Positions 1-64,000 of a DNA stretch of 64,000 nucleotides are shown in pieces. Each line of letters begins with the position of its first letter. Within the stretch, counting starts at the first letter, position 1. This DNA comes from Zhongshania sp. (GTDB lineage Bacteria > Pseudomonadota > Gammaproteobacteria > Pseudomonadales > Spongiibacteraceae): NCBI RefSeq assembly GCF_029212375.1, contig NZ_JARGNU010000002.1:62001-126000 (forward strand), given 5' to 3'. Position numbers and translations under genes: made by a program. The notes under the pieces are model-generated. The model had not been told where the DNA came from and ran no database searches. It saw nothing but the letters and a program-made list of their open reading frames with translations.

Positions 1-308
1 TTCGGGTGCTGGGGGTGCAAACGAACAAAGCGATCAGCGGCAGCCACCGCAGCTTCGTTGTCGCCACCGCGATAATAACCGTAAATAATCTCTAATTGCG
101 CCTGTTCGGCGTACGGGCCGAAAGGATAGCGGCTTTCTAGGAGCTGTAAATTCTCCACGGCCAATGAAAAGTTTTTGCTTTTCAGGTAGCCTTGCGCAGC
201 TTCGTAGATTTCTCGCTCCGAAAATTCGGGCCGATCTGGATCGCTGGCACAGCCAACCACCAGTATGCTTATAAAGAGAAGTGCAAAGACCTTAACGACA
301 GCTTTCAT
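1..308 (-). CDS. bamD: Outer membrane assembly lipoprotein BamD, N-terminal part
   Basis: This is the first 102 codons of a minus-strand gene that runs off the left edge; the ORF track omits it because it is open-ended. Translation gives a lipoprotein signal ending in LVVGC (Cys20), then helical TPR-type sequence with the family-typical stretch [13 protein letters not shown]. BamD is the essential lipoprotein partner of BamA in the beta-barrel assembly machine and sits on the inner face of the outer membrane. It is divergent from rluD, the arrangement known from E. coli and Pseudomonas, which supports the call. Only the C-terminal half is missing, because of the window edge rather than a defect. 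Confidence 0.93.
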
Positions 309-405
309 GTAATTTTTCCAAATAGCGGAATATCCCCAAAGACCCCTTGCCTTAGCGAGGGCCTGCTATTTAAACACAGCGCGAAGATGGTATAAAGAAT
401 CAGCT

Positions 406-1362
406 ATGACCGAGATTATAGATCGACAGGAAATTGTTCCCGCGGGCTTCAATGGCGACCGTTTTGACCAAGTGGCTGCCCAGTTGTTCCCAGAGTATTC
501 ACGCTCGCGCCTCCAAACGTGGATAAAAAGCGGTGAACTCACCGTCAATGGTGAGGTTCAGCGCACCCGCGACAAGGTTTACGAAGACGATAAGCTAAAT
601 TTACACGCCGAATTACAGTCCGAAGTGCGCTGGGAAGCTGAGGAAATTGAGCTTGATATCGTCTTTGAAGACGAACATGTTCTTGTTATTAATAAACCGG
701 CAGGTTTAGTTGTACACCCTGGCGCAGGTAATCCCGACGGTACTTTGTTGAATGCCCTGCTAAATCACTTTCCCGATATTGCTACTGTCCCGCGTGCGGG
801 GATTGTTCATCGTCTCGATCGCGACACTACGGGCTTGATGATTGCCGCCAAAACCTTAGAAGCTCACACCAGCTTGGTTGCTCAGCTTCAGGCGCGTGAA
901 GTACACCGCGAATACGATGCGGTGGTCTTTGGCACCATGACCGGCGGCGGCACGGTAGATGAGCCCATGGGGCGTCACCCACGCCAACGTACCAAAATGG
1001 CGGTGAGCCAAATTGGTGGCAAAGAGGCGATTACCCATTATCGCGTTACGCGGCGTTTTTTAAATCACACCCATATTCGCTGCTTTTTAGAAACCGGTCG
1101 CACCCATCAAATTCGGGTGCACATGGCGCATATTAAATACCCCCTAATTGGCGACCCGCTCTACGCTGGTCGGCCGCGTCTGCCCAAGGGCGCCAGCGAA
1201 GTGCTAATTACCGCGCTGCGTGGTTTTGGCCGTCAGGCCCTGCACGCCCGCCGTTTAGAGCTGGAACACCCCATATCTGGCGATACCATGTCTTGGGAAG
1301 TGCCGCTGCCAGAAGACATGAAGGCGCTGTTGGCAGTGTTGTCTACCGAGGACGTACGCTGA
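406..1362 (+). CDS. rluD: 23S rRNA pseudouridine synthase RluD
   Basis: The enzyme converts uridines in helix 69 of 23S rRNA (1911/1915/1917 in E. coli numbering) to pseudouridine. The 318-residue protein has an N-terminal S4 RNA-binding region (about residues 15-80) and the RluA-family catalytic motif HRLDRDTTGL, which places the catalytic Asp near residue 138; RTHQIRVHM follows near residue 225. Length matches the family. The ATG at 406 has only a weak purine-rich stretch upstream. It is divergent from bamD, and the next gene (pgeF) begins on the base after its TGA, so the two are probably cotranscribed. RluD rather than RluA or RluC is chosen from the S4 domain and bamD synteny. Confidence 0.95.
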   Translation: MTEIIDRQEIVPAGFNGDRFDQVAAQLFPEYSRSRLQTWIKSGELTVNGEVQRTRDKVYEDDKLNLHAELQSEVRWEAEEIELDIVFEDEHVLVINKPAGLVVHPGAGNPDGTLLNALLNHFPDIATVPRAGIVHRLDRDTTGLMIAAKTLEAHTSLVAQLQAREVHREYDAVVFGTMTGGGTVDEPMGRHPRQRTKMAVSQIGGKEAITHYRVTRRFLNHTHIRCFLETGRTHQIRVHMAHIKYPLIGDPLYAGRPRLPKGASEVLITALRGFGRQALHARRLELEHPISGDTMSWEVPLPEDMKALLAVLSTEDVR

Positions 1363-2130
1363 GTGTGGCTGACGCCAGATTGGCCGGCACCGGCTTCGGT
1401 GGTCGCGCTGTCGACCACCCGAAGTGGTTTTGCGGGGTTTAAGGGCGCGAGTACGGGCCCGTATGAAGGCTTTAACCTTGGCGACCACGTTGCCGATAGC
1501 CCTGAAGCGGTGGCAGAAAATCGCGATCAGTTACTTGGCGCCTGCGCCGGTTTAGCGAGTATTGGCTGGCTAAACCAGGTGCACGGCACCGACGTTGTCA
1601 CGCTGGCGCAATCGCCAGTTACTGTGCCGAGTGCTGACGCCAGTATTTCCAAGGTGGCGGGTTTGGGTTGTGGGGTGCTAACCGCCGACTGCGTGCCGGT
1701 GCTGTTTTGCTGTCGCGATGGAACGCAAGTCGCCGCTGCTCACGCCGGTTGGCGGGGGCTGTGTGCCGGCGTTTTGACAAATACCGTGCAAGCCTTTAAT
1801 TGCTCGGCCAGCGACGTGTTGGCGTGGATTGGCCCCGCAATTTCCCAAGCTCACTTTGAAGTTGGCGCAGAGGTTTACCGCGCGTTTAAGGCTGATTTTG
1901 CGGGGCCGGCCTCGGCCGAGATCGATTCTGCCTTTAAATCTGTTGGGGCAAAGTCGGGTCATTACCATGCCGATCTTTATGCCCTCGCTAAAGCGCAATT
2001 GCTCGCTGTTGGGGTGGGCTGGGTGGGCGGCGCGCAGCGCTGCACGTTTGCAGAGGCAGATGAGTTTTATTCCTTTCGGCGCGACGGAATCACCGGTCGT
2101 CAATTAAGTTTGATCTATATCAAGCCCTAG
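1363..2130 (+). CDS. pgeF: Peptidoglycan editing factor PgeF (YfiH, DUF152)
   Basis: A 255-residue member of the YfiH/DUF152 multicopper-laccase-like family. In E. coli the protein removes L-Ser wrongly placed in muropeptide stems; older annotations call it polyphenol oxidase. The conserved metal and active-site residues are visible in QVHGTDV (His), TADCVPV (Cys) and AAHAGWRG (His), and the C-terminus carries the family signature CTFAEADEFYSFRRDG. It starts at a GTG that abuts the rluD stop with no gap, so translational coupling is likely. The rluD-pgeF-clpB order is widespread in gammaproteobacteria. Confidence 0.92.
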   Translation: MWLTPDWPAPASVVALSTTRSGFAGFKGASTGPYEGFNLGDHVADSPEAVAENRDQLLGACAGLASIGWLNQVHGTDVVTLAQSPVTVPSADASISKVAGLGCGVLTADCVPVLFCCRDGTQVAAAHAGWRGLCAGVLTNTVQAFNCSASDVLAWIGPAISQAHFEVGAEVYRAFKADFAGPASAEIDSAFKSVGAKSGHYHADLYALAKAQLLAVGVGWVGGAQRCTFAEADEFYSFRRDGITGRQLSLIYIKP

Positions 2131-2171
2131 GCTCTTATTCGCTCCTTCGCTTGGGTTTACTCCTATCTCAT

Positions 2172-2200
2172 CTTGAAATTTACACGCTCCTCCCCCATTT
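2172..2200 (+). promoter_or_regulatory. Sigma-32 (heat-shock) promoter of clpB
   Basis: CTTGAAA (2172-2178), a 14-base spacer, then CCCCATTT (2193-2200). This matches the RpoH consensus CTTGAAA-N11-16-CCCCATNT at every fixed position. Transcription would begin near 2207, which rules out the in-frame ATG at 2208 as the translation start and leaves about a 50-base leader before the clpB ATG at 2259. Confidence 0.88.
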
Positions 2201-2258
2201 ATAGAGCATGACAAGTGAGGGCATTCGCCTTCTAGTTACTGTTGTCGGAGAGCTCAAA

Positions 2259-4847
2259 ATGCGAATAGATCGTTTTACTACTTCTTTGCAAACCGCGGTT
2301 GCAGATGCCCAGTCACTGGCGCTGGGCAAAGACCATCAATACATCGAAGCGGTACATTTACTTGGTGCCCTAGTTAAACAGCAGGGCGGTAGTGCTAGGC
2401 CCTTGTTAACGCAAGCGGGCGCCAATATTCCTCTGCTAGAGCAGAGTATTGCGGCGGCGTTGGAGCGTATGCCTACGGTGCAAGGCGCGGGCGGTGATGT
2501 GCATATTTCACCGGCTTTGGCGCGTATTTTTAATGTAACAGACAAGCTCTCCCAGCAGCGCAAGGACAGCTATATTTCCAGCGAACTGGTGTTGTTGGCA
2601 ATATTAGAGTCCAGCGATGAAGCCGCCAAGCTCCTCGCCGATTGCGGCGTTAAAAAAGGTGCGCTCAATGCGGCAATTGATAAAGTGCGCGGTGGCCAAG
2701 CGGTCGATGATGCCTCTGCCGAAGAGTCGCGCCAAGCCTTAGACAAATACACCATTGATTTAACCGAGCGCGCTGAGTCTGGCAAATTAGACCCCGTGAT
2801 TGGTCGCGACGATGAAATTCGCCGCACTATTCAGGTTTTGCAGCGCAGAACAAAAAATAACCCAGTGCTAATTGGTGAGCCTGGTGTAGGTAAAACCGCC
2901 ATTGTTGAAGGTTTGGCCCAGCGTATTGTGAATGGCGAAGTGCCCGAGGGCTTAAAAAACAAACGAGTATTGTCTTTAGACTTGGGCGCCTTATTGGCCG
3001 GTGCAAAATTCCGTGGTGATTTTGAAGAGCGCTTAAAGGCGGTGCTCAATGAATTGTCTAAGGAAGAGGGCCGGGTGATTCTGTTCATAGACGAATTGCA
3101 CACTATGGTTGGCGCCGGTAAAGCCGAGGGCGCTATGGACGCGGGCAATATGCTCAAACCCGCCTTGGCGCGGGGTGAGCTGCACTGCGTGGGCGCTACC
3201 ACCTTAAACGAGTATCGCCAATCGATTGAGAAAGACGCGGCGCTGGAGCGGCGCTTCCAAAAAGTTTTGGTGGAGGAACCTTCAGAAGAAGACACCATCG
3301 CAATTTTGCGTGGTCTGAAAGAGCGCTACGAAGTGCATCACGGCGTGGACATCACCGACTCGGCGATTATCGCCGCCACCAAATTGTCGCAGCGCTATAT
3401 CACCGACCGTCAACTACCAGACAAGGCCATTGATTTAATCGACGAAGCTGCCAGCCGCATTCGTATGGAAATTGATTCCAAGCCCGAGGTCATGGACAAG
3501 CTTGAACGGCGTTTGATTCAATTAAAAATTCAGCGCGAGGCGGTTAAAAAAGACGACGACCTTGCCGCTCGTAAACAGCTAGACATTCTTAACGCCGATA
3601 TCACCAAGGTCGAAAAAGAATTTTCTGATCTGAATGAAATTTGGAAAGGTGAGAAGGCCGCGCTGCAAGGCTCGGCGCAAATTAAAGTGGATTTAGAACA
3701 AGCCAAACTTGAGCTGGAAACCGCCCGCCGCGCCGGTGATTTAACCCGTATGTCTGAGCTTCAATACGGCAAAATTCCCGAGCTGGAAAAGAAATTAGCC
3801 AGCGCCGACGCGGTGGATCACGGCACCATGCAATTGCTGCGCAATAAAGTGTCGGAAGAAGAGGTCGCCGAGGTTGTGTCGCGCTGGACCGGTATTCCCA
3901 TTAGCAAAATGCTGGAAGGTGAGCGCGATAAATTACTGCGCATGGAAGATGAACTGCACCAGCGGGTAATTGGCCAGAGCGAGGCGGTAGAAGCAGTGTC
4001 TAATGCCGTGCGTCGCAGCCGCGCCGGCTTAAGTGATCCTAATCGGCCAAACGGTTCCTTCCTGTTTTTGGGGCCAACCGGCGTGGGTAAAACCGAACTG
4101 TGCAAAGCACTGTCGATGTTCCTTTACGACAGCGAAGACGCCATGGTGCGCATTGATATGTCGGAGTTTATGGAGAAGCACTCGGTGGCTCGCTTAATTG
4201 GCGCGCCTCCGGGCTATGTTGGCTACGAAGAAGGCGGCTATCTCACTGAGGCGGTGCGCCGTCGTCCATACTCATTGCTGTTATTGGATGAGGTCGAGAA
4301 AGCGCACCCCGATGTGTTTAATATTTTGTTGCAGGTTCTGGATGACGGGCGCCTCACCGACGGCCAAGGTCGCACCGTCGATTTTCGCAATACCGTGATT
4401 GTAATGACCTCGAATCTTGGCTCCGATGTTATTCAGGAAATGACCGTTGCCGGTAGCGAGTACCCCAAAATTCGCGATGCGGTGCTCAATGTGGTGTCTG
4501 GGCATTTCCGTCCAGAATTCATTAACCGGATTGATGAACTGGTGGTGTTTGAGCCCTTAGATCGCACTCAGGTACAGGCCATTGCCGGTATCCAGTTGGG
4601 CATTCTCAACAGCCGTTTGGCTGAGCGGGAGCTGCGCCTTGAGGTGAGCGACGAAGCCATGGATCGCTTGGCCGATATTGGCTTTGATCCGGTTTACGGC
4701 GCACGGCCGCTCAAGCGGGCGATTCAGCAGCAATTTGAAAACCCGCTAGCGCAAAGCTTATTGAAAGGTGAGTTTGTTGCGGGGCAGGTAATCAATGCCA
4801 CGGTCGATGAGGGAAAAATTGTGTTTAAAGCGCCGCGCTTGCAGTGA
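2259..4847 (+). CDS. clpB: ATP-dependent disaggregase ClpB
   Basis: Hexameric AAA+ chaperone that works with DnaK/DnaJ/GrpE to resolubilise aggregated proteins in the cytoplasm. The 862-residue protein has the Clp N-domain (about 1-145), a first AAA module with Walker A GEPGVGKT near residue 206, the coiled-coil middle domain (about 400-530), and a second AAA module with GPTGVGKT near residue 604 and the ClpB C-terminal cap. The ORF track begins 17 codons earlier at 2208. I chose 2259 because it gives the family start MRIDRFT, has GGAG upstream, and is the first ATG downstream of the predicted transcription start of the sigma-32 promoter. Confidence 0.97.
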
Positions 4848-4994
4848 ACGTTTGCCCCGGTTAAATGCGTGCCCAAGCGGATGTTAACGGTGGGTTGTAA
4901 GTAAAAATTCGTATTGATTTGGTATTTAAGGTGATCTGTGGCGGTGCCTGTGTCGTAAAGACCGGGCACAACCACTAATAACCGAGGTGCCACA

Positions 4995-6575
4995 ATGAAA
5001 TACCAAACTCAGCGATTCCCGCAGCGAGGGCTGCTGGCTCTATCTGTTCTCAGCGCAGCCATTCTCAGCCAGTATGCGATGGCATCCAGCCACCGTGAAG
5101 CACCATTCATCGCCGGTTCGCCTAAGGTCGATGGCACCGATTTCTATATGTTCCGCAGCTATGAAGCGGATCGCAGTGATTATGTAACCCTAATCGCCAA
5201 CTACCAGCCCCTGCAAGACGCCTACGGCGGCCCCAACTACTTTACTATGGACCCGACCGCCCTTTACGAAATACACATCGACAATAATGGCGATGCGGTA
5301 GAAGACCTTACGTTTCAATTTAAATTTAACAATGCCTACGGCCAGGCCAATGCCGCGGGTTTAATCACCAATGGTGAAATTGAAACTGGTAACGGTGGGG
5401 TGCAAGTGCCGTTGGCCGCAGTGGGCGGCGGCAGTGGCAGTACGCCTGGTTATTTGAATGTGGTCGAAACCTATTCGGTGAATGTGGTTAGCGGTGATCG
5501 CCGCAGCGGAATGAGCAGCGCAGTGAGCATGGCGGGCGGTGGCACTACCTTCACCAAGCCAGTTGATAATATTGGTAATAAAACAATTCCCGATTACGCC
5601 GGCTACGCCGCGCAGTATGTTTACGACATTAGCGTGCCAGGTTGCAGCGGCCAAGGTCGTGTGTTTGTTGGTCAGCGCCGCGAAGGCTTTGTGGTGAATT
5701 TAGGCGAGATTTTTGACCAAGTAAGCCTGAATCCGCTGGGTGCGCGTGATTCCCGCAGCAATACCATTGCCAATAAAAATGTAACCTCCTTGGCTTTAGA
5801 GCTGCCCATTAGCTGCCTAACAGCTGGCGGTGATCCGGTTATTGGCGCATGGACTACGGCGAGCAAGCGTCAGGGTCGTATTTTAAATCCTGATCCAACG
5901 GGGCCCGTGGCTGGCGATGCGGGTCAAGGCCCAAGTGTTGAAGGTGGCGCATGGACTCAGGTGTCGCGTCTCGGTAGCCCACTGGTAAACGAAGTGGTAA
6001 TCGGTATTACCGACAAAGACAAATTCAATGCCAGCGAGCCGAAAGATGACGTGGCGAATTTTGCCAGCTATGTGCTGTACCCAACGCTGCCAACCTTGGT
6101 CGAAGTGCTGTTTGGCGTGCCGGCCCCAATGCCAGAAGGCGGTCGGACTGACTTGCTAGCGGCCTTTGTTACAGGTGTGACTACGGGTGCCACTGATACG
6201 CCCGCTAATTTTAAATTTACCACCCCAGCAAATTTAACCACACCAGGTGAAATGCTGCGCATGAATACCGCTATTGGCGCGGTGGTGCCGGGCGCTGAGG
6301 GCTATAGCGATTTGGGTTTCTTGGGCTGTGATTTGGCGGGCTTTCCCAACGGTCGTCGAGTAACCGATGACGTGGTGGATATTGCCCTAACAGTCGCCGA
6401 GGGTGCTCTGCTGGGTGAGAACAACTTACAGACCTGCGACCTTAGTGGTAGCGCGCCAACCGTGGCTAACCCTGGTGCAGTGGTAAACGACGGTGCCAAG
6501 CCTAATCCGGCTGAATACTCTACCAGCTTCCCGTATTTGGCTACGCCTATTGCTGGCGCAGTCTCTGCCAATTAA
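4995..6575 (+). CDS. DUF4331 family exported protein
   Basis: The 526-residue product starts with a signal peptide (about 1-30, cleavage after YAMA) followed at once by SSHREAPFI and DGTDFYMF, the recognisable start of DUF4331 proteins. No enzymatic motif is visible. The mature part is acidic, Gly/Asn-rich and looks beta-structured, consistent with a periplasmic or outer-surface protein. GAGG precedes the ATG. It leads a four-gene operon (12-base, 4-base and overlapping junctions) with a small lipoprotein, a TPR protein and a HupE/UreJ-type membrane protein. Function of the family is unknown to me; the HupE neighbour hints at metal or cofactor handling, which is inference only. Confidence 0.8.
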   Translation: MKYQTQRFPQRGLLALSVLSAAILSQYAMASSHREAPFIAGSPKVDGTDFYMFRSYEADRSDYVTLIANYQPLQDAYGGPNYFTMDPTALYEIHIDNNGDAVEDLTFQFKFNNAYGQANAAGLITNGEIETGNGGVQVPLAAVGGGSGSTPGYLNVVETYSVNVVSGDRRSGMSSAVSMAGGGTTFTKPVDNIGNKTIPDYAGYAAQYVYDISVPGCSGQGRVFVGQRREGFVVNLGEIFDQVSLNPLGARDSRSNTIANKNVTSLALELPISCLTAGGDPVIGAWTTASKRQGRILNPDPTGPVAGDAGQGPSVEGGAWTQVSRLGSPLVNEVVIGITDKDKFNASEPKDDVANFASYVLYPTLPTLVEVLFGVPAPMPEGGRTDLLAAFVTGVTTGATDTPANFKFTTPANLTTPGEMLRMNTAIGAVVPGAEGYSDLGFLGCDLAGFPNGRRVTDDVVDIALTVAEGALLGENNLQTCDLSGSAPTVANPGAVVNDGAKPNPAEYSTSFPYLATPIAGAVSAN

Positions 6576-6587
6576 AAGGAGCTAGCG

Positions 6588-6833
6588 ATGAAGACGATAC
6601 TGAAATGCAGTCTCGCTCTTGCTGTTGTTGCTGGCCTTGCCGCTTGCAACGACAGCGACAGCAAATACGATGGCAGGGCGCAAGCCGGTGGTAATACAGA
6701 GCAGAGTTTTAGCCAATTGCTAACGTCGGTGTTTTTGCGTGATGCCAATGCCGCCCCCGTTGCGATTAATGACGCGAATGTCACTGAGGATTTCGATCCT
6801 CAGGCGATTGCCGATTTATCAGTAGCTAATTAA
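6588..6833 (+). CDS. Small predicted lipoprotein in the DUF4331-HupE operon
   Basis: An 81-residue protein with a lipoprotein signal ending in GLAAC (Cys20). A strong Shine-Dalgarno AAGGAG lies just upstream. The mature part is about 60 residues, polar and acidic, with no recognised domain. Asp is the residue after the lipidated Cys region (CNDSD), so inner or outer membrane retention cannot be decided with confidence. Tight spacing to the DUF4331 gene (12 bases) and the TPR gene (4 bases) indicates cotranscription and a shared role. I do not recognise a named family. Confidence 0.72.
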   Translation: MKTILKCSLALAVVAGLAACNDSDSKYDGRAQAGGNTEQSFSQLLTSVFLRDANAAPVAINDANVTEDFDPQAIADLSVAN

Positions 6834-6837
6834 GACC

Positions 6838-7971
6838 ATGGCGCGAGTGAATACTTTGCGGTTTACAAATAATACTCGCGCCATACTCCCCCTGTTAATG
6901 GGGTTTATTCTTGGGCCTGGTTTATCGCTAGTAGCAAGTGCGTTAACGGGGCCTGCGGTCACTCATCCTACTCGCGATGAACAGACTGTTTTTACTATTA
7001 CCAAGCAAGCGACTCCCCAAAATACCCTACAGAACTCGTTGTTAGCGACGACTCCAGAGCAGCACATTGCCCGCGCCAAGCAGGCCTTGCTGGATTTTCA
7101 GCGCAGTGCTAATCCTCGCTTTCTAGGGAATGCTCAGCGTGAATTGGCTGGTGTTTTAGCCGCAGATTACAGCGCTGACTTCTATCTTTACCGCGCCTCT
7201 CTGCGGCAAAGCCTGCATCAATTTTCAGCGGCTAGTGCCGACCTTGCAGTGTTAGGCAAATTGCAGCCAAATAATTTTCATGCACACATGATGCGCTTTA
7301 CCATCGCCTTTGTTAGCGGTGATGAGGCGGGTGCTGAACTGGCCTGCCAGACCTTAGCAAAGGTGAATGATGACCTTTATGCAGCGAGCTGTCGCCAATT
7401 GCTGCGCGCAGCGCATGCTGAGGAGCTTGGCGAAATTGAGGCGGCGTATCGTACACTAAAAACCGCCATGGCCAAGGCGGGGCCCTTGGCCGACCGCCAA
7501 GCCTTAAGTTGGGCGAGCGGCAGCTTGGCCGATATTGCGGAACGCGCTGGTCGTGATGATGCCGCGCAGCTGTGGCAATTGGTGCTCAGCATGAACCCCG
7601 ATGACGTGTATGCTAGGGCGCGTTTGGCAGCGTTAAAATTGGCAGCCAACGACGATGCCGCCGTTTTGATCTTAACGAAGGCGTATTTGGCGGTGGATTC
7701 ACTCGCGGTATTAAATGCCATTGCCGCGCGGCGCCAAGGTGGCGGCGAGCAAATTATTAGTCTGCTGCGCGAACGCTTTAATGAGGCGTTGTGGCGTGGT
7801 GAGGTATTGCACAAACGTGCCTACGCGCAGTTTTTACTGGATATAGAATCTAAACCCGCTGCGGCATTGATGTGGGCGAAAAACAATTGGCAGGAGCAGC
7901 GAGAATGGCCAGACACTCAGTTGTTGGCACGGGCCAAACGCGCCGTAGCGCAAGCGGAAAATAGCCAGTGA
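6838..7971 (+). CDS. TPR-repeat envelope protein
   Basis: The 377-residue protein has one hydrophobic segment near residues 16-40 (signal anchor or signal peptide). The rest is alpha-helical and Ala/Leu-rich, with repeats of TPR character such as SADFYLYRASLRQ, HQFSAASADLAVL and DDVYARARLAALK. No Shine-Dalgarno is evident before the ATG, which lies 4 bases after the previous stop, so translation is probably coupled. The 3' end overlaps the HupE-type gene by 4 bases. It probably acts as a periplasmic scaffold for the products of this operon; that role is inferred from the fold and neighbours. Confidence 0.7.
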   Translation: MARVNTLRFTNNTRAILPLLMGFILGPGLSLVASALTGPAVTHPTRDEQTVFTITKQATPQNTLQNSLLATTPEQHIARAKQALLDFQRSANPRFLGNAQRELAGVLAADYSADFYLYRASLRQSLHQFSAASADLAVLGKLQPNNFHAHMMRFTIAFVSGDEAGAELACQTLAKVNDDLYAASCRQLLRAAHAEELGEIEAAYRTLKTAMAKAGPLADRQALSWASGSLADIAERAGRDDAAQLWQLVLSMNPDDVYARARLAALKLAANDDAAVLILTKAYLAVDSLAVLNAIAARRQGGGEQIISLLRERFNEALWRGEVLHKRAYAQFLLDIESKPAAALMWAKNNWQEQREWPDTQLLARAKRAVAQAENSQ

Positions 7972-9074
7972 TACGATTGTTGCTGTTGGTTTTTAGTCTG
8001 TGGTTTTCGCTGAGCGCCCACGCCCACAAAGCCAGTGATAGCTTTATTTATGTGTATGCAGACAAGATCCGCTTAGATATTGCGCTGGAAGATATGCAGC
8101 GCCTGCAGCGTTTTGACCTTAATGGCGATAGTCTGCTTACTTGGGGCGAGTTGCTGGCGGGGGAGTCGCAGTTCCGAGCCTTGCTTCGGGAAACCGTTCG
8201 CCTCAGTCATCGCTACGGCGATTGCCCTATTCTATTTCGCCTCGACGGCCTAAGTGAACACAGTGATGGCAGTTACGCCGCTTGGTCGCTCGATGCCGCC
8301 TGCTTGCACGAAACCGACGAACTAACGCTATCGTACTCGCTATTATTTGATATCGACCCTCTGCATCGCGCCTTAGTTGCGGTGAATGTTGGCGAGGGAA
8401 AAACCTTGTTGTCTTCAGATTTAGTGCAACGCGATGAACAGGTGCAATTAAGTGTGCTGTCGCCGGCCAGCCCGCAGCTGGTGTTGGGCAATGTCACGGC
8501 GTGGACCACCGCCCTTAAATTTACCAAAGAGGGTGCAATTCATTTAGCGCTAGGTTATGACCATCTGATGTTTCTGCTGGCGCTGCTGCTACCGGTAACG
8601 CGACAGCGCGGCAAAACGCCACTGCGAACGGTGTTTGCTGAGGTAGTGGGTATCGTCACCATGTTTACCTTAGCGCACAGCCTAACCTTGGTCAGTGCAA
8701 GCTTGGGTTGGTTTAGTCTGCCCTCGCGGCCTGTGGAGATTGGTATTGCCCTGTCGATCAGTCTCGCTGCGTTGCTGGTGCTGCTCAATGTAAGCGTGGT
8801 GTTTCAGCGGCGCTTGGCGATGACGGTGGGGCTGCTGCACGGTTTTGGTTTTGCGGGGGTATTGGCGGGCATGCTGTCGGCCAGCCCTATGAAGCTTGTC
8901 GCGCTGGGGAGCTTTAATCTTGGTATTGAGTTAGCTCAGTTGGCGGTGGTGGTGGCGGTGTTGCCACTGTTGTATTACTTGGCGGCGAGGCCGTTTTATC
9001 AGCGCCAGCTGCTCCCGCTAATGGCCATTGGCTTAGTGGCGAGCGGGGTGTTTATGGCGTGGCAGCGCTTTTAG
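7968..9074 (+). CDS. HupE/UreJ-type integral membrane protein
   Basis: A 368-residue protein with a signal peptide (1-19, ending AHAH), a periplasmic domain of about 170 residues and a C-terminal block of six or so membrane segments. The membrane block shows HupE/UreJ_2 hallmarks: GAIHLALGYDHLMFLLALLL and LLHGFGFAGVL. Family members are linked to nickel or cobalt uptake, but a transport role is not proven for this branch. The periplasmic part contains an EF-hand-like loop (DLNGDSLLTWGE, about residues 50-61), so calcium binding is possible. It overlaps the TPR gene by 4 bases and ends the operon. Confidence 0.78.
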   Translation: MIRLLLLVFSLWFSLSAHAHKASDSFIYVYADKIRLDIALEDMQRLQRFDLNGDSLLTWGELLAGESQFRALLRETVRLSHRYGDCPILFRLDGLSEHSDGSYAAWSLDAACLHETDELTLSYSLLFDIDPLHRALVAVNVGEGKTLLSSDLVQRDEQVQLSVLSPASPQLVLGNVTAWTTALKFTKEGAIHLALGYDHLMFLLALLLPVTRQRGKTPLRTVFAEVVGIVTMFTLAHSLTLVSASLGWFSLPSRPVEIGIALSISLAALLVLLNVSVVFQRRLAMTVGLLHGFGFAGVLAGMLSASPMKLVALGSFNLGIELAQLAVVVAVLPLLYYLAARPFYQRQLLPLMAIGLVASGVFMAWQRF

Positions 9075-9083
9075 TTGGCAGGC

Positions 9084-9539
9084 TTAATTGCAGTGCACGT
9101 TAATGACGTCTTGGGCGCGATTTCTCTGCTCGGCAATTTCTTCGCTATTTAAAAACCGGCTGCTGCCATCGGCATTGCTAATCCGAATGCGAGTGCCGTT
9201 TGCAGCTAGCGATTGCATATTCGCCTTAGCCTTGGCGCAAAGCTCGGGGTTTTTTGGCGGCAGTATTTCCATTTTTTCTGGCAGAGCGTCGTCGCCTGCG
9301 GCGATCTTATCGGCACTATTTTCCGCGCCGCTTTGGTTTAGGCTCACATCGCTGTCTAAGCTTGCGCCGCTCGACGTTTTAATAAAAACCGACGCGCGGC
9401 CATTAGGTGGCTGCTGGGTGAAGTGGATTTTGCCTTCGCCGTCGGTCCAGCGGTAGTAGCCGCTTTTGTCTGCATAGCTATTGAAGCTGGCAATGAGTAG
9501 CGCGGCGCAAAGGCTGGAGATTAGTAGGGTCTTATTCAT
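9084..9539 (-). CDS. DUF4124 domain exported protein
   Basis: A 151-residue protein with a signal peptide (about 1-23, ending SYA). The DUF4124 motif follows directly (YYRWTDGEGKIHFTQQPP), with the Trp-x-Asp-x-x-Gly core typical of this family. The remaining 100 residues are polar and of low conservation. DUF4124 proteins are common periplasmic proteins of unknown function in proteobacteria. It is convergent with the HupE-type gene, with only 9 bases between the stops. The region upstream of its start is shared with the ilvIH leader. Confidence 0.75.
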   Translation of the reverse strand: MNKTLLISSLCAALLIASFNSYADKSGYYRWTDGEGKIHFTQQPPNGRASVFIKTSSGASLDSDVSLNQSGAENSADKIAAGDDALPEKMEILPPKNPELCAKAKANMQSLAANGTRIRISNADGSSRFLNSEEIAEQRNRAQDVINVHCN

Positions 9540-9683
9540 AGCGTGGTGCTGCCGTAAAGATAAGTTACAAGGATTATGGCAGATAATCTGCGAGGAAGAA
9601 AAACTGCTGTCGGATTCTGTGGCCGACTGCGCCGAATTAAGCGGAATACTTGGTAATCCTGTGAATTTACGGGAAATTTAGTA

Positions 9684-9712
9684 TTGACATAAGCGGCCAT
9701 AGGTTAAAAAAT
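9684..9712 (+). promoter_or_regulatory. Candidate sigma-70 promoter for ilvIH
   Basis: A perfect TTGACA (9684-9689) is followed after 17 bases by AAAAAT (9707-9712), a weak -10. If used, it would give an ilvI leader of about 340 bases. The -35 is good; the -10 is only 4 of 6. Confidence 0.4.
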
Positions 9713-10058
9713 ACGCAGTCTATCTTTGCGATAGCAAATGGCTGTTTTCCGCGCCGCTTACCTGCGGCCAAAGTACAGAGTGCGACTCATCGTGTTGCAC
9801 GGCTACATCAGTAGTTCCATTCACTCTGCAGACACATGACCTGTGTTGCGAGATTGCCCGCACCGCGTTATCCCGCGTTGCATATAAGCGCTGCCCTGCA
9901 GCATTTTGGCGTTTCGCCCGGAATTCAGCCGTGTCGGCTGAGCAACCGGTGGTAATGTGTTTCGACATCTTTGTTCTTGTTAATCAGGTTTCGGGCTTGT
10001 GGCTCGGGCTATTTTTTTACAAGTTTTTGCGTATTCAAACTGAATCGAGGGTATTTCA
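9713..10058 (+). other. Long untranslated leader upstream of ilvI
   Basis: This 346-base stretch contains no convincing gene. It has small hairpins, for example GCCGC-TTACCT-GCGGC (9753-9768) and CAGCCG-TGT-CGGCTG (9926-9940), and a 33-codon ORF (9738-9839) with a short Leu/Ile/Val run (RLIVLHGYI). There is no clear terminator-antiterminator pair. Attenuation or Lrp-type control of branched-chain amino acid synthesis is possible but not shown. Confidence 0.35.
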
Positions 10059-11807
10059 GTGGAATTGTTATCTGGCGGCGAAATGATCGCACGGGCCATG
10101 GAAGACGAGGGTGTAGAATTCATCTTTGGCTATCCCGGTGGTGCCGTACTGCATATATACGATGCTTTATTTAAAAGCTGCAAGGTGCCGCATATTTTAG
10201 TGCGTCACGAACAAGCGGCCACTCATGCCGCAGACGGCTATGCTCGTGCCACCGGCAAGCCCGGTGTGGTGCTAGTCACCTCTGGCCCCGGCGCAACCAA
10301 TGCGATAACCGGTATCGCCACCGCCTATATGGACTCCATTCCTATGGTGGTCTTGTCAGGTCAGGTGGCCAGCCACCTGATTGGCGAAGACGCCTTTCAG
10401 GAAACTGATATGCTGGGTATTTCTCGGCCCATCGTTAAGCACAGCTTTCAGGTGCGTCGCACCGAAGATATTCCGGAGATCATTAAAAAGGCCTTTTACA
10501 TTGCCACTACTGGCCGCCCCGGCCCCGTGGTTATCGATCTGCCTAAGGATTTAACCAATCCTCACGACAAGTTTGAGTACAGCTACCCTAAAAAGGTAAA
10601 GCTGCGCTCTTACACGCCAGCAACCCGCGGTCATTCTGGGCAAATTAAAAAGGCGGCAAGCTTACTGCTGTCGGCCAAGCGTCCGATCATCTATGCCGGT
10701 GGTGGCGTAGTGCAGGGCAATGCTTCTGAACAATTGCGGGTATTAGCGCGGGAACTGAATTTCCCCGTAACCCACACCTTGATGGGTTTGGGGGCATTCC
10801 CCGCCAGCGATCGCCAGTTTGTGGGTATGCTGGGTATGCACGGCTTTTACGAAGCCAATAACGCCATGCACCACAGCGATGTGATCTTGGCGGTTGGCGC
10901 GCGTTTTGACGACCGCGTAACCAATACTACCGGCAAATTCTGTCCCGGTGCCAAAATTGTGCATATCGATATCGACCCCGCCGCGATCTCAAAAACCATT
11001 GCTGCCGACGTGCCGATTGTTGGCCCCGTCGATTCAGTACTGAATGATTTGCTGGCCGTTATTCACGAAATGCGTGCGGCGGATACTAGCCTGCCCGACA
11101 AAGACGCGCTTAAGCACTGGTGGAATCAAATCGACGAGTGGCGCGACACTCATGGCCTGTGGGTGCGCCCCCAGTACGACACCAGCACGCCGTTTATTAA
11201 GCCCCAGCAGGTTATTGAAACCCTGTGCAAGGTGACTCACGGTAAAGCCTATGTGGCCTCCGACGTTGGTCAGCACCAAATGTTTGCCGCTCAGTACTAC
11301 AAGTTTGACGAGCCACGTCGCTGGTTGAACTCCGGTGGTCTTGGCACCATGGGCTTTGGTCTACCGGCTGCGATGGGCGCCAAACTGGCCTTCCCCGACG
11401 CGGATGTAGCCTGTGTGACCGGCGAAGGCAGCATTCAAATGAATATTCAGGAGCTGTCGACCTGCGCCCAATACAAGATTCCGGTGAAAATCATCAGTTT
11501 GTATAACGGCTATTTGGGTATGGTTAAGCAGTGGCAAGATATGCAGTACGACGGCCGCTACTCAGAAAGCGTTTACGAAAACTCGCTGCCTGATTTTATC
11601 AAACTGGCTGAAGCCTATGGCCACGTCGGTATTCAAGTCACCAAGTTAAGTGATTTGGAAGATGCCATGAAAGAGGCCTTTGCCCGTAAGAATGATCTGG
11701 TGTTTATGGATATTCACGTAGACCCACACGAGCATGTATACCCAATGCATATTGCCCCCAACGGCAGCATGCGCGATATGTGGCTGAGCAAAACGGAGCG
11801 GACCTGA
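10059..11807 (+). CDS. ilvI: Acetolactate synthase large subunit
   Basis: Catalytic subunit of acetohydroxyacid synthase, the first common step of valine, leucine and isoleucine synthesis; uses thiamine diphosphate, FAD and Mg2+. The 582-residue protein has the N-terminal TPP domain with the catalytic Glu in [14 protein letters not shown], the central FAD-associated domain, and the C-terminal TPP/Mg motif beginning GEGSIQMN. Start is GTG at 10059, supported by GAGG eight bases upstream. The small subunit gene begins one base after the stop. Sequence resembles the IlvI (AHAS III) and biosynthetic IlvB types; ilvI is chosen because the partner is IlvH-like in length. Confidence 0.93.
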
Positions 11808-11808
11808 C

Positions 11809-12303
11809 ATGATGCGACACATAATTTCGGTATTGTTGGAAAATGAGCCGGGTGCCCTGTCGCGGGTAGTAGGTTTGTTCTCTCAGCGCGGTTACAACAT
11901 TGAGACCCTCAACGTTGCGCCTACAGAAGACCCAACCCTATCGCGTTTAACCCTAACCACAATTGGCGACGACCACAAAATTGAACAGATCACCAAACAC
12001 CTCAATCGCCTGATTGACGTGGTGAAATTGGTAGATTTGTCTGAAGGTGCTCACATTGAGCGTGAACTGATGTTGGTTAAAGTGCGTGCCACCGGCGCTC
12101 AGCGCGCAGAAATTAAGCGCTGCACCGATATCTTTCGCGGCCAAATCGTCGACGTTGGCCCCAGCGTGTACACCATTCAAGTGACTGGCGCAGCAGACAA
12201 GCTCGACTCCTTCCTAGAGGCCGTTGGTGAAGCGGCGATCATGGAAGTCGTGCGCAGCGGTGTTTCTGGTATTGCTCGGGGTGAGAAAATATTGAGTCTT
12301 TAA
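11809..12303 (+). CDS. ilvH: Acetolactate synthase small (regulatory) subunit
   Basis: The 164-residue protein has an N-terminal ACT domain (about 1-78, starting RHIISVLLENEPGALSRVVGLFSQRGYNI) that binds valine for feedback inhibition, and a C-terminal ALS_ss_C domain (about 85-160). Length and sequence match IlvH/IlvN of the long type. It follows ilvI with a single intervening base and is closed by a strong intrinsic terminator, so ilvIH is a self-contained operon. Confidence 0.94.
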   Translation: MMRHIISVLLENEPGALSRVVGLFSQRGYNIETLNVAPTEDPTLSRLTLTTIGDDHKIEQITKHLNRLIDVVKLVDLSEGAHIERELMLVKVRATGAQRAEIKRCTDIFRGQIVDVGPSVYTIQVTGAADKLDSFLEAVGEAAIMEVVRSGVSGIARGEKILSL

Positions 12304-12324
12304 ATAGGGCTTGAGTGATTGATG

Positions 12325-12349
12325 AGGCGCCTTCGGGCGCCTTTTTTTT
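12325..12349 (+). terminator. Intrinsic terminator of ilvIH
   Basis: Perfect stem AGGCGCC / GGCGCCT closed by a TTCG tetraloop, followed by eight T residues, 22 bases after the ilvH stop. Confidence 0.93.
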
Positions 12350-12588
12350 GGCTGGATATTGGTGATTAAGCTGATTAATTAATGCACTTGGGTTTATTTT
12401 GCTGCTTATATTGGTTAAGTTATTTAACGCTGATTATTGAGTTTTAGAAGTTAGTAGGCCAGCAATTGAGGCATAAGTTCTAGATTTCGATATCATTTTA
12501 ATTGAAGTGCGAAATTAATCTAGTTGGCGGTTCCGCGCAGTTATTACTTTGTACACTTGCGTCAATTTTAAAATGAAAGGGAAGGGAA

Positions 12589-14460
12589 ATGGATCTTCAA
12601 ATGAAGAATGTGAATGTTTTGCGGTTTAAATCGCTTGTTGTTGGCCTTGTGTCGGCTAGCATACTACCGGGGTGTTTTAACGACAGCAAAGCGAAATCGC
12701 CTGCAGTAGTAGAAACCAGTTCCTTTAGAGTGCAAATGGTTGACCAAAGCGGTGCACGCTTAAGTACGGGCAGCATCAGAATCGTTGATGCCGTGGGTGG
12801 CGATGGCGATGCACCACGTTTTTCCCTAGCATCAGATGATAATTCTAAAACGGATTACAGCGTTGTTGACGATGCCGTTGCTGGGACGGGTGGGGTAGTT
12901 GACCTTAATTTGTTGTCTACTTCGCCACTTATTAGCGATGATCCATTAGATGTCGTTTTTGTCGGTTCAGCGCCAAATTTTGTATCCAGCAGCTCTTTAC
13001 AAAGTATTACGGCTCCGGGTGATTACCTTATAACTATCACCCTGACCGCAATAAATTCTCCAGCGTCTGTTCCTGTTGCAAGTCAATCTGCTACTGGCAG
13101 TGCAACGTCAGCTGGCGGTGTGACTAATACGGTAGCCGATATTTCCAGTAGTACGATTACGCGAGCCGCTGATAGTGTTAGCAATACTGCCGCTGTAAAA
13201 GGCACGACGTCGGTAACCGTTCCCGCTGGTACGCAATTAAAAACAAGCACTGGCGCGCCGGCGGCTCCTGGCGAACTCACGTTAACGGTGGTGCATTTTG
13301 ATAATGATACCGGTGCCGATGTTGATCCCGACTTTGTGCCGTCGAACGGCTCCTTGGCACTGTTTCCCGGTGGTTTGGATACAACAATAGAGGACGATGA
13401 CCCGAGTACGCCCGAATCAGGTTCATTTTCATCGGCAGGTTTTGCGGCAATTGAATTGCGGGATTCAAACGGTGATTTAATTACTGAATTCAGCGGTAAT
13501 CCCGTTTCAATTGAAATTACTATACCCGCAGGCACTCCATTTCCTGCAGGTGCAACTGGAGCGGGATTGGTTGATACAGCACCTGTTGGCACTGTAAACG
13601 CTGGCGATACGGTACCCGTATGGACCTACAACGAATTGACGGGAAAATGGAAGCCGCAATTAGATCCAGATACAGGTTTGCCTATCATCGCGACGGTTGA
13701 GAGTAAGTCCGACAACACCTTATTTGTTTCTTTTGAAACCGATCATCTAACGTATTTTAATCTGGATTACTGGTATAACTACTGTAACTCTAGTGTTTAT
13801 GCTCCGGCGAGTTTTAATGTCATTGATGCCGCTGGTCAGCCAAATGCGCGGCAGTTTTCTCTGTCGTACTACCAAAGTAGCGGTGGTTGGGCGCGGACTA
13901 AACGCGCATATTCTTTGGATACATTCTCTTCGGTTGATGTGTACCGAGCACCGAACTTCCCAGTGGTGTTTGAGCTTAAAGAAGGCAGTGAGAGCCTAAT
14001 TGCGACTTTTGAGCCCGCCGCTGGCGACCCGATACTGTCTCAAAATGGTAAGCTTTCGCTGAGTAATATCTGTGAATTGGACGGTGGGACGATAAAGTTA
14101 AACAAAACTAACCCCGGCGCCCCGACAAATATTCCCGTTGATTTTACGGTAGTTAATTCGTGTAGTGATGTTCCTGGTGAATTCATTGCAGTTTCAGATG
14201 CCACGGGATTTGTAACAGGTGGTGACAGCAGTGTAGTAAATGTTCCTTTGGGCGCGTCGACAGGCACAGGTATCGTAAATTTAAGTTCTAATGTGGACTT
14301 TATTTTTTCTGCGACGGCAGGCGGAAGCACAAATTCAACGCCGACTTTTACACCCGCACAAGTGAGTGAAAATGGTGTTCGGTTAGTGCTCGGTAGTCAA
14401 ACATGTATCACAACCACGGGTGGAACTGGCGCTACAGGTACAGCCGGTACGGCATTGTAG
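12589..14460 (+). CDS. Large predicted lipoprotein with beta-sandwich-like repeats
   Basis: A 623-residue protein of unknown function. A signal segment ends in ILPGC (Cys29), a lipobox with an unusual Pro at -3 relative to Cys. The mature protein is Ser/Thr/Asp/Gly-rich and looks like tandem beta domains. The central segment (VPVWTYNELTGKW ... FETDHLTYFNLDYW, about residues 340-400) resembles a pattern found in bacterial surface proteins, where a GDTVPVW strand precedes an SHLTYF-type motif. The ATG at 12589 has AAAGGGAAGGG directly upstream; an in-frame ATG at 12601 is an alternative. The gene is monocistronic: a 240-base AT-rich region lies before it and a terminator after it. Surface or cell-envelope role is inferred. 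Confidence 0.65.
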   Translation: MDLQMKNVNVLRFKSLVVGLVSASILPGCFNDSKAKSPAVVETSSFRVQMVDQSGARLSTGSIRIVDAVGGDGDAPRFSLASDDNSKTDYSVVDDAVAGTGGVVDLNLLSTSPLISDDPLDVVFVGSAPNFVSSSSLQSITAPGDYLITITLTAINSPASVPVASQSATGSATSAGGVTNTVADISSSTITRAADSVSNTAAVKGTTSVTVPAGTQLKTSTGAPAAPGELTLTVVHFDNDTGADVDPDFVPSNGSLALFPGGLDTTIEDDDPSTPESGSFSSAGFAAIELRDSNGDLITEFSGNPVSIEITIPAGTPFPAGATGAGLVDTAPVGTVNAGDTVPVWTYNELTGKWKPQLDPDTGLPIIATVESKSDNTLFVSFETDHLTYFNLDYWYNYCNSSVYAPASFNVIDAAGQPNARQFSLSYYQSSGGWARTKRAYSLDTFSSVDVYRAPNFPVVFELKEGSESLIATFEPAAGDPILSQNGKLSLSNICELDGGTIKLNKTNPGAPTNIPVDFTVVNSCSDVPGEFIAVSDATGFVTGGDSSVVNVPLGASTGTGIVNLSSNVDFIFSATAGGSTNSTPTFTPAQVSENGVRLVLGSQTCITTTGGTGATGTAGTAL

Positions 14461-14490
14461 TCGGATACGTAATAATATGATGATGCGTAA

Positions 14491-14519
14491 AAAGGGCGGT
14501 TAATCACCGCCCTTTTTTT
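14491..14519 (+). terminator. Intrinsic terminator after the large lipoprotein gene
   Basis: Stem AAAGGGCGGT / ACCGCCCTTT with loop TAATC and a run of seven T, 30 bases after the stop codon. From here to about 14797 I see no further gene or clear signal. Confidence 0.92.
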
Positions 14520-14797
14520 GATAGCTCTTTATTAAAAATGCGTATTTGAAGCTAAATTGATATGGTGGTTGGCTAGACTTGGAATGCGAAATTGCAAGGG
14601 GTTTACTCTACAAATAGTCAATCATCTATGCAAAATACTAAATCTTATTGGTGTGACATGATCCGCTAGGAAAAACACTCGATCAGATTCTCGCTGAGTC
14701 CAAAGAATAGCGCTGAGTCGTCTACTTTACTCGGGAAGTCCAAAATGAGACTGGGGACTGTAGATAAAACTGTATAACTGCCCGTGGATTTAAGTAG

Positions 14798-15234
14798 TTA
14801 GGCCGTTATCTTCAGAATTGACTCGCCCTCGTTTAAACCAAATCGCTCACGTAGGCCATCATAGACATTGCTTTTGTCAGCGTTGCTGAGCGAACTGCCA
14901 CTAAACTGCTCTAATAATGAATCTAAGTAATCTACCAGTTCAATGAAGTCAACTTGCGTTCCATTGGTTTGAGTTTGCGCTGGTGGCGCGCTTCTGGCGA
15001 GGCCGCCTATTGCACGAGCGTCGAAACCGGCATCGGCAAGCGTGCTAGCCAGCTCTTTGCTAGGGTTAATACCAGCCGCGGTGAATGTCTCGACAATTTC
15101 CAATGCTTGAGCTTGTCGGCATAGATCTTTCCTAGGGTGTCGTTAATCAATATCCTTTGTTCATCGCTTAACGTCGACGCTATACTTTGGTCTTGACGGG
15201 GTGGCGGTGGTGCGCTTGATAGGGAATTTATCAT
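14798..15234 (-). pseudogene. Frameshifted small helical protein gene
   Basis: Two overlapping ORFs (15234 down to about 15110, and 15103 down to 14798) read as one protein if a single base is restored near 15105-15110. Joined, they give an N-terminal helix (STLSDEQRILINDTLGKIYADKLK) running into ALEIVETFTAAGINPSKELASTLADAGFDARAIG. That combined stretch resembles small bacterial proteins with the pattern D-x-L-x-x-A-x-x-I-x-x-x-F-x-x-A-G-I-x-P-x-x-x-L, which I know only as uncharacterised. The shift looks like loss of one base after GACAAGCTCAA. The upstream neighbour on the same strand is also broken, supporting decay rather than a sequencing error alone. Confidence 0.55.
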
Positions 15235-15272
15235 CGTATCGCTCTCTTGGCTGATTGGGTAACTAGGGAAAA

Positions 15273-15542
15273 TTAGTCGGGTCTTTTTCCATCGCGACGC
15301 GGTGGTTTGTGCTCGGCTAGCTCTGTTTCGCTGATAAGTCCATCGCCGTCGGTATCAATAGACTTAAAAATAACTTCGTGATCACCGTGTGGCACTTCTT
15401 TTTGCTTAAATTCTTCTAGCGTTATAGCGCCGTCTTGATTCAAATCTAATTCTGCGAAGGGTGGTGGCCCACGACGTCCCTAATTTTCATCTCCGCGTGC
15501 ACGGGGCTCAGCGCATGCAATGGCGCTGATTGCCGCCCATCG
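15273..15542 (-). pseudogene. Truncated EF-hand protein gene
   Basis: Reading the minus strand gives two EF-hand calcium loops, DLNQDGAITLEE and DTDGDGLISETE, then a Lys/Arg/Pro-rich tail ending at 15273. Upstream in the same frame lies what looks like the end of a signal peptide (AAISAIACA) and then a TAG stop just before GRRGPPPF. The start codon and first part of the signal peptide are absent: the frame runs straight back into the hipA stop codon. So the gene has lost its 5' end and also carries an in-frame stop. No usable ATG or GTG precedes the EF-hands. It is too short for the ORF track. Confidence 0.65.
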
Positions 15543-16787
15543 CTAAAATCCTTCCATCGCGAAAGGGTTCAGCAGCTGCCGGCGCCATAGCATCGAGCGA
15601 TCGGTCTTTGACAGGGCGGCCTCATCGGCTATCGTATGCCACTCAGTTTCGATTACCTGAATCTGCTGCTCGGCAATCGCTCTCGCCTCAGGGGCAGATA
15701 ATAGAAAGTAATTCGCGGCCCCTATGCAGTGCACCAATTGGCTGAGTCGTTGCCCTTCATAGATGCTCATGCCTTGGGTGGCTTCACCACCAGTGCGAAG
15801 CTGCGGACAGATATCATACGCCGGCGTTAAGCGTACGTATCCCTGCTCGCAGAATACAGCGTGATTACGCGCGTGATCGTCTGTGTTGCCGCACAATATA
15901 TTGAATATCAGCCTTGAAAACAGCTCACGCAAATCCACTTTGGGCTGATCGCTGTTGGCCCTTAACCACTGAGCAAAATTGCTGTAACTAGCATAGGGTG
16001 CCTCCATTTCATCCAAGTCGAGTACCGTTAGCGCAGACACCACGCCGCGCCGGCACCAGCCGCCGTTGTGCCAGTGACGGTCGAATCTTTCAACCAGCAA
16101 TACGTCTCTGCCGATGCTTTGCGTGAGTGACACCTCGGCCACATTGAGCCCGCAAGCGGCGGCTAGGCGCATACTGAGGAACTCATACTTCACCAAGGGG
16201 TATGTGTCAGTGCTAGAAGAGAACTTGGCAATATATTTTTTGTCGCGGCCGTTCAGCAGTGACTTGGGCCGCGCACCGCCAATGGCTGTGCCGTGCTGCA
16301 GTGCCTCGGCCAAGCCAGCGGGCAGTGGAATGTTGTTCTGCAGCATCTGAACGGCGCTGTGCAATTCATCTAGAGTGGCGCTGTTTTGCCGCGCAACGTA
16401 CTCTGTTGGCGAGTCTTGGAAATCAAGGCGCCCGATGCGGTCGGAACCCGATTCGCGAAGAAATACTAGCTCAGATTCGTCACCTGTATCCATCTCCCGT
16501 GAGTCATCGCCGTATAGACGATTCAAAATAACATGGCGCCCCCAAGAATCTGGGGCCCCGTCGCGCAGACAGCCGGCGAGGCGTTTTGGTGGCTTAGGTT
16601 CTTGGGGGCCTGATACCAATGGCAACTCGTCGATAAAGATGGGAACTGCTTCTTTTCGGTTAAGGTAACTTTTACCATAGGCAAAAACCAAGCTGTCACC
16701 CGATTGCTGAATTACGCCGGCCACCACTGGCTTTACCTCTTTGGGCAGCCAGATCCACACATATAATACGCTCGATTTAGAAATCAT
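15543..16787 (-). CDS. hipA: HipA-family serine/threonine kinase toxin
   Basis: The 414-residue protein has the HipA layout: an N-terminal Couple_hipA-type domain (about 1-110), then a kinase core with GGARPKSLL (ATP-binding loop), KYIAKFSS (Lys for ATP), LLVERFDRH, the catalytic GNTDDHARNHAVF, and YDICPQ in place of DFD. All motifs expected for an active kinase are present. In E. coli HipA phosphorylates glutamyl-tRNA synthetase and causes growth arrest; the target here is unknown. It overlaps the upstream hipB-like gene by 11 bases, the normal antitoxin-first order. Its stop is directly followed by a 5'-truncated EF-hand gene, suggesting the module was inserted here. Confidence 0.88.
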   Translation of the reverse strand: MISKSSVLYVWIWLPKEVKPVVAGVIQQSGDSLVFAYGKSYLNRKEAVPIFIDELPLVSGPQEPKPPKRLAGCLRDGAPDSWGRHVILNRLYGDDSREMDTGDESELVFLRESGSDRIGRLDFQDSPTEYVARQNSATLDELHSAVQMLQNNIPLPAGLAEALQHGTAIGGARPKSLLNGRDKKYIAKFSSSTDTYPLVKYEFLSMRLAAACGLNVAEVSLTQSIGRDVLLVERFDRHWHNGGWCRRGVVSALTVLDLDEMEAPYASYSNFAQWLRANSDQPKVDLRELFSRLIFNILCGNTDDHARNHAVFCEQGYVRLTPAYDICPQLRTGGEATQGMSIYEGQRLSQLVHCIGAANYFLLSAPEARAIAEQQIQVIETEWHTIADEAALSKTDRSMLWRRQLLNPFAMEGF

Positions 16788-17118
16788 CGTTCATCACCGG
16801 TGTAGTGTCATGAATGCGCTTTGGCAGCAGCGGCGCCTTTTCGCGCGCGCTCGTCAGGCGCTCTCGGCGCTTGTCGCCAAACAACGAGACACCGACTAGG
16901 CTAGCCATTTCGAAGACTAGGCCGACTTCGGCCTTCGGGTGACCTTTTTCAATACGTCGAACGGTACCGCGGGAGACGCCAGCGTGCTCCGCTAACTTGC
17001 CCTCGGACCACTTTCGGGCCTTGCGTGCGGCTGCAATCTCTAAGCCCATTAGCTCAAGTGCTTCTTTGGTCATTGGCGAATAGGTGCGAATATGTTGTGT
17101 ATTTGCCTTTTGGTTCAC
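16777..17118 (-). CDS. hipB: HipB-like XRE-family antitoxin
   Basis: DNA-binding antitoxin partner of the adjacent HipA kinase. It has an XRE helix-turn-helix (about residues 25-80, including LGLEIAAARKARKWSEGKLAEHAGVSRGTVRRIEKG, seen here in short form as LAEHAGVSRGTVRRIE). The ORF track starts at 17223, but I favour the GTG at 17118 (113 residues) because GGAGG lies five bases upstream and the extra N-terminal residues look random. The C-terminal tail is basic and ends MNDDF. The gene overlaps hipA by 11 bases. Autoregulation is likely, given paired direct repeats upstream. Confidence 0.82.
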   Translation of the reverse strand: MNQKANTQHIRTYSPMTKEALELMGLEIAAARKARKWSEGKLAEHAGVSRGTVRRIEKGHPKAEVGLVFEMASLVGVSLFGDKRRERLTSAREKAPLLPKRIHDTTPVMNDDF

Positions 17119-17197
17119 GGCCACCTCCGAGAATGACGGTATTATCTCCAGCATAGCATCTAAACCTGTTTTGAATAAGCTGACGTGTACCGCATGA

Positions 17198-17236
17198 AGT
17201 ACATTAAGTCGATAATATACCATGCTTAGTACATTA
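17198..17236. promoter_or_regulatory. Paired direct repeats, candidate hipBA operator
   Basis: AGTACATTA occurs at 17198-17206 and again at 17228-17236, so the starts are 30 bases apart, about three helical turns. The repeats lie 80-118 bases upstream of the favoured hipB GTG. No clear -35/-10 pair is visible, but TATATT on the minus strand falls between the copies. Confidence 0.45.
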
Positions 17237-17762
17237 TTCTTATGAGGTGGCTCCTCGCTAGGTGTCTGCTAAAGGGTAGGTTTGGCCACCGACATTCTGC
17301 TGCCTACTTTAGGCACAAGCGCGAGTCAGCTTACTTAGTTTCAGGGTAGGGCCGTCGTTGAGGTGTTGAGCTTCAAATTTCAAAATTGGGGGAAAAGATC
17401 CTTTTTATCGACACGCTTAAACTAGGAATTACAAAAATTGCGGCTGGCTCTATCCAGAAACTACTTTGGCGAATATGTCTGCGTCGCAACAGAGCCCGTG
17501 AATCCGTGCAGTGGATATACCTTGGGAAAAGTATGCGGTCTTGAATTGTTGTAAGCCCATCAGTCTTGTTGGATATGATGGTGGGGTCGCGGTAATTAAC
17601 GGAAAGCCATAGCTAATGTTTTAGTAAGTTTACATAAAGGGGGTGTAAAAGTGCCGGCCCTAAGCTTGCTTCCTGAAAATTAGCGACGACAACTAACCTG
17701 ACACCGGCCGCCGTAGGAACTACTTCAGATTGCATTGCTCCACCGTTAATGGGATTGTAAAG
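17237..17762. other. Intergenic region without a supported gene
   Basis: Between the hipBA operator and the transglutaminase-like gene I find no convincing coding region. The ORF at 17613-17873 (minus) overlaps the start of the real plus-strand gene and has no family resemblance. Confidence 0.5.
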
Positions 17763-17800
17763 GCTCAAAAGCACTTTCGTTGTAACGCAAACTTTTGAGC
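17763..17800. promoter_or_regulatory. Nested inverted repeat upstream of the transglutaminase-like gene
   Basis: GCTCAAAAG (17763-17771) and CTTTTGAGC (17792-17800) form a perfect 9-base inverted repeat. A smaller palindrome, CGTT-GT-AACG, lies inside (17779-17788). It ends 42 bases before the start codon, so it may be an operator or an mRNA hairpin. Confidence 0.4.
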
Positions 17801-17842
17801 AGTATTTAGCCTCGACTATTACGATTTCCCACTGGTAGCAAT

Positions 17843-18694
17843 ATGCAGCGCTATAAAATTCTTCACCGCACATACTATAATTTTTCCGATAAGGTGCAGC
17901 TTGGGCCGCATTATCTGCGCCTGCGTCCGCGGGAAGACTACGAATTACGCATAGAATCTTTTTCGCTCACTATTACGCCAAGTGCAAACCTGCGCTGGCA
18001 CCGCGACGCCGAGGGAAATTCTGTCGCCACTGCCACCTTCGATGCGCCTGCCCAGCAGTTGGTATTTGAAAGTGAGCTGATCATAGAGCAATACAATGAA
18101 TCGCCCTTAAATTTTATGGTTGCCGATTACGCCATCAACTACCCCTTTAGTTACACTCAAGATGATCAAGTGCTACTAAGCCCCTATATGCAATTGCCAG
18201 ACCTAGATACCCAGCAACAGCTTAAGCAGTGGACGGGCCAGCTTTGGCAGGCAGGTGAAAAAATTCAGACTTACACCGCGCTACAGCGAATCGCCAGTCA
18301 GATATTTCAAAACCTCAGTTATAAAGTAAGAGAGGAACCTGGTGTGCAAACGGCTAAAGAAACACTGGCCTGCAATACTGGTTCGTGCCGCGATTTTGCT
18401 CAGTTGTTTATGGACGCGGCAAAATGCATGGGACTTGCTGCGCGCTTTGTTACCGGTTACTTGCACGCCCCTGGGCTCGATGCTGCTGGCGCCACTCATG
18501 CCTGGGCAGAGGTTTATTTGCCAGGTGCAGGCTGGAAGGGCTTCGACCCGACTATTGGCGAAATGGCCGGCACGGATCATATTCCGGTGGCGGTTGCGCG
18601 GCTGTCTAAATCAGTTCCACCTATCGAAGGTTCGTTTACCGGCGAGCCGGAATCTTCATTGGATGTGGGGGTGTGGGTGAGTAAGCTACTCTAG
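17843..18694 (+). CDS. Transglutaminase-like cysteine peptidase family protein
   Basis: The 283-residue protein has the bacterial transglutaminase N-terminal domain (about 1-85, opening YKILHRTYYNFSDKVQLGPHYLRLRPR) and a transglutaminase-like core. The catalytic triad is visible: Cys in NTGSCRDFAQL, His in ATHAWAEVYLP, Asp in GFDPTIG. No signal peptide, so it is cytoplasmic. Proteins of this type are predicted proteases or amidases and are often found with circularly permuted ATP-grasp and alpha-E partners; neither partner is here, so the gene stands alone. Shine-Dalgarno is weak. Confidence 0.85.
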   Translation: MQRYKILHRTYYNFSDKVQLGPHYLRLRPREDYELRIESFSLTITPSANLRWHRDAEGNSVATATFDAPAQQLVFESELIIEQYNESPLNFMVADYAINYPFSYTQDDQVLLSPYMQLPDLDTQQQLKQWTGQLWQAGEKIQTYTALQRIASQIFQNLSYKVREEPGVQTAKETLACNTGSCRDFAQLFMDAAKCMGLAARFVTGYLHAPGLDAAGATHAWAEVYLPGAGWKGFDPTIGEMAGTDHIPVAVARLSKSVPPIEGSFTGEPESSLDVGVWVSKLL

Positions 18695-18786
18695 CGAGGG
18701 TCGCTATTCAGGGTCTAGTATGCGCAGGTTAATTTAAATGCACAGCGACAGGCATATTGTCGCTCGCTCACAAGGAGTGGACAACG

Positions 18787-18980
18787 ATGCAGCACAGCTC
18801 ATCGCCATGGGTGGCGCCGTATATGTCCCGTTTGAGTGTGTTGGTTTGGTGTGCAAGCCCAGTTGGGGTGGCGCGTACTACTTGTCATTAACATTGCCGT
18901 AATTGCCCTTATGGTTAGGGCTATGCATTATAGGCGCCGCCCGTTCTAAGCTGTATATGCGGTCGTTTCCTCAGAAATAG
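18787..18980 (+). pseudogene. Possible remnant of a small membrane protein gene
   Basis: An ATG at 18787 is preceded by a strong AAGGAG. It opens a reading frame (MQHSSSPWVAPYMSRLSVLVWCASP) that stops after 34 codons. Switching by one base continues into a hydrophobic stretch, YYLSLTLP-stop-LPLWLGLCIIGAARSKLYMRSF, interrupted by one TAA. A frameshift plus a stop in a membrane-protein-like sequence suggests decay. Homology is unknown, so this is tentative. Confidence 0.3.
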
Positions 18981-19013
18981 ATAATCTAAATATAAAATAG
19001 TGTAGGTGTACTC

Positions 19014-19379
19014 ATGACTGTCCAGAAGAAAACCCTCGATCAGGTGCTCGCCGAGCAGCGGGAATACAATGCCAAGCGCGCGAGCGGTTACCGAGAAAAG
19101 GCCTTAAAACTATACCCATGGACGTGCGGGCGGTGCGCTCGCGACTTTGAGCGCAAGGGTTTGTCTGAGTTGACGGTTCACCATGTTGACCACAATCACG
19201 ACAATAATCCCGCCGACGGCAGTAACTGGGAGTTACTGTGTATTTATTGCCACGACGAAGAACATACCAAGCACGAGAACCTAGTGCGCTATGGCAGTAG
19301 CACCGAAAAGAAAGTAAAAGCCGCCACGTTTAACCCCTTTGCTGATTTAAAGGCGAAGATGGAAAGTAATGATAAGTGA
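19014..19379 (+). CDS. yajD: HNH nuclease family protein YajD
   Basis: A 121-residue HNH-fold protein close to E. coli YajD. The zinc-ribbon cysteines are in CGRCARDF and CIYCHDEEH, the HNH histidines in LTVHHVDHNHDNNP, and the invariant GSNWELLC lies between. The N-terminal ASGYREKALKLYPW and C-terminal NPFADLKAKM segments match YajD. Biological role is not established in the family; nuclease activity is predicted. No operon partner. Confidence 0.88.
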   Translation: MTVQKKTLDQVLAEQREYNAKRASGYREKALKLYPWTCGRCARDFERKGLSELTVHHVDHNHDNNPADGSNWELLCIYCHDEEHTKHENLVRYGSSTEKKVKAATFNPFADLKAKMESNDK

Positions 19380-19596
19380 TAGGGCCTCGGTAGTAGCTTG
19401 GAATTCAGACGTCGTATATTCCGCCAGCGGCTTTGCTAGGCGTTGTCTTAGAACATAGTTAGGCGCTTAATTTTGATTCGTCACGTTTTGTGCCGGTAAA
19501 GCGCCTGTTGTTTTCGCTGCAGGGCTGTATTGCTGGCTTATTCGGTGAGATCAGCTAAAATTAGATCAAATTTTAATCAAACCACGGTGCGCCGCA

Positions 19597-20583
19597 GTGG
19601 ACCCTATTTCCACTTCTTCGATTGCTTCGATCAGCCGTCCGCAAGCTAGTGCGGTGGACGCTGTTCGGCTGCGCGCGTCACCAGTGGCCGGCGCGCAAGC
19701 TCTTGCGCCGCTTAAAAATCCCGAATCCCGCCCAATTAATGCCCCAGCCGAGGGTGAAAGCCGTAGTCGTGGTCTGATTAAATCTGATCCCAATCTGTCG
19801 ATATTTGCCGAGAGTGGGGTTTCGCCCGCTCGTTTGGCGATTTTGTCGGCACCGCGCTTGTATATTGCCGAAGCTGAACAAGGTGATGAAGGTGTGGTGT
19901 ATCGAGTTAAAGATGCGGTATTCAATGGCTTGCTAAGGGGCTCAGATGCACAAGCGTCGGAAACCGGTGCTGTGCTGGATGAGTCGGCTGACGCTGAAGC
20001 CGCACAAGCTGACTTTGCCGCAAAGACGGGGCTAGAGGCATCGCTTAGCAAAGCGGAGCAACAGCAGATTCAGGCCGAAATTCAGGCGTTGGCGGCGCGG
20101 GATCGCGAAGTTCACAGTCATGAGCTGGCGCACTCTGCGGCGGGTGGGCGCTATGCGGGTTCGCCAAGCTATGAGTTTAAGCGTGGGCCAGACGGCAATA
20201 CCTATGCGGTGAATGGCGAGGTGAGTATTGATATTGCGCGCGCGGCAAGTCCTCAGGCCACCATCGATAAGATGCAGGTTGTTAAGCAGGCGGCGCTCGC
20301 GCCGGCTAAGCCAAGTAGCCAAGATCGCCAAGTAGCCGCTGAAGCTTCGCGTATTGAGGCGGAGGCGCGCCGGGAATTAGCGACAGGGTCGTCAGAAGAG
20401 GGTGCTGAACAGACTAAAGGCCAGAAGTTAGCATCGGCAATAGATCGCAGTTTGGCCTCGAACAGCGATATCGACACGGCTGTGCCAGCAGATATTAAAG
20501 CACAGCGCTTGAGTAGCCTCTACTCCGCCCACAGTAGTTCGGTTGAGCGCCAGCCGCTTACTTTGTTAGATAGTCGCGCTTAA
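19597..20583 (+). CDS. SprA-related putative metallopeptidase
   Basis: The 328-residue protein matches the SprA-related family in its core, which carries a short zincin-like motif HSHELAHSAAGGRYAGSPSYEF followed by GPDGNTYAVNGEVSIDIA (about residues 170-215). HELAH supplies the HExxH zinc ligands and catalytic Glu. Flanks are Ala/Glu/Ser-rich and low in complexity, likely disordered. No signal peptide. The GTG at 19597 has no clear Shine-Dalgarno, so the start is uncertain. The family is uncharacterised despite its conserved protease motif. A bidirectional terminator lies downstream, shared with rhlE. Confidence 0.75.
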   Translation: MDPISTSSIASISRPQASAVDAVRLRASPVAGAQALAPLKNPESRPINAPAEGESRSRGLIKSDPNLSIFAESGVSPARLAILSAPRLYIAEAEQGDEGVVYRVKDAVFNGLLRGSDAQASETGAVLDESADAEAAQADFAAKTGLEASLSKAEQQQIQAEIQALAARDREVHSHELAHSAAGGRYAGSPSYEFKRGPDGNTYAVNGEVSIDIARAASPQATIDKMQVVKQAALAPAKPSSQDRQVAAEASRIEAEARRELATGSSEEGAEQTKGQKLASAIDRSLASNSDIDTAVPADIKAQRLSSLYSAHSSSVERQPLTLLDSRA

Positions 20584-20660
20584 GTTCTCTCTAGCGACCC
20601 CACCTACCGCAGTTGTTTTCCATGTCTCAGTGAAAAGTCGTTTAATGCGCAGTCTTGAAT

Positions 20661-20694
20661 GCAAAAAGCCCACTGAATGTAGTGGGCTTTTTGC
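20661..20694. terminator. Bidirectional intrinsic terminator
   Basis: Perfect 14-base stem GCAAAAAGCCCACT / AGTGGGCTTTTTGC with a 6-base loop. It has T-runs on both strands and serves the convergent SprA-related gene and rhlE. Confidence 0.93.
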
Positions 20695-20738
20695 GTTATT
20701 TGCAAAGCGTTATTGAGGGGTTTCTATCTGGCAAAAGT

Positions 20739-22037
20739 TTATACCTTGGGCGCCGAAGAGCGTCCGCGATTACCGTTGCCGCTGGGGCGGCCGCCGCGAC
20801 GGGCTGCAGGTTTTGCAGAAGGCCGTTGGCCATCGCGGTGTTCTACTCTTGGGCGATGGCTGCGGGCGGGCGCGCTATTGCCTAGGCGCGACTCCTGGAG
20901 CGGATGAGTGGGTTCAAAACCAGCGAGAATTTCCCGTGGCAGAATCTCTTTAATCAAGCGCTCAATATCAGACAATAATTTAAATTCATCCGAGCTAACC
21001 AGTGATACGGCGTGACCAGTCGCGCCGGCGCGGCCAGTACGGCCAATGCGGTGCACATAGTCTTCGGGCACATTGGGCAGGTCGAAGTTGACGACCTGTG
21101 GCAGCTGGTCGATGTCTAGGCCTCGCGCGGCTATGTCGGTGGCGACCAGTGCTCGCACGTCACCATTTTTAAACTCGGCAAGTGCGCGGGTACGTGCGCC
21201 CTGACTTTTATTGCCGTGAATGGCGGCGGCTTTGATGCCAGCGCTTTCTAGGTGAGCCGCAAGGCGGTTGGCACCGTGCTTGGTCTTGGAGAAAATTAGC
21301 ACCTGCTGCCAGTCATTGGTGTTAATCAAGTGAGTTAGCAGGGAGGGCTTTTGCTTTTTGTCTACTGGGTAAATGCTCTGGGTAACCGATTTGGCGGTGG
21401 TGACCTCTGGGCTTACCGAAATCTCGACGGGGTTATTCACTAAGCCTTTGGCTAAGGTGCGAATTTCACCGGAGAAGGTCGCAGAAAACATTAGGTTCTG
21501 GCGGCGCTTGGGCAATACCGCGAGAATTTTACGGATGTCGTGAATAAAGCCCATGTCGAGCATGCGGTCGGCTTCGTCTAGCACCAGTATTTCGAGCTGA
21601 TCAAATTTCACGGCATTCTGATTGTATAAATCTAATAGGCGACCAGGGGTGGCTACCAGAATGTCGACACCACGGCGCAGCTTAATCATTTGTGGGTTGA
21701 TTTTAACGCCACCAAATACCACGGTGGAGCGCAGTGGCAGGTTCTTGCCGTAGGTGGCCACACTTTCGCCAATCTGAGCAGCGAGCTCCCGGGTTGGCGT
21801 GAGAATAAGGGCGCGGGCCTGGTTGGCATTGGCGCGCTGACCACGAGACAGTAATTCCAGTATTGGCAAGGTGAATCCGGCGGTTTTGCCGGTGCCGGTT
21901 TGCGCAGCAGCCATTACATCTCGGCCTTCCAATACGGCGGGAATGGCTTGGGCTTGAATGGCTGAAGGGGTGTCGTAACCTTTTTCGGTTACCGCGGAAA
22001 GTATCGGGGCGGATAAGCCCAGGGAGGTAAAGCTCAT
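20739..22037 (-). CDS. rhlE: DEAD-box ATP-dependent RNA helicase RhlE
   Basis: RNA helicase of the RhlE type, acting in ribosome maturation and mRNA turnover. Visible motifs in order are the Q motif ([11 protein letters not shown]), Walker [25 protein letters not shown] and [10 protein letters not shown]. The C-terminus is a basic Gly/Arg/Pro/Ser-rich tail typical of RhlE. I use the ATG at 22037 (432 residues, MSFTSLGL) because it gives the family start; the ORF track's start at 22049 adds four residues. It faces prfC across about 300 bases in which I see no other gene. Confidence 0.92.
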
Positions 22038-22347
22038 AAAATCTATCATCTCATAATGTCGCGCGTCGCGGCGTGATGGCCGGTGTCGTGATGACAGCGG
22101 GCGTGCAGCTTACGGGAAAAGCCTGTTTTGCGCTATAGCGGTATACCCTAGCTGCGACGGAATGCCACTACTGGCGGGGTTTTGGTGCCAATTTGTGGTA
22201 TTTCCTGGCTTGCCTAATTAGAGCTTGTTGATGCGCAGAATAGTGCAAGCCCTGCCCAAGTCCTTTAAACTCTCGCCTCTTATATATGCGGCCGATTTTT
22301 TTGTCTGTGTATTGTCCCAAACCTGTTCAGCCAGAAGACCGAATTCC

Positions 22348-23934
22348 ATGTCAGATATCACCTTTCAGCAGGAAGTGGCCAAACGTCGCACCTTCGCCAT
22401 CATCTCCCACCCCGATGCCGGTAAAACCACCATTACCGAGAAGCTGATCCTATTGGGGCAGTTGATTCAGGTGGCGGGTACCGTGAAGGGCAAGAAGAAT
22501 GATCGCGCGGCAACCTCGGACTGGATGAGTCTGGAAAAGGAGCGGGGCATATCGGTTACGTCCTCGGTGATGCAGTTTCCCTATAAAGGCCGCATCGTCA
22601 ATTTGCTTGATACCCCTGGGCACGAAGATTTCTCTGAAGATACCTACCGCACCCTAACGGCGGTGGATTCGGCGCTAATGATTATTGACGGCGCCAAGGG
22701 TGTCGAAGACCGAACCATAAAATTAATGAATGTTTGCCGCCTGCGCGACACGCCTATTTTGGGCTTTGTTAACAAGATGGACCGCGATATTCGCGATCCG
22801 ATCGAATTGTTGGATGAAGTTGAGAGTGTATTGGGTATTGCCGCGGCGCCGATCAACTGGCCCATTGGCATGGGGCGGGATTTTAAGGGGGTATACAATA
22901 TGTATACCGACACCATTCATGTTTTTCAGCCAGGTAAGGGCTCGGTGGTCGCCGAGGATATTCGTATCGATGGCTTGGACACAGACGCTGCACGCACCTT
23001 GCTCGACGATGAATATGAGAATTTCCTCGAGGAAATCGAACTGGTGCGGGGCGCTAGTCACTTCTTTGATCGCGAGGCCTACTTGGCGGGCAAGCAGACG
23101 CCGGTGTTTTTTGGAACGGCGCTGTCTAATTTCGGTGTGCGCGAGATGCTCGACGGTTTTGTGGAGTGGTCACCGGAACCGCTAGATCGGCCTACTGATA
23201 CCCGCGAGGTTAGCGCCAAAGAAGACACCTTCTCGGGCTTTGTGTTTAAGATTCAAGCCAATATGGATCCCAAACACCGCGACCGTATTGCCTTTATGCG
23301 TATTTGCTCGGGTACTTATACCAAGGGTATGAAAATGCGCCATGTGCGTCTTGGTAAAGATGTGAAAATTGTGGATGCGGTGAGCTTTTTAGCAGGTGAT
23401 CGCGAGTTGGTGGAAGAGGCGGTGTCCGGCGATATTATCGGTCTGCACAATCACGGTACTATTCAGATTGGTGACACTTTCTCGTCTGGCGAAGATTTTA
23501 AGTTTACGGGTATTCCCCATTTTGCGCCGGAGCTGTTTCGTCGTATTCGCCTGAAAGACCCCATGAAGGCCAAACAATTGCAGAAAGGTTTGCAGCAGTT
23601 GTCAGAAGAGGGTTCGACCCAAGTGTTTATGCCCCAGCGCAATAGTGATCTGATCGTGGGTGCGGTAGGTAATTTGCAATTTGAAGTGGTGAGCTATCGC
23701 CTGAAAGATGAATATAAGGTCGAGGCGATGTACGAGCCTATCAATGTCTATACCGCCCGCTGGGTAGATTGTGAGGACCCTAAAAAGTTTGAGGAGTTTA
23801 AACGCAAGTGCGCTGAAAACCTCGCTATTGATGGTGGTGGCCATTTAACGTATTTGGCGCCAACGCGGGTGAATTTGGCGTTAACCGAGGAGCGACATCC
23901 AGAAGTTCGCTTCCGCGCCACCCGTGAACACTAA
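22348..23934 (+). CDS. prfC: Peptide chain release factor 3
   Basis: Translational GTPase that recycles RF1 and RF2 after peptide release. The 528-residue protein shows G1 HPDAGKTT, G3 [10 protein letters not shown]4 NKMDRD, then domain 2 and the RF3 C-terminal domain. The start at 22348 gives the family N-terminus [23 protein letters not shown]. The ORF-track start at 22225 adds 41 residues unrelated to the family. The gene is monocistronic. Confidence 0.96.
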
Positions 23935-24012
23935 TGTCATATGCTTGCTCTAAGCTGAATGGCGACCTAGGTAGCGGCAAAAAGTTGCGGTGAAAATTAC
24001 GCTATCTGGGGC

Positions 24013-24040
24013 TTGTTTGAATACGGTGCTGCCCTACAAT
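24013..24040 (+). promoter_or_regulatory. Sigma-70 promoter for the Ala/Lys-rich protein gene
   Basis: TTGTTT (24013-24018), 16-base spacer, TACAAT (24035-24040). It leaves a leader of about 50 bases with GGAG ten bases before the ATG at 24099. Confidence 0.55.
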
Positions 24041-24098
24041 AGGGGCACACATCGAGTAGCACATAAGCACGACTACGTGAATTTGGAGATTAACAACA

Positions 24099-24596
24099 AT
24101 GAAAATCAAAGCATTAGTTCTGGCTGTAAGCATGATTGGTTTAAGCGGCGGCGTATTGGCTGACGGCGGTTTTTTCAGCAAATTGGGTTTGGGTGCAAGC
24201 GCTAAAGCAGAAGAGAAATCTGATGCAAAATCGGAAGCGAAAGTAGAGGCCAATGTTAATGTTGATACTAATCTTGGCGCAAAAGCGGACAAGATGAAGG
24301 CTGAAGGTTCGGCAAAAAGTGAAGCGATGATGACCGCTGCCGAAGAAAAGAAAGCAGCCGCAGCAGCTAAGCGCGAAGAAGCAAAAGCAAAACGTGAAGA
24401 AGAAAAAGCTGCTGCAAAAGCGCGTAAAGCAGAGCGTGAAGCTCAAGCCGAAGCCGATGCCCAAGCTCGCGCCGAAGCTCGTGCTGAAGCCAAAGCGAAT
24501 ATGAAGGCAAATGTTGAAGAGAAGAAGAGCGCGCTGCGTAGCCTGACCAATATTAAGGTCGATGCCAGCGTAAATGCAGGTGCAGAAGCAGAATAA
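24099..24596 (+). CDS. Exported Ala/Lys/Glu-rich coiled-coil protein
   Basis: A 165-residue protein with a signal peptide (about 1-21, ending VLA). The mature part is almost only Ala, Lys, Glu, Asp and Arg, with heptad-like runs (EEKKAAAAAKREEAKAKREEEK, here shortened as KREEAKAKREEEKAA), predicting one long helix or coiled coil of about 90 residues. Segments flanking it share the pattern KVEANVNVDTN and IKVDASVNAG. It has its own promoter and terminator. Function unknown; a TolA- or Lpp-like spacer role can only be guessed from composition. Confidence 0.7.
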   Translation: MKIKALVLAVSMIGLSGGVLADGGFFSKLGLGASAKAEEKSDAKSEAKVEANVNVDTNLGAKADKMKAEGSAKSEAMMTAAEEKKAAAAAKREEAKAKREEEKAAAKARKAEREAQAEADAQARAEARAEAKANMKANVEEKKSALRSLTNIKVDASVNAGAEAE

Positions 24597-24620
24597 TACT
24601 GCTTTTCACAAGCATTAATA

Positions 24621-24648
24621 AAAGGGGAGCCTGCGTGGCTCCCTTTTT
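24621..24648 (+). terminator. Intrinsic terminator after the Ala/Lys-rich protein gene
   Basis: Stem GGGAGCC / GGCTCCC with loop TGCGT and five T residues, 28 bases after the stop. Confidence 0.9.
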
Positions 24649-24757
24649 GTGGGCGGTTATAAAGTATTTTCCCCGCCTAGGTTGATTTGCTAAAGGTTTA
24701 TTCGAGCACCTAGGTTTTAGCTCTGCAGCGGGCTTTAGCAATGAGCGGCTGCAGCCA

Positions 24758-24783
24758 ATGGCCTTCGCGTGTGCGAAGGCCAT
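24758..24783. repeat. Perfect 11-base hairpin at the end of the 24.8 kb gene
   Basis: ATGGCCTTCGC-GTGT-GCGAAGGCCAT lies 6 bases beyond the stop of the minus-strand gene. There is no T-run on either side, so it is not a classical intrinsic terminator. The palindrome GGCTGCAGCC (24747-24756) adjoins it. It could be an RNA 3'-end stabiliser or a REP-like element. Confidence 0.55.
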
Positions 24784-24789
24784 GTGGGA

Positions 24790-25272
24790 TTAGTCTGAGG
24801 TTTTTGCTAAGCAGACTTCCAGCGGAAACAGCGGGTAACCGTCTTCGGATGCACTGCGGCTGGCGTGCAGGGTTTTCTCGCCAAGTATGGTTTTAACGCT
24901 AACAGTGGTTACGCAAGATCCTTCTCCGCTACCAGACACTGAATAGCCGAGGTCGCAGTCGCTAAATGACGGTGCCATGGGGGCTATTTCTACGCCGCCA
25001 GAGACGTCGCAGGTGGTAACTGCACACACGGTAACAGCGCCGGTGCTAGGCAGGTCAATGCCAATCGGGCCTGTTAATGGGGTGGCTACCCCAGCAAAGA
25101 AGCTGTCTGATGCTGGCAATTCAACGCATTTCTCTACGCTAATTGTGCGATCAACTTGTGGGTTGCTGAGTGCGCCCGCTACAGTGCTGAGCAAACCTGC
25201 ACTGGCCATACCCGACATTAATGTTGCGCTACCAATAATTACTTTAGCGATAGTTGAAATATTTTTTCTCAT
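24790..25272 (-). CDS. Secreted cysteine-containing protein of unknown function
   Basis: About 160 residues with a signal peptide (cleavage near SAG). The mature part contains six Cys (in KCVEL, VCAVTTCDV, SDCDLG, SCVTTV and VCLAK), enough for three disulfides, which fits a periplasmic or secreted protein. I prefer the ATG at 25272 over 25287 because GGAG then sits nine bases upstream. No recognised domain. The stop is followed by a strong hairpin, and an AT-rich region lies upstream. Confidence 0.65.
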   Translation of the reverse strand: MRKNISTIAKVIIGSATLMSGMASAGLLSTVAGALSNPQVDRTISVEKCVELPASDSFFAGVATPLTGPIGIDLPSTGAVTVCAVTTCDVSGGVEIAPMAPSFSDCDLGYSVSGSGEGSCVTTVSVKTILGEKTLHASRSASEDGYPLFPLEVCLAKTSD

Positions 25273-25680
25273 TTCTTTTTTCTCCATAGTTTTAGATATT
25301 ACCCTCGCGGCAGCTCGGATTCGATTCGTGCTGCCGTCGCTAATTTGTACCCCAAAAGCTTTGTTAAAATCCAGTACTATGTGTAATTGAGTAATAATAT
25401 GTGAATTAGTATTATAATATTGATATAAATTAGTGTCTTATAATTAAAAATTATTTCAGTTATGTGTATTTTAAATTTAATGCGTGTACTAGTTGTGGTT
25501 TCTGGCGTGTGCGCAGGCTTAGCTAAAGGCTGGCTTTTTGAAGTGCGATAGTTCAATTGACATTGCTTATGTGCTTGCGTAGGCGGCAGGTTTTCCGCTA
25601 CTTGATGCTTATTTGATTCCGACTTAACGCTTACTTGATGCCTAGCGGTACTTGCCCGACAATACCAGCCTTGTTGATGG
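25273..25680. other. AT-rich intergenic region
   Basis: About 400 bases separate the divergent secreted-protein gene and rsuA. The segment 25370-25480 is markedly AT-rich, with TATAAT-like sequences on both strands that probably include the promoter of the minus-strand gene. TACTTGATGC is repeated directly at 25599-25608 and 25632-25641. TTGACA at 25557 has no good -10 partner. No gene is seen. Confidence 0.45.
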
Positions 25681-26412
25681 GTGGCCGTATTTGTGAGTAA
25701 AAATAGTAGTAAATCGCTGCGGTTAGACCGCTATTTGGCTAGCGTCACGGATTATTCCCGCAGCGATGCCAAGAAACTGATTAAATCCGGCGAGATTACG
25801 GTTGACGCAATTGTGGTGCGTGACCCCGCGCAAGGAATTGCGGCGGACGCCGAGGTGCGTTTAAGCGGTCATTCACTGCGGCCCGTTGGCCCTCGCTACA
25901 TTATGCTGAACAAGCCCCAGGGGTTTATTTGTGCCGCGCGGGATCGCCGCCATCAGACTGTCTTAGATTTAATGGACGAGGACAACCCCGAGCGCTTGCA
26001 CGTGGCTGGTCGCCTTGATATTGACACCACGGGCTTGGTTTTACTTACCGACGACGGCGCGTGGTCGCATGCGGTAACCTCTCCTCAGCGGCAGTGTTGG
26101 AAAAGCTATTACGTGGAAACCGCCGAGGTCATTAGCGAGCAGACGCAGGTGCATTTTAGTCGCGGCGTCTTCTTGAAAGACGACAAAGCCCGCACATTGC
26201 CTGCAGAGTTAAGTATTTTGGGCGAACGTGTGGCGAGGCTAAAAATCTGCGAAGGTCGTTATCATCAGGTTAAGCGGATGTTTGGCGCCGAGGGCAATGC
26301 GGTTACTCGCTTGCACCGCGAGGCGATTGGCGAGATTAGTCTAGACGCCGATTTGGCCGAAGGTGAGTACCGTTATTTAACGGCAGATGAAGTTGCGAGC
26401 GTGCAAACCTAA
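25681..26412 (+). CDS. rsuA: 16S rRNA pseudouridine synthase (RsuA-type)
   Basis: The 243-residue protein has an N-terminal S4 domain (about 12-60) and an RsuA/RluB/E/F catalytic core with the motif GRLDIDTTGLVLLTDDG, whose first Asp is catalytic, and GRYHQVKRMF. RsuA modifies U516 of 16S rRNA. The length and S4 domain favour RsuA over the RluB/E/F paralogs. GTG at 25681 is the listed start; a second GTG at 25693 (MSKNSSKS) is equally plausible because neither has a clear Shine-Dalgarno. rsmC follows 47 bases later. Confidence 0.88.
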   Translation: MAVFVSKNSSKSLRLDRYLASVTDYSRSDAKKLIKSGEITVDAIVVRDPAQGIAADAEVRLSGHSLRPVGPRYIMLNKPQGFICAARDRRHQTVLDLMDEDNPERLHVAGRLDIDTTGLVLLTDDGAWSHAVTSPQRQCWKSYYVETAEVISEQTQVHFSRGVFLKDDKARTLPAELSILGERVARLKICEGRYHQVKRMFGAEGNAVTRLHREAIGEISLDADLAEGEYRYLTADEVASVQT

Positions 26413-26459
26413 GGTGGCGTGATGAAGTCTGCCTCCCTCTCCAAGAGATATCAAAACGA

Positions 26460-27521
26460 ATGAGCACCGATCAAACCAATACCGCGACGCAAGACACGGC
26501 CTTGATGGCCTTGTATCAGCAGTTTCCCGCTGTGCAAACTCCGCTGTGGTGGTTTGCTGACGAGCATGTGGCGGCGATGCCCTTGCCTGCGGTGCGCGCC
26601 GATTGGCGCAGTTTTAGCAATCGCTGTGATATTGCTGCGCAGTTAAGCGCAGCTGCCTACCCCGTGGAGCTTGGCGATTTTGTCATGCCGTCAGACGCGC
26701 CGCCACCGAGTACGGTGTGCTATCGGGTGTCGAAAGAAAAGGCCCTTGTTCACTATTTAATTAATCAGGCCCTTGCAGTGCTTGGTGTGGGCGGCAGTTT
26801 ACTATTGGCTGGGCACAAAAATGATGGTCTGCACAGCTACGCCAAAAAGGCCGCCGCGCTGGTTGGCGCCACCGCCGAGATTAAAAAGCACGGGGGTGCG
26901 GCGTATATCGCTACCATTACCAAGCGTAATGAACCTAGCGGCACACTGGCCGATAGCGATTACACCCAAATTCAAGAGATTGCCCAGTCGCCGAGTTTGT
27001 ATAGCAAGCCTGGGGTGTTTGGCTGGCAGAAAATTGATCGTGGTAGCGCGTTGCTCGTAGAGCAGTTGCCGGTGTTTTTGGCCGGTTTTAAGCAGCCGCC
27101 GACAAGCTTGGTGGATCTTGGTTGCGGCTATGGTTTTATCGCGGTGATGGCGGCGGCGCAGTTGCCAGAAAGCCGCTGGCTGCTCACCGACAATAATGCC
27201 ACGGCACTATTGGCGGCGCGTAAAAATTGTGAGGTAAACGGTATTAGCGCGGAAATTGAGTTAGCCGATTGCGCGGCGGGGCTAAAAGGCCCCTTTGCTG
27301 CGGTATTGTGTAACCCGCCCTTTCATAAAGGGTTTGCGGTTGCGGGATCGTTAACCGATCAATTTATTGCCGCGGCCCACCGCTTGCTGGGCCGCAATGG
27401 GCGGGCGCTGTTTGTGGTGAATCAGTTTATTCCATTGGAGCGCAAGGCCGCGGCCTCGTTTGCCAAGGCCGAGGTGTTAATTGAGGTCGACGGGTTTAAG
27501 GTGGTGTGCCTTAGCAAATAG
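26460..27521 (+). CDS. rsmC: 16S rRNA m2G1207 methyltransferase
   Basis: The 353-residue protein consists of two methyltransferase-fold halves as in E. coli RsmC: a degenerate N-terminal half (about 1-165) and an active C-terminal half with the SAM site LVDLGCGYGFIAV and the catalytic CNPPFHKG. It methylates N2 of G1207 in 16S rRNA. It forms a likely ribosome-modification pair with rsuA just upstream. Convergent with the asmA-like gene 41 bases away. Confidence 0.9.
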   Translation: MSTDQTNTATQDTALMALYQQFPAVQTPLWWFADEHVAAMPLPAVRADWRSFSNRCDIAAQLSAAAYPVELGDFVMPSDAPPPSTVCYRVSKEKALVHYLINQALAVLGVGGSLLLAGHKNDGLHSYAKKAAALVGATAEIKKHGGAAYIATITKRNEPSGTLADSDYTQIQEIAQSPSLYSKPGVFGWQKIDRGSALLVEQLPVFLAGFKQPPTSLVDLGCGYGFIAVMAAAQLPESRWLLTDNNATALLAARKNCEVNGISAEIELADCAAGLKGPFAAVLCNPPFHKGFAVAGSLTDQFIAAAHRLLGRNGRALFVVNQFIPLERKAAASFAKAEVLIEVDGFKVVCLSK

Positions 27522-27562
27522 CGCGGCTAAATCTGGCTGCGCGCATTTTAGGGGCCGACAGC

Positions 27563-30187
27563 TTAGCTTGCCGGTGCCGATAGTTGTGGATTTAGTAATT
27601 CCTCGGGCAATTCATCTGCGGTGGGTATTTCATCGATGGCGCCATCGCAGGAGCTACCTGCGTAAATGGCGCGCTTGAGCAAGCCTTGGGCTAATAGCGA
27701 TAAACCGCCTGTGTAAATCGCGGCGCCGGTGGTGAGGCCCGAGGTGAACATACCCGATGGATCGGCGACAATTTTGGGTTTGCTAAATGTGCCGCCAAGC
27801 CTAACCAAGCCTGCCGCGGCGCCAACATTTATTCCCACGCCGGTGCGGGCAATGGGTGATACGCCAAATAGCAGCTGCTCCTTGCCAAGATCGATATTCC
27901 CAGTGCCAATAATTTTGGTTTGCGCGGTTTCTAAGGCAACGCCATCGTCGCTGATGAATTTGCCGCTTTTGCCATCAAAATGAACTGCAATACATTCTAT
28001 GTCGGTACTCGTTTTCTTTTCTGAAAACGGGTTGAGCTTGTCTATGGTTTCGCTAAGTACGTCGGAGCCGATAAGATTGAGAGCATTGCCTTGGGCGACT
28101 AAGTTGGTAATTTTAACGTCTAGCTTGCCGTTCATATTGGCGGCTAAGAGATGGGGGCTGGCGCCTTGGCTATTAATATTTAAGCGAATACCGCCGTTGC
28201 CACTGGTGATGCCCGCCGCCTTGTCGAGGCCGAGCTTACCGTAGTCCTGCGCATCAACGCTGAGTTTGAGTGCGAGGCTGGGAATGGTTTTGCTGCTGTC
28301 GAGTTTGAGGCGTAGTTTGGCGTCGCCGCCAGCAAAATTAATGGTGGTGTTTTTTAAATTCAAAACGCCACCCTGCAGGCTTGGCTTGAGATTGGCTCTG
28401 CGAATAAAGGCGTAGCCGGTGTCGATATCTTCTAGCGCAATACTTACATCGGCATTCATCGATTTGAGGGTGCTAAGATCGATGGGCTCTTTGCTGAAAA
28501 GTTTTTTGTTCTTCACCGCGGGTGTTGCGGCGGGGCTGCTTGCATCGCTTTGGCTCGGTGTAAGAAAGGCGAGGTCGATTCGTTTTAGGCCAAGACTGCC
28601 CTTAAGCTCGGCTAGCTGCTTGTTGGCGGCGGGACTATAGTGCAGCTCAAAGTCGGCAATTTGGTTACCCATGCTGGCATCGCCTTTGGCGATGTAGTGT
28701 GTAGCATGGGCTTGTAGTTTTGCCTTGACTGTTACTGCGCCAGCTTCCTGCCATGGTAGCTGGGCTAGCAGCCAGAGCGCCTTGCTGTTTTCGGCCTCGG
28801 CTTGAATGTCGAGCTCGGTGCCGACGATGCCATTTACATTGATCTTACCCGCGGCCTTGGCCGTAAGGTCTTGCTGGCTGAGGTTTAGTTGCAGGGCCAA
28901 ATCTGCGGCGTCGGTGGTCTGTGCGAGGGCCTGTAGCGCGACGTCGGCGTTGAATTGATTGATCTCGCGCTGTGTGGCCAGCTCGGTAATTTTGTCGGCT
29001 TTTAGGGTGAGTTTGATATTGTCTTTGATCGCAAGTTGGCTCTTTAGGGCGTTTAGCTGCCAGCCAGCGGCGTTCAGAGTGTCAATTTTTAAATCGAGTT
29101 TAAGATCGGTGTCGGCTAGCCACTGCCAGTCGATTGGGGGCTCTTCAGACGTTTGTGCTGCAATAGCGGGGGCAGTGTTTGGCGATTCATTCTGGGTAGG
29201 CTTGCTGGGCAGTAATTGATCCACATCGAGCTGTTTGGCAAAGACGCTGGCGACCACCGCAGAAGTGCTCGCGTTGACGCTGACTTTACCGCGAATTTCG
29301 TTGTCGTTAAGTTTGAGTATGATATTGCTAAATTCGTAGTTGGGGCTTATAGCGAGCTTGCTGGTGAGGTGGATTTTGGGAATGGCTGGTACTTCCGTGC
29401 CAGCGAGGCTGGCGAGATTGGCGGCTTCGCGCACGTCTACGACGAATTTCAGCTCGCTGCCGGCCAAATTTGGGGTGAGCACCAGCTTGCCTTCGCTGCT
29501 GAGGTCGATGTCTTTATGCTTGAGGGCGAGGGTGTATACGAGCACGCCACTATTGGGGTCGAATAGGGTGATGCCGCTGCTGAGTTCAAAGTGCTGCTTT
29601 TGGTAATCTAGGCCAATATAGAAATCGCCGTTGCCGGCTTCGATGCGTTCGCCACTGACTCTGGGTAGGTATATGCGGCGTTCATTGCCGGTTTTGTCAC
29701 GCCACAACAGATTTACCTTGTGGATGTTGATGCGATTAAAATTGAAGTCGCCGGGTAGGATTGACTGGTGGGTAGCCACTTCAGGTTCGGAATTTTGCGA
29801 CGAGGTGTTGGCAATAAGTTCGGGGCTAATCCAGTTAAACTCGCCAGCATCATTTTGCTCTACTTGAACACTTAACGAGTCGGCATTTAACGTCCAAAAT
29901 GGCTCCTTGCCAAAGGGGTTTTCGGTGAGGCTAATACTGATGTTTGCCAAACTGAGCAATGCTGGCCGCGGCCACTGGGGATTGCGAATATTGAGGCCGT
30001 CTACCTCAAAGCGCAGCGGGTTGAGCTTGGAGCGAATATCGCTGATTTCAACGTCGAGTCCGGCATAGCGCTGGGCACTGCTGTTAATGAGTCCTCGCAG
30101 CAATTGCGGTTGAATCAACACTGTAGCAACGGTGGCAATGGCAAGAAAAATAAGTACGCCCAGGGCGAGTAGCGATTTTTTAATCAT
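27563..30187 (-). CDS. AsmA family protein
   Basis: An 874-residue protein with an N-terminal membrane anchor (about 4-28) followed by a long region of beta-rich repeats facing the periplasm, the layout of AsmA-like bridge proteins related to VPS13-type lipid transporters. The segment NPQWPRPALLSLANISISL near the N-terminus and LDAQ/GNGGIRLNINSQG in the C-terminal AsmA_2 region fit the family. Such proteins move phospholipid between the inner and outer membrane. It is divergent from sfsA with about 125 bases between. Confidence 0.85.
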   Translation of the reverse strand: MIKKSLLALGVLIFLAIATVATVLIQPQLLRGLINSSAQRYAGLDVEISDIRSKLNPLRFEVDGLNIRNPQWPRPALLSLANISISLTENPFGKEPFWTLNADSLSVQVEQNDAGEFNWISPELIANTSSQNSEPEVATHQSILPGDFNFNRINIHKVNLLWRDKTGNERRIYLPRVSGERIEAGNGDFYIGLDYQKQHFELSSGITLFDPNSGVLVYTLALKHKDIDLSSEGKLVLTPNLAGSELKFVVDVREAANLASLAGTEVPAIPKIHLTSKLAISPNYEFSNIILKLNDNEIRGKVSVNASTSAVVASVFAKQLDVDQLLPSKPTQNESPNTAPAIAAQTSEEPPIDWQWLADTDLKLDLKIDTLNAAGWQLNALKSQLAIKDNIKLTLKADKITELATQREINQFNADVALQALAQTTDAADLALQLNLSQQDLTAKAAGKINVNGIVGTELDIQAEAENSKALWLLAQLPWQEAGAVTVKAKLQAHATHYIAKGDASMGNQIADFELHYSPAANKQLAELKGSLGLKRIDLAFLTPSQSDASSPAATPAVKNKKLFSKEPIDLSTLKSMNADVSIALEDIDTGYAFIRRANLKPSLQGGVLNLKNTTINFAGGDAKLRLKLDSSKTIPSLALKLSVDAQDYGKLGLDKAAGITSGNGGIRLNINSQGASPHLLAANMNGKLDVKITNLVAQGNALNLIGSDVLSETIDKLNPFSEKKTSTDIECIAVHFDGKSGKFISDDGVALETAQTKIIGTGNIDLGKEQLLFGVSPIARTGVGINVGAAAGLVRLGGTFSKPKIVADPSGMFTSGLTTGAAIYTGGLSLLAQGLLKRAIYAGSSCDGAIDEIPTADELPEELLNPQLSAPAS

Positions 30188-30312
30188 GGTAGCGGTGAAT
30201 AATCCTGTGCTGGCGCAAATGTCAGTGGAGCTACGATACCATGTTTAAGGCGCGTGCTGGGGCTAGAATAGGCTCGTAGCGAGGCAATCAAAGGTAATAA
30301 AAGGGGCTGATA

Positions 30313-31020
30313 GTGCAGTGGTCGGGTGAATTGCAAAGTGGGTATTTGCTTAAGCGTTATAAGCGATTTTTGGCTGACGTGGTGCTGGATAATGGCACAG
30401 AAATTACGGTGCACTGCCCAAATACCGGTGCCATGACCGGCTGTGCGGAGCCTGGTAGTAGGGTGTGGTTGTCGGTGAGTGAAAATCCCAAACGTAAATA
30501 CAGCATGACCTGGGAGCTGCTAGAAACCGCAGCAGGGAACAAAGTGTGTATTCACTCGGCGCTCGCCAATACCTTGGTGGCCGAAGCGCTAGGCGATGCG
30601 CGGATTAGCCCCTTGGCTAGCTACCCCCTGTGGCAGCGAGAAAAGAAGCTGGCTAGCGGGAGCCGTATGGATTTTTACGCGGCCGCGACCGCGGATTTAC
30701 CAGAGTGCTACCTTGAGGTGAAGTCGGTCACCTTAGATTGTGGTGATGGCTTGGGGGCGTTTCCCGACGCGGTGAGTAAGCGAGCGAGTCGGCATATTGA
30801 CGATCTGCTTGTTCTGCGCGAGTGTGGTGCCCGCGTGGTACTGTTGTTTGCGGTATTACATGAAGGGATCGCGCGGGTGACCCCAGCGGCGGCAATCGAT
30901 CCAGCGTATGCGCGCAATTTACGTGAGGCGGTAGCGGCTGGGCTAGAGGTGTTCGCCTATAAGGCAGAGATCAGCGCCGTGCATATGGCCCTTAGCGCCG
31001 TCGTACCGGTCTATGTGTGA
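30313..31020 (+). CDS. sfsA: SfsA family protein
   Basis: The 235-residue protein matches SfsA throughout: N-terminal OB-like part (RYKRFLADVVLDNG), CPNTGAMTGC, and the nuclease-like C-terminal core with PLASYPLWQREKK, LEVKSVTL, FPDAVSKRASRHIDDL. SfsA was found as a stimulator of sugar fermentation in E. coli and has DNA-binding ability; its exact role is unclear. GTG start at 30313 is backed by AAGGGG ten bases upstream. Confidence 0.92.
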   Translation: MQWSGELQSGYLLKRYKRFLADVVLDNGTEITVHCPNTGAMTGCAEPGSRVWLSVSENPKRKYSMTWELLETAAGNKVCIHSALANTLVAEALGDARISPLASYPLWQREKKLASGSRMDFYAAATADLPECYLEVKSVTLDCGDGLGAFPDAVSKRASRHIDDLLVLRECGARVVLLFAVLHEGIARVTPAAAIDPAYARNLREAVAAGLEVFAYKAEISAVHMALSAVVPVYV

Positions 31021-31025
31021 AACTG

Positions 31026-31355
31026 CTATTCTGGGTTTTGCTCGGTGAGCGTAAGTACGCCATTGTTTATTGTAAATGGGACGGCCTCTAATGTTTTTCC
31101 TACGCAGGGACCGGCGACGCAACTGCCATTTTCAATAATAAATAGCGCGCCGTGGGTTGCGCACTGAATGAGCGAGTTGTCGTAATCGAGGAATTGATCT
31201 TCCTGCCAGTTGAGTTCAATACCCAGGTGTGGGCAGCGATTGCGATAAACATAAACCTTGCCGTGCAGGCGCACGGCGAAAAAGCTTTGGTCGCTAAACT
31301 TAAAGCCCTTGGAGCCAGGGTCGGTAATTTCATTAATGTGGCCGAGAGTGCGCAT
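31026..31355 (-). CDS. Rieske [2Fe-2S] ferredoxin-like protein
   Basis: A 109-residue single-domain Rieske protein. The cluster ligands are in CPHLGIEL and CATHGALF, that is Cys-X-His and Cys-X2-His. No signal peptide or membrane anchor, so it is a soluble cytoplasmic electron carrier like those of ring-hydroxylating oxygenases. No oxygenase or reductase is adjacent, so its partner cannot be named. It lies 82 bases downstream of the patatin gene on the same strand. Confidence 0.85.
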   Translation of the reverse strand: MRTLGHINEITDPGSKGFKFSDQSFFAVRLHGKVYVYRNRCPHLGIELNWQEDQFLDYDNSLIQCATHGALFIIENGSCVAGPCVGKTLEAVPFTINNGVLTLTEQNPE

Positions 31356-31437
31356 AAATTGTGGTGTTCGTTATCTGTTGGTAGAAGCCCCAGCCACTTG
31401 AATGACGCTAGGGCGGCATTGGGCAGAGTGCTGCTGA

Positions 31438-32478
31438 TTAGCCCACGGCGGGCGGCTCTATAATGCGGTTGTCACCTTCGCTTTTAAAGGCGTGGCGAAT
31501 GGCGGGTAGCATGCGGTCAACGGCGTCGCGGCCCTCCTGAATGGCTTCGGCGGCGCTGCTAAACTCCATTAAGCCAATATGGCCAAGGCGGGGCCACAGC
31601 ATGATGTCGGCGGGTTCACCGGCCAGTCGGCTGCGGGTGATGCGGTCCTGCATAATGTTAATGGCGCTCATCATTACCGCAATCGTGCCGGGTGGCTCGG
31701 GCTTTTTCTCGCCCTCATTGGCGCGAAAATTACTGGCGGCTTCTTTTACTGATGCTGCAAAGCGGCTAAAGGCTGCGCCGAGGAAGGGGTCTTGTTCGTC
31801 TGCCTCATTCTCTTCGAAAATGGGCAGTTCCTCTTCGGCTTCTTCCTCTTCGGCGGCTTCTTCTACACTGGCTGCTTTAGCATTACTCATCACTTTTTGG
31901 CGGCCGACTAAATCGCTATTGAGGTCGACCCCAATGATAATATCGGCGCCCAGTGCGCGGCACACCGATACCGGTACCGGATTTACGAGCCCGCCATCAA
32001 CCAGCCATGAATTGCGAAAGGGAACGGGGGTTAAGATGCCCGGTAGGGCCATAGAGGCGCGTACCGCGCTCCACAGTGGGCCGCGCTGTAGCCAAACTTC
32101 GCGGCCGCGCAATAAGTCGGTTGCCACTGCTGCGAAGGGCTGGCTTAAATCTTCAATGTTAGGGTTGCCGTACTCTTTCTCAAAAAAATCAATGAGGCGA
32201 GTGGCATGGGCTACGCCCCCAGTGGCACCCAAGCTAACGCTCATATAGTGCAGTACTTGAGTGGTGCTAAGTGACTGGATCCAATGTTCGAAATGATCGA
32301 GTTTTCCCGTGAGATAACACGCGGCAATAATGGAGCCTACCGAGGTGCCGCAGAGAATGTCTGGTTCAATACCCAGTTCGCTCAGGCGCTGAATTACGCC
32401 GATATGGGCCATACCCCGTGCGGAGCCACTGCCGAGGGCAAGGGCAATTTTTTTTTCGTGCGGTGAGGACTCGTCCAC
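31438..32478 (-). CDS. Patatin-like phospholipase (RssA/NTE family)
   Basis: A 346-residue serine hydrolase. The oxyanion-hole loop GSGSARGMAHIG, the nucleophile elbow GTSVGS (Ser) and the DGG of the Ser-Asp dyad (VDGGLVNPVPV) are all present. An acidic insert (EEAAEEEEAEEELP) around residues 200-230 and a C-terminal Glu-rich region are extra to the core. No signal peptide, so cytoplasmic or peripheral. The start is GTG at 32478 with GGAG nine bases upstream. Substrate is presumably lysophospholipid or phospholipid. Confidence 0.87.
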   Translation of the reverse strand: MDESSPHEKKIALALGSGSARGMAHIGVIQRLSELGIEPDILCGTSVGSIIAACYLTGKLDHFEHWIQSLSTTQVLHYMSVSLGATGGVAHATRLIDFFEKEYGNPNIEDLSQPFAAVATDLLRGREVWLQRGPLWSAVRASMALPGILTPVPFRNSWLVDGGLVNPVPVSVCRALGADIIIGVDLNSDLVGRQKVMSNAKAASVEEAAEEEEAEEELPIFEENEADEQDPFLGAAFSRFAASVKEAASNFRANEGEKKPEPPGTIAVMMSAINIMQDRITRSRLAGEPADIMLWPRLGHIGLMEFSSAAEAIQEGRDAVDRMLPAIRHAFKSEGDNRIIEPPAVG

Positions 32479-32572
32479 GTATTACTACTCCAGAATTTCA
32501 ACTCAGACCAATAGGCGTTAGTATGATGCCATGAAGTTCCAACACCTTACACTGCTTGAATAGTATGCGCCC

Positions 32573-33313
32573 ATGAAGAACCCAACGGTAAGCGCCGATT
32601 TAGTTTTAGGGCGTGATAATTCTGCGATCACTTCGTTTGCCGGTGCGGCGGTGCACCGCGACATTATTGCGCCGTTGTTGGCGCTGCAGGCCGATGCGGC
32701 GGCGGCAGGCTTTGATCTGCGGGTAATAAGCGGCTATCGCGGCTTTGAACGCCAGCGGGCTATTTGGAATGCTAAAGCCAGAGGCGAGCGAGCCGTGCTG
32801 GATAGTGGGGGTTGCGCCCTGGATATTAGCCAGCTGAGCAGCACGGCGCTGGTACATGCTATTTTGCGTTGGTCGGCCTTACCTGGCGCGTCGCGGCACC
32901 ATTGGGGCTGCGATATTGATGTTTACGATGGCGCCGCGGTTGCCGCTGATTACGCGGTGCAATTAACACCCGGAGAAGTTGCTGACGACGGCGTGTTTGG
33001 CGCGATGCATCAGTGGTTAGACCGGCAATTTGCGACGGGCCGCGGCCACGGTTTTTTTCGCCCCTATGATGTTGATCGCGGGGGTATTGCGCCCGAGCGC
33101 TGGCATTTAAGTTACGCGCCATTGGCCGTAAGATGCGAGCTGGTACACAGTGTTGATTTGCTGGCAGAGGCCTTGGCTGCAGAGTCAGATTTGGCCTTGC
33201 AAGACACGGTGTTGGCAGAATTAGAGACAATTTATTCGCGCTATGTGGCGGTGCCGAATTTATGTTATCCGGCAGAGTATGCGACAGAATTAAGGGGTGG
33301 AAAGGTGATATGA
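32573..33313 (+). CDS. M15 family D-alanyl-D-alanine carboxypeptidase-like protein
   Basis: A 246-residue VanY/M15B-type zinc peptidase. Zinc-ligand motifs are visible as SRHHWGCDIDVYD (His and Asp ligands) and RWHLSY (His ligand). SGYRGFERQ matches the conserved start of the fold. No signal peptide is evident, unusual for an enzyme acting on murein, so it may act in the cytoplasm or be exported in a nonstandard way. Its TGA overlaps the cysE ATG (ATGA), so the two are translationally coupled. Confidence 0.82.
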   Translation: MKNPTVSADLVLGRDNSAITSFAGAAVHRDIIAPLLALQADAAAAGFDLRVISGYRGFERQRAIWNAKARGERAVLDSGGCALDISQLSSTALVHAILRWSALPGASRHHWGCDIDVYDGAAVAADYAVQLTPGEVADDGVFGAMHQWLDRQFATGRGHGFFRPYDVDRGGIAPERWHLSYAPLAVRCELVHSVDLLAEALAAESDLALQDTVLAELETIYSRYVAVPNLCYPAEYATELRGGKVI

Positions 33314-34104
33314 GTGGGGCGTTGAGCGATTTATGGCTAACTATGACCAAAGAGGCGCGAGAATATGGCCGCAGCGAACCAGTTTTGGCCAGCTTTTATC
33401 ATGCCAGTATTTTAAACCACGCCAGTTTCGCCGACGCCCTGAGTTTTCATATTGCCTCTAAATTGGGTTGCGATTCGGTTCCTGCAATGTTGATTCGCGA
33501 CGTATTTGATGACGCTTTTATCAGCGATCCGACTATTGTCAATTCGGCGGCAATGGATATTCGTGCCCATTATGATCGCGATCCCGCCTGTGATCATTAC
33601 GCTATGCCTTTTTTGTATTTTAAAGGTTTCCAAGCGATCCAAGCCTACCGTATTGCCCATTGGTTGTGGACACAGGGCCGAGAGTCGCTGGCATTGTTTT
33701 TGCAAAATAGGATCGCCAGTATCTTCGATGTAGACATTCATCCTGCTGCGGTGATTGGGTGCGGGGTGATGGTCGATCACGCCACTGGTCTTGTTATTGG
33801 TGAAACCGCGGTTGTTGGTAACAATGTGTCTATGCTGCACTCGGTAACCTTGGGGGGGTGTGGTAGTGGTCCAGGGCCGCGGCACCCGCGTATACAAAAT
33901 GGCGTGTTGATTAGCGCTGGTGCTAAGGTATTGGGTAATATTGTGGTGGGCGAGGGCGCGAAAATTGCGGCGGGTAGTGTGGTGCTGAAAAATGTTGCGC
34001 CACACTCAACCGTGGCGGGGGTGCCAGCGAAGCAGGTTGGGGTGTTGTCTGCTGACCTGCCAGCGTTAAACATGGATCAATATATCAATGATGAAGTCTT
34101 ATAA
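33310..34104 (+). CDS. cysE: Serine O-acetyltransferase
   Basis: Makes O-acetylserine from serine and acetyl-CoA, the first step of cysteine synthesis. The 264-residue protein has the N-terminal SATase domain (about 1-140) and a left-handed beta-helix of hexapeptide repeats (about 145-230) with DHATGLVIGETAVVG and GSVVLKNVAPHSTVAGVPAK. The start at 33310 gives MSGALSDLW and overlaps the upstream gene by ATGA; the ORF-track start at 33262 adds 16 unrelated residues. Confidence 0.94.
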   Translation: MSGALSDLWLTMTKEAREYGRSEPVLASFYHASILNHASFADALSFHIASKLGCDSVPAMLIRDVFDDAFISDPTIVNSAAMDIRAHYDRDPACDHYAMPFLYFKGFQAIQAYRIAHWLWTQGRESLALFLQNRIASIFDVDIHPAAVIGCGVMVDHATGLVIGETAVVGNNVSMLHSVTLGGCGSGPGPRHPRIQNGVLISAGAKVLGNIVVGEGAKIAAGSVVLKNVAPHSTVAGVPAKQVGVLSADLPALNMDQYINDEVL

Positions 34105-34191
34105 TGCGGCTTAATCCACTCAGTATTATTAGATTACATCTGTTATATTGTGAGTGATAGGGGTTGCACAACTAAATTAAGCGAGGTGCTT

Positions 34192-34668
34192 GTGAGCGTT
34201 AAACTATTAGATAATAAGGCGTTTTACGGCTTTCGAGTGCGCCGTACGGTTGCGGGGAAGTTGTATCAAGAGTATTTCTCGCTGAAAAACGAGGGTGCGC
34301 GGCTGGACGGTAAACAAAAGAATGAAATTGAAAAGCAGGCCATGGATCGCGATTCGGTTTTGGCTGCTGAGCAACGTCGTTATCTTGAAGAAACTAAAGA
34401 AGACCGCTGCTTTAAAAGCGATGGCACGGTGCGTGGCATCAGTTATTTATTAAAAACTGAAAAAAGCGGCAATTTAACACCGATTTTTCAGGTTGGTGTG
34501 GCGTCAAAAGTTGAGAAGAAAACCGTGTGTACCAGTTTTTCGCTCAATGCCCACGGCAGTGATGATGCTTGGCACAAAGCAGTTGAAGCCTATTCTAAGC
34601 ATAAATCCATACATAAGAATTCTAAACTTTATCATCGCTTATTAAAGGCGATGCCAAAGGTAGGTTAA
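34192..34668 (+). CDS. Small basic protein with two AP2-like repeats
   Basis: About 158 residues, Lys-rich, no signal peptide. I chose the GTG at 34192 because GAGG lies five bases upstream; the track's start at 34150 lacks one. Two halves look alike: YGFRVRRTV..KLYQEYFSLKNEG (about residues 8-35) and FQVGVASKV..KTVCTSFSLNAHG (about 100-128), each followed by a helix. This three-strand-plus-helix pattern resembles AP2/integrase-type DNA-binding domains. DNA binding is inferred; I do not recognise a named family. Confidence 0.6.
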   Translation: MSVKLLDNKAFYGFRVRRTVAGKLYQEYFSLKNEGARLDGKQKNEIEKQAMDRDSVLAAEQRRYLEETKEDRCFKSDGTVRGISYLLKTEKSGNLTPIFQVGVASKVEKKTVCTSFSLNAHGSDDAWHKAVEAYSKHKSIHKNSKLYHRLLKAMPKVG

Positions 34669-34714
34669 TAATTAACGAATTTGCAGGGCTTTTAAAAGTT
34701 TTGCTTTTGCACGT

Positions 34715-34742
34715 AAACGGAGCCTTATGGCTCTGTTTTTGT
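34715..34742 (+). terminator. Intrinsic terminator after the AP2-like gene
   Basis: Stem AAACGGAGCC / GGCTCTGTTT (one G-U pair), TTAT loop, then T residues, about 50 bases after the stop. Confidence 0.85.
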
Positions 34743-34809
34743 TTCTGGGTATTGGGTTTGTATTTTGCGTTGGGGCATTTAGGAAAACGGGAATTTGTTA
34801 AAAGGGAAT

Positions 34810-34831
34810 AACGGGGCCTAGCGGCCCCGTT
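34810..34831 (-). terminator. Hairpin terminator of ppa
   Basis: AACGGGGCC / GGCCCCGTT with a TAGC loop, just 8 bases past the ppa stop on the minus strand. The T-run after it is broken (TATTCCCTTTT), so termination may be less efficient. Confidence 0.75.
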
Positions 34832-34838
34832 GCCCAGC

Positions 34839-35366
34839 TTAGCCTTTGTAGGCAGCAGCGGCTTTCATTACTTCTGCGCGGGCTTCTTCACTGCCTGCCC
34901 AGCCATCAATTTTAACCCACTTGCCTTTTTCCAGATCTTTGTAGTTTTCAAAGAAATGCTCGATTTGCTGAATCAGCAGTGGTGGAAGATCGGAAGGCTC
35001 TTTCACATCTTTGTAGAGAACAGAGAGCTTGTCGTGGGGTACGGCCAGCAGCTTGGCGTCTTTACCCGCTTCATCGCTCATATTGAGGATGCCGATAGGA
35101 CGGGCGCGAATGACTGAGCCGGGCACTACTGGGTAAGGGGTAACAACCAGTACGTCTAGCGCATCGCCGTCTTCAGACAGGGTGTTGGGGATATAGCCGT
35201 AGTTGGCAGGGTAAAACATGGGGGTCGCCATAAAACGATCGACCATCAGCGCATCATAGTCTTTGTCGATTTCGTATTTAATCGGGCTGCTGTTAGCAGG
35301 AATTTCGATGGCAACGAAGATGTCGTTAGGCAGGTCTTTACCGGCCGGAATTTGCGTGTAGCTCAT
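34839..35366 (-). CDS. ppa: Inorganic pyrophosphatase
   Basis: Soluble family I pyrophosphatase, 175 residues (E. coli 176). It hydrolyses pyrophosphate and pulls biosynthetic reactions forward. Metal-binding Asp residues lie in [11 protein letters not shown] and [10 protein letters not shown], with KIDGWAG near the C-terminus. The start at 35366 gives [13 protein letters not shown] as in the family; the track's 25 extra residues at the N-terminus do not belong. A sigma-70 promoter and a hairpin terminator frame the gene. Confidence 0.95.
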
Positions 35367-35411
35367 GACGGGCTTCCATTTCTTAAGGTTGGGGTTGATA
35401 AATCTGTGCCG

Positions 35412-35441
35412 ATTATAAACCCTGTAGAGACTGATTACCAA
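35412..35441 (-). promoter_or_regulatory. Sigma-70 promoter of ppa
   Basis: On the minus strand TTGGTA (35441-35436), 18-base spacer, and a perfect TATAAT (35417-35412), about 45 bases before the ppa start codon. Confidence 0.6.
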
Positions 35442-35446
35442 AGAGG

Positions 35447-35480
35447 AAAAAGGTCGGCTACTACCAAGGTAGCAACCGAC
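35447..35480 (-). terminator. Intrinsic terminator of nirBD
   Basis: On the minus transcript GUCGGUUGCUACC pairs with GGUAGUAGCCGAC over 13 positions, using two G-U wobbles, then five U residues. On the plus transcript the same two positions would be A-C mismatches, so the element works mainly for nirBD. It lies about 47 bases after the nirD stop. Confidence 0.82.
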
Positions 35481-35526
35481 GAGGGGGGGAGACTAACTGA
35501 TGTTGCTGGGCGCGCAGATACGGCGC

Positions 35527-35850
35527 TCAACTATTGACTTGAACCTGAACCAATTCGCCTTCGGTGCGTGCTTGGTAGCAGGGGATTGATACGCCGTCGT
35601 CTTCTAGGCAGTTGCCGGCCTCGAGGCTAAAGTGCTGTTTGTAAATGGGCGAGGCGACGACTAGGGTGCCTTGAATGCTGCCGACAATGCCCCGCGACAG
35701 CACATTGGCATTGCTGAAGGGGTCTTTGTTGGCCAGTGCGTAAACTTTATCGTCGACTCGAAATATTGCTACTTGGGTTTCGTCAATGAGTGCAGCTACG
35801 CCGGCATTGGGTAGAATTTCGTCAAGACGGCAAACAGTAGTCCAAGACAT
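35527..35850 (-). CDS. nirD: Nitrite reductase [NAD(P)H] small subunit
   Basis: The 107-residue protein is a Rieske-fold subunit (WTTVCRLDEILPNAGVAALI, then VASPIYKQHFSLEAGNCLED) that, as usual for NirD, lacks a full set of cluster ligands. It partners NirB in assimilatory nitrite reduction to ammonium. I use the ATG at 35850 because it gives the family start MSWTTVC with GGAAC upstream. It lies 66 bases after nirB. Confidence 0.93.
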   Translation of the reverse strand: MSWTTVCRLDEILPNAGVAALIDETQVAIFRVDDKVYALANKDPFSNANVLSRGIVGSIQGTLVVASPIYKQHFSLEAGNCLEDDGVSIPCYQARTEGELVQVQVNS

Positions 35851-35916
35851 TGGGTGTTCCTCGTATAAATCTATTGTGCTGAACCGCACGCGCGGTGCGG
35901 CTCAGGTATAGTGTGT

Positions 35917-38466
35917 TTAGGCGACGGCAATTAAGTCTTTGTCGGCAATTTTTTCGGCCTCAGTGGCGGGACGAATTTGGCCGCGCTCTTGAATAAAGAC
36001 AATTTCTTTGTCGGTTTTGTCGGCATTAATAAAGCTGCGGAACTGCTTCACCTTCTCGGGGTTCTCGATGGTGGTTTTCCACTCGCACTGATAGGTGTCA
36101 ACAATGTTGGCCATGTCGGCCTCTAGCTCGGCGCAAATGCCCAGTGAGTCGTCAATAATGACTTTGCGCAGGTAGTTTAAACCGCCTTCGAGGTTTTCCA
36201 TCCACACCGAGGTGCGCTGCAAGCGATCGGCAGTGCGCACGTAGAACATTAGGAAACGGTCGATGTATTTCACCATGGTGTCGGTGTCGATATCTGAGGC
36301 AAATAAATCGGCGTGGCGGGGCTTCATGCCACCGTTACCGCAGAGGTAGAGGTTCCAGCCTTTCTCGGTGGCGATCACGCCCACGTCTTTGCTTTGCGCC
36401 TCGGCGCATTCGCGCGTACAGCCCGATACCGCCATTTTGAGTTTGTGTGGCGAGCGCAGGCCTTTGTAGCGGTTCTCTAAATCAATGGCTTTGCCAACGC
36501 TGTCTTGCACGCCGTAACGGCACCAAGTGGAACCTACACAGGATTTTACGGTACGCAAAGATTTACCGTAGGCGTGGCCAGATTCAAAGCCGGCGTCGAT
36601 TAATTCGCTCCAAATTTTGGGTAGCTGGTCGAGGGTGGCGCCGAACAAATCTACGCGCTGGCCGCCGGTAATCTTGGTGTAGAGATTGTACTTTTTGGCT
36701 ACTTGGCCAACCGCAATCAAGCCGTCTGGGGTGACTTCACCGCCGGCCATGCGCGGCACTACCGAGTAGGTGCCGTTTTTCTGCATATTAGCCAAGTAGC
36801 GGTCGTTGGTGTCTTGCAGGCCGGCGAGTTTGGGCTCAAGAATATAGTCGTTCCAGCACGATGCCATGACAGAGGCGGCGGTAGGCTTGCATATTTCACA
36901 GCCGTGGCCGCTGCCATGCTTCTCTAAAAGTTCGGCAAAGGATTTGATTTGGCCAACTTTAACGAGGTGGAATATTTCTTGGCGAGTGTAAGGGAAATGC
37001 TCGCAGAGGTCGGTGTTCACCTCAACGCCCATTTTAGTCAATTCGGCGTTCAGCACTTGGCCGACGAGGGCAGTACAGCCGCCGCAGGTGGTTGCCGCTT
37101 TGGTGCAGGCCTTAAGATCGCCAACCGTCATCGCGCCGCCCTGAACTGCCGCGCATAAATCGCCTTTGCTCACATTATTACACGAGCAAATTTGTGCAAC
37201 ATCGGGCAGGGCGTCAACACCCAAGCCCACCCCAGCACTGCCGTCTAGGCTTGGCAAAATCATGCTCTCGGGTTGTTCAGGCAGAGTGATTTTGTTTAAG
37301 GCAAACTGAAGTAGGGTGCCGTAGTCATTGGCCTCGCCAATCAGTACGCAGCCCAGCAGGTGTTGGCCGTCGCTGCTGACCACAATCTTTTTATAGACTT
37401 CGGCTTTCTCGTCGATAAAAGTGTAGCACTTGGCGTCGGGGGTGGTGGCGTGGGCGTCGCCAATCGAGGCAACGTCAACACCCATGAGTTTGAGCTTGGT
37501 GCTCATGTCGGCGCCAGTAAAAGCTTTTTCTTCGACGCCGCCCAGTACGTGGTCGGCGGCTACTCGTGCCATATCCCAGCCCGGTGCAATCAAGCCGTAA
37601 ATGCGGCCGCCCCACAGCGCACACTCGCCAATGGCGTAAATGGCTGGGTCTGAGGTTAAACAGGCGTTATCAATAACAATGCCGCCGCGCTCGCCAACCG
37701 CGAGTTCACACTGTCGGGCAAGAGCGTCTTGGGGGCGAATACCTGCTGAGAAAACCAGGATATCGGTTTCTAGCTCGGCGCCGTCAGCGAATTGGAGCTT
37801 GTGAACGCAGTCATCGCCATCAATAATTTGCTGGGTGTTCTTTTGGGTGTGGACTGATACGCCCAGGTCTTCAATTTTACGGCGCAATAGGGCGCCGCCG
37901 CCTTCATCGACCTGTACGGCCATGAGGCGGGGGGCAAATTCGATAACGTGGGTTTTTAGCCCTAAGTCCATAATTGCTTTAGCGGCCTCGAGGCCAAGTA
38001 AGCCGCCACCAACAACGGCGCCGACTTTGGCATTCGCCGCAGCGGCAGTAATCGCTTCTAAATCCTCAATGGTGCGGTAAACAAAGCAGTTTTTGCGGTC
38101 GTGGCCTGGTACTGGCGGCACAAAGGGGAAGGAGCCGGTCGCCAGAATCAATTTATCGTAGGGGTATTGTTCGCCCTTGTCGGTGCTCACGATTTGCGCC
38201 GCGCGATCTATAGCAATGACTTTTTCGTGGGTGAGGGCGGTAATATTGTTGTCGCTGTAGAAGCCGTCTTTAACCATATTTAGCGAGGCGGCTTCGCGGG
38301 TTTCAAACCACGCGGTGAGGTGCACGCGGTCATAGGCCGGGCGAGGTTCTTCGCCAATAACCGTGATCGCAAATTGCTCGCCTCGACCGCTTTCAATAAT
38401 AGACTCGATAAATTGGTGGCCAACCGGGCCGTTACCAATAATAAGCAGGCGTTGTTTGTCTGTCAT
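35917..38466 (-). CDS. nirB: Nitrite reductase [NAD(P)H] large subunit
   Basis: Reduces nitrite to ammonium with NAD(P)H in the cytoplasm. The 849-residue protein has an FAD/NAD pyridine-nucleotide reductase part (about 1-400, opening LLIIGNGPVGHQF), two BFD-like [2Fe-2S] domains (CSCNNVSKGDLC...TTCGGC near 420-465, and GHGCEICKP near 520), and a C-terminal sulfite/nitrite-reductase half with siroheme/[4Fe-4S] ligands in SCVGSTWCRYG and SGCTRECAEAQSK. GGAAG precedes the ATG. It is divergent from narK across a region with two sigma-54 promoters, which implies nitrogen control. Confidence 0.96.
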   Translation of the reverse strand: MTDKQRLLIIGNGPVGHQFIESIIESGRGEQFAITVIGEEPRPAYDRVHLTAWFETREAASLNMVKDGFYSDNNITALTHEKVIAIDRAAQIVSTDKGEQYPYDKLILATGSFPFVPPVPGHDRKNCFVYRTIEDLEAITAAAANAKVGAVVGGGLLGLEAAKAIMDLGLKTHVIEFAPRLMAVQVDEGGGALLRRKIEDLGVSVHTQKNTQQIIDGDDCVHKLQFADGAELETDILVFSAGIRPQDALARQCELAVGERGGIVIDNACLTSDPAIYAIGECALWGGRIYGLIAPGWDMARVAADHVLGGVEEKAFTGADMSTKLKLMGVDVASIGDAHATTPDAKCYTFIDEKAEVYKKIVVSSDGQHLLGCVLIGEANDYGTLLQFALNKITLPEQPESMILPSLDGSAGVGLGVDALPDVAQICSCNNVSKGDLCAAVQGGAMTVGDLKACTKAATTCGGCTALVGQVLNAELTKMGVEVNTDLCEHFPYTRQEIFHLVKVGQIKSFAELLEKHGSGHGCEICKPTAASVMASCWNDYILEPKLAGLQDTNDRYLANMQKNGTYSVVPRMAGGEVTPDGLIAVGQVAKKYNLYTKITGGQRVDLFGATLDQLPKIWSELIDAGFESGHAYGKSLRTVKSCVGSTWCRYGVQDSVGKAIDLENRYKGLRSPHKLKMAVSGCTRECAEAQSKDVGVIATEKGWNLYLCGNGGMKPRHADLFASDIDTDTMVKYIDRFLMFYVRTADRLQRTSVWMENLEGGLNYLRKVIIDDSLGICAELEADMANIVDTYQCEWKTTIENPEKVKQFRSFINADKTDKEIVFIQERGQIRPATEAEKIADKDLIAVA

Positions 38467-38544
38467 GGTTACTTCCTTTAATACTTTGCGCGATGGCTAT
38501 CTATTTGGCGGCCGGTGCTGCAGGTGGATATTACGTAAATTATT

Positions 38545-38560
38545 AGCAAAAGCTGTGCCA
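38545..38560 (-). promoter_or_regulatory. Sigma-54 promoter of nirBD
   Basis: Minus-strand TGGCAC-AGCTT-TTGCT, exact match to the RpoN -24/-12 consensus TGGCAC-N5-TTGCW. Transcription would begin near 38536 and leave about 70 bases before the nirB ATG. Confidence 0.88.
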
Positions 38561-38678
38561 TTGTCTTTGTTGGTAATTAAGGTGTTGATTTGTAAATATT
38601 ATTTTGTGTTTTGCATTGTTGTGGGGCGATTTTTGCTGTGACGGGAAAGTTTGATGGGGGGCTTGTTGGGGCACGACG

Positions 38679-38744
38679 TTCGTTAATGGTGCATAAATGC
38701 GCGACGCCGCAAGAGGGTTGCGTGCTTCGTAATGGTGCGTAAAT
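38679..38744. promoter_or_regulatory. Tandem NtrC-like activator sites between nirB and narK
   Basis: TTCGTTAATGGTGCATAAAT (38679-38698) and TTCGTAATGGTGCGTAAAT (38726-38744) are near-identical direct repeats. Each has the right half (TGGTGC) of the NtrC site TGCACCA-N3-TGGTGCA; the second copy also has a partial left half (TGCTTCG). They lie 105-210 bases upstream of both divergent sigma-54 start points, a usual enhancer distance. Confidence 0.55.
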
Positions 38745-38823
38745 AGCTGTGTGATAGTACAAAATAAAAAATAAATCTTTTTAAACAGTGTCTTACGCGA
38801 GCATCAAAATTTGGTGTACATGC

Positions 38824-38840
38824 TTGGCACAGGCTTTGCT
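38824..38840 (+). promoter_or_regulatory. Sigma-54 promoter of narK
   Basis: TTGGCAC-AGGCT-TTGCT, exact match to the -24/-12 consensus. Predicted start near 38851 places the ATG at 38884 (with GGAG) as the true narK start and excludes the ORF-track start at 38788. Confidence 0.88.
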
Positions 38841-38883
38841 CTCATGGTGGCAATACTTTCAAATGGCCATTATGGAGCTATTA

Positions 38884-40356
38884 ATGTCTTCCTCGACCTT
38901 AAATGTGCTTGATCTCAAGCAAGAGAAAATACGATTACTTCACTTAAGTTGGTTTGCCTTTTTCCTTAGCTTTGTAGTGTGGTTTAACTTTGCGCCAATG
39001 CTGTCATCGATCAAAGAGGCTTTTGATCTTACTAATCAGCAAGTTAAAGCGCTGATGATTTTGAATGTGGCCCTCACCATTCCGGCTCGCGTCATTATAG
39101 GTATGTTGGTTGACCGTTTTGGTCCGCGCATTGTATACAGCGCTCTTTTGGTGCTTGGCGGCATAGTATGTGTCGCTTTCGCCTTTGCTAATAGTTATGA
39201 AGCAATTGCCTTATTGCGCTTCTTGATGGGCTTTATCGGTGCCGGTTTTGTTATAGGTATACGCTTAGTTGGCGAGTGGTTTCCGGCGCGGCAGGTGGGT
39301 TTAGCCGAGGGCGTTTACGGCGGCTGGGGGAATTTTGGTTCGTCAGCGGCGGCGATGGCGCTGCCAACTCTGGCCTTGTATTTTGGTGGCCCAGACGGTT
39401 GGCGTTACGCTATTGCCTCGACCGGTGTCATTGCCTCAATTTACGGGGTGTTCTTTTACTGGCGCGCTCGTAATACGCCAAAGGGTTCAACCTACTTTAA
39501 GCCCAAAAAATCTGGGGGCTTGGTTGTTAGCAATAAGCGTGACCTGATTTTTTACATTGTGATGTGCGTGCCCATGTATTTGGCGCTGGCAACACTAACC
39601 TGGAAATTGTCTCCAGTGAATTTGGGTATGTTAAACAGCACAACGTCACTGGCCCTATATGTGGTGCTAGCGGTTCTGTTTGTAGTGCAGATTAGTCAGA
39701 TTTTGCGAGTGAATAGCGATGTGCTGAACAATATCGCTATTCCGGAAATGCAGCAGTATAAGTTTAAGCAGGTTGCTATCTTAAATGTGGCGTACTTCGT
39801 GACCTTTGGCTCCGAGTTGGCGGTGGTGTCAATGCTGCCCTTGTTCTTTATGGAAACGTTCGAACTGAGCGCAGTAACCGCCGGCATGTTGGCCTCTGGC
39901 TTTGCGTTTATGAATTTGGCCGCGCGCCCTGGCGGCGGTTACTTGTCAGATAAGTTTGGTCGTCGTAAATCGCTCTCTATTCTGGTAGCTGGTTTGGCGG
40001 CAGGGTATATGGTGCTTAGTAATATCGACGCAACGTGGACAATTTGGGTGGCAGTGGTTGCGACCATGTGCTGTTCCTTCTTTGTGCAGGCTGGTGAGGG
40101 CGCGGTGTTTGCGATTGTGCCCTTGGTTAAGCGCAGCATGACTGGCCAAATTGCGGGTATGACAGGCGCTTACGGTAATGTGGGCGCGGTTATCTTTTTA
40201 ACGGTGCTGTCTTTTGTTAGCGCCTCGGACTTCTTCCTTGTAATAGCCGCTTGTGCCGCCGTTGTGTTTGTTGCGGTGCAGTTTATGGAAGAGCCTCAGG
40301 GTCACACCGCCGAAGTGAATGACGATGGCAGTGTTGCGCTGATCGAAGTTAGCTAA
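38884..40356 (+). CDS. narK: NarK/NasA-type nitrate/nitrite MFS transporter
   Basis: A 490-residue major facilitator with about 12 membrane segments. Nitrate-porter signatures are visible as [13 protein letters not shown] and [12 protein letters not shown] (the two Gly-rich nitrate motifs) and [22 protein letters not shown]. Divergence from nirBD and sigma-54 control indicate uptake for assimilation rather than respiration, so nasA may be the better name. The start at 38884 has GGAG six bases upstream. A PP2C-kinase gene follows after 52 bases. No assimilatory nitrate reductase catalytic subunit is in the window. Confidence 0.9.
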
Positions 40357-40408
40357 AGTACAGTGTATGTTAAGCGCATAACTGTGGTTCATACCTCGAG
40401 AACGTTAC

Positions 40409-42133
40409 ATGCACTTTGATGGTGGTTTAAAACTGGCAATTGGCCAGCGCAGCAGCGCTGGGCAAAAGCCGGTTAACGAAGATAGCTTGGGTATTTGCAT
40501 ACCCAAGGACGAGCAAATTACCACCAAGGGCGCGGTGGCGGTCATTGCCGATGGCGTGTCTGCGGCAGAGGCTGGAAAGGAAGCGGCTGAAACCTGCGTA
40601 ACCGGTTTTCTAAGTGATTATTTTTCAACTCCAGATTCCTGGTCGGTAAAGCGGTCGGCCCAGCAGGTTTTAAATGCCTTGAATCGCTGGCTGTACGGCC
40701 AGGGGCAGCATTACCTGCAAGCTGAAAAAGGCTATGTTTCCACCCTCAGCATTGCAATCTTTAAATCGCAAACAGCGCATTTATTTCATGTTGGCGACAG
40801 CCGAATTTACCGTTTGCGGGACGGTTGCCTTGAGCAGCTAACCCGCGATCACGCCATGCCTATCAGTCGTGGCAAGTCGTATTTAACCCGCGCTATGGGC
40901 TTGGATATTAATTTGGATGTCGACTATCGCGCCGCAGACGTGGCGGTAGGCGATATATTTTTACTGAGTACCGATGGTATTCACGACGTATTGAGCAGTG
41001 CGCGCTTGCAGGAAATTATCGGCGCGACAGTCGAGGAGGCTGATCTCGACGCCGCGTGTCAGCAGATGATTGATGAGGCGCTGGCGGCGGGTAGTGACGA
41101 CAATCTCAGTTGTCAGTTACTGCGAGTCGATGCGCTGCCATTGGAAGATGCCGGTGATGTTTACCGCAAATTAACTGCGCTGCCGTTTCCGCCGCCGCTG
41201 GCTGTGGGCATGGTGTTAGACGGATTGGTTATTGAAGAAGAGATTCACGCCAGTCCGCGCAGTCAGTTATATAAAGTTTTTGATGCCACGGCAAACCAAC
41301 ATTACGTAATGAAAACGCCGTCGGCAAACTTTAATGACGATCCGGCCTATATCGAACGTTTTATTCTTGAGAGTTGGGTGGGGCGTCGGATTCAAAGTGA
41401 GAATGTTGTAGCGGTGATCGACCCACCGGTGGCGCCGACGTGTCTTTACTATTTGTCGGCGTTTGCACCGGGCCGAACTTTGGGGCAGTGGATGCGTGAG
41501 AATCCCCAGCCCTCTAGTCAGCAGATGTTAGATATTATTTTGCCGGCGGCTAAGGGTTTGCAGGCTATGCACCGCCGCGACACCATTCATCAAGATGTGA
41601 AACCAGACAATATTTTGGTGGGTGATGATGGGCAAATTAAAATCATAGATTTTGGTTCTTGCTATGTGGCAGGTCTCGCCGAGATTGCGGTGCCAATAAG
41701 TCGTGATCGGGTATTGGGTACCGCGCAGTATTCTGCCCCAGAACATGTTTTAGGGCGCCGCCCAGGTGTTAAGGCAGACCAGTTTTCGCTGGCGGTGATT
41801 GTTTTTGAAATATTGACTGGCCATCAACCATTTCAAGGGCGGCTAGAGAGCTGTACCACCACGGCGGCTTTTACTCGTTTAGCGTATATTCCGGCCCGTC
41901 ATTACAATCCGCATGTTCCTTTATGGCTAGATGGCGCCTTGGGGCGAGCGCTAAGTATTAGTCCAGAATTACGTTATAACGATATAGCCGAATTTGTTCA
42001 CGACCTTCAGCACCCTAATCCGGTTTATAACAAAGATAATTTTCAGCCGCTGCTTACCCGCAATCCTTTACGAGTGTGGCAGGGGATTTCATTTATCTTG
42101 TTATTAGCCTTGTTGTGGAGTCTGGGGCGTTAA
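40409..42133 (+). CDS. Fused PP2C phosphatase and Ser/Thr protein kinase
   Basis: A 574-residue protein with three parts. Residues about 1-245 form a PP2C phosphatase with all metal-site motifs (VNEDS, VIADGVS, HVGDSRIYRL, LLSTDGIHD, GSDDNLS). Residues about 260-545 form a Hanks-type kinase: VMKTP (ATP Lys), IHQDVKPDNIL (catalytic loop, His-Gln-Asp rather than His-Arg-Asp), IIDFGS, YSAPEH. The Gly-rich loop is poor (ASPRSQLYKVF). A C-terminal membrane anchor follows (ISFILLLALLWSL). The gene sits directly after narK, an association seen in other gammaproteobacteria, so it probably senses or tunes nitrate assimilation. Target is unknown. Confidence 0.87.
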   Translation: MHFDGGLKLAIGQRSSAGQKPVNEDSLGICIPKDEQITTKGAVAVIADGVSAAEAGKEAAETCVTGFLSDYFSTPDSWSVKRSAQQVLNALNRWLYGQGQHYLQAEKGYVSTLSIAIFKSQTAHLFHVGDSRIYRLRDGCLEQLTRDHAMPISRGKSYLTRAMGLDINLDVDYRAADVAVGDIFLLSTDGIHDVLSSARLQEIIGATVEEADLDAACQQMIDEALAAGSDDNLSCQLLRVDALPLEDAGDVYRKLTALPFPPPLAVGMVLDGLVIEEEIHASPRSQLYKVFDATANQHYVMKTPSANFNDDPAYIERFILESWVGRRIQSENVVAVIDPPVAPTCLYYLSAFAPGRTLGQWMRENPQPSSQQMLDIILPAAKGLQAMHRRDTIHQDVKPDNILVGDDGQIKIIDFGSCYVAGLAEIAVPISRDRVLGTAQYSAPEHVLGRRPGVKADQFSLAVIVFEILTGHQPFQGRLESCTTTAAFTRLAYIPARHYNPHVPLWLDGALGRALSISPELRYNDIAEFVHDLQHPNPVYNKDNFQPLLTRNPLRVWQGISFILLLALLWSLGR

Positions 42134-42204
42134 GCCCCCTTGTATTACCTGCACAGCGCCGCTCATGTCCTTTTTAAAGCCCTCCTTATAACGACTTTTT
42201 TGCC

Positions 42205-42221
42205 AGCATCTTTATGGTGCA
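42205..42221 (+). promoter_or_regulatory. NtrC-like site upstream of the envelope-machine operon
   Basis: AGCATCTTTATGGTGCA. It agrees at 12 of 17 positions with the E. coli glnA site AGCACTATATTGGTGCA as I recall it. About 210 bases upstream of the sigma-54-like element. Confidence 0.35.
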
Positions 42222-42412
42222 AAATTGTGGAAATCACCTATATGGCCGCGCTTGTTCGTGGTGCGTTCTTAATTTATTTCGGGCAAATTAATGTTTTGCT
42301 CTATGCTGCGCGGGTTCTAGCTCTTGGATTTTTTGTGGTGTAGAGCACATAGCAGATGTGAATTCGGTGTAAAAACTAAGTGAATTCGCCATATACAAAA
42401 AATACGATTTCG

Positions 42413-42429
42413 TTGGCGCGGCTATTGCG
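42413..42429 (+). promoter_or_regulatory. Sigma-54-like promoter of the envelope-machine operon
   Basis: TTGGCGC-GGCTA-TTGCG. Invariant GG and GC with the correct 10-base spacing are present; the -24 has one departure (TGGCGC for TGGCAC) and the last -12 base is G. A start near 42440 would fit the first gene. Confidence 0.42.
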
Positions 42430-42481
42430 GTACAAGCATTAAGATCATGGCGATAATGAGTGCTTAAGGCGCGGTATTATC

Positions 42482-44362
42482 ATGCAGTTAAAACACAACG
42501 AATCGGTGGCGTTTGTGAAAATTTTAACGCGAAATTTATCGGGAATTTGCTGGTTTGTGGCGGTATTGCTACTGCCCGTGACCGCGCATGCCGCGGATCT
42601 CGCAGTGGTGAAAGCCGAGGCTTTAAACTTTTATAGCCAGTCGCGATTGGCCGCACGTAATAACGCCGATGAAGGCGCTCACAAACTTCATTTTTATATT
42701 GCGCATCGCGCAGAAAACTTAGCGCTACAGTCGGTTAGGCTTAGTATCGACGGTCGTGAGATTGCTAAATACAACTACAGTGAGCAAGAATCAAAAATTT
42801 TATTTGATGGTGGTGTGCACCCCTTGCTTGCCCTTAACTTATCGGCGGGGCGCCACCAACTCGCTGCCAAATTTGTGGTGTTGAATCGTGAGGCTGGGCC
42901 GAATGCCGACCGGCTTTCGCCGAGTATTACCCAAGAATTTACGCTGACGGCCAATAAGCAACTGGAATTGGAATTAATCAGCGATGGCTTAGTAAAGTGG
43001 TTGGAAAAACCCAGTATTACAGTTCATGACCGAGGCGTTGAAAACGTCACAGAAAATAGCGATAGCAACCCTCTACTGCGCGCTGTGTATTTTAATGCAC
43101 AGCGGCACTACGCCTTCGAAGCGCTTGCCGACGCAATGTATTTTGTTAAACAAGGCGGTAGCGTTGCCCAGTTCTCGCCGCGCTTGCAGCAGGCATTGCG
43201 GCAAAGTGTGTTTGAGCTGGGTTTGCCAGCAGTGCCCAGTGAGTTAGCGGGTATGAGTGGCCTAACTGCAGAGCATACCAATGACGATATATACCGCAAA
43301 TATAATAGCGGCGTCGAACTCCTTAATCGTGGTCAGCATAGCGAAGGACTTGCCATTCTCACCGCCTTAAGTAATGGCGAGTCGCAGCGTAATGATGAAA
43401 TTATTCTTCGCGATAAAATTAATTTGGCGCTCGGATTTCACTTTTTGCAGCAGGGCGATAGCGAGCAATCCGTGAGCTATTTTAGCAAGGTCCGGCGTTT
43501 GGGCCCTTATGCGAATAAGGCCCTAGTGGGGTTGGGCTGGGCGTTGTTAAGTCCTCGCCAGACAGCGGTCAATTCCCTGCCAGAAAAAGACACCATGGCG
43601 CCGGGTAGTAACGCTAAAGGCATGGCGTATTTGTGGTCAGGCTCAGAAGACGATATCGCCTGGGCGCGTCGTCATACTCCGTTTCGCCGAGCATGGGCGA
43701 TTGCCTCGGGCGCAAAAGAAGAAGACCTACAGGCGGCGATGGTGCCGTGGATGGAGTTAATTAATCGCGACCCCCTCGACCCCGCTGTGCAAGAAGGCTT
43801 ATTAATTCTGCCATACGCGATGTCGCATTGGGCTGGGCAGGGGCCGCGGGCCGAAACTTATTATGTGTCGGCGGTCAGCAGATTGCAGGAATCATTAATG
43901 CTTTTAGACTCGGCGGCGGCAGATATCCACAGCGGTGGCTTGCGCGAGTCAGTGAGTGCAGCCGACAAAGCGGATCTTAGCGGTTGGGATATTTGGCTAT
44001 GTGACCTCTCTGCAGACCGGCAGGGTGCGTATTTAGATTTATTGTTAGACAGCGCGCGCTTTCATATTGCGCTGCGGGAGTTTCGTCAGTTAGGTCGTAT
44101 TCGCAGTGTACTAACAGGCGATGAACGGGGCGATTCGGTTGCTGCCTTGGCCGGTCGGCGCGCCGCACTTATTCAGAATATTGACGAATTAAGCGCGCAG
44201 TGGGGGCTTAATTTAGATCAAACCGCCCTAGCTGAAATTAATAAATATCGCCTGCGCACCGAGCGCTATTTGGCAGAGGCGAATTTTGCCATGGCGCGCA
44301 ACCATGAAAATACGCGCCGCCAAATGACTGAGGTGGTGTGGGACGGGGAGGCGAACAGATGA
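42482..44362 (+). CDS. Exported TPR-containing protein, first gene of the ExbBD/AgmX operon
   Basis: A 626-residue periplasmic protein. A signal peptide ends in TAHA; the mature part has a beta-rich segment (about 35-185, with VRLSIDGREIAKYNY) and then TPR-like helices (YRKYNSGVELLNRGQHSEGLAIL, LALGFHFLQQGDSEQSVSYFSKV). The listed ATG has a weak Shine-Dalgarno. A GTG at 42515 with GGTGG five bases upstream would give a more ordinary signal peptide (MKILTRNLSG) and may be the true start. It overlaps the next gene by ATGA. No named family recognised. Confidence 0.72.
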   Translation: MQLKHNESVAFVKILTRNLSGICWFVAVLLLPVTAHAADLAVVKAEALNFYSQSRLAARNNADEGAHKLHFYIAHRAENLALQSVRLSIDGREIAKYNYSEQESKILFDGGVHPLLALNLSAGRHQLAAKFVVLNREAGPNADRLSPSITQEFTLTANKQLELELISDGLVKWLEKPSITVHDRGVENVTENSDSNPLLRAVYFNAQRHYAFEALADAMYFVKQGGSVAQFSPRLQQALRQSVFELGLPAVPSELAGMSGLTAEHTNDDIYRKYNSGVELLNRGQHSEGLAILTALSNGESQRNDEIILRDKINLALGFHFLQQGDSEQSVSYFSKVRRLGPYANKALVGLGWALLSPRQTAVNSLPEKDTMAPGSNAKGMAYLWSGSEDDIAWARRHTPFRRAWAIASGAKEEDLQAAMVPWMELINRDPLDPAVQEGLLILPYAMSHWAGQGPRAETYYVSAVSRLQESLMLLDSAAADIHSGGLRESVSAADKADLSGWDIWLCDLSADRQGAYLDLLLDSARFHIALREFRQLGRIRSVLTGDERGDSVAALAGRRAALIQNIDELSAQWGLNLDQTALAEINKYRLRTERYLAEANFAMARNHENTRRQMTEVVWDGEANR

Positions 44363-47250
44363 AGTGTGTTGCCGCTAAAAAACTACATGCTTTGCAATTG
44401 GCTTGTGCCTTACCGGCATTGCTTGGTTTGAGTGTGCTGGTTGCCGGCTGCCAGCCCGCACTAAAGCCACGCGGAGAGACCCAGACGATTGGCAGTTTGC
44501 TGGAGCGCAATGGCCAGAATCCCGATCGCTTATTTATGAAGAAGCTGCCTCCAAAGAAAATTGCCGACGCCGACGCTGAGGGGCGGCGAGTTGAAATGGA
44601 GGCTTTAAACCACTATCAGCAAGTTTTAAGTTTAGATTCCGCGCCGGGTGTTCGCGCCGAGGCTATGCGCCGATCTGCAGACCTCCGCATTGAAGCGGCA
44701 GGGCGAGATGGCGACGTTAATATGCAGGAGGTGGCTGCGGCAACCGCAATGTATAAACGGCTTATTGCCGAGTTTCCAGATTATCCCAATAAAGATCACG
44801 TAATTTACCAGTTGGCGCGGGCCTATGAATTATCCGGTCGCAGTGAACTGGCAATCAACACCTTGCGGGATTTGGCGCACGATTATCCACAGTCGCAGCG
44901 TGCCAATGACGCCTTATTTCGCTCGGCAGAAATGTTGTATTTGCGCAAGCGCTATCAAGAAGCTGCCGACGAGTACGGACGTTTAATTAGCCAAAACCCA
45001 GCTATGCCTTATTGGCAGATGGCGCAGTATAAATACGCCTGGAGTCAGTATCAGCTGAGCAAACCTGAACTTGCGGTGGGTAGTTTTACCGCGATTTTAA
45101 GTCAGCTCAAGACACTCCGCGAAGTGACGAGTGTAGATCAGCTCCTAACTTATGTGCCGGAAGCCAGCGCAGAGTTGGTGCGCGATACGGTGCGGGGCTT
45201 GAGTTTAGCACTGGCGGCCAAGGCCGACGGCCACAATATTGCTGCTTATTTTGCCAAACTGCCTGGCAATCATTTTTATCCCTTGGTTTATAACAGCCTC
45301 GGCGAACTACTATTGAGCAAAAAGCGGTATACCGACGCCGCCAGTGTCTTTGATGCTTTTGCCAGCGCTTACCCGCAGCACGAATTGGCAATGAGTCACA
45401 GCGAAAAAGCGATTGCTGCTTATCAGCAAGGTGGTTTCACTGGCTTAAAAATCAGCGCACAAGAGGCCTATGTTGAACGTTACGCAGCGGATTTACTCGC
45501 CGCACAGGCCAGTGGAGCGGCGGATGCGGAGTTGCCCAAACTTAGTAGCTTGCTGCGTGACTATACAATGGAGATATTAGCGTTTCGCCATGCCGAGGCT
45601 CAGCAAACGCCTGTGAGTGAAGCTGATTTACGGCTGCAGCGTTTTGCTGCAGTGGCAGCAAGCTATCGCAAAGCGCTGGCGATGTTTCCGAACGACAGCG
45701 ATTTTGCCACGACCAGTATGCGCTACGCTGACGCCTTATTTGATGGCGGCGAAGTTAAAGCCGCGGCCGACCAATACATGGCGGTGGCCTATGATCTGCC
45801 AAGCTATAGCAAGCCAGCCGATGCGGCGTTGGCGTCGGTAAAATCCTACCGCGCGTGGCTGAAAAATGCGCCTGAGGCTGAGCGTGACGCGGCCCAGCAG
45901 GCGGTGATCGCCGCCAGTACTCGAATGGCTGCGGCCTTCCCTCAGCACCCAGAGCGCAGCCGAGTACTGTTGGCCAGTGCCGAAGACCTATACGTATTGC
46001 AACGCCACCAAGAAGCGATAGCGATTGCCGAACCCTTGCTTGTAAATGCGCAGTGGACCGAGCCGAGTTTGCAAAGCAAGGCTTTGAGTATTACTGCCGA
46101 CGCTTACTTTGCACAAAATAGTTTTGACAAAGCGGAGATGTATTACGCCAAGTTATTGCCGATGATTGCTGGGGAGCCAGAGCTGCAGCGGATAGCTAAA
46201 GATCGTTTGGCGGTATCTGTTTATCGCCGAGCGGAGGGGCTTAGAGCCGACGGTGACAGCGCGCTGGCGGCAAATTTATTTTTGCGTGCCGCCGACTTAA
46301 GCCCTGATCCAGTGCTGCGGGCTAATGCAAGTTTTGACGCCGCTGGGCAGTTATATGCAGTTAATAATTGGAAGCAAACGGCCGATGTTTTACAGCGCTT
46401 TCGCAGCGAATTTCCAAATCACGAAATGGCCGGCGATGCGGATAAACTACTTGCCGAAACCTATCAAAAATCAGCGCAACCCGCTTTGGCAGCTGGGGTG
46501 TATGCCCGCATAGCATTAGTCGCTAGCGAAACCCTTGAAACGCGTCGCCAAGCGAGCCTCATGGCGGCAAAGCTTTACGACCAAGCGGGGCTGCGCGAAC
46601 AGGCGCGAGTGGCGATAGAAAATCATATTGCGCAGTTTCCCGCGCCCTTGCTAGAGGCCCAGCAATTTCGGCAGCGCCTGGCTGAAATGGCACCGGCAAA
46701 CAGCGAGCTTCATCACCGCTGGTTAAAAGAAATTATCACTGCCGACAAACTTGCTGCACAACCTATCGCGGCCTCGCAACTACTGGCGGCAGATGCCAGT
46801 TTGCAATTGGCGATGATTGACGTGCGCCGCGCCAATAGCGCCAAGCTGCGCTTGCCTATCGCAAAAAGTTTGCCGCTGCGGCAGCGGGCTATGCAAACCG
46901 CCATCGACAGTTTGGCGCAGGCTTCAGCTTACGGATTTTCTGATATCACCACTAAAGCGAGCTATGAGCTGGGCAATTTATACCGAGACTTTGCTAAAGC
47001 ATTAATGGCATCTGAAAAGCCACGAGAATTGCGCGGCGAAGTGCTGGAAGCGTACGCCCTGCTATTAGAGGAGCAGGCGTATCCCTTTGAGGAAAAGGCA
47101 ATTAGTGCCTTTGAAGCCAATGTTGCGCGTGTTCGCGACGGGGTTTGGACTGCTGGCATGCGGCAAAGCCTTTTTGCCTTAATTGAATTGGCGCCCGCCA
47201 AATACGGTAAACAGCCTCAACTGGAGGACAGCTATGATTCACTTTACTAA
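44359..47250 (+). CDS. Large TPR lipoprotein
   Basis: A 963-residue lipoprotein (LVAGC, Cys31) made almost wholly of TPR or Sel1-like helical pairs, for example YKRLIAEFPDYPNKDHVIYQLARAYELSGRSELAI and YQEAADEYGRLISQNP. Spacing and TPR style recall YbgF/BamD-type and the GltE-like TPR lipoproteins of myxobacterial gliding complexes. Start at 44359 (ATGA overlap with the previous stop) is preferred over 44338. Likely outer-membrane-anchored scaffold of the complex encoded by this operon; this is inferred. Confidence 0.75.
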   Translation: MKCVAAKKLHALQLACALPALLGLSVLVAGCQPALKPRGETQTIGSLLERNGQNPDRLFMKKLPPKKIADADAEGRRVEMEALNHYQQVLSLDSAPGVRAEAMRRSADLRIEAAGRDGDVNMQEVAAATAMYKRLIAEFPDYPNKDHVIYQLARAYELSGRSELAINTLRDLAHDYPQSQRANDALFRSAEMLYLRKRYQEAADEYGRLISQNPAMPYWQMAQYKYAWSQYQLSKPELAVGSFTAILSQLKTLREVTSVDQLLTYVPEASAELVRDTVRGLSLALAAKADGHNIAAYFAKLPGNHFYPLVYNSLGELLLSKKRYTDAASVFDAFASAYPQHELAMSHSEKAIAAYQQGGFTGLKISAQEAYVERYAADLLAAQASGAADAELPKLSSLLRDYTMEILAFRHAEAQQTPVSEADLRLQRFAAVAASYRKALAMFPNDSDFATTSMRYADALFDGGEVKAAADQYMAVAYDLPSYSKPADAALASVKSYRAWLKNAPEAERDAAQQAVIAASTRMAAAFPQHPERSRVLLASAEDLYVLQRHQEAIAIAEPLLVNAQWTEPSLQSKALSITADAYFAQNSFDKAEMYYAKLLPMIAGEPELQRIAKDRLAVSVYRRAEGLRADGDSALAANLFLRAADLSPDPVLRANASFDAAGQLYAVNNWKQTADVLQRFRSEFPNHEMAGDADKLLAETYQKSAQPALAAGVYARIALVASETLETRRQASLMAAKLYDQAGLREQARVAIENHIAQFPAPLLEAQQFRQRLAEMAPANSELHHRWLKEIITADKLAAQPIAASQLLAADASLQLAMIDVRRANSAKLRLPIAKSLPLRQRAMQTAIDSLAQASAYGFSDITTKASYELGNLYRDFAKALMASEKPRELRGEVLEAYALLLEEQAYPFEEKAISAFEANVARVRDGVWTAGMRQSLFALIELAPAKYGKQPQLEDSYDSLY

Positions 47251-47830
47251 GGTGCTCGTCGCGCTTGTATTACTCAGTGTTGCCGCGTGCAGTTCTGGTC
47301 CGCAGACCATGAAATCTGCGCGGCAGACAAGCAAGGTGTCGTCGGCAGAATTTGATACTGCGCTGGCGCTAATGAAAAGTGGAGACAGCGACGGCGCGAC
47401 TCACGCTTTTTTAAAGCTCAGCGAAAGTCATCCGCGCTCGACTGGGCCGTGGACAAATTTAGGTATTCTTGCAGCGCGGCAACAACAGTATGAATTAGCG
47501 GCCAAGTATTTTTTAGCCGCGCTACAGCGGGAACCTAAGAACGTCGCAGCGCTTAACTGGATGGGTTATATCACCAGCAAAAATGGCAGTTTCGACGCCG
47601 CCTTAGGCTGGTATAGCAAGGCGCTGGCGGTTCGCGATGACTACGCTCCGGCACATTTGAATATGGGTATTCTCTATGAGACGGCGTTTAAACAAAGCGC
47701 CCAGGCGCTAACGCACTACCGCCGCTATCAGGCGCTTACCGGCGGTGACAATATTTTAGTTAGCGCTTGGATCCACAATTTGGAATCCAGCGCGGACTAC
47801 GTGGCGGTGAATGTGTCGCAGGTGAACTAA
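47234..47830 (+). CDS. Small TPR lipoprotein
   Basis: A 198-residue lipoprotein (VAAC, Cys19) with about three TPRs (GPWTNLGILAARQQQYELAAKYFLAALQ, AALNWMGYITSKNGSFDAALGWYSKAL, APAHLNMGILYE). Start at 47234 has a full GGAGG six bases upstream and lies inside the end of the previous gene (17-base overlap). It resembles PilF/NlpI-like TPR lipoproteins in fold only. Overlap with the next gene's ATG (TAATG) shows coupling. Confidence 0.8.
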   Translation: MIHFTKVLVALVLLSVAACSSGPQTMKSARQTSKVSSAEFDTALALMKSGDSDGATHAFLKLSESHPRSTGPWTNLGILAARQQQYELAAKYFLAALQREPKNVAALNWMGYITSKNGSFDAALGWYSKALAVRDDYAPAHLNMGILYETAFKQSAQALTHYRRYQALTGGDNILVSAWIHNLESSADYVAVNVSQVN

Positions 47831-48144
47831 TGAAATCATTATTGCTTATTGTTTTGGGGTTTTCTTTGGGGCTGGCTCTGCCCGCTAGCGCAGAGTTGGC
47901 GGATGGCGTCGAGACCAGTGCCGAGCCAGCAATGGGCGTAACCATCCACGGCAGTGACGAGGCGGCGGTCGGTTTGTACTTAATGCCTTGGGGTGAAGAG
48001 CCAATGAGTGATTTAGATCGCCCGCCGCAATTAATAGACGAAGGCCCGCAAACTGTTAATGCTGAGGAGTTTCAGCGTTATGCCGAATGGTATCAGGCGC
48101 ACCGCTCGTATCGTTATTGGCGTCTGCAGCGCAATAACTGGTAG
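47830..48144 (+). CDS. Small exported protein of the ExbBD/AgmX operon
   Basis: A 104-residue protein with a signal peptide (1-21, ending ASA). The mature part is short, acidic and ends in an aromatic/basic tail (YRYWRLQRNNW). No recognised domain. It begins within the previous stop codon (TAATG) and is followed 64 bases later by the ExbB-like gene, which has its own GAGGTG. Conservation within similar operons should show whether it is a true component. Confidence 0.65.
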   Translation: MKSLLLIVLGFSLGLALPASAELADGVETSAEPAMGVTIHGSDEAAVGLYLMPWGEEPMSDLDRPPQLIDEGPQTVNAEEFQRYAEWYQAHRSYRYWRLQRNNW

Positions 48145-48208
48145 TTAAAATTTTGGCGGCAATACCAACGTATAACGAAATTTAATTTGATATTTTTTGA
48201 GGTGAATT

Positions 48209-48853
48209 ATGGAAGCCATTTCGACGTTCATTACGTTTTTTAATAACGGCGGCCACTTTATGTATCCAATAGCGCTGGTGCTCGCTTTTGCCATCGCTAT
48301 TAGCATTGAGCGCTTTGTTTTTTTAACTAAATCCCTTAGCGATAACCGCCGCTTCTGGGCCAAGATTTGGCCAATGCTGAGCGCAGGCGAAATCAGCGAA
48401 GCCGAAGCGTTAATTGGTAAATCAAAGCTCGCCGTTGCGCATATTTTGAATTGTGGGCTTGAGCAAGCGCGAATCGACAGTCGCCGCAGCGACGTAGAAA
48501 TTGCGACTGAAGATGGCCTAATGGCACTGCTGCCAGCCATTGAGCGTCGGACCCATTATTTAGCGACGTTTTCTAACGCCGCGACCTTGCTGGGCTTGCT
48601 CGGAACGGTGTTGGGTTTGATTGGCGCCTTTGGCGCGCTGGGGACTGCCGACCCTGTTGAAAAAGCAAATTTGCTGTCGGCGGGTATTTCCGAGGCCATG
48701 AGCTGTACCGCATTTGGCTTGATGGTGGCGATTCCCTCACTCTTTGCACATGCCTATTTGCAAAGTCAGGCAGGGGAGTTAGTTGATACGCTGGAGTCGG
48801 CCTGCTCGCGGTTTGTAACAGTAATAAATCGCAGTAAAGCGCTGCAGCACTGA
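48209..48853 (+). CDS. ExbB/TolQ/AglR-type proton channel subunit
   Basis: A 214-residue MotA/TolQ/ExbB-family protein with three membrane segments (FMYPIALVLAFAIAISIERFVFL; NAATLLGLLGTVLGLIGAF; AFGLMVAIPSLFAHAYL). The Gly-rich TLLGLLGTVLGLIGAF segment is the family core. With the two ExbD-like proteins downstream it should form a proton-motive-force-driven stator. The neighbourhood lacks Tol-Pal genes and a TonB-dependent receptor, so it is neither tolQ nor a normal exbB. Confidence 0.9.
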   Translation: MEAISTFITFFNNGGHFMYPIALVLAFAIAISIERFVFLTKSLSDNRRFWAKIWPMLSAGEISEAEALIGKSKLAVAHILNCGLEQARIDSRRSDVEIATEDGLMALLPAIERRTHYLATFSNAATLLGLLGTVLGLIGAFGALGTADPVEKANLLSAGISEAMSCTAFGLMVAIPSLFAHAYLQSQAGELVDTLESACSRFVTVINRSKALQH

Positions 48854-48862
48854 GGTCTAAAG

Positions 48863-49444
48863 ATGAGCGCCATGTTTGATATAGAGCCAGATGTCGATGA
48901 GGGGCCGCGCAGCTCAAGACGAATACGTCGTCTTAAACGGAAGTTGCGCCATCGCCCCGATGGCGAGCTGAATATTGTCTCGATGATCGATGTGTTTGCA
49001 GTACTGGTTTTTTTCTTATTGGTTGGTTCGTCGATTTCGGCCAGTAAATTACATGCGCTAAAATTAAATTTGCCCTCGATTAACGCTGAGCAGGTGGTGA
49101 ATGACAAGCCAGCATTGCATTTAGCAATCAGCCTATTTGAAGATCATTTAGAAATTAGCAATAGCGAGGGTTTAGACAAGGCTATGCCGAAAGTATCCGG
49201 CAAATACGACACTAAAGCGCTAGCTGAGCTGCTGGTGGCCCTGAAAGAAGACCATCCAGACGAATCTAGTATTAGTTTGTTTATTGCAGAAGATATTGCC
49301 TACGAAGATATTGTCGCGGTTATGGACAGCAGCCGAGAGTACCCAGCGGGTAGTGCGGGTGTTAATGGCAGCGCTGCGCTGTTCCCGTTAATTTCCATGG
49401 GTGATGCACCGCAAGACAGCGCTGAAGTGGAGTCAAAACCATGA
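48863..49444 (+). CDS. ExbD/TolR-type stator subunit 1
   Basis: A 193-residue protein with a short basic cytoplasmic N-terminus, one membrane segment (SMIDVFAVLVFFLLVGSSI) with the essential Asp near its start, and a periplasmic domain. The Asp carries protons in ExbD/TolR. Overlaps the next gene by 4 bases. Ten bases after the ExbB-like stop, with an AAAG-rich site upstream. Confidence 0.88.
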   Translation: MSAMFDIEPDVDEGPRSSRRIRRLKRKLRHRPDGELNIVSMIDVFAVLVFFLLVGSSISASKLHALKLNLPSINAEQVVNDKPALHLAISLFEDHLEISNSEGLDKAMPKVSGKYDTKALAELLVALKEDHPDESSISLFIAEDIAYEDIVAVMDSSREYPAGSAGVNGSAALFPLISMGDAPQDSAEVESKP

Positions 49445-49971
49445 GCAAACGTCAGGAGCGAAAACTTAATCGCGAGGTAAAGCGAGCTGGCCGCGATGTT
49501 GCTATTAATGTGGTTTCGCTTATTGATATATTTGCTATTTTGGTTTTTTACTTGCTGGTGAATGCCGTAGTAGTAGAAGTGATTCCAGAATATCAGAATT
49601 TAAAATTGCCCACTTCGCTAGCCAGTGAAAAGGCGCAACGCACCGTAACGGTTGCGGTAAGTGCCAGCGATATACTGCTGGAAGAACAGCGCATAATGAG
49701 TGTTGAAGACGCCCTGCAATCAGAGCAGCGGGTATTGGCATTATTGGCGGCAGCGCTGGCGCCCCTCATTGCGGTGGCTGGCGCTGACGAGTTCGGCGGT
49801 AAAAGCGAGCCCGATTCGAAAAAATTGGGCAGCGGCAAAGATGTGAATATAGTTGCAGATCGCGATACGCCCTACCGTTTGCTCAAGAAAATTCTCGCAA
49901 CCTGTGTTGATGCGAACTTTGATCATGTTTCCCTCGCCGTGCGGGAAATTACTCAGGGAGGTGGAGCATGA
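49441..49971 (+). CDS. ExbD/TolR-type stator subunit 2
   Basis: A 176-residue second ExbD-like protein with membrane segment SLIDIFAILVFYLLVNAVV carrying the essential Asp. Two different ExbD/TolR proteins per ExbB is the pattern of AglRQS in Myxococcus, not of standard Exb or Tol systems. Overlaps genes on both sides by 4 bases. Confidence 0.88.
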   Translation: MSKRQERKLNREVKRAGRDVAINVVSLIDIFAILVFYLLVNAVVVEVIPEYQNLKLPTSLASEKAQRTVTVAVSASDILLEEQRIMSVEDALQSEQRVLALLAAALAPLIAVAGADEFGGKSEPDSKKLGSGKDVNIVADRDTPYRLLKKILATCVDANFDHVSLAVREITQGGGA

Positions 49972-50417
49972 ATAGTGCGCTACTAGCCCAAGCCACATTG
50001 GGAAGCGATTACTGGGGAATTACCTTAGCCGCCGACCGGCATTTTAAGCGCATCTTGCTCAATGTAGTGAGCTTGCTGCTATTACTGCTTGTTGCTGCCC
50101 CCTTCTGGGTACTTGATGTTCCCGAGGCGCCGCCAATAGAGCCTGCGACCAGTTACGCTCTTGAACTCTTGCCCGTACCAAAAGCAAAGCCTCTACCAAA
50201 AGAGGTTGCAAAGCCAAAGCCGGTGCTTAAAGCCGCGGCGGTGTCAAAGCCTGTCGCCGTGAGTAAGCCGAAAACGGTGGTTAAAAAAGTAATGCCCCAA
50301 CCTAGACCGGCAAAACCGACTCCTTCCGTAAGTGCCCAAGAGCGGGCTCAGGCCGCAGCCGCGGCTGCCGCGCAGCGCCAAGCTGCAGCAAAAGCCGCGG
50401 CCGCTAAGCTGGGGTAA
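49968..50417 (+). CDS. TonB/GltG-like N-terminal half: anchor plus Pro/Lys/Ala-rich linker
   Basis: A 149-residue protein with a membrane anchor (LLNVVSLLLLLLVAAPFWVL, about 31-50), a Pro/Lys-rich linker (KPKPVLKAAAV, KPKTVVKKVMPQPRPAKP) and an Ala-rich helix, then a stop. This is the N-terminal half of a TonB/TolA/GltG-type energy transducer without its C-terminal domain. The missing domain is encoded by the next ORF in the -1 frame, which overlaps at GGGGTAATG. GGAGG precedes the ATG. Confidence 0.78.
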   Translation: MNSALLAQATLGSDYWGITLAADRHFKRILLNVVSLLLLLLVAAPFWVLDVPEAPPIEPATSYALELLPVPKAKPLPKEVAKPKPVLKAAAVSKPVAVSKPKTVVKKVMPQPRPAKPTPSVSAQERAQAAAAAAAQRQAAAKAAAAKLG

Positions 50418-51004
50418 TGGCCTTTAGTGAACAATTAGCGCAATTGCGTGATACCAGTAGCGATGTGGTGATCAGTGAAAAGAATCTTAGAGAACGTGGC
50501 GCGGTAAAAAGTGAGCTTGCGGCGCCCAGTACCGACTCGCTTTCGGCAAGTAAGTTAAGTGCTGGTCATGGCGACTACGGTACACACAGTGTTAGTGGCG
50601 AACAGAGCAGCACGGTAGTTGGTAGCCATAGTACAGCCAAGCTAGCCGCGATTGCGGCGCGCTCGGCGGCCGTCGGCGGGAGTGGCGGCGCAGCGGCGGG
50701 CGGTGCTAAACCATCGCGCAGTTTGGAAGAAATTCAGCTTGCCTTTGATCGCAGTAAAACAGCGTTCTACGCCATTTTTAGTCGGGCTGCGCGCAAAGAC
50801 ACCACGATTCGAGCTGGCACCGTGGTGGTAAGTTTAACGATTGAACCAGACGGTTCGGTAAGTGGCAGTAAAATTGTTTCGTCGAGCTTTTTTAATCCGG
50901 ATTTAAAAGAAAAACTATTGCAGCGCATTGCTATGCTTAAGTTTGAGGCGAAGGCTGTTCCCCGTTACACCTATCCTAACTACCCCATTAGTTATATGCC
51001 TTAG
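50417..51004 (+). CDS. AgmX/PglI (TonB-like) C-terminal domain protein
   Basis: A 195-residue protein. Residues about 1-90 are low-complexity Ser/Ala/Gly-rich; the C-terminal 90 residues form an AgmX/PglI- or TonB-like domain (FDRSKTAFYAIFSRAARKD, GTVVVSLTIEPDGSVSGSKIVSSSF, RIAMLKFEAKAVPRYTYPNYPI). It has no signal or anchor of its own, so on its own it would stay cytoplasmic. In -1 frame continuity with the previous ORF it would complete a membrane-anchored TonB-like protein (KLGVMAFSEQLAQLRD), which is more sensible biologically. Confidence 0.75.
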   Translation: MAFSEQLAQLRDTSSDVVISEKNLRERGAVKSELAAPSTDSLSASKLSAGHGDYGTHSVSGEQSSTVVGSHSTAKLAAIAARSAAVGGSGGAAAGGAKPSRSLEEIQLAFDRSKTAFYAIFSRAARKDTTIRAGTVVVSLTIEPDGSVSGSKIVSSSFFNPDLKEKLLQRIAMLKFEAKAVPRYTYPNYPISYMP

Positions 51005-51128
51005 CGATTTTTCAGTATGGGCTATATCGGTTTCGCTCGCATAGGTAGCTAGGCGTGGCGAACTAAGATATTTCCTCGGTTTTAGCACCCCTGTGCTTGC
51101 GTCGCCACATTATCACTGTCACGTATTT

Positions 51129-51158
51129 ACGACGCCCTCGTCGTTACGCTTTCCTTTT
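51129..51158 (+). terminator. Weak candidate terminator of the envelope-machine operon
   Basis: ACGACG-CCCT-CGTCGT stem followed by TACGCTTTCCTTTTATT, about 125 bases past the last stop. Stem is short and the T-run interrupted. The rest of 51005-51527 shows only the palindrome and sigma-54-like element listed separately; the ORF at 51097-51339 is not supported. Confidence 0.3.
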
Positions 51159-51267
51159 ATTAAACTGCTGGCCGAATATTGGTGGCGTATCTGCGCATAT
51201 CAATATTACTGCTTGTCGCATCTATTTAGGGCATAAGTTTTTCGGAGCTGTAATGCTTGGTTTCATC

Positions 51268-51287
51268 ATGGTGCAATATTGCATCAT
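51268..51287. promoter_or_regulatory. 20-base near-perfect palindrome upstream of the porin
   Basis: ATGGTGCAATATTGCATCAT is palindromic except for one base pair, with core TGCAATATTGCA. It lies 240 bases before the porin ATG. Likely protein-binding site; shares ATGGTGCA with the sites upstream of narK and the ExbBD operon. Confidence 0.5.
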
Positions 51288-51422
51288 TTTAGATTTGTTG
51301 CAGAAATATTTCATGTCACTATTTGGTGTGACGGTGTAATTCCAATAATTTCCAGATTTTAATTTATTTTTAACTTTATGAATAATAAGCTTTTTTTTAT
51401 TTGGTCAATTGATTTATCATTT

Positions 51423-51439
51423 TTGGCTTATGTTTTGCT
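51423..51439 (+). promoter_or_regulatory. Sigma-54-like element upstream of the porin
   Basis: TTGGCTT-ATGTT-TTGCT. GG and GC spacing is correct and the -12 is perfect, but the -24 has two departures (TGGCTT for TGGCAC). Start would be near 51450. Confidence 0.33.
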
Positions 51440-51527
51440 TTTGCTGGTTATCGCAATTCCTTTGCAAGGAACACTGTTTGCGGTGTTGTTGCTTTACCTT
51501 ATCGATACCTACCAAAAGAGAGACCTC

Positions 51528-52781
51528 ATGTTGAAAATGAAAGCACTTCCCTTAGCTATTTCTATCGGCCTACTAGGTGCTGCGGCGCAAACAACATTTG
51601 CTGCAGAGAATATTACCGAAGCCCTCAGTAAGGGCGAAGCCCACTTAAATTTGCGTATGCGTTATGAGTCTGTTGCTGAGGACGTGGCTGCGGGTGGCAA
51701 CAAAACGGGTGACGCCCTCACCTTGAAAACGCGGTTGAACTACAAAACGGATAGCCTTAAGGGCTTTAGTGGTTTTGTGGAATTAGATGACGTGAGTAAT
51801 TTTGCGGGTGACTCAAATGACAGTGTTAATGGCAATGTTGCTGATTCACTGATTGCCGATCCGGCAGGCACCGAAGTAAACCAAGCTTTTATTGCCTATA
51901 GCAATTGGAGTAGCGAATTTAAATATGGTCGTCAGCGCTTAACCTACGATAATCATCGCTTTGTTGGTCACGTTGGCTGGCGTCAAAATGAGCAGACTTA
52001 CGATGCGTTTACCGCCGCCAATAGCAGTGTCGAAAATCTTAAGCTGAACTACGCGCACATTTCTAATGTAAACCGTATTTTTGGTGAAGCCAGCGCGGTG
52101 GGCGACACCGAGATGGATTCCCACTTATTGAACGCGAGTTACACTCTGCCAGCAGGTACTGTGACGGGTTACGCCTATTTGCTCGAGACCGATGATAATT
52201 TCGCCGGTTTTAAACGTATGGATACCGATACCTACGGTATTCGCTGGCAGGGCGTGGCGGGTGACTTGGCGTATAATCTTGAATATGCCACGCAGGACAG
52301 TGCCGGTAAAAATCCCGCCGATTACAGCTCAGACTACATGCTTGCTGAGGCGACTTATAAGCTCGCACCAGTAACGCTTGGTCTTGGCTACGAAGCGCTG
52401 GGCGCCGACAAAGACGGTTTCTTTATTACGCCGCTGGCCACCTTGTTTAAATTTCAAGGCTGGACCGATATGTTCTTAAACAAAGGTTTGGGTAATATCA
52501 GCGATGGCATTAACGACACTTACTTCACAGTTGGTGGGGCGGCATTGGGCGTGAATTGGTTGCTGGCCTATCACAACTTTGAATCAGAGCAAGATAATAG
52601 CGCTGGTGATAGCGACCTCGGTTCGGAGCTCGGCGGTATGGTCACCAAAAGCTGGGGACCTTATTCTGCAGAGTTGCGTTACGCCAGTTACAGTGCGGGC
52701 GATAGCACAGGCTTTAATGGTGGCGGCTTGAGCTTGATGGACACTGAAAAAGTGTGGCTGACCTTAAGCGCTAACTTCTAA
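51528..52781 (+). CDS. Outer membrane porin, alginate-export/OprD-like fold
   Basis: A 417-residue beta-barrel protein with a signal peptide (about 1-24, ending TFAAE). The mature protein opens AHLNLRMRYESVAED and continues in alternating amphipathic strands such as LTLKTRLNYKTDS and SAELRYASYSAGDSTG, ending in the aromatic C-terminus LSANF typical of outer membrane proteins. The ORF-track start at 51378 adds 50 hydrophobic residues; I prefer 51528 with AGAGAG upstream. Substrate is unknown. Position next to nitrogen genes and a sigma-54-like element hints at a nitrogen source. Confidence 0.82.
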   Translation: MLKMKALPLAISIGLLGAAAQTTFAAENITEALSKGEAHLNLRMRYESVAEDVAAGGNKTGDALTLKTRLNYKTDSLKGFSGFVELDDVSNFAGDSNDSVNGNVADSLIADPAGTEVNQAFIAYSNWSSEFKYGRQRLTYDNHRFVGHVGWRQNEQTYDAFTAANSSVENLKLNYAHISNVNRIFGEASAVGDTEMDSHLLNASYTLPAGTVTGYAYLLETDDNFAGFKRMDTDTYGIRWQGVAGDLAYNLEYATQDSAGKNPADYSSDYMLAEATYKLAPVTLGLGYEALGADKDGFFITPLATLFKFQGWTDMFLNKGLGNISDGINDTYFTVGGAALGVNWLLAYHNFESEQDNSAGDSDLGSELGGMVTKSWGPYSAELRYASYSAGDSTGFNGGGLSLMDTEKVWLTLSANF

Positions 52782-52795
52782 TCGCGCAAAGCGGT

Positions 52796-52860
52796 GCGCC
52801 AGCGTAGAGCTGGCGCCATAGCAGTGATACCATGCCACACAGACTTTTCTGCGTGGCGTT
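52796..52860 (+). terminator. Two hairpins between the porin and mpl
   Basis: GCGCCAGC-GTAGA-GCTGGCGC (52796-52816) has no T-run. GCCACACAGA-CTTT-TCTGCGTGGC (52834-52857) is a 10-base stem with one mismatch followed by GTTTGT. The second is the likelier porin terminator. Confidence 0.5.
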
Positions 52861-52869
52861 TGTATATTT

Positions 52870-54252
52870 ATGCACCTTCATATATTAGGTATTTGCGGCA
52901 CCTTTATGGGTGGCTTGGCCATTCTTGCCCGCGAGCTTGGCCATACCGTGACCGGCTCTGATGCCAATGTTTACCCGCCAATGAGCACTCAGCTGGAATC
53001 CCAAGGGATTACCTTGATGGAAGGCTATGAGGCTGCGCACCTGTCGCCCGAGCCAGACCTTGTGATTATTGGCAATGCCATGTCGCGAGGCAATCCCGCG
53101 GTTGAACACGTATTGAATCGCGGTATTCCCTACACATCAGGTCCCCAGTGGTTGAGCGATCATGTGCTGCAAAGTCGCTGGGTACTGGCCTGTGCGGGCA
53201 CTCACGGTAAAACCACCACCAGTAGTATGTTGGCGTGGGTTTTAGAAGATTGCGGTTACCAGCCTGGTTTCTTAATTGGCGGCGTGCCCGCTGATTTTGG
53301 CTTGTCGGCGCGGCTGGGAGCGTCAGATTTCTTTGTAATAGAAGCCGATGAATACGATAGTGCCTTTTTCGATAAGCGCTCAAAATTTGTGCATTACCGG
53401 CCCTACACCGCTATTCTCAATAACTTAGAGTTTGACCACGCCGATATATTCCCTGATTTAGCCGCCATCCAGCGCCAGTTTCATCATTTGGTGCGCACCG
53501 TGCCCGCCATTGGTCGAATTATTATTCCTGCCGGCACGCAATCCTTAGATGAAGTGCTGGATATGGGCTGCTGGAGTGAAGTTGAACGGCTTAGTAGCGA
53601 AAAAGGGCAGGCCGCAGATTGGCAGGCTAAGGTGCTGAGCGGCGATTTCTCTGAGTTTGATGTTCTTTATAAAGGCATTGTGCAGGGCCGTGTAAATTGG
53701 TCTCACACTGGCGCTCACAATGTAAATAATGCGCTGGGTACCCTGGCTGCGGCCCATCATATTGGTGTGCAGCCCAAAGATGGCATCGAGGCTTTAAATC
53801 AATTTCAGGGTGTAAAGCGGCGTATGGAATTGCTGGCCACGGTGGCGGGTATTTCCGTGTACGACGATTTTGCCCATCATCCCACCGCGATAGCCACAAC
53901 CTTAGAAGGTCTGCGCGGGCGGGTGAACGACGGGCGAATTGTTGCTTTAATAGAACCGCGTTCTAATACCATGCGTATGGGTATTTATAAGGAGCGCTTG
54001 GCGGTGGCCACCGCACAAGCCGATGACGTTATTTGGTATCAACCGCCGGGACTAAACTGGTCGCTGGAGTCGGTGATTGCCGGCAGTACCACACCGGCGC
54101 GCTTGAGTGTGGATCTTGACCAGACGATTGCCGAACTTAGCGCGAGCTTAAAGGCGGGCGATAATTTGGTGATTATGAGCAATGGCGGCTTTGGTGGCGT
54201 GCATCAGCGCCTTATTGCGGCGCTGCGCAAGCGCTGGGAGCAGCCGGTATGA
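52870..54252 (+). CDS. mpl: UDP-N-acetylmuramate:L-alanyl-gamma-D-glutamyl-meso-DAP ligase
   Basis: Murein recycling enzyme that attaches the recovered tripeptide to UDP-MurNAc. The 460-residue Mur ligase has [14 protein letters not shown] at the N-terminus, the ATP loop [26 protein letters not shown] and LEFDHADIF, and the C-terminal domain. No Shine-Dalgarno is visible before the ATG (TATATTTATG), so translation start may be leaderless-like or weak. Overlaps ubiX by 4 bases. Confidence 0.95.
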
Positions 54253-54848
54253 AGTCGGTAACGCTCGCGATGACCGGCGCCTCTGGCGCGCAATACGGTT
54301 TGCGGTTGTTGGAGTGCTTGTTGGCTGCTGGTTGCGAAGTGCATTTTATGATTTCGAAAGCGGCCCTGCTGGTAGTGGCGACCGAAACGGAGGAAACCCT
54401 ACCTGCAAAGCCCGCCGCCTTGTTGCGGCATTTGTGTGAGCGCTTTCAATGTACGTCGGAACAACTTAAGGTGCACGGCCCCGAAGATTGGATGGCGGCG
54501 GTGGCATCGGGTAGCGGCGCGCCAAGCGCAATGGTGGTGTGTCCGGCGAGTACCGGCACCCTCTCGGCCATTGCCTGTGGGGCGAGTAATAATTTAATTG
54601 AACGCGCCGCCGATGTTGCGCTCAAAGAGCGCCGCCAACTGATTTTGGTGCCTCGAGAAATGCCCTTATCGGCAATTCATTTGCAGCATATGCTCAGTTT
54701 GACGCAAATGGGCGCAACAGTAATGCCTGCTTCGCCGGGTTTTTATCGCAAGCCACAAAGCGTGGCTGATGTGATTGATTTTGTGGTGGCAAGAATTTTG
54801 GATCATCTCGGTGTGGCGCAGAATCTCGTGCCGCGCTGGGGCGAATAA
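54249..54848 (+). CDS. ubiX: Flavin prenyltransferase UbiX
   Basis: Makes the prenylated FMN cofactor for the UbiD decarboxylase in ubiquinone synthesis. The 199-residue protein has [15 protein letters not shown] (FMN-binding loop), [15 protein letters not shown] and [15 protein letters not shown], all typical. Starts within the mpl stop (ATGA), with GGGAG upstream. UbiD is not in the window. Confidence 0.94.
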
Positions 54849-54908
54849 AAACAAGTTTACAACGGGGCCGGGGCAGCCAATCCGGCAGCAGATGCTTAAG
54901 GGACAACT

Positions 54909-57425
54909 ATGAGTACAATGTTATTGTCGGTGTATCAGCGCGTAGTACTGCGTAATGCATTTTGGGTGTTGGCGATTTTACTCGCAGTGGTTGGCTGGCT
55001 GGGAAGCTATATACCCACCTTGCAGCTAGACGCCTCAGCGGACGCGCTGGTGTTAGAGGGCGATGAGTCGCTGGCGTATTACCGCGAGATTAGTAAGCGC
55101 TACGGCTCAGAAGATTTCCTGTTGGTCACCTATCAGCCTAAAGGTGATTTGTTTGCCCCCGAGCAACTGAAAACCCTCGGTGAGCTTCGCGATCGGCTGG
55201 CGACCTTACCTAATATTTCCAATGTCACCTCGATATTGGATGTGCCACTGCTAGAAAGTCCGCGAGTATCGCTAAGTCAAGTAACGGCCGGCGATATTCC
55301 GACTTTGCGCACGCCAGATATTAATATGGACATGGTGCGCGAAGAGTTGTCGACCAGCCCTATATACAAGTCGCTGCTAACCAGTACTGACGGCAGCACT
55401 ACCGCAATTCAGGTCAATATTAAGCGCGATGAACGCTACTTTGAGCTACTAAATCAGCGTGATGCGCTGCGCGCTAAAGCAGCGGCTGACGCCATCGGTC
55501 CCGACGAGCGCGATGAGCTGAGTAGCCTTGAGAAAACCTTTGCCAATTATAATGCCGAGGCCCACGAGCAACAGGCCGAATTGGTGGCTTTAGCGCGGGA
55601 TATCGTGAAAGATTATCGCGGTGATGCCACGGTATTCCTCGGTGGTGTGCCGATGATCGCAGTGGATATGATCGCCTTTGTAAAAAGCGATTTGCGGGTG
55701 TTTGGCGCGGGTATACTGCTGTTTATTGTGGTGTTGCTGGTGGCGATTTTTCGCAGTTTGCGCTGGGTGCTTATCCCTTTGTCGACTTGCGTGTTGAATG
55801 TAGTGTTTATGCTGGGCTTACTGAGTTTTCTCGACTGGCGGCTCACCGTGATCTCGGCAAATTTTGTTGCCTTACTATTAATTATTACGTTGTCGATCAC
55901 CATTCATTTGGTGGTGCGCTTTCGCGAATACGCCGCCGCTGAACCCGAGGCAGATCAATTTCGCTTAGTGTCAGAAACGGTCACAGTGATGCTGCGACCC
56001 TGTGTTTACACGTCATTAACGACCTTAGTCGCGTTTGCATCCCTAGTGGTTAGCGGAATTCGTCCGGTTATTGATTTTGGTTGGATGATGACCATCGGCG
56101 TGACATCGGCGCTAATTTTGACATTTCTTGTAATGCCCTGCGTGCTAATGCTGCTAAAGCCCCGCGCCGAAAAGGCCGCGAGTGCCGAGTCGGGTGGATC
56201 AACGCGGTATTTCGCGCAGGCCACAGAGCACTTCGGTAAAACAATTATTGTAGTGTCGGTGGGCTTGCTGATTCTGAGTGTGGTCGGTATCTCTCAGCTC
56301 AAGGTTGAAAACCGCTTTATTGATTATTTTCACGACACTACTGAAATTTATCAGGGTATGGAGACGATCGACGCCGAATTAGGTGGCACCATCCCCCTTG
56401 ATATTATCTTGGACCTGCCCAAAAAAGAACCAGTTGCCGCGACCCCTGCGAGTGCGAGCGGCGATGATTTTGATGACTTTAGTAATGCTTTTGCCGACGA
56501 CTTTGCCGATGATTTTGGCGATGTAGGTCCCGCCCAGAGTGAGTGGTTTACGGTGGCTGGATTACAGCGTATTAAGTCGGTACACGACTATGTCGACAAT
56601 TTGCCGGAAACCGGCAAAGTTCTGTCGCTGTCTACTTTTTATGAGTTGATGCAAATCATTATGGGCAATGTCGACGACCTGCAGTTGGCGCTGGCCCAGC
56701 GTTCGCTGCCCGAATCGATTTCCTCAATCTTGATTGATCCTTATATGTCTGCCGAGGTCGACCAAGTGCGGATTAGCGTGCGGGTGAAAGAAACCAGCCG
56801 CAGCCTGAATCGGAGCCAGTTATTAATAGATATTGAAGACCATTTAGTGAACGAGTTGGGCTTTGCGCCTGAGCAAGTGCATCTCACAGGTATGTTGGTT
56901 TTGTATAACAATATGCTGCAAAGCTTGTTTACTTCGCAAATCATGACCTTGAGCGCGGTGTTTGTGGCAATACTGGCCATGTTTATGGTGCTGTTCCGCT
57001 CCTTGAGTCTTGCTTTCATTGCCTTAACACCGAACCTGCTGGCAGCGGGTGCGGTATTGGGCGGCATGGGTTTGGCGGGTATTCCGCTAGATATGATGAC
57101 AATCACCATTGCGGCAATCACCGTAGGTATCGGTGTTGATGACACCATTCACTATGTACATCGCTTTAAAGAAGAGTTTCCAAAAGATCGCAATTACATC
57201 GCTACCATGTATCGTTGCCACGCTAGTATCGGCAGAGCGATGTATTACACCTCGGTGATTATCGTGTTCGGCTTTTCAATTTTGGCGCTGTCTAACTTCA
57301 CCCCCAGCATCTATTTTGGTTTGCTAACCGGTTTGGCCATGGTGGCTGCTTTGCTGGGCGCCATGTTGTTGCTACCAAAATTGATTTTGGTAATGAAGCC
57401 GCTGGGGCCGGAAGGGAATGTCTGA
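54909..57425 (+). CDS. RND/MMPL-type exporter with two sterol-sensing-like modules
   Basis: An 838-residue inner membrane protein with the RND layout: TM1, a periplasmic domain, about five membrane segments, a second periplasmic domain and another set. The segment GIGVDDTIHYVHRFKEEF in the second module carries the Asp pair that relays protons. A linker in the second periplasmic part is very acidic and aromatic (DDFDDFSNAFADDFADDFGD). Single-component MMPL/HpnN-like exporters of this size move hydrophobic lipids or small molecules; substrate unknown. GGGA precedes the ATG. Confidence 0.85.
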   Translation: MSTMLLSVYQRVVLRNAFWVLAILLAVVGWLGSYIPTLQLDASADALVLEGDESLAYYREISKRYGSEDFLLVTYQPKGDLFAPEQLKTLGELRDRLATLPNISNVTSILDVPLLESPRVSLSQVTAGDIPTLRTPDINMDMVREELSTSPIYKSLLTSTDGSTTAIQVNIKRDERYFELLNQRDALRAKAAADAIGPDERDELSSLEKTFANYNAEAHEQQAELVALARDIVKDYRGDATVFLGGVPMIAVDMIAFVKSDLRVFGAGILLFIVVLLVAIFRSLRWVLIPLSTCVLNVVFMLGLLSFLDWRLTVISANFVALLLIITLSITIHLVVRFREYAAAEPEADQFRLVSETVTVMLRPCVYTSLTTLVAFASLVVSGIRPVIDFGWMMTIGVTSALILTFLVMPCVLMLLKPRAEKAASAESGGSTRYFAQATEHFGKTIIVVSVGLLILSVVGISQLKVENRFIDYFHDTTEIYQGMETIDAELGGTIPLDIILDLPKKEPVAATPASASGDDFDDFSNAFADDFADDFGDVGPAQSEWFTVAGLQRIKSVHDYVDNLPETGKVLSLSTFYELMQIIMGNVDDLQLALAQRSLPESISSILIDPYMSAEVDQVRISVRVKETSRSLNRSQLLIDIEDHLVNELGFAPEQVHLTGMLVLYNNMLQSLFTSQIMTLSAVFVAILAMFMVLFRSLSLAFIALTPNLLAAGAVLGGMGLAGIPLDMMTITIAAITVGIGVDDTIHYVHRFKEEFPKDRNYIATMYRCHASIGRAMYYTSVIIVFGFSILALSNFTPSIYFGLLTGLAMVAALLGAMLLLPKLILVMKPLGPEGNV

Positions 57426-58035
57426 GCTTAGCGGCACCACTTTAGTAGAGTTGCCGCTATTTCCCCTGCGCAGCGTATTGTTTCCTGGTGGGCGCATGGG
57501 GTTGCGGATTTTTGAACGCCGCTATTTAGACCTGATTCGCGACACCCTGCGCGAGCAGCAAAGCTTTGGCATTGTGTGGTTGCCCGAGGGCGGAGCTGAA
57601 GTGTTAAAGCCTGGTGAACGTCAGGCGACCTTGGCGTTAATTGGCACCGAAGCGCGCATCACTGACTGGGATCAAACCTCCGATGGCCTATTGGGCGTGG
57701 TGGTTGAAGGTGGACGGCGTTTTCGCTTGGCGTCGGCGCGCCAAGCCGAGGGCGGCTTATATATTGGCGACATTACTTGGTTGGCCGAATTAGCCGACAC
57801 CGCGCTGCCGCCGCGAGGCAGTGAATTACAAGATTTATTGCAGCAGCTTGGTGAGCACCCTCATGTTCAGCGTTTAGGTATGGATTTAGAGGTAGGCGAG
57901 GCGGGCGCTTTGGCCAATCGCTTGGCACAATTGCTGCCCCTGCCTGCTGCCGATGCGTATCAAATACTCAGTATCGACGAGCCCGTAGCGCGCCTAGATG
58001 CGCTGCATGACGTACTCGATGCCTTGTCTCAGTAA
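57418..58035 (+). CDS. Lon N-terminal (substrate-binding) domain protein
   Basis: A 205-residue protein consisting only of the Lon N-terminal (LON) domain: LPLFPLRSVLFPGGRMGLRIFERRYLDLIRD and GLLGVVVEGGRRFRLAS. It lacks the AAA and protease parts. Such stand-alone proteins are common and of unclear function. ATG overlaps the end of the RND gene by 8 bases, suggesting coupling. Confidence 0.85.
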   Translation: MSELSGTTLVELPLFPLRSVLFPGGRMGLRIFERRYLDLIRDTLREQQSFGIVWLPEGGAEVLKPGERQATLALIGTEARITDWDQTSDGLLGVVVEGGRRFRLASARQAEGGLYIGDITWLAELADTALPPRGSELQDLLQQLGEHPHVQRLGMDLEVGEAGALANRLAQLLPLPAADAYQILSIDEPVARLDALHDVLDALSQ

Positions 58036-58200
58036 GATTTAAGGCCTTAGCCACCCTGCTTGGGCGTGGCGCAGTAGATATTGTCGATAGTGAGTCCTTT
58101 TCCAATCCGTTATACTAGCGGCCTTTTTAGTTTCTCCGGTTGGAGAATTAACAAATTTCGACCTTCGCAGCGTAGTGGAGGTGAGAGGATTGAAAGGCTC

Positions 58201-59457
58201 ATGGACATTAAGCAGTATATGAATCAGCTCGGTCGTCAGGCGCGGGCAGCAGCCCGTCTGGTGGCGGCGGCCGATACTGGCGTTAAGAATCGCGCCCTGC
58301 TGGCAATAGCGGCGGCGGTAGACGCTCGGCGCGATGAGATTATCGCCGCCAATGCCAAAGATCTCGCCGCCGGTGAAGTCTCCGGTTTAGACGCGGCATT
58401 GTTAGATCGTTTGGCACTGAATGCCGCAGGTATCGCCGGCATTATTGAAGGTTTGACCCAAGTTGCCGCACTGGCCGACCCCGTTGGCGCCATTACCGAC
58501 TTGAATTATCGGCCGAGCGGCATCCAAGTGGGCAAAATGCGGGTGCCTTTAGGGGTAATTGGCATTATTTACGAGTCCCGCCCCAATGTAACGGTAGAGG
58601 CCGCCAGCCTGTGTTTGAAGTCGGGCAATGCGGCGATTTTGCGCGGTGGCTCCGAGGCCATCCACTCTAACCAAGCCTTGGCAGCCTGTATTCGCGAAGG
58701 TCTGCTAGCTGCTGGTCTGCCCGAGCACGCGGTTCAGGTACTGGAAACCACCGACCGCGCCGCGGTTGGCGAGTTGATTACCATGCCTGAATTTGTCGAT
58801 GTTGTTGTGCCCCGCGGCGGCAAGGGTTTGATCGAACGCATTGCGCGTGATGCCACGGTAACGGTAATCAAACACCTCGACGGCATTTGCCATGTTTATA
58901 TTGATGACGCAGCCGATGCCGAAAAAGCACTGGCGATTGCGGTAAATGCCAAAACTCACCGCTACGGCACCTGCAATACCATGGAGACGCTGCTGATAGC
59001 CGAGAGTCGCGCCGAAGAGTTATTGCCGAGCATTGCCGATGCGCTGACCGCCAAAGGCGTTGAGCTGCGCGGTTGCCCGCGCACGCGGCAAATCTTGATG
59101 GGTGCAGTAGAGGCCAGTGATGAAGATTGGGGCACCGAGTATTTGGCTGCAATTTTATCCATTAAGGTGGTGGCTGATGTTAACGAGGCAATGGATCACA
59201 TTGCTCAGTACAGCTCTGCCCACACCGAATCCATTGTGACTGAGAATTACACCACCGGCCGCCGTTTTCTGCGTGAAGTGGACTCCAGCTCGGTGATGAT
59301 TAACGCTTCGACTCGCTTTGCCGATGGTTTTGAATACGGCCTAGGAGCGGAAATTGGTATTTCCACCGACAAAATTCACGCCCGCGGCCCAGTCGGCCTA
59401 GAGGGCCTGACCTCGCAAAAGTACGTGGTACTTGGCGATGGGCATATTCGCAGCTAA
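58201..59457 (+). CDS. proA: Gamma-glutamyl phosphate reductase
   Basis: Second enzyme of proline synthesis, NADPH-dependent. The 418-residue aldehyde-dehydrogenase-fold protein has [31 protein letters not shown], and the catalytic Cys in [11 protein letters not shown]. The start at 58201 gives [11 protein letters not shown] and has AAAGGC nearby; the track's earlier start at 58081 adds unrelated residues. Followed directly by nadD. Confidence 0.95.
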
Positions 59458-60132
59458 ATGACGGCGCCGACCACTGCTAAGCCCATTGCATCGCTGGCCA
59501 TTTTTGGCGGCACTTTTGATCCGATACACCACGGTCATTTGCGCTCGGCGGTAGAGATTAAAGAACAACTTGGGGTCGATGAATTGGCTTTGCTGCCAAG
59601 TCATCGGCCGCCATTGCGAGGCGAGCCTGGCGCCGACAGCGTGCAGCGCCTTGCGATGGTCAGTGCGGCGGTAGCTGGTGAGGCTGGATTGTTTGCCGAT
59701 GGCCGCGAGTTACTGCGGGAAAAGCCGTCGTATACCGTAGATACCTTACGGGAACTGCGGGCCGAGCGCGGGACTGCGATGTCGATCACAGTGATTATGG
59801 GCAGCGATGCCTTTAATAAAGTGCAGCATTGGCGGGATTGGCCAGACCTGTTTAGTTTGGCTAATGTGGTGGTTTTACATCGGGCCGCTTATCCACTGCA
59901 AATGGATTCCGCGGTGGCAAATTTTGTCGCCCCGCGCAGGGTGGCAACCGCCGCGGAACTGGCGGTGCGCAGTGCCGGTGGCTTTTATGAGTTAAGTTTG
60001 ATTCAGCTGTCGATTTCGGCAACTGATATTCGCCAGCGCTTGGCCAGTGGCAGGTCAATTCGTTACCTTGTTCCCGACGTCGTCGCGGACTATATCGCTG
60101 AACACGGTTTATATACACAGTGTAATACATAG
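59458..60132 (+). CDS. nadD: Nicotinate-nucleotide adenylyltransferase
   Basis: Adenylates nicotinate mononucleotide in NAD synthesis. The 224-residue protein has the nucleotidyltransferase motif GGTFDPIHHGHLR and the C-terminal SATDIRQRL. Its ATG directly follows the proA stop with no gap. rsfS follows. Confidence 0.95.
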   Translation: MTAPTTAKPIASLAIFGGTFDPIHHGHLRSAVEIKEQLGVDELALLPSHRPPLRGEPGADSVQRLAMVSAAVAGEAGLFADGRELLREKPSYTVDTLRELRAERGTAMSITVIMGSDAFNKVQHWRDWPDLFSLANVVVLHRAAYPLQMDSAVANFVAPRRVATAAELAVRSAGGFYELSLIQLSISATDIRQRLASGRSIRYLVPDVVADYIAEHGLYTQCNT

Positions 60133-60145
60133 GAATACCCGTTTG

Positions 60146-60508
60146 ATGGACGTTGAACAACTCAAGAATCTGGTGCTGGAAGCGCTTACAGATGTAAAAG
60201 GTCGAGATATTGTGGCCATCGATGTGCGCGGCGTAAGTGGCGTTACCGACTATATGGTGGTGTGTAGTGGCACCTCGAACCGGCATGTTAAATCGCTAGC
60301 AGATAACACCTGGGTTGAAGCTAAAAAGAAGGGCATTGTGCCAATTGGCATGGAAGGTCAGGACACTGGCGACTGGGTACTTGTCGATTTTGGCGATGTG
60401 GTAGTGCACGTCATGTTGCCGGAAGCGCGGCTGTTTTATGATCTTGAGCGCCTGTGGCAGGTGCCAGAGCTGGGCTCAGAACCAGGTTCAGAGCCTGATG
60501 CGAGTTAG
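60146..60508 (+). CDS. rsfS: Ribosome silencing factor RsfS
   Basis: Binds ribosomal protein uL14 and blocks subunit joining in starvation. The 120-residue protein matches the RsfS/Iojap family ([59 protein letters not shown]). Start at 60146 has AGGAA about ten bases upstream; the track's start at 60047 is within nadD. Overlaps rlmH by 11 bases. Confidence 0.95.
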
Positions 60509-60965
60509 CTTGATTTGCATTGGCACTAAAATGCCAGCGTGGGTTGAGGAGGGCGTTGCTGAGTACCGCAAGCGGCTGCCTGCCGAGATTCAATTTGATA
60601 TCAAAGAGTTACCTCTGCCTAAACGGGGTAAAAACACCGATATTCGCCGCGCCATTGCCCAAGAAGGCGAGGCGATGACCGCGGCAATCCCCAGTGGCGA
60701 CCGCGTTATTGCGCTTGATGTGCTGGGTAAAGCCGTGAGCACCGAAAGCTTAGCCGAGGCCTTAGCCCGCTGGCAAATGGAGGGCGACAATATCAGTATT
60801 TTGGTTGGTGGCCCCGACGGTCTGAGTCCGACGTGTTTGGCCTTGGCGCGCCAGAAGTGGTCATTGTCGGCAATGACCCTACCGCATCCGCTGGTGCGGG
60901 TATTATTTGCAGAGCAGCTTTACCGAGCGTGGACCATTAATAACAACCACCCTTACCACCGTTGA
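60498..60965 (+). CDS. rlmH: 23S rRNA pseudouridine-1915 N3-methyltransferase RlmH
   Basis: SPOUT methyltransferase for m3-pseudouridine 1915. The 155-residue protein has [37 protein letters not shown] and the knot segment [10 protein letters not shown], ending [15 protein letters not shown]. It acts on the base made by RluD, encoded at the left end of this window. Start at 60498 overlaps the rsfS stop region. Confidence 0.95.
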
Positions 60966-60975
60966 TGACTGCCTC

Positions 60976-62859
60976 ATGACTAGGCGCCAACAGCTTAAAA
61001 ATACCCATTACGAGCGCCGAGTGTACCGCTATCGCGTGGCGATCTCGATTGTGTTTGTGGTGGTGATGACGTCGATTTTGATTGCTCGCTATGGCCAGCT
61101 GCAAATTGCCGATTACAATATTTATAAAACCCATTCCGACCGCAATCGCATTCAACTTTTGCCCATCGCGCCCAAGCGCGGCTTGATTTTTGACCGCAAT
61201 GGCGTGCTGCTAGCCGAGAATATTCCCAGCTATACCCTCACCGTAGTGAAAGAACGGGTGGAATCGCTGGATGAAACCTTGGCGATTATCGGCGAGCTGG
61301 TTGCCCTTGAAGAAGACGATATTGAGCAGTTTCGCAAGCGCTTAACTCGGCGTCGGCCCTATGAAGCCGTACCCCTAAAGTTTCGGGTGAGTGAAGATGA
61401 AATCGCCAAAATAGCGGTTAATCGCTACCGTATTCCTGGGGTTGAGATCGACGCTCAATTAGTGCGGCATTATCCCCATGGCGAGTTATTTGCTCACGTG
61501 CTGGGCTATGTTGGTCGAATAAGTGAGCGCGAGCTTGACGAGATCGATCCGGTAAATTACAGCGGTACCCACCATATTGGTAAAATTGGTTTAGAAAAAT
61601 ACTACGAGGAATTACTCCACGGCACAGTGGGTTACCAAAACGTAGAGAGTAACGCTCACGGCCGTATTCTGCGGGTATTAGAGCGCCACGATCCCCAGCC
61701 GGGCGGTGATATCCATCTCAGTGTCGATGCCTATGTGCAGCAGGTCGCCTTTGAGGCTCTAGAGGGCCAGCGTGGCGCGATTGTGGCGATGGATCCGCGC
61801 ACGGGCGGCATTATTGCCATGGTGAGTACCCCGAGCTACGACGCCAATTTGTTTGTTAACGGCATTAGTAGTACTGATTATAATGCCTTGCAAAATGATC
61901 CCGACCTGCCGCTCTATAATCGCGCATTGCAGGGCCAGTATCCGCCCGCATCAACGATCAAGCCCATTTGGGGCTTGGCGGGTTTGCATTATGGCATGGT
62001 CACACCGACGACCCGTGTGTCTGATCCCGGTTGGTTTAGTCTGCCCAATGACAGTCGCCGTTATCGAGATTGGAAACGGGGTGGGCACGGCGCTTCAGTC
62101 AATTTAGAGCAGGCGATTGTGCAGTCCTGCGATGTGTATTTTTATGAGTTAGCTTATAAGCTGGGTATCGACCGTCTCCATGATTTTGGGGTGCGCTTTG
62201 GTTTAGGGGTGCCAACTGGCATCGACAACACCAACGAGCGCAGTGGCATCCTGCCGTCGCGAGCGTGGAAGGAAGAAGTGCGCAACAGCCACTGGTATCC
62301 GGGCGAAACCATTAGTGTGGGAATTGGTCAGGGCTTTATGTTGGCTACACCGCTGCAATTAGCGGTGGCGACCTCGGTTATTGCCTCGCGGGGTGAATTG
62401 CGAGCGCCGCGGCTGTTGGCGTCGGTTGACGGTGAAAAGGTGGTGGCGCCGCTATTGGGGCGTATGGACGACGTGCCTGACGCTTATTGGGATGCCATTA
62501 CCCAATCAATGGAAGAGGTGGTGGCAGGTTCCCAAGGGACGGCTAGAGGCCTAAAAGCGGGATTAACTTACCGTATGGCAGCTAAAACCGGTACCGCCCA
62601 GGTAGTGGGTATTGCCGCTGGTGAAAAATACGATTCCAGCGCCATGAAAAAGCGCAATTGGGATCACGCATTGTTTGTGGCCTTTGCGCCGGCAGAAGAC
62701 CCTAAAATTGCGGTATCGGTAGTTATTGAAAACGGTGAGCACGGCGGCAGTGTAGCGGGGCCTGCAGCGAGGAAAGTGTTTGAAGCCTTTTTAATTGGCG
62801 AGCCTAAAACCGTTCCACCGTCGATGGATATCACGCCTGAGGTGTGGGTAGATGAATAA
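60976..62859 (+). CDS. mrdA: Penicillin-binding protein 2
   Basis: Transpeptidase for cell elongation, with RodA. The 627-residue protein has an N-terminal membrane anchor (about 17-40), the PBP dimer domain, and a transpeptidase with PPASTIKP (catalytic Ser, SxxK), the QSCDVYFY motif in SxN position, and AAKTGTAQV (KTG). Start at 60976 gives MTRRQQLKN; the earlier ORF-track start at 60907 lies in rlmH. Overlaps rodA by 8 bases. Confidence 0.95.
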   Translation: MTRRQQLKNTHYERRVYRYRVAISIVFVVVMTSILIARYGQLQIADYNIYKTHSDRNRIQLLPIAPKRGLIFDRNGVLLAENIPSYTLTVVKERVESLDETLAIIGELVALEEDDIEQFRKRLTRRRPYEAVPLKFRVSEDEIAKIAVNRYRIPGVEIDAQLVRHYPHGELFAHVLGYVGRISERELDEIDPVNYSGTHHIGKIGLEKYYEELLHGTVGYQNVESNAHGRILRVLERHDPQPGGDIHLSVDAYVQQVAFEALEGQRGAIVAMDPRTGGIIAMVSTPSYDANLFVNGISSTDYNALQNDPDLPLYNRALQGQYPPASTIKPIWGLAGLHYGMVTPTTRVSDPGWFSLPNDSRRYRDWKRGGHGASVNLEQAIVQSCDVYFYELAYKLGIDRLHDFGVRFGLGVPTGIDNTNERSGILPSRAWKEEVRNSHWYPGETISVGIGQGFMLATPLQLAVATSVIASRGELRAPRLLASVDGEKVVAPLLGRMDDVPDAYWDAITQSMEEVVAGSQGTARGLKAGLTYRMAAKTGTAQVVGIAAGEKYDSSAMKKRNWDHALFVAFAPAEDPKIAVSVVIENGEHGGSVAGPAARKVFEAFLIGEPKTVPPSMDITPEVWVDE

Positions 62860-63997
62860 TTCCGATTTTGTGCGTCAATTGCCGGGCAGTAATCGCAGTA
62901 TTAGCAGTCAGCGTACTATTAGCCAGCGGCTGCGTATTGATATCCCGCTCCTAGTGCTGCTATTGATATTAAGTGGCGTGGGCTTAGTGGTTTTATACAG
63001 CGCCAGCGATGGCAGCATGGCGACGGTATTGCGCCAGGGCCGCTATTTGTCGGTGGCCTTTGTGGTGATGATATTGGTGGCCCAGCTGCACCCCGAACAG
63101 TTACAGCGTTGGGCGCCCTTTGCTTATATTGTGTGTGTCGGTTTGCTGTTGGCGGTGGATTTTGTTGGCGTGGGGGCAAAGGGTGCCCAGCGCTGGCTGG
63201 GGGTGGGCGGTTTTCGTTTTCAGCCCTCTGAAATCGCTAAATTGGTGATGCCAATGGCGGTGGCTTGGTATTTGTCTACCCACCCACTGCCGCCTGGCTT
63301 TCGGCATACCTTTATAAGCCTTGCGCTGATATTTATTCCAACCGGACTTATCGTCATTCAGCCAGATTTGGGCACCTCGATATTAATCGCAACCTCCGGT
63401 ATTTTTGTGTTATTTCTGGCAGGGATTAGCTGGGGGTTTATATTTTCTTGTTTTGGGTTGCTGGCGATGATGGCCTACCCAATGTGGGAGTTTGTGCTGC
63501 ACGACTACCAGCGCCAGCGGATTTTGACCATGCTAAGTCCAGAGAGCGACAAGCTCGGCGCTGGCTGGAATATTATTCAGTCGAAAACTGCGATAGGTTC
63601 TGGCGGTTTTGAAGGTAAGGGTTGGCTGCTTGGCACTCAATCACATTTAGACTTTTTGCCCGAGAGTCACACTGACTTTATCATCGCGGTACTCGCCGAG
63701 GAATTCGGTTTGCGTGGGGTATTGCTGTTATTGTTACTCTATGGCCTGATCGTGAGTCGCGGTCTGTGGATCGCGAGTCAGGCAAAACAATGCTTCGGTC
63801 GCTTATTAGGCGGGAGTATTATTCTAACTTTCTTTGTCTATGTCTTTGTAAACATGGGAATGGTCTCGGGTTTACTGCCCGTGGTAGGGGTGCCTCTACC
63901 GCTGGTGAGTCAGGGCGGTACTTCACTGGTAACACTATTGGTGGGGTTTGGAATTTTGATGGGTATCTGCGCCGACGAGCGCTTAGTGCATCAGTGA
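62852..63997 (+). CDS. rodA: Peptidoglycan glycosyltransferase RodA
   Basis: SEDS-family polymerase of the elongasome, partner of PBP2. The 381-residue protein has about ten membrane segments with family motifs GAQRWLGVGGFRFQPSEIAKL, LPESHTDFIIAVLAEEFGLRG and GVPLPLVSQGGTSLV. It starts inside the end of mrdA. The stop (TGA then TAA) falls three bases before the window end; downstream partners (mltB, rlpA, dacA order in pseudomonads) are outside. Confidence 0.95.
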   Translation: MNNSDFVRQLPGSNRSISSQRTISQRLRIDIPLLVLLLILSGVGLVVLYSASDGSMATVLRQGRYLSVAFVVMILVAQLHPEQLQRWAPFAYIVCVGLLLAVDFVGVGAKGAQRWLGVGGFRFQPSEIAKLVMPMAVAWYLSTHPLPPGFRHTFISLALIFIPTGLIVIQPDLGTSILIATSGIFVLFLAGISWGFIFSCFGLLAMMAYPMWEFVLHDYQRQRILTMLSPESDKLGAGWNIIQSKTAIGSGGFEGKGWLLGTQSHLDFLPESHTDFIIAVLAEEFGLRGVLLLLLLYGLIVSRGLWIASQAKQCFGRLLGGSIILTFFVYVFVNMGMVSGLLPVVGVPLPLVSQGGTSLVTLLVGFGILMGICADERLVHQ

Positions 63998-64000
63998 TAA

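Follow-up and report, generated by a model that had tools for sequence, protein, structure and literature searches.

What kind of machine is encoded at positions 42482-51004 of the window, the whole stretch of 64,000 nucleotides of Zhongshania sp. DNA analysed here, and is it a new one? A preliminary description, made from the letters alone, saw nine genes for an undescribed, proton-driven, Agl-Glt/Nfs-like machine spanning the envelope. The likeness is supported by the gene set, the gene order and homology, and the operon very probably encodes a stand-alone core complex of the Agl/Glt/Nfs type, proton-driven and reaching across the envelope. The word undescribed does not hold, however, since the operon is the stand-alone core complex of Luciano 2011 (PMC3169522) and Wartel 2013 (PMC3858216), and its kind is already known. 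Other gammaproteobacteria thus have a locus of this kind that is known by description, but not by function.

Luciano 2011 reports that gltC, D, E and G cluster with aglR, Q and S in Gammaproteobacteria, as a region of unknown function, together with one further clustered gene that was believed to have no homologues in Myxococcales or Bdellovibrionales. An interaction between AglR and GltG is published in the same paper (PMC3169522), and Wartel 2013 presents the stand-alone core as a possible basal transport machine (PMC3858216). The role of this core would show the origin of the Myxococcus gliding and spore-coat motors.

Layout of the operon

All ORFs of the preliminary description were found in place on the plus strand, and their coordinates, tight spacing and domains were reproduced. 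The count of nine was not, as ORFs 8 and 9 (H and I) are one interrupted gene and the operon consists of eight genes. The features are as follows.

A, 42482..44362, plus strand, 626 aa: exported protein; N-terminal domain of ~180 aa modelled as a beta-sandwich (A1), the remainder a putative GltC-like TPR protein (A2)
B, 44359..47250, plus strand, 963 aa: GltD-type TPR lipoprotein, lipobox LVAGC-Q, predicted outer membrane
C, 47234..47830, plus strand, 198 aa: GltE-type TPR lipoprotein, lipobox SVAAC-S
D, 47830..48144, plus strand, 104 aa: small exported protein with the motif G-x-x-E-x-P/A-x-x-LY-x-x-PW, in the GltF/NfsF position
E, 48209..48853, plus strand, 214 aa: ExbB/TolQ-family channel, AglR-type
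F, 48863..49444, plus strand, 193 aa: first ExbD/TolR-family protein (AglQ/S-type), TM Asp present (SMIDVFAV)
G, 49441..49971, plus strand, 176 aa: second ExbD/TolR-family protein (AglQ/S-type), TM Asp present (SLIDIFAI)
H, 49968..50417, plus strand, 149 aa: N-terminal half of the transducer, TM helix at about 25-55, Pro/Lys/Ala linker
Frameshift site, 50409..50420, plus strand: CTGGGGTAATGG, one base short of the relatives' frame, TAATG stop/start overlap
I, 50417..51004, plus strand, 195 aa: C-terminal half of the transducer, AgmX/PglI / TonB_C-like domain, no signal or TM segment
Porin-like barrel, 51378..52781, plus strand: Alginate_exp family, downstream of the operon

The successive gaps from A to I are -4, -17, -1, +64, +9, -4, -4 and -1 bases. 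A is preceded by a 348-base gap, upstream of which lies a PP2C-kinase gene, and 373 bases separate I from the downstream porin-like gene. As already reported, there is no TolB, Pal, TonB-dependent receptor or MotB at the locus.

The domain search confirmed the TPR repeats of B and C. E matches MotA_ExbB (89 bits), and the ExbD domain was found in F (57.6 bits) and G (57.0 bits), while I matches TonB_C with 22 bits and the AgmX/PglI tail (NF033768) with 38.5 bits, both just below the curated cut-offs. Relatives of A match TPR-type NCBIfam models; A has no Pfam match of its own, and searches of NCBIfam and Pfam gave only generic TPR or nothing. Ordinary signal peptides are present in A and D, and H has one TM segment. 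By the Lol rule a lipobox without Asp at +2 predicts the outer membrane, and because those of B and C lack this Asp both lipoproteins are predicted to reside there. The structure model of A1, built from 3 sequences (pLDDT 64), is a beta-sandwich without an informative match in the PDB. Most relatives encode A1 and A2 by two distinct genes; here, as in five other Zhongshania, a single gene covers both.

The interrupted transducer gene

In 58 related genomes searched, the strong matches to I all lie in one open frame of 311-459 aa; one weak second match (genome G026) sits elsewhere, in a frame of 166 aa. The alignment of the relatives continues straight across the H/I junction, where the window reads CTG GGG TAA TGG as compared to GGC GTN ATG GCC in the relatives, so that one base is missing. 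The transducer is a single frame in 20 of the 20 relative loci examined, and a continuous gene was thus seen in all relatives but not in this genome. Together, H and I constitute a single TonB/GltG-like transducer gene, broken by a single-base frameshift. Homopolymer slippage as its cause is unsupported, since the relatives all lack a G5 run at this position.

The split matters for the functioning of this copy rather than for its descent. The operon may be decaying in this genome, with the frameshift having disabled the machine, a reading that we regard as a real possibility although we would not expect it. The transducer is in two pieces, I has no export signal and hence cannot reach the periplasm without H, and the operon is often absent within the genus. 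On the other hand, every other gene is intact, and H and I are still constrained in comparison with their nearest relatives (dN/dS about 0.12-0.15, similar to F), which implies either a recent break or a fault in the draft assembly of 29 contigs. The machine of this genome has thus lost its function only lately, or else the break is an artefact of sequencing. It is also possible that the break is read through by frameshifting, stop-start coupling or recoding, which would speak against decay as well.

Conservation and distribution

The order A-B-C-D-ExbB-ExbD-ExbD-transducer is kept at 20 loci, which come from 19 genomes of the genus and the taxonomic order, D having been located by hand in eight loci where BLAST missed it. 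Such conservation rules out chance, and it bears out the expectation that the TPR genes stay beside the ExbB/ExbD genes. Two loci are exceptions to the order: L065 has its A1 and A2 genes after the transducer, and the contig of L067 stops short of A. Among named organisms, the nearest relatives belong to Zhongshania, including Z. marina. The named Zhongshania and Myxococcus genomes were supplied by a contig scan with a chimeric query, the C-terminus of the window's GltD joined to M. xanthus MglA, the latter checked against the PDB.

Within the genus the operon is present in 12 of 18 genomes. A ClpB tree scatters the six that lack it over at least four positions, and the operon was lost, or is absent, at least four times within Zhongshania. 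In a class-wide sample of 232 gammaproteobacterial genomes, drawn evenly over many families, the GltD gene was found in 54. This distribution is unlike that of a housekeeping envelope system, which makes it highly improbable that the operon serves Tol-Pal-like constriction or maintenance of the outer membrane with TPR lipoproteins replacing TolB and Pal. The best PDB match of E is indeed TolQ (60 bits), and F and G match TolR weakly, but this genome has another pair of TolQR type (L002) that is closer.

Homology to the gliding and spore-coat machinery

The entire set A1-A2-B-C-D-E-F-G-transducer is found in identical order in Bdellovibrio (L180). When searched against a Myxococcus genome, the B profile retrieved GltD-family proteins (E=5.6e-84, four paralogues), the best of which sits on the mglA contig. 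The GltE model is matched by 16 of the 16 members of the C family. Of the transducer family, 14 of 17 members match the GltG model (best 3.9e-19) and 17 of 17 the AgmX/PglI tail; the family also matches the GltJ model. H has no Pfam match, and the FHA domain of Myxococcus GltG is absent from the transducer, for which a profile search of the PDB returned coiled-coil artefacts and weak TonB matches. The motor profiles (E/F/G) score the Bdellovibrio counterparts with 188/81/86 bits, as compared to at most 125/42/25 bits for the TolQ/ExbB and TolR/ExbD paralogues of this genome. In the GltD tree the gammaproteobacterial copies stand apart from the delta copies.

All types of the Group B set (gltC, D, E, G, aglR, Q and S) are therefore represented, clustered in one region, and GltC is the weakest. 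The A2 profile matches proteins in the GltC position of Bdellovibrio and Myxococcaceae (1e-5 to 4e-14), and the certain Myxococcus GltC (L201, NF033756, 1092 bits) is matched best by the B profile. A thus appears to be GltC-like, but TPR cross-talk is possible and this is the weakest of the seven assignments.

Among 1333 pooled ORFs of Myxococcaceae and Bdellovibrio, the top four matches to A1 are the ORFs directly upstream of the GltC-like gene. In the same pool, small ORFs in the GltF position take 10 of the 11 top ranks of the D profile, with weak E-values (best 0.009). The hhalign comparison of D with GltF gave 65% with the enlarged family; with mature sequences only it gave 0.7% and the profile was not significant, so that the support holds with full-length or enlarged families only. 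It is probable, going by weak sequence scores and position, that D is GltF. Whichever of A1 and D is the additional gene mentioned in PMC3169522, both have candidate counterparts in Bdellovibrio and Myxococcaceae.

The mglA contigs of three Myxococcaceae (L165, L169 and L173) carry the GltD paralogue that most resembles the gammaproteobacterial type. It is flanked by A1 and GltC-like genes, joined in two of these genomes by GltE- and GltF-like ones. This is probably the G4 cluster (MXAN_1922), whose function is not known. The record BNCN01000011.1 (L075), labelled Comamonas sp. KCTC 72670, holds an MglA 99% identical to that of Myxococcus, and is for this reason probably mislabelled or contaminated.

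Comparison with known systems

With the stand-alone core of PMC3169522 and PMC3858216 the operon shares the seven homologues in one region and the lack of Group A genes alongside; here the conserved set also includes D and the A1 domain, the latter joined to A2 in one gene, and the transducer is frameshifted. With the Nfs spore-coat machine and AglRQS of M. xanthus it has in common the order of GltC-, GltD-, GltE-, small exported (GltF)- and GltG-type genes and a motor of one ExbB and two ExbDs. Unlike in Nfs, NfsA/B-type barrels are missing from this genome, the motor genes lie inside the operon, and there is no FHA domain. The motor, GltC, D, E, G and probably F are shared with the Agl-Glt gliding machine of M. 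xanthus, but no GltA, B, H, I, K or CglB was found at the locus, and there is no reason to expect gliding by the Zhongshania operon.

The ExbB/ExbD motor class, a TonB-like transducer and a periplasmic TPR protein also occur in TonB2/TtpC and Tol-Pal, from which the operon differs by two unlike ExbDs to one ExbB, by its GltD/GltE lipoproteins, and by having no receptor, TolB or Pal. It is quite improbable, nevertheless, that this is a Ton-type import energiser, in which the ExbB/ExbD/TonB-like proteins power an outer-membrane receptor and the TPR proteins are accessory, like TtpC of TonB2. The ExbB and ExbD families and the TonB_C-like tail (22 bits) would fit such a role, but the AgmX/PglI tail outscores TonB_C, and there is no TonB-dependent receptor at the locus. 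Furthermore, GltD/GltE-type TPR lipoproteins always accompany the set, and a separate ExbB-ExbD-ExbD-TonB-receptor cluster is present on contig C25 of this genome.

The ExbD pair

In every gammaproteobacterial locus checked outside Zhongshania (other families, L064-L072 and L204-L212), the first ExbD carries Asn, once Ser, at the position of the TM Asp, whereas the second ExbD always keeps the Asp. In Zhongshania and Bdellovibrio both ExbDs have the TM Asp. The loss of Asp from just one of the two ExbDs supports a heterodimer, and it makes the question of a hetero- or homodimeric axle in Agl-type motors (PMC9389320) testable.

Proposed mechanism

From the observed gene content, order, conservation, homology and predicted export and TM features, we infer by analogy how the core complex might assemble, rotate, use protons and move cargo. 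E (ExbB/AglR), F and G would form a proton-driven motor in the inner membrane, where E would probably be a pentameric channel around a dimer of the ExbD-like proteins, as in the 5:2 class of motors, which includes Agl (PMC9389320). The GltG-like transducer (H and I) would convey the movement of the motor through the periplasm via its TonB-like tail, and would connect it to the outer-membrane lipoproteins B and C and the periplasmic A and D. A, B, C and D would make up the section of the machine in the periplasm and outer membrane, by which cargo at the surface is moved or loaded, as it is in Myxococcus gliding and spore-coat assembly. Of possible cargoes, a surface glycopolymer and an outer-membrane barrel are our best guesses.

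Partner genes

Barrels of TIGR04565 above the cut-off were found in 34 of the 232 gammaproteobacterial genomes, and every one of these belongs to the 54 genomes that carry GltD (hypergeometric P=4.5e-27, uncorrected for relatedness). On the contig of GltD, at 3-23 kb, lie 26 of the 35 barrel genes, and 33 of 35 are within 2.5 kb of DUF3570. The TIGR04565 pair of Myxococcus, 256 and 298 aa, is located directly before GltC (NF033756, 1092 bits), and because of this position the two are GltA and GltB. Luciano 2011 (PMC3169522) assigns the GltA/GltB barrels to the delta-only Group A; these barrels hence have counterparts beside the gammaproteobacterial core.

Twelve such loci were read. In these, one or two barrels, TlpA, DUF3570 and often ApbE are followed by A1-A2-GltD and the subsequent genes, all in the same direction. 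In 7 of the 12, the part covered extends to the motor and transducer genes. In the loci L202-L213 we also observed a protein of about 850-1020 aa upstream of the core; an HZS_alpha domain was found in the three tested, and those tested show similarity to a TolB-like propeller. In this genome the best TIGR04565 scores are 38.4 and 29.8 bits (cut-off 60), and the barrel/TlpA/DUF3570/ApbE partners are absent from the window's lineage.

Zhongshania has another module instead. DUF3034 is found in 12 of the 12 Zhongshania genomes with the operon and in none of the six without it. It adjoins the operon in eight of the 12 and is unlinked in four, including this genome, where it lies as follows.

DUF3034, contig C25:167694-168614, this genome: heads the DUF3034-globin-FMN_bind-PepSY_TM-cupredoxin genes

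The module (C25:148001-183000) is near the ExbB-ExbD-ExbD-TonB-receptor cluster. A class-wide link between DUF3034 and GltD was rejected, the co-occurrence being only 2 of 13.

These neighbours raise the alternative of extracytosolic redox delivery, the motor positioning or driving an outer-membrane flavin, thioredoxin or heme system. TlpA and DUF3570, often with ApbE, precede the operon in 12 of 12 loci of other families, and DUF3570 is a substrate of ApbE in flavinylation (PMC8238504). The published [S/T]GA[S/T] motif is present in only 3 of the 12 DUF3570 proteins of the barrel loci, which makes flavinylation of this subfamily doubtful. The match between operon and globin/FMN_bind/PepSY_TM module in Zhongshania extends over the at least four independent absences, but the two are adjacent in several of these genomes, and their joint loss could be a single deletion. 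As the module is near iron-uptake genes in this genome and DUF3034 does not accompany GltD class-wide, we find redox delivery unlikely.

A wider form of the stand-alone core is a tentative proposal that we think rather less likely to be right than wrong. The core would be a full Nfs-like surface-transport machine for redox-active cargo, with GltA/GltB-type barrels, a GltF-like protein and an extracytosolic flavin/thioredoxin module (TlpA, DUF3570, ApbE and often the large HZS_alpha-domain protein) as its usual partners. The ExbDs would be an obligate heterodimer with mostly one proton site, and Zhongshania, which keeps the two-Asp form, would have swapped the barrel/redox set for another flavin module. 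In the literature searched we found no account of the correspondence of D and GltF, of barrels and TlpA/DUF3570/ApbE beside the gammaproteobacterial core, of the loss of the proton Asp in the first ExbD, or of the co-occurrence of operon and DUF3034 module in Zhongshania. The survey of neighbours offers testable partners: GltA/B barrels, DUF3570/TlpA/ApbE and, in Zhongshania, the DUF3034 module.

Genes around the operon

The Alginate_exp barrel gene downstream adjoins the operon in 4 of 11 Zhongshania relative loci, and is at most a candidate member of the machine. Upstream, the window carries a fused PP2C phosphatase and Ser/Thr kinase gene (40409-42133) beside a nitrate transporter and nirB, and the PP2C/kinase gene is kept upstream of the operon in eight Zhongshania loci. 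Further away, at 15543-17223 of the window, two overlapping ORFs on the minus strand resemble a HipA/HipB-type pair, with a kinase-like and a small putative DNA-binding protein.
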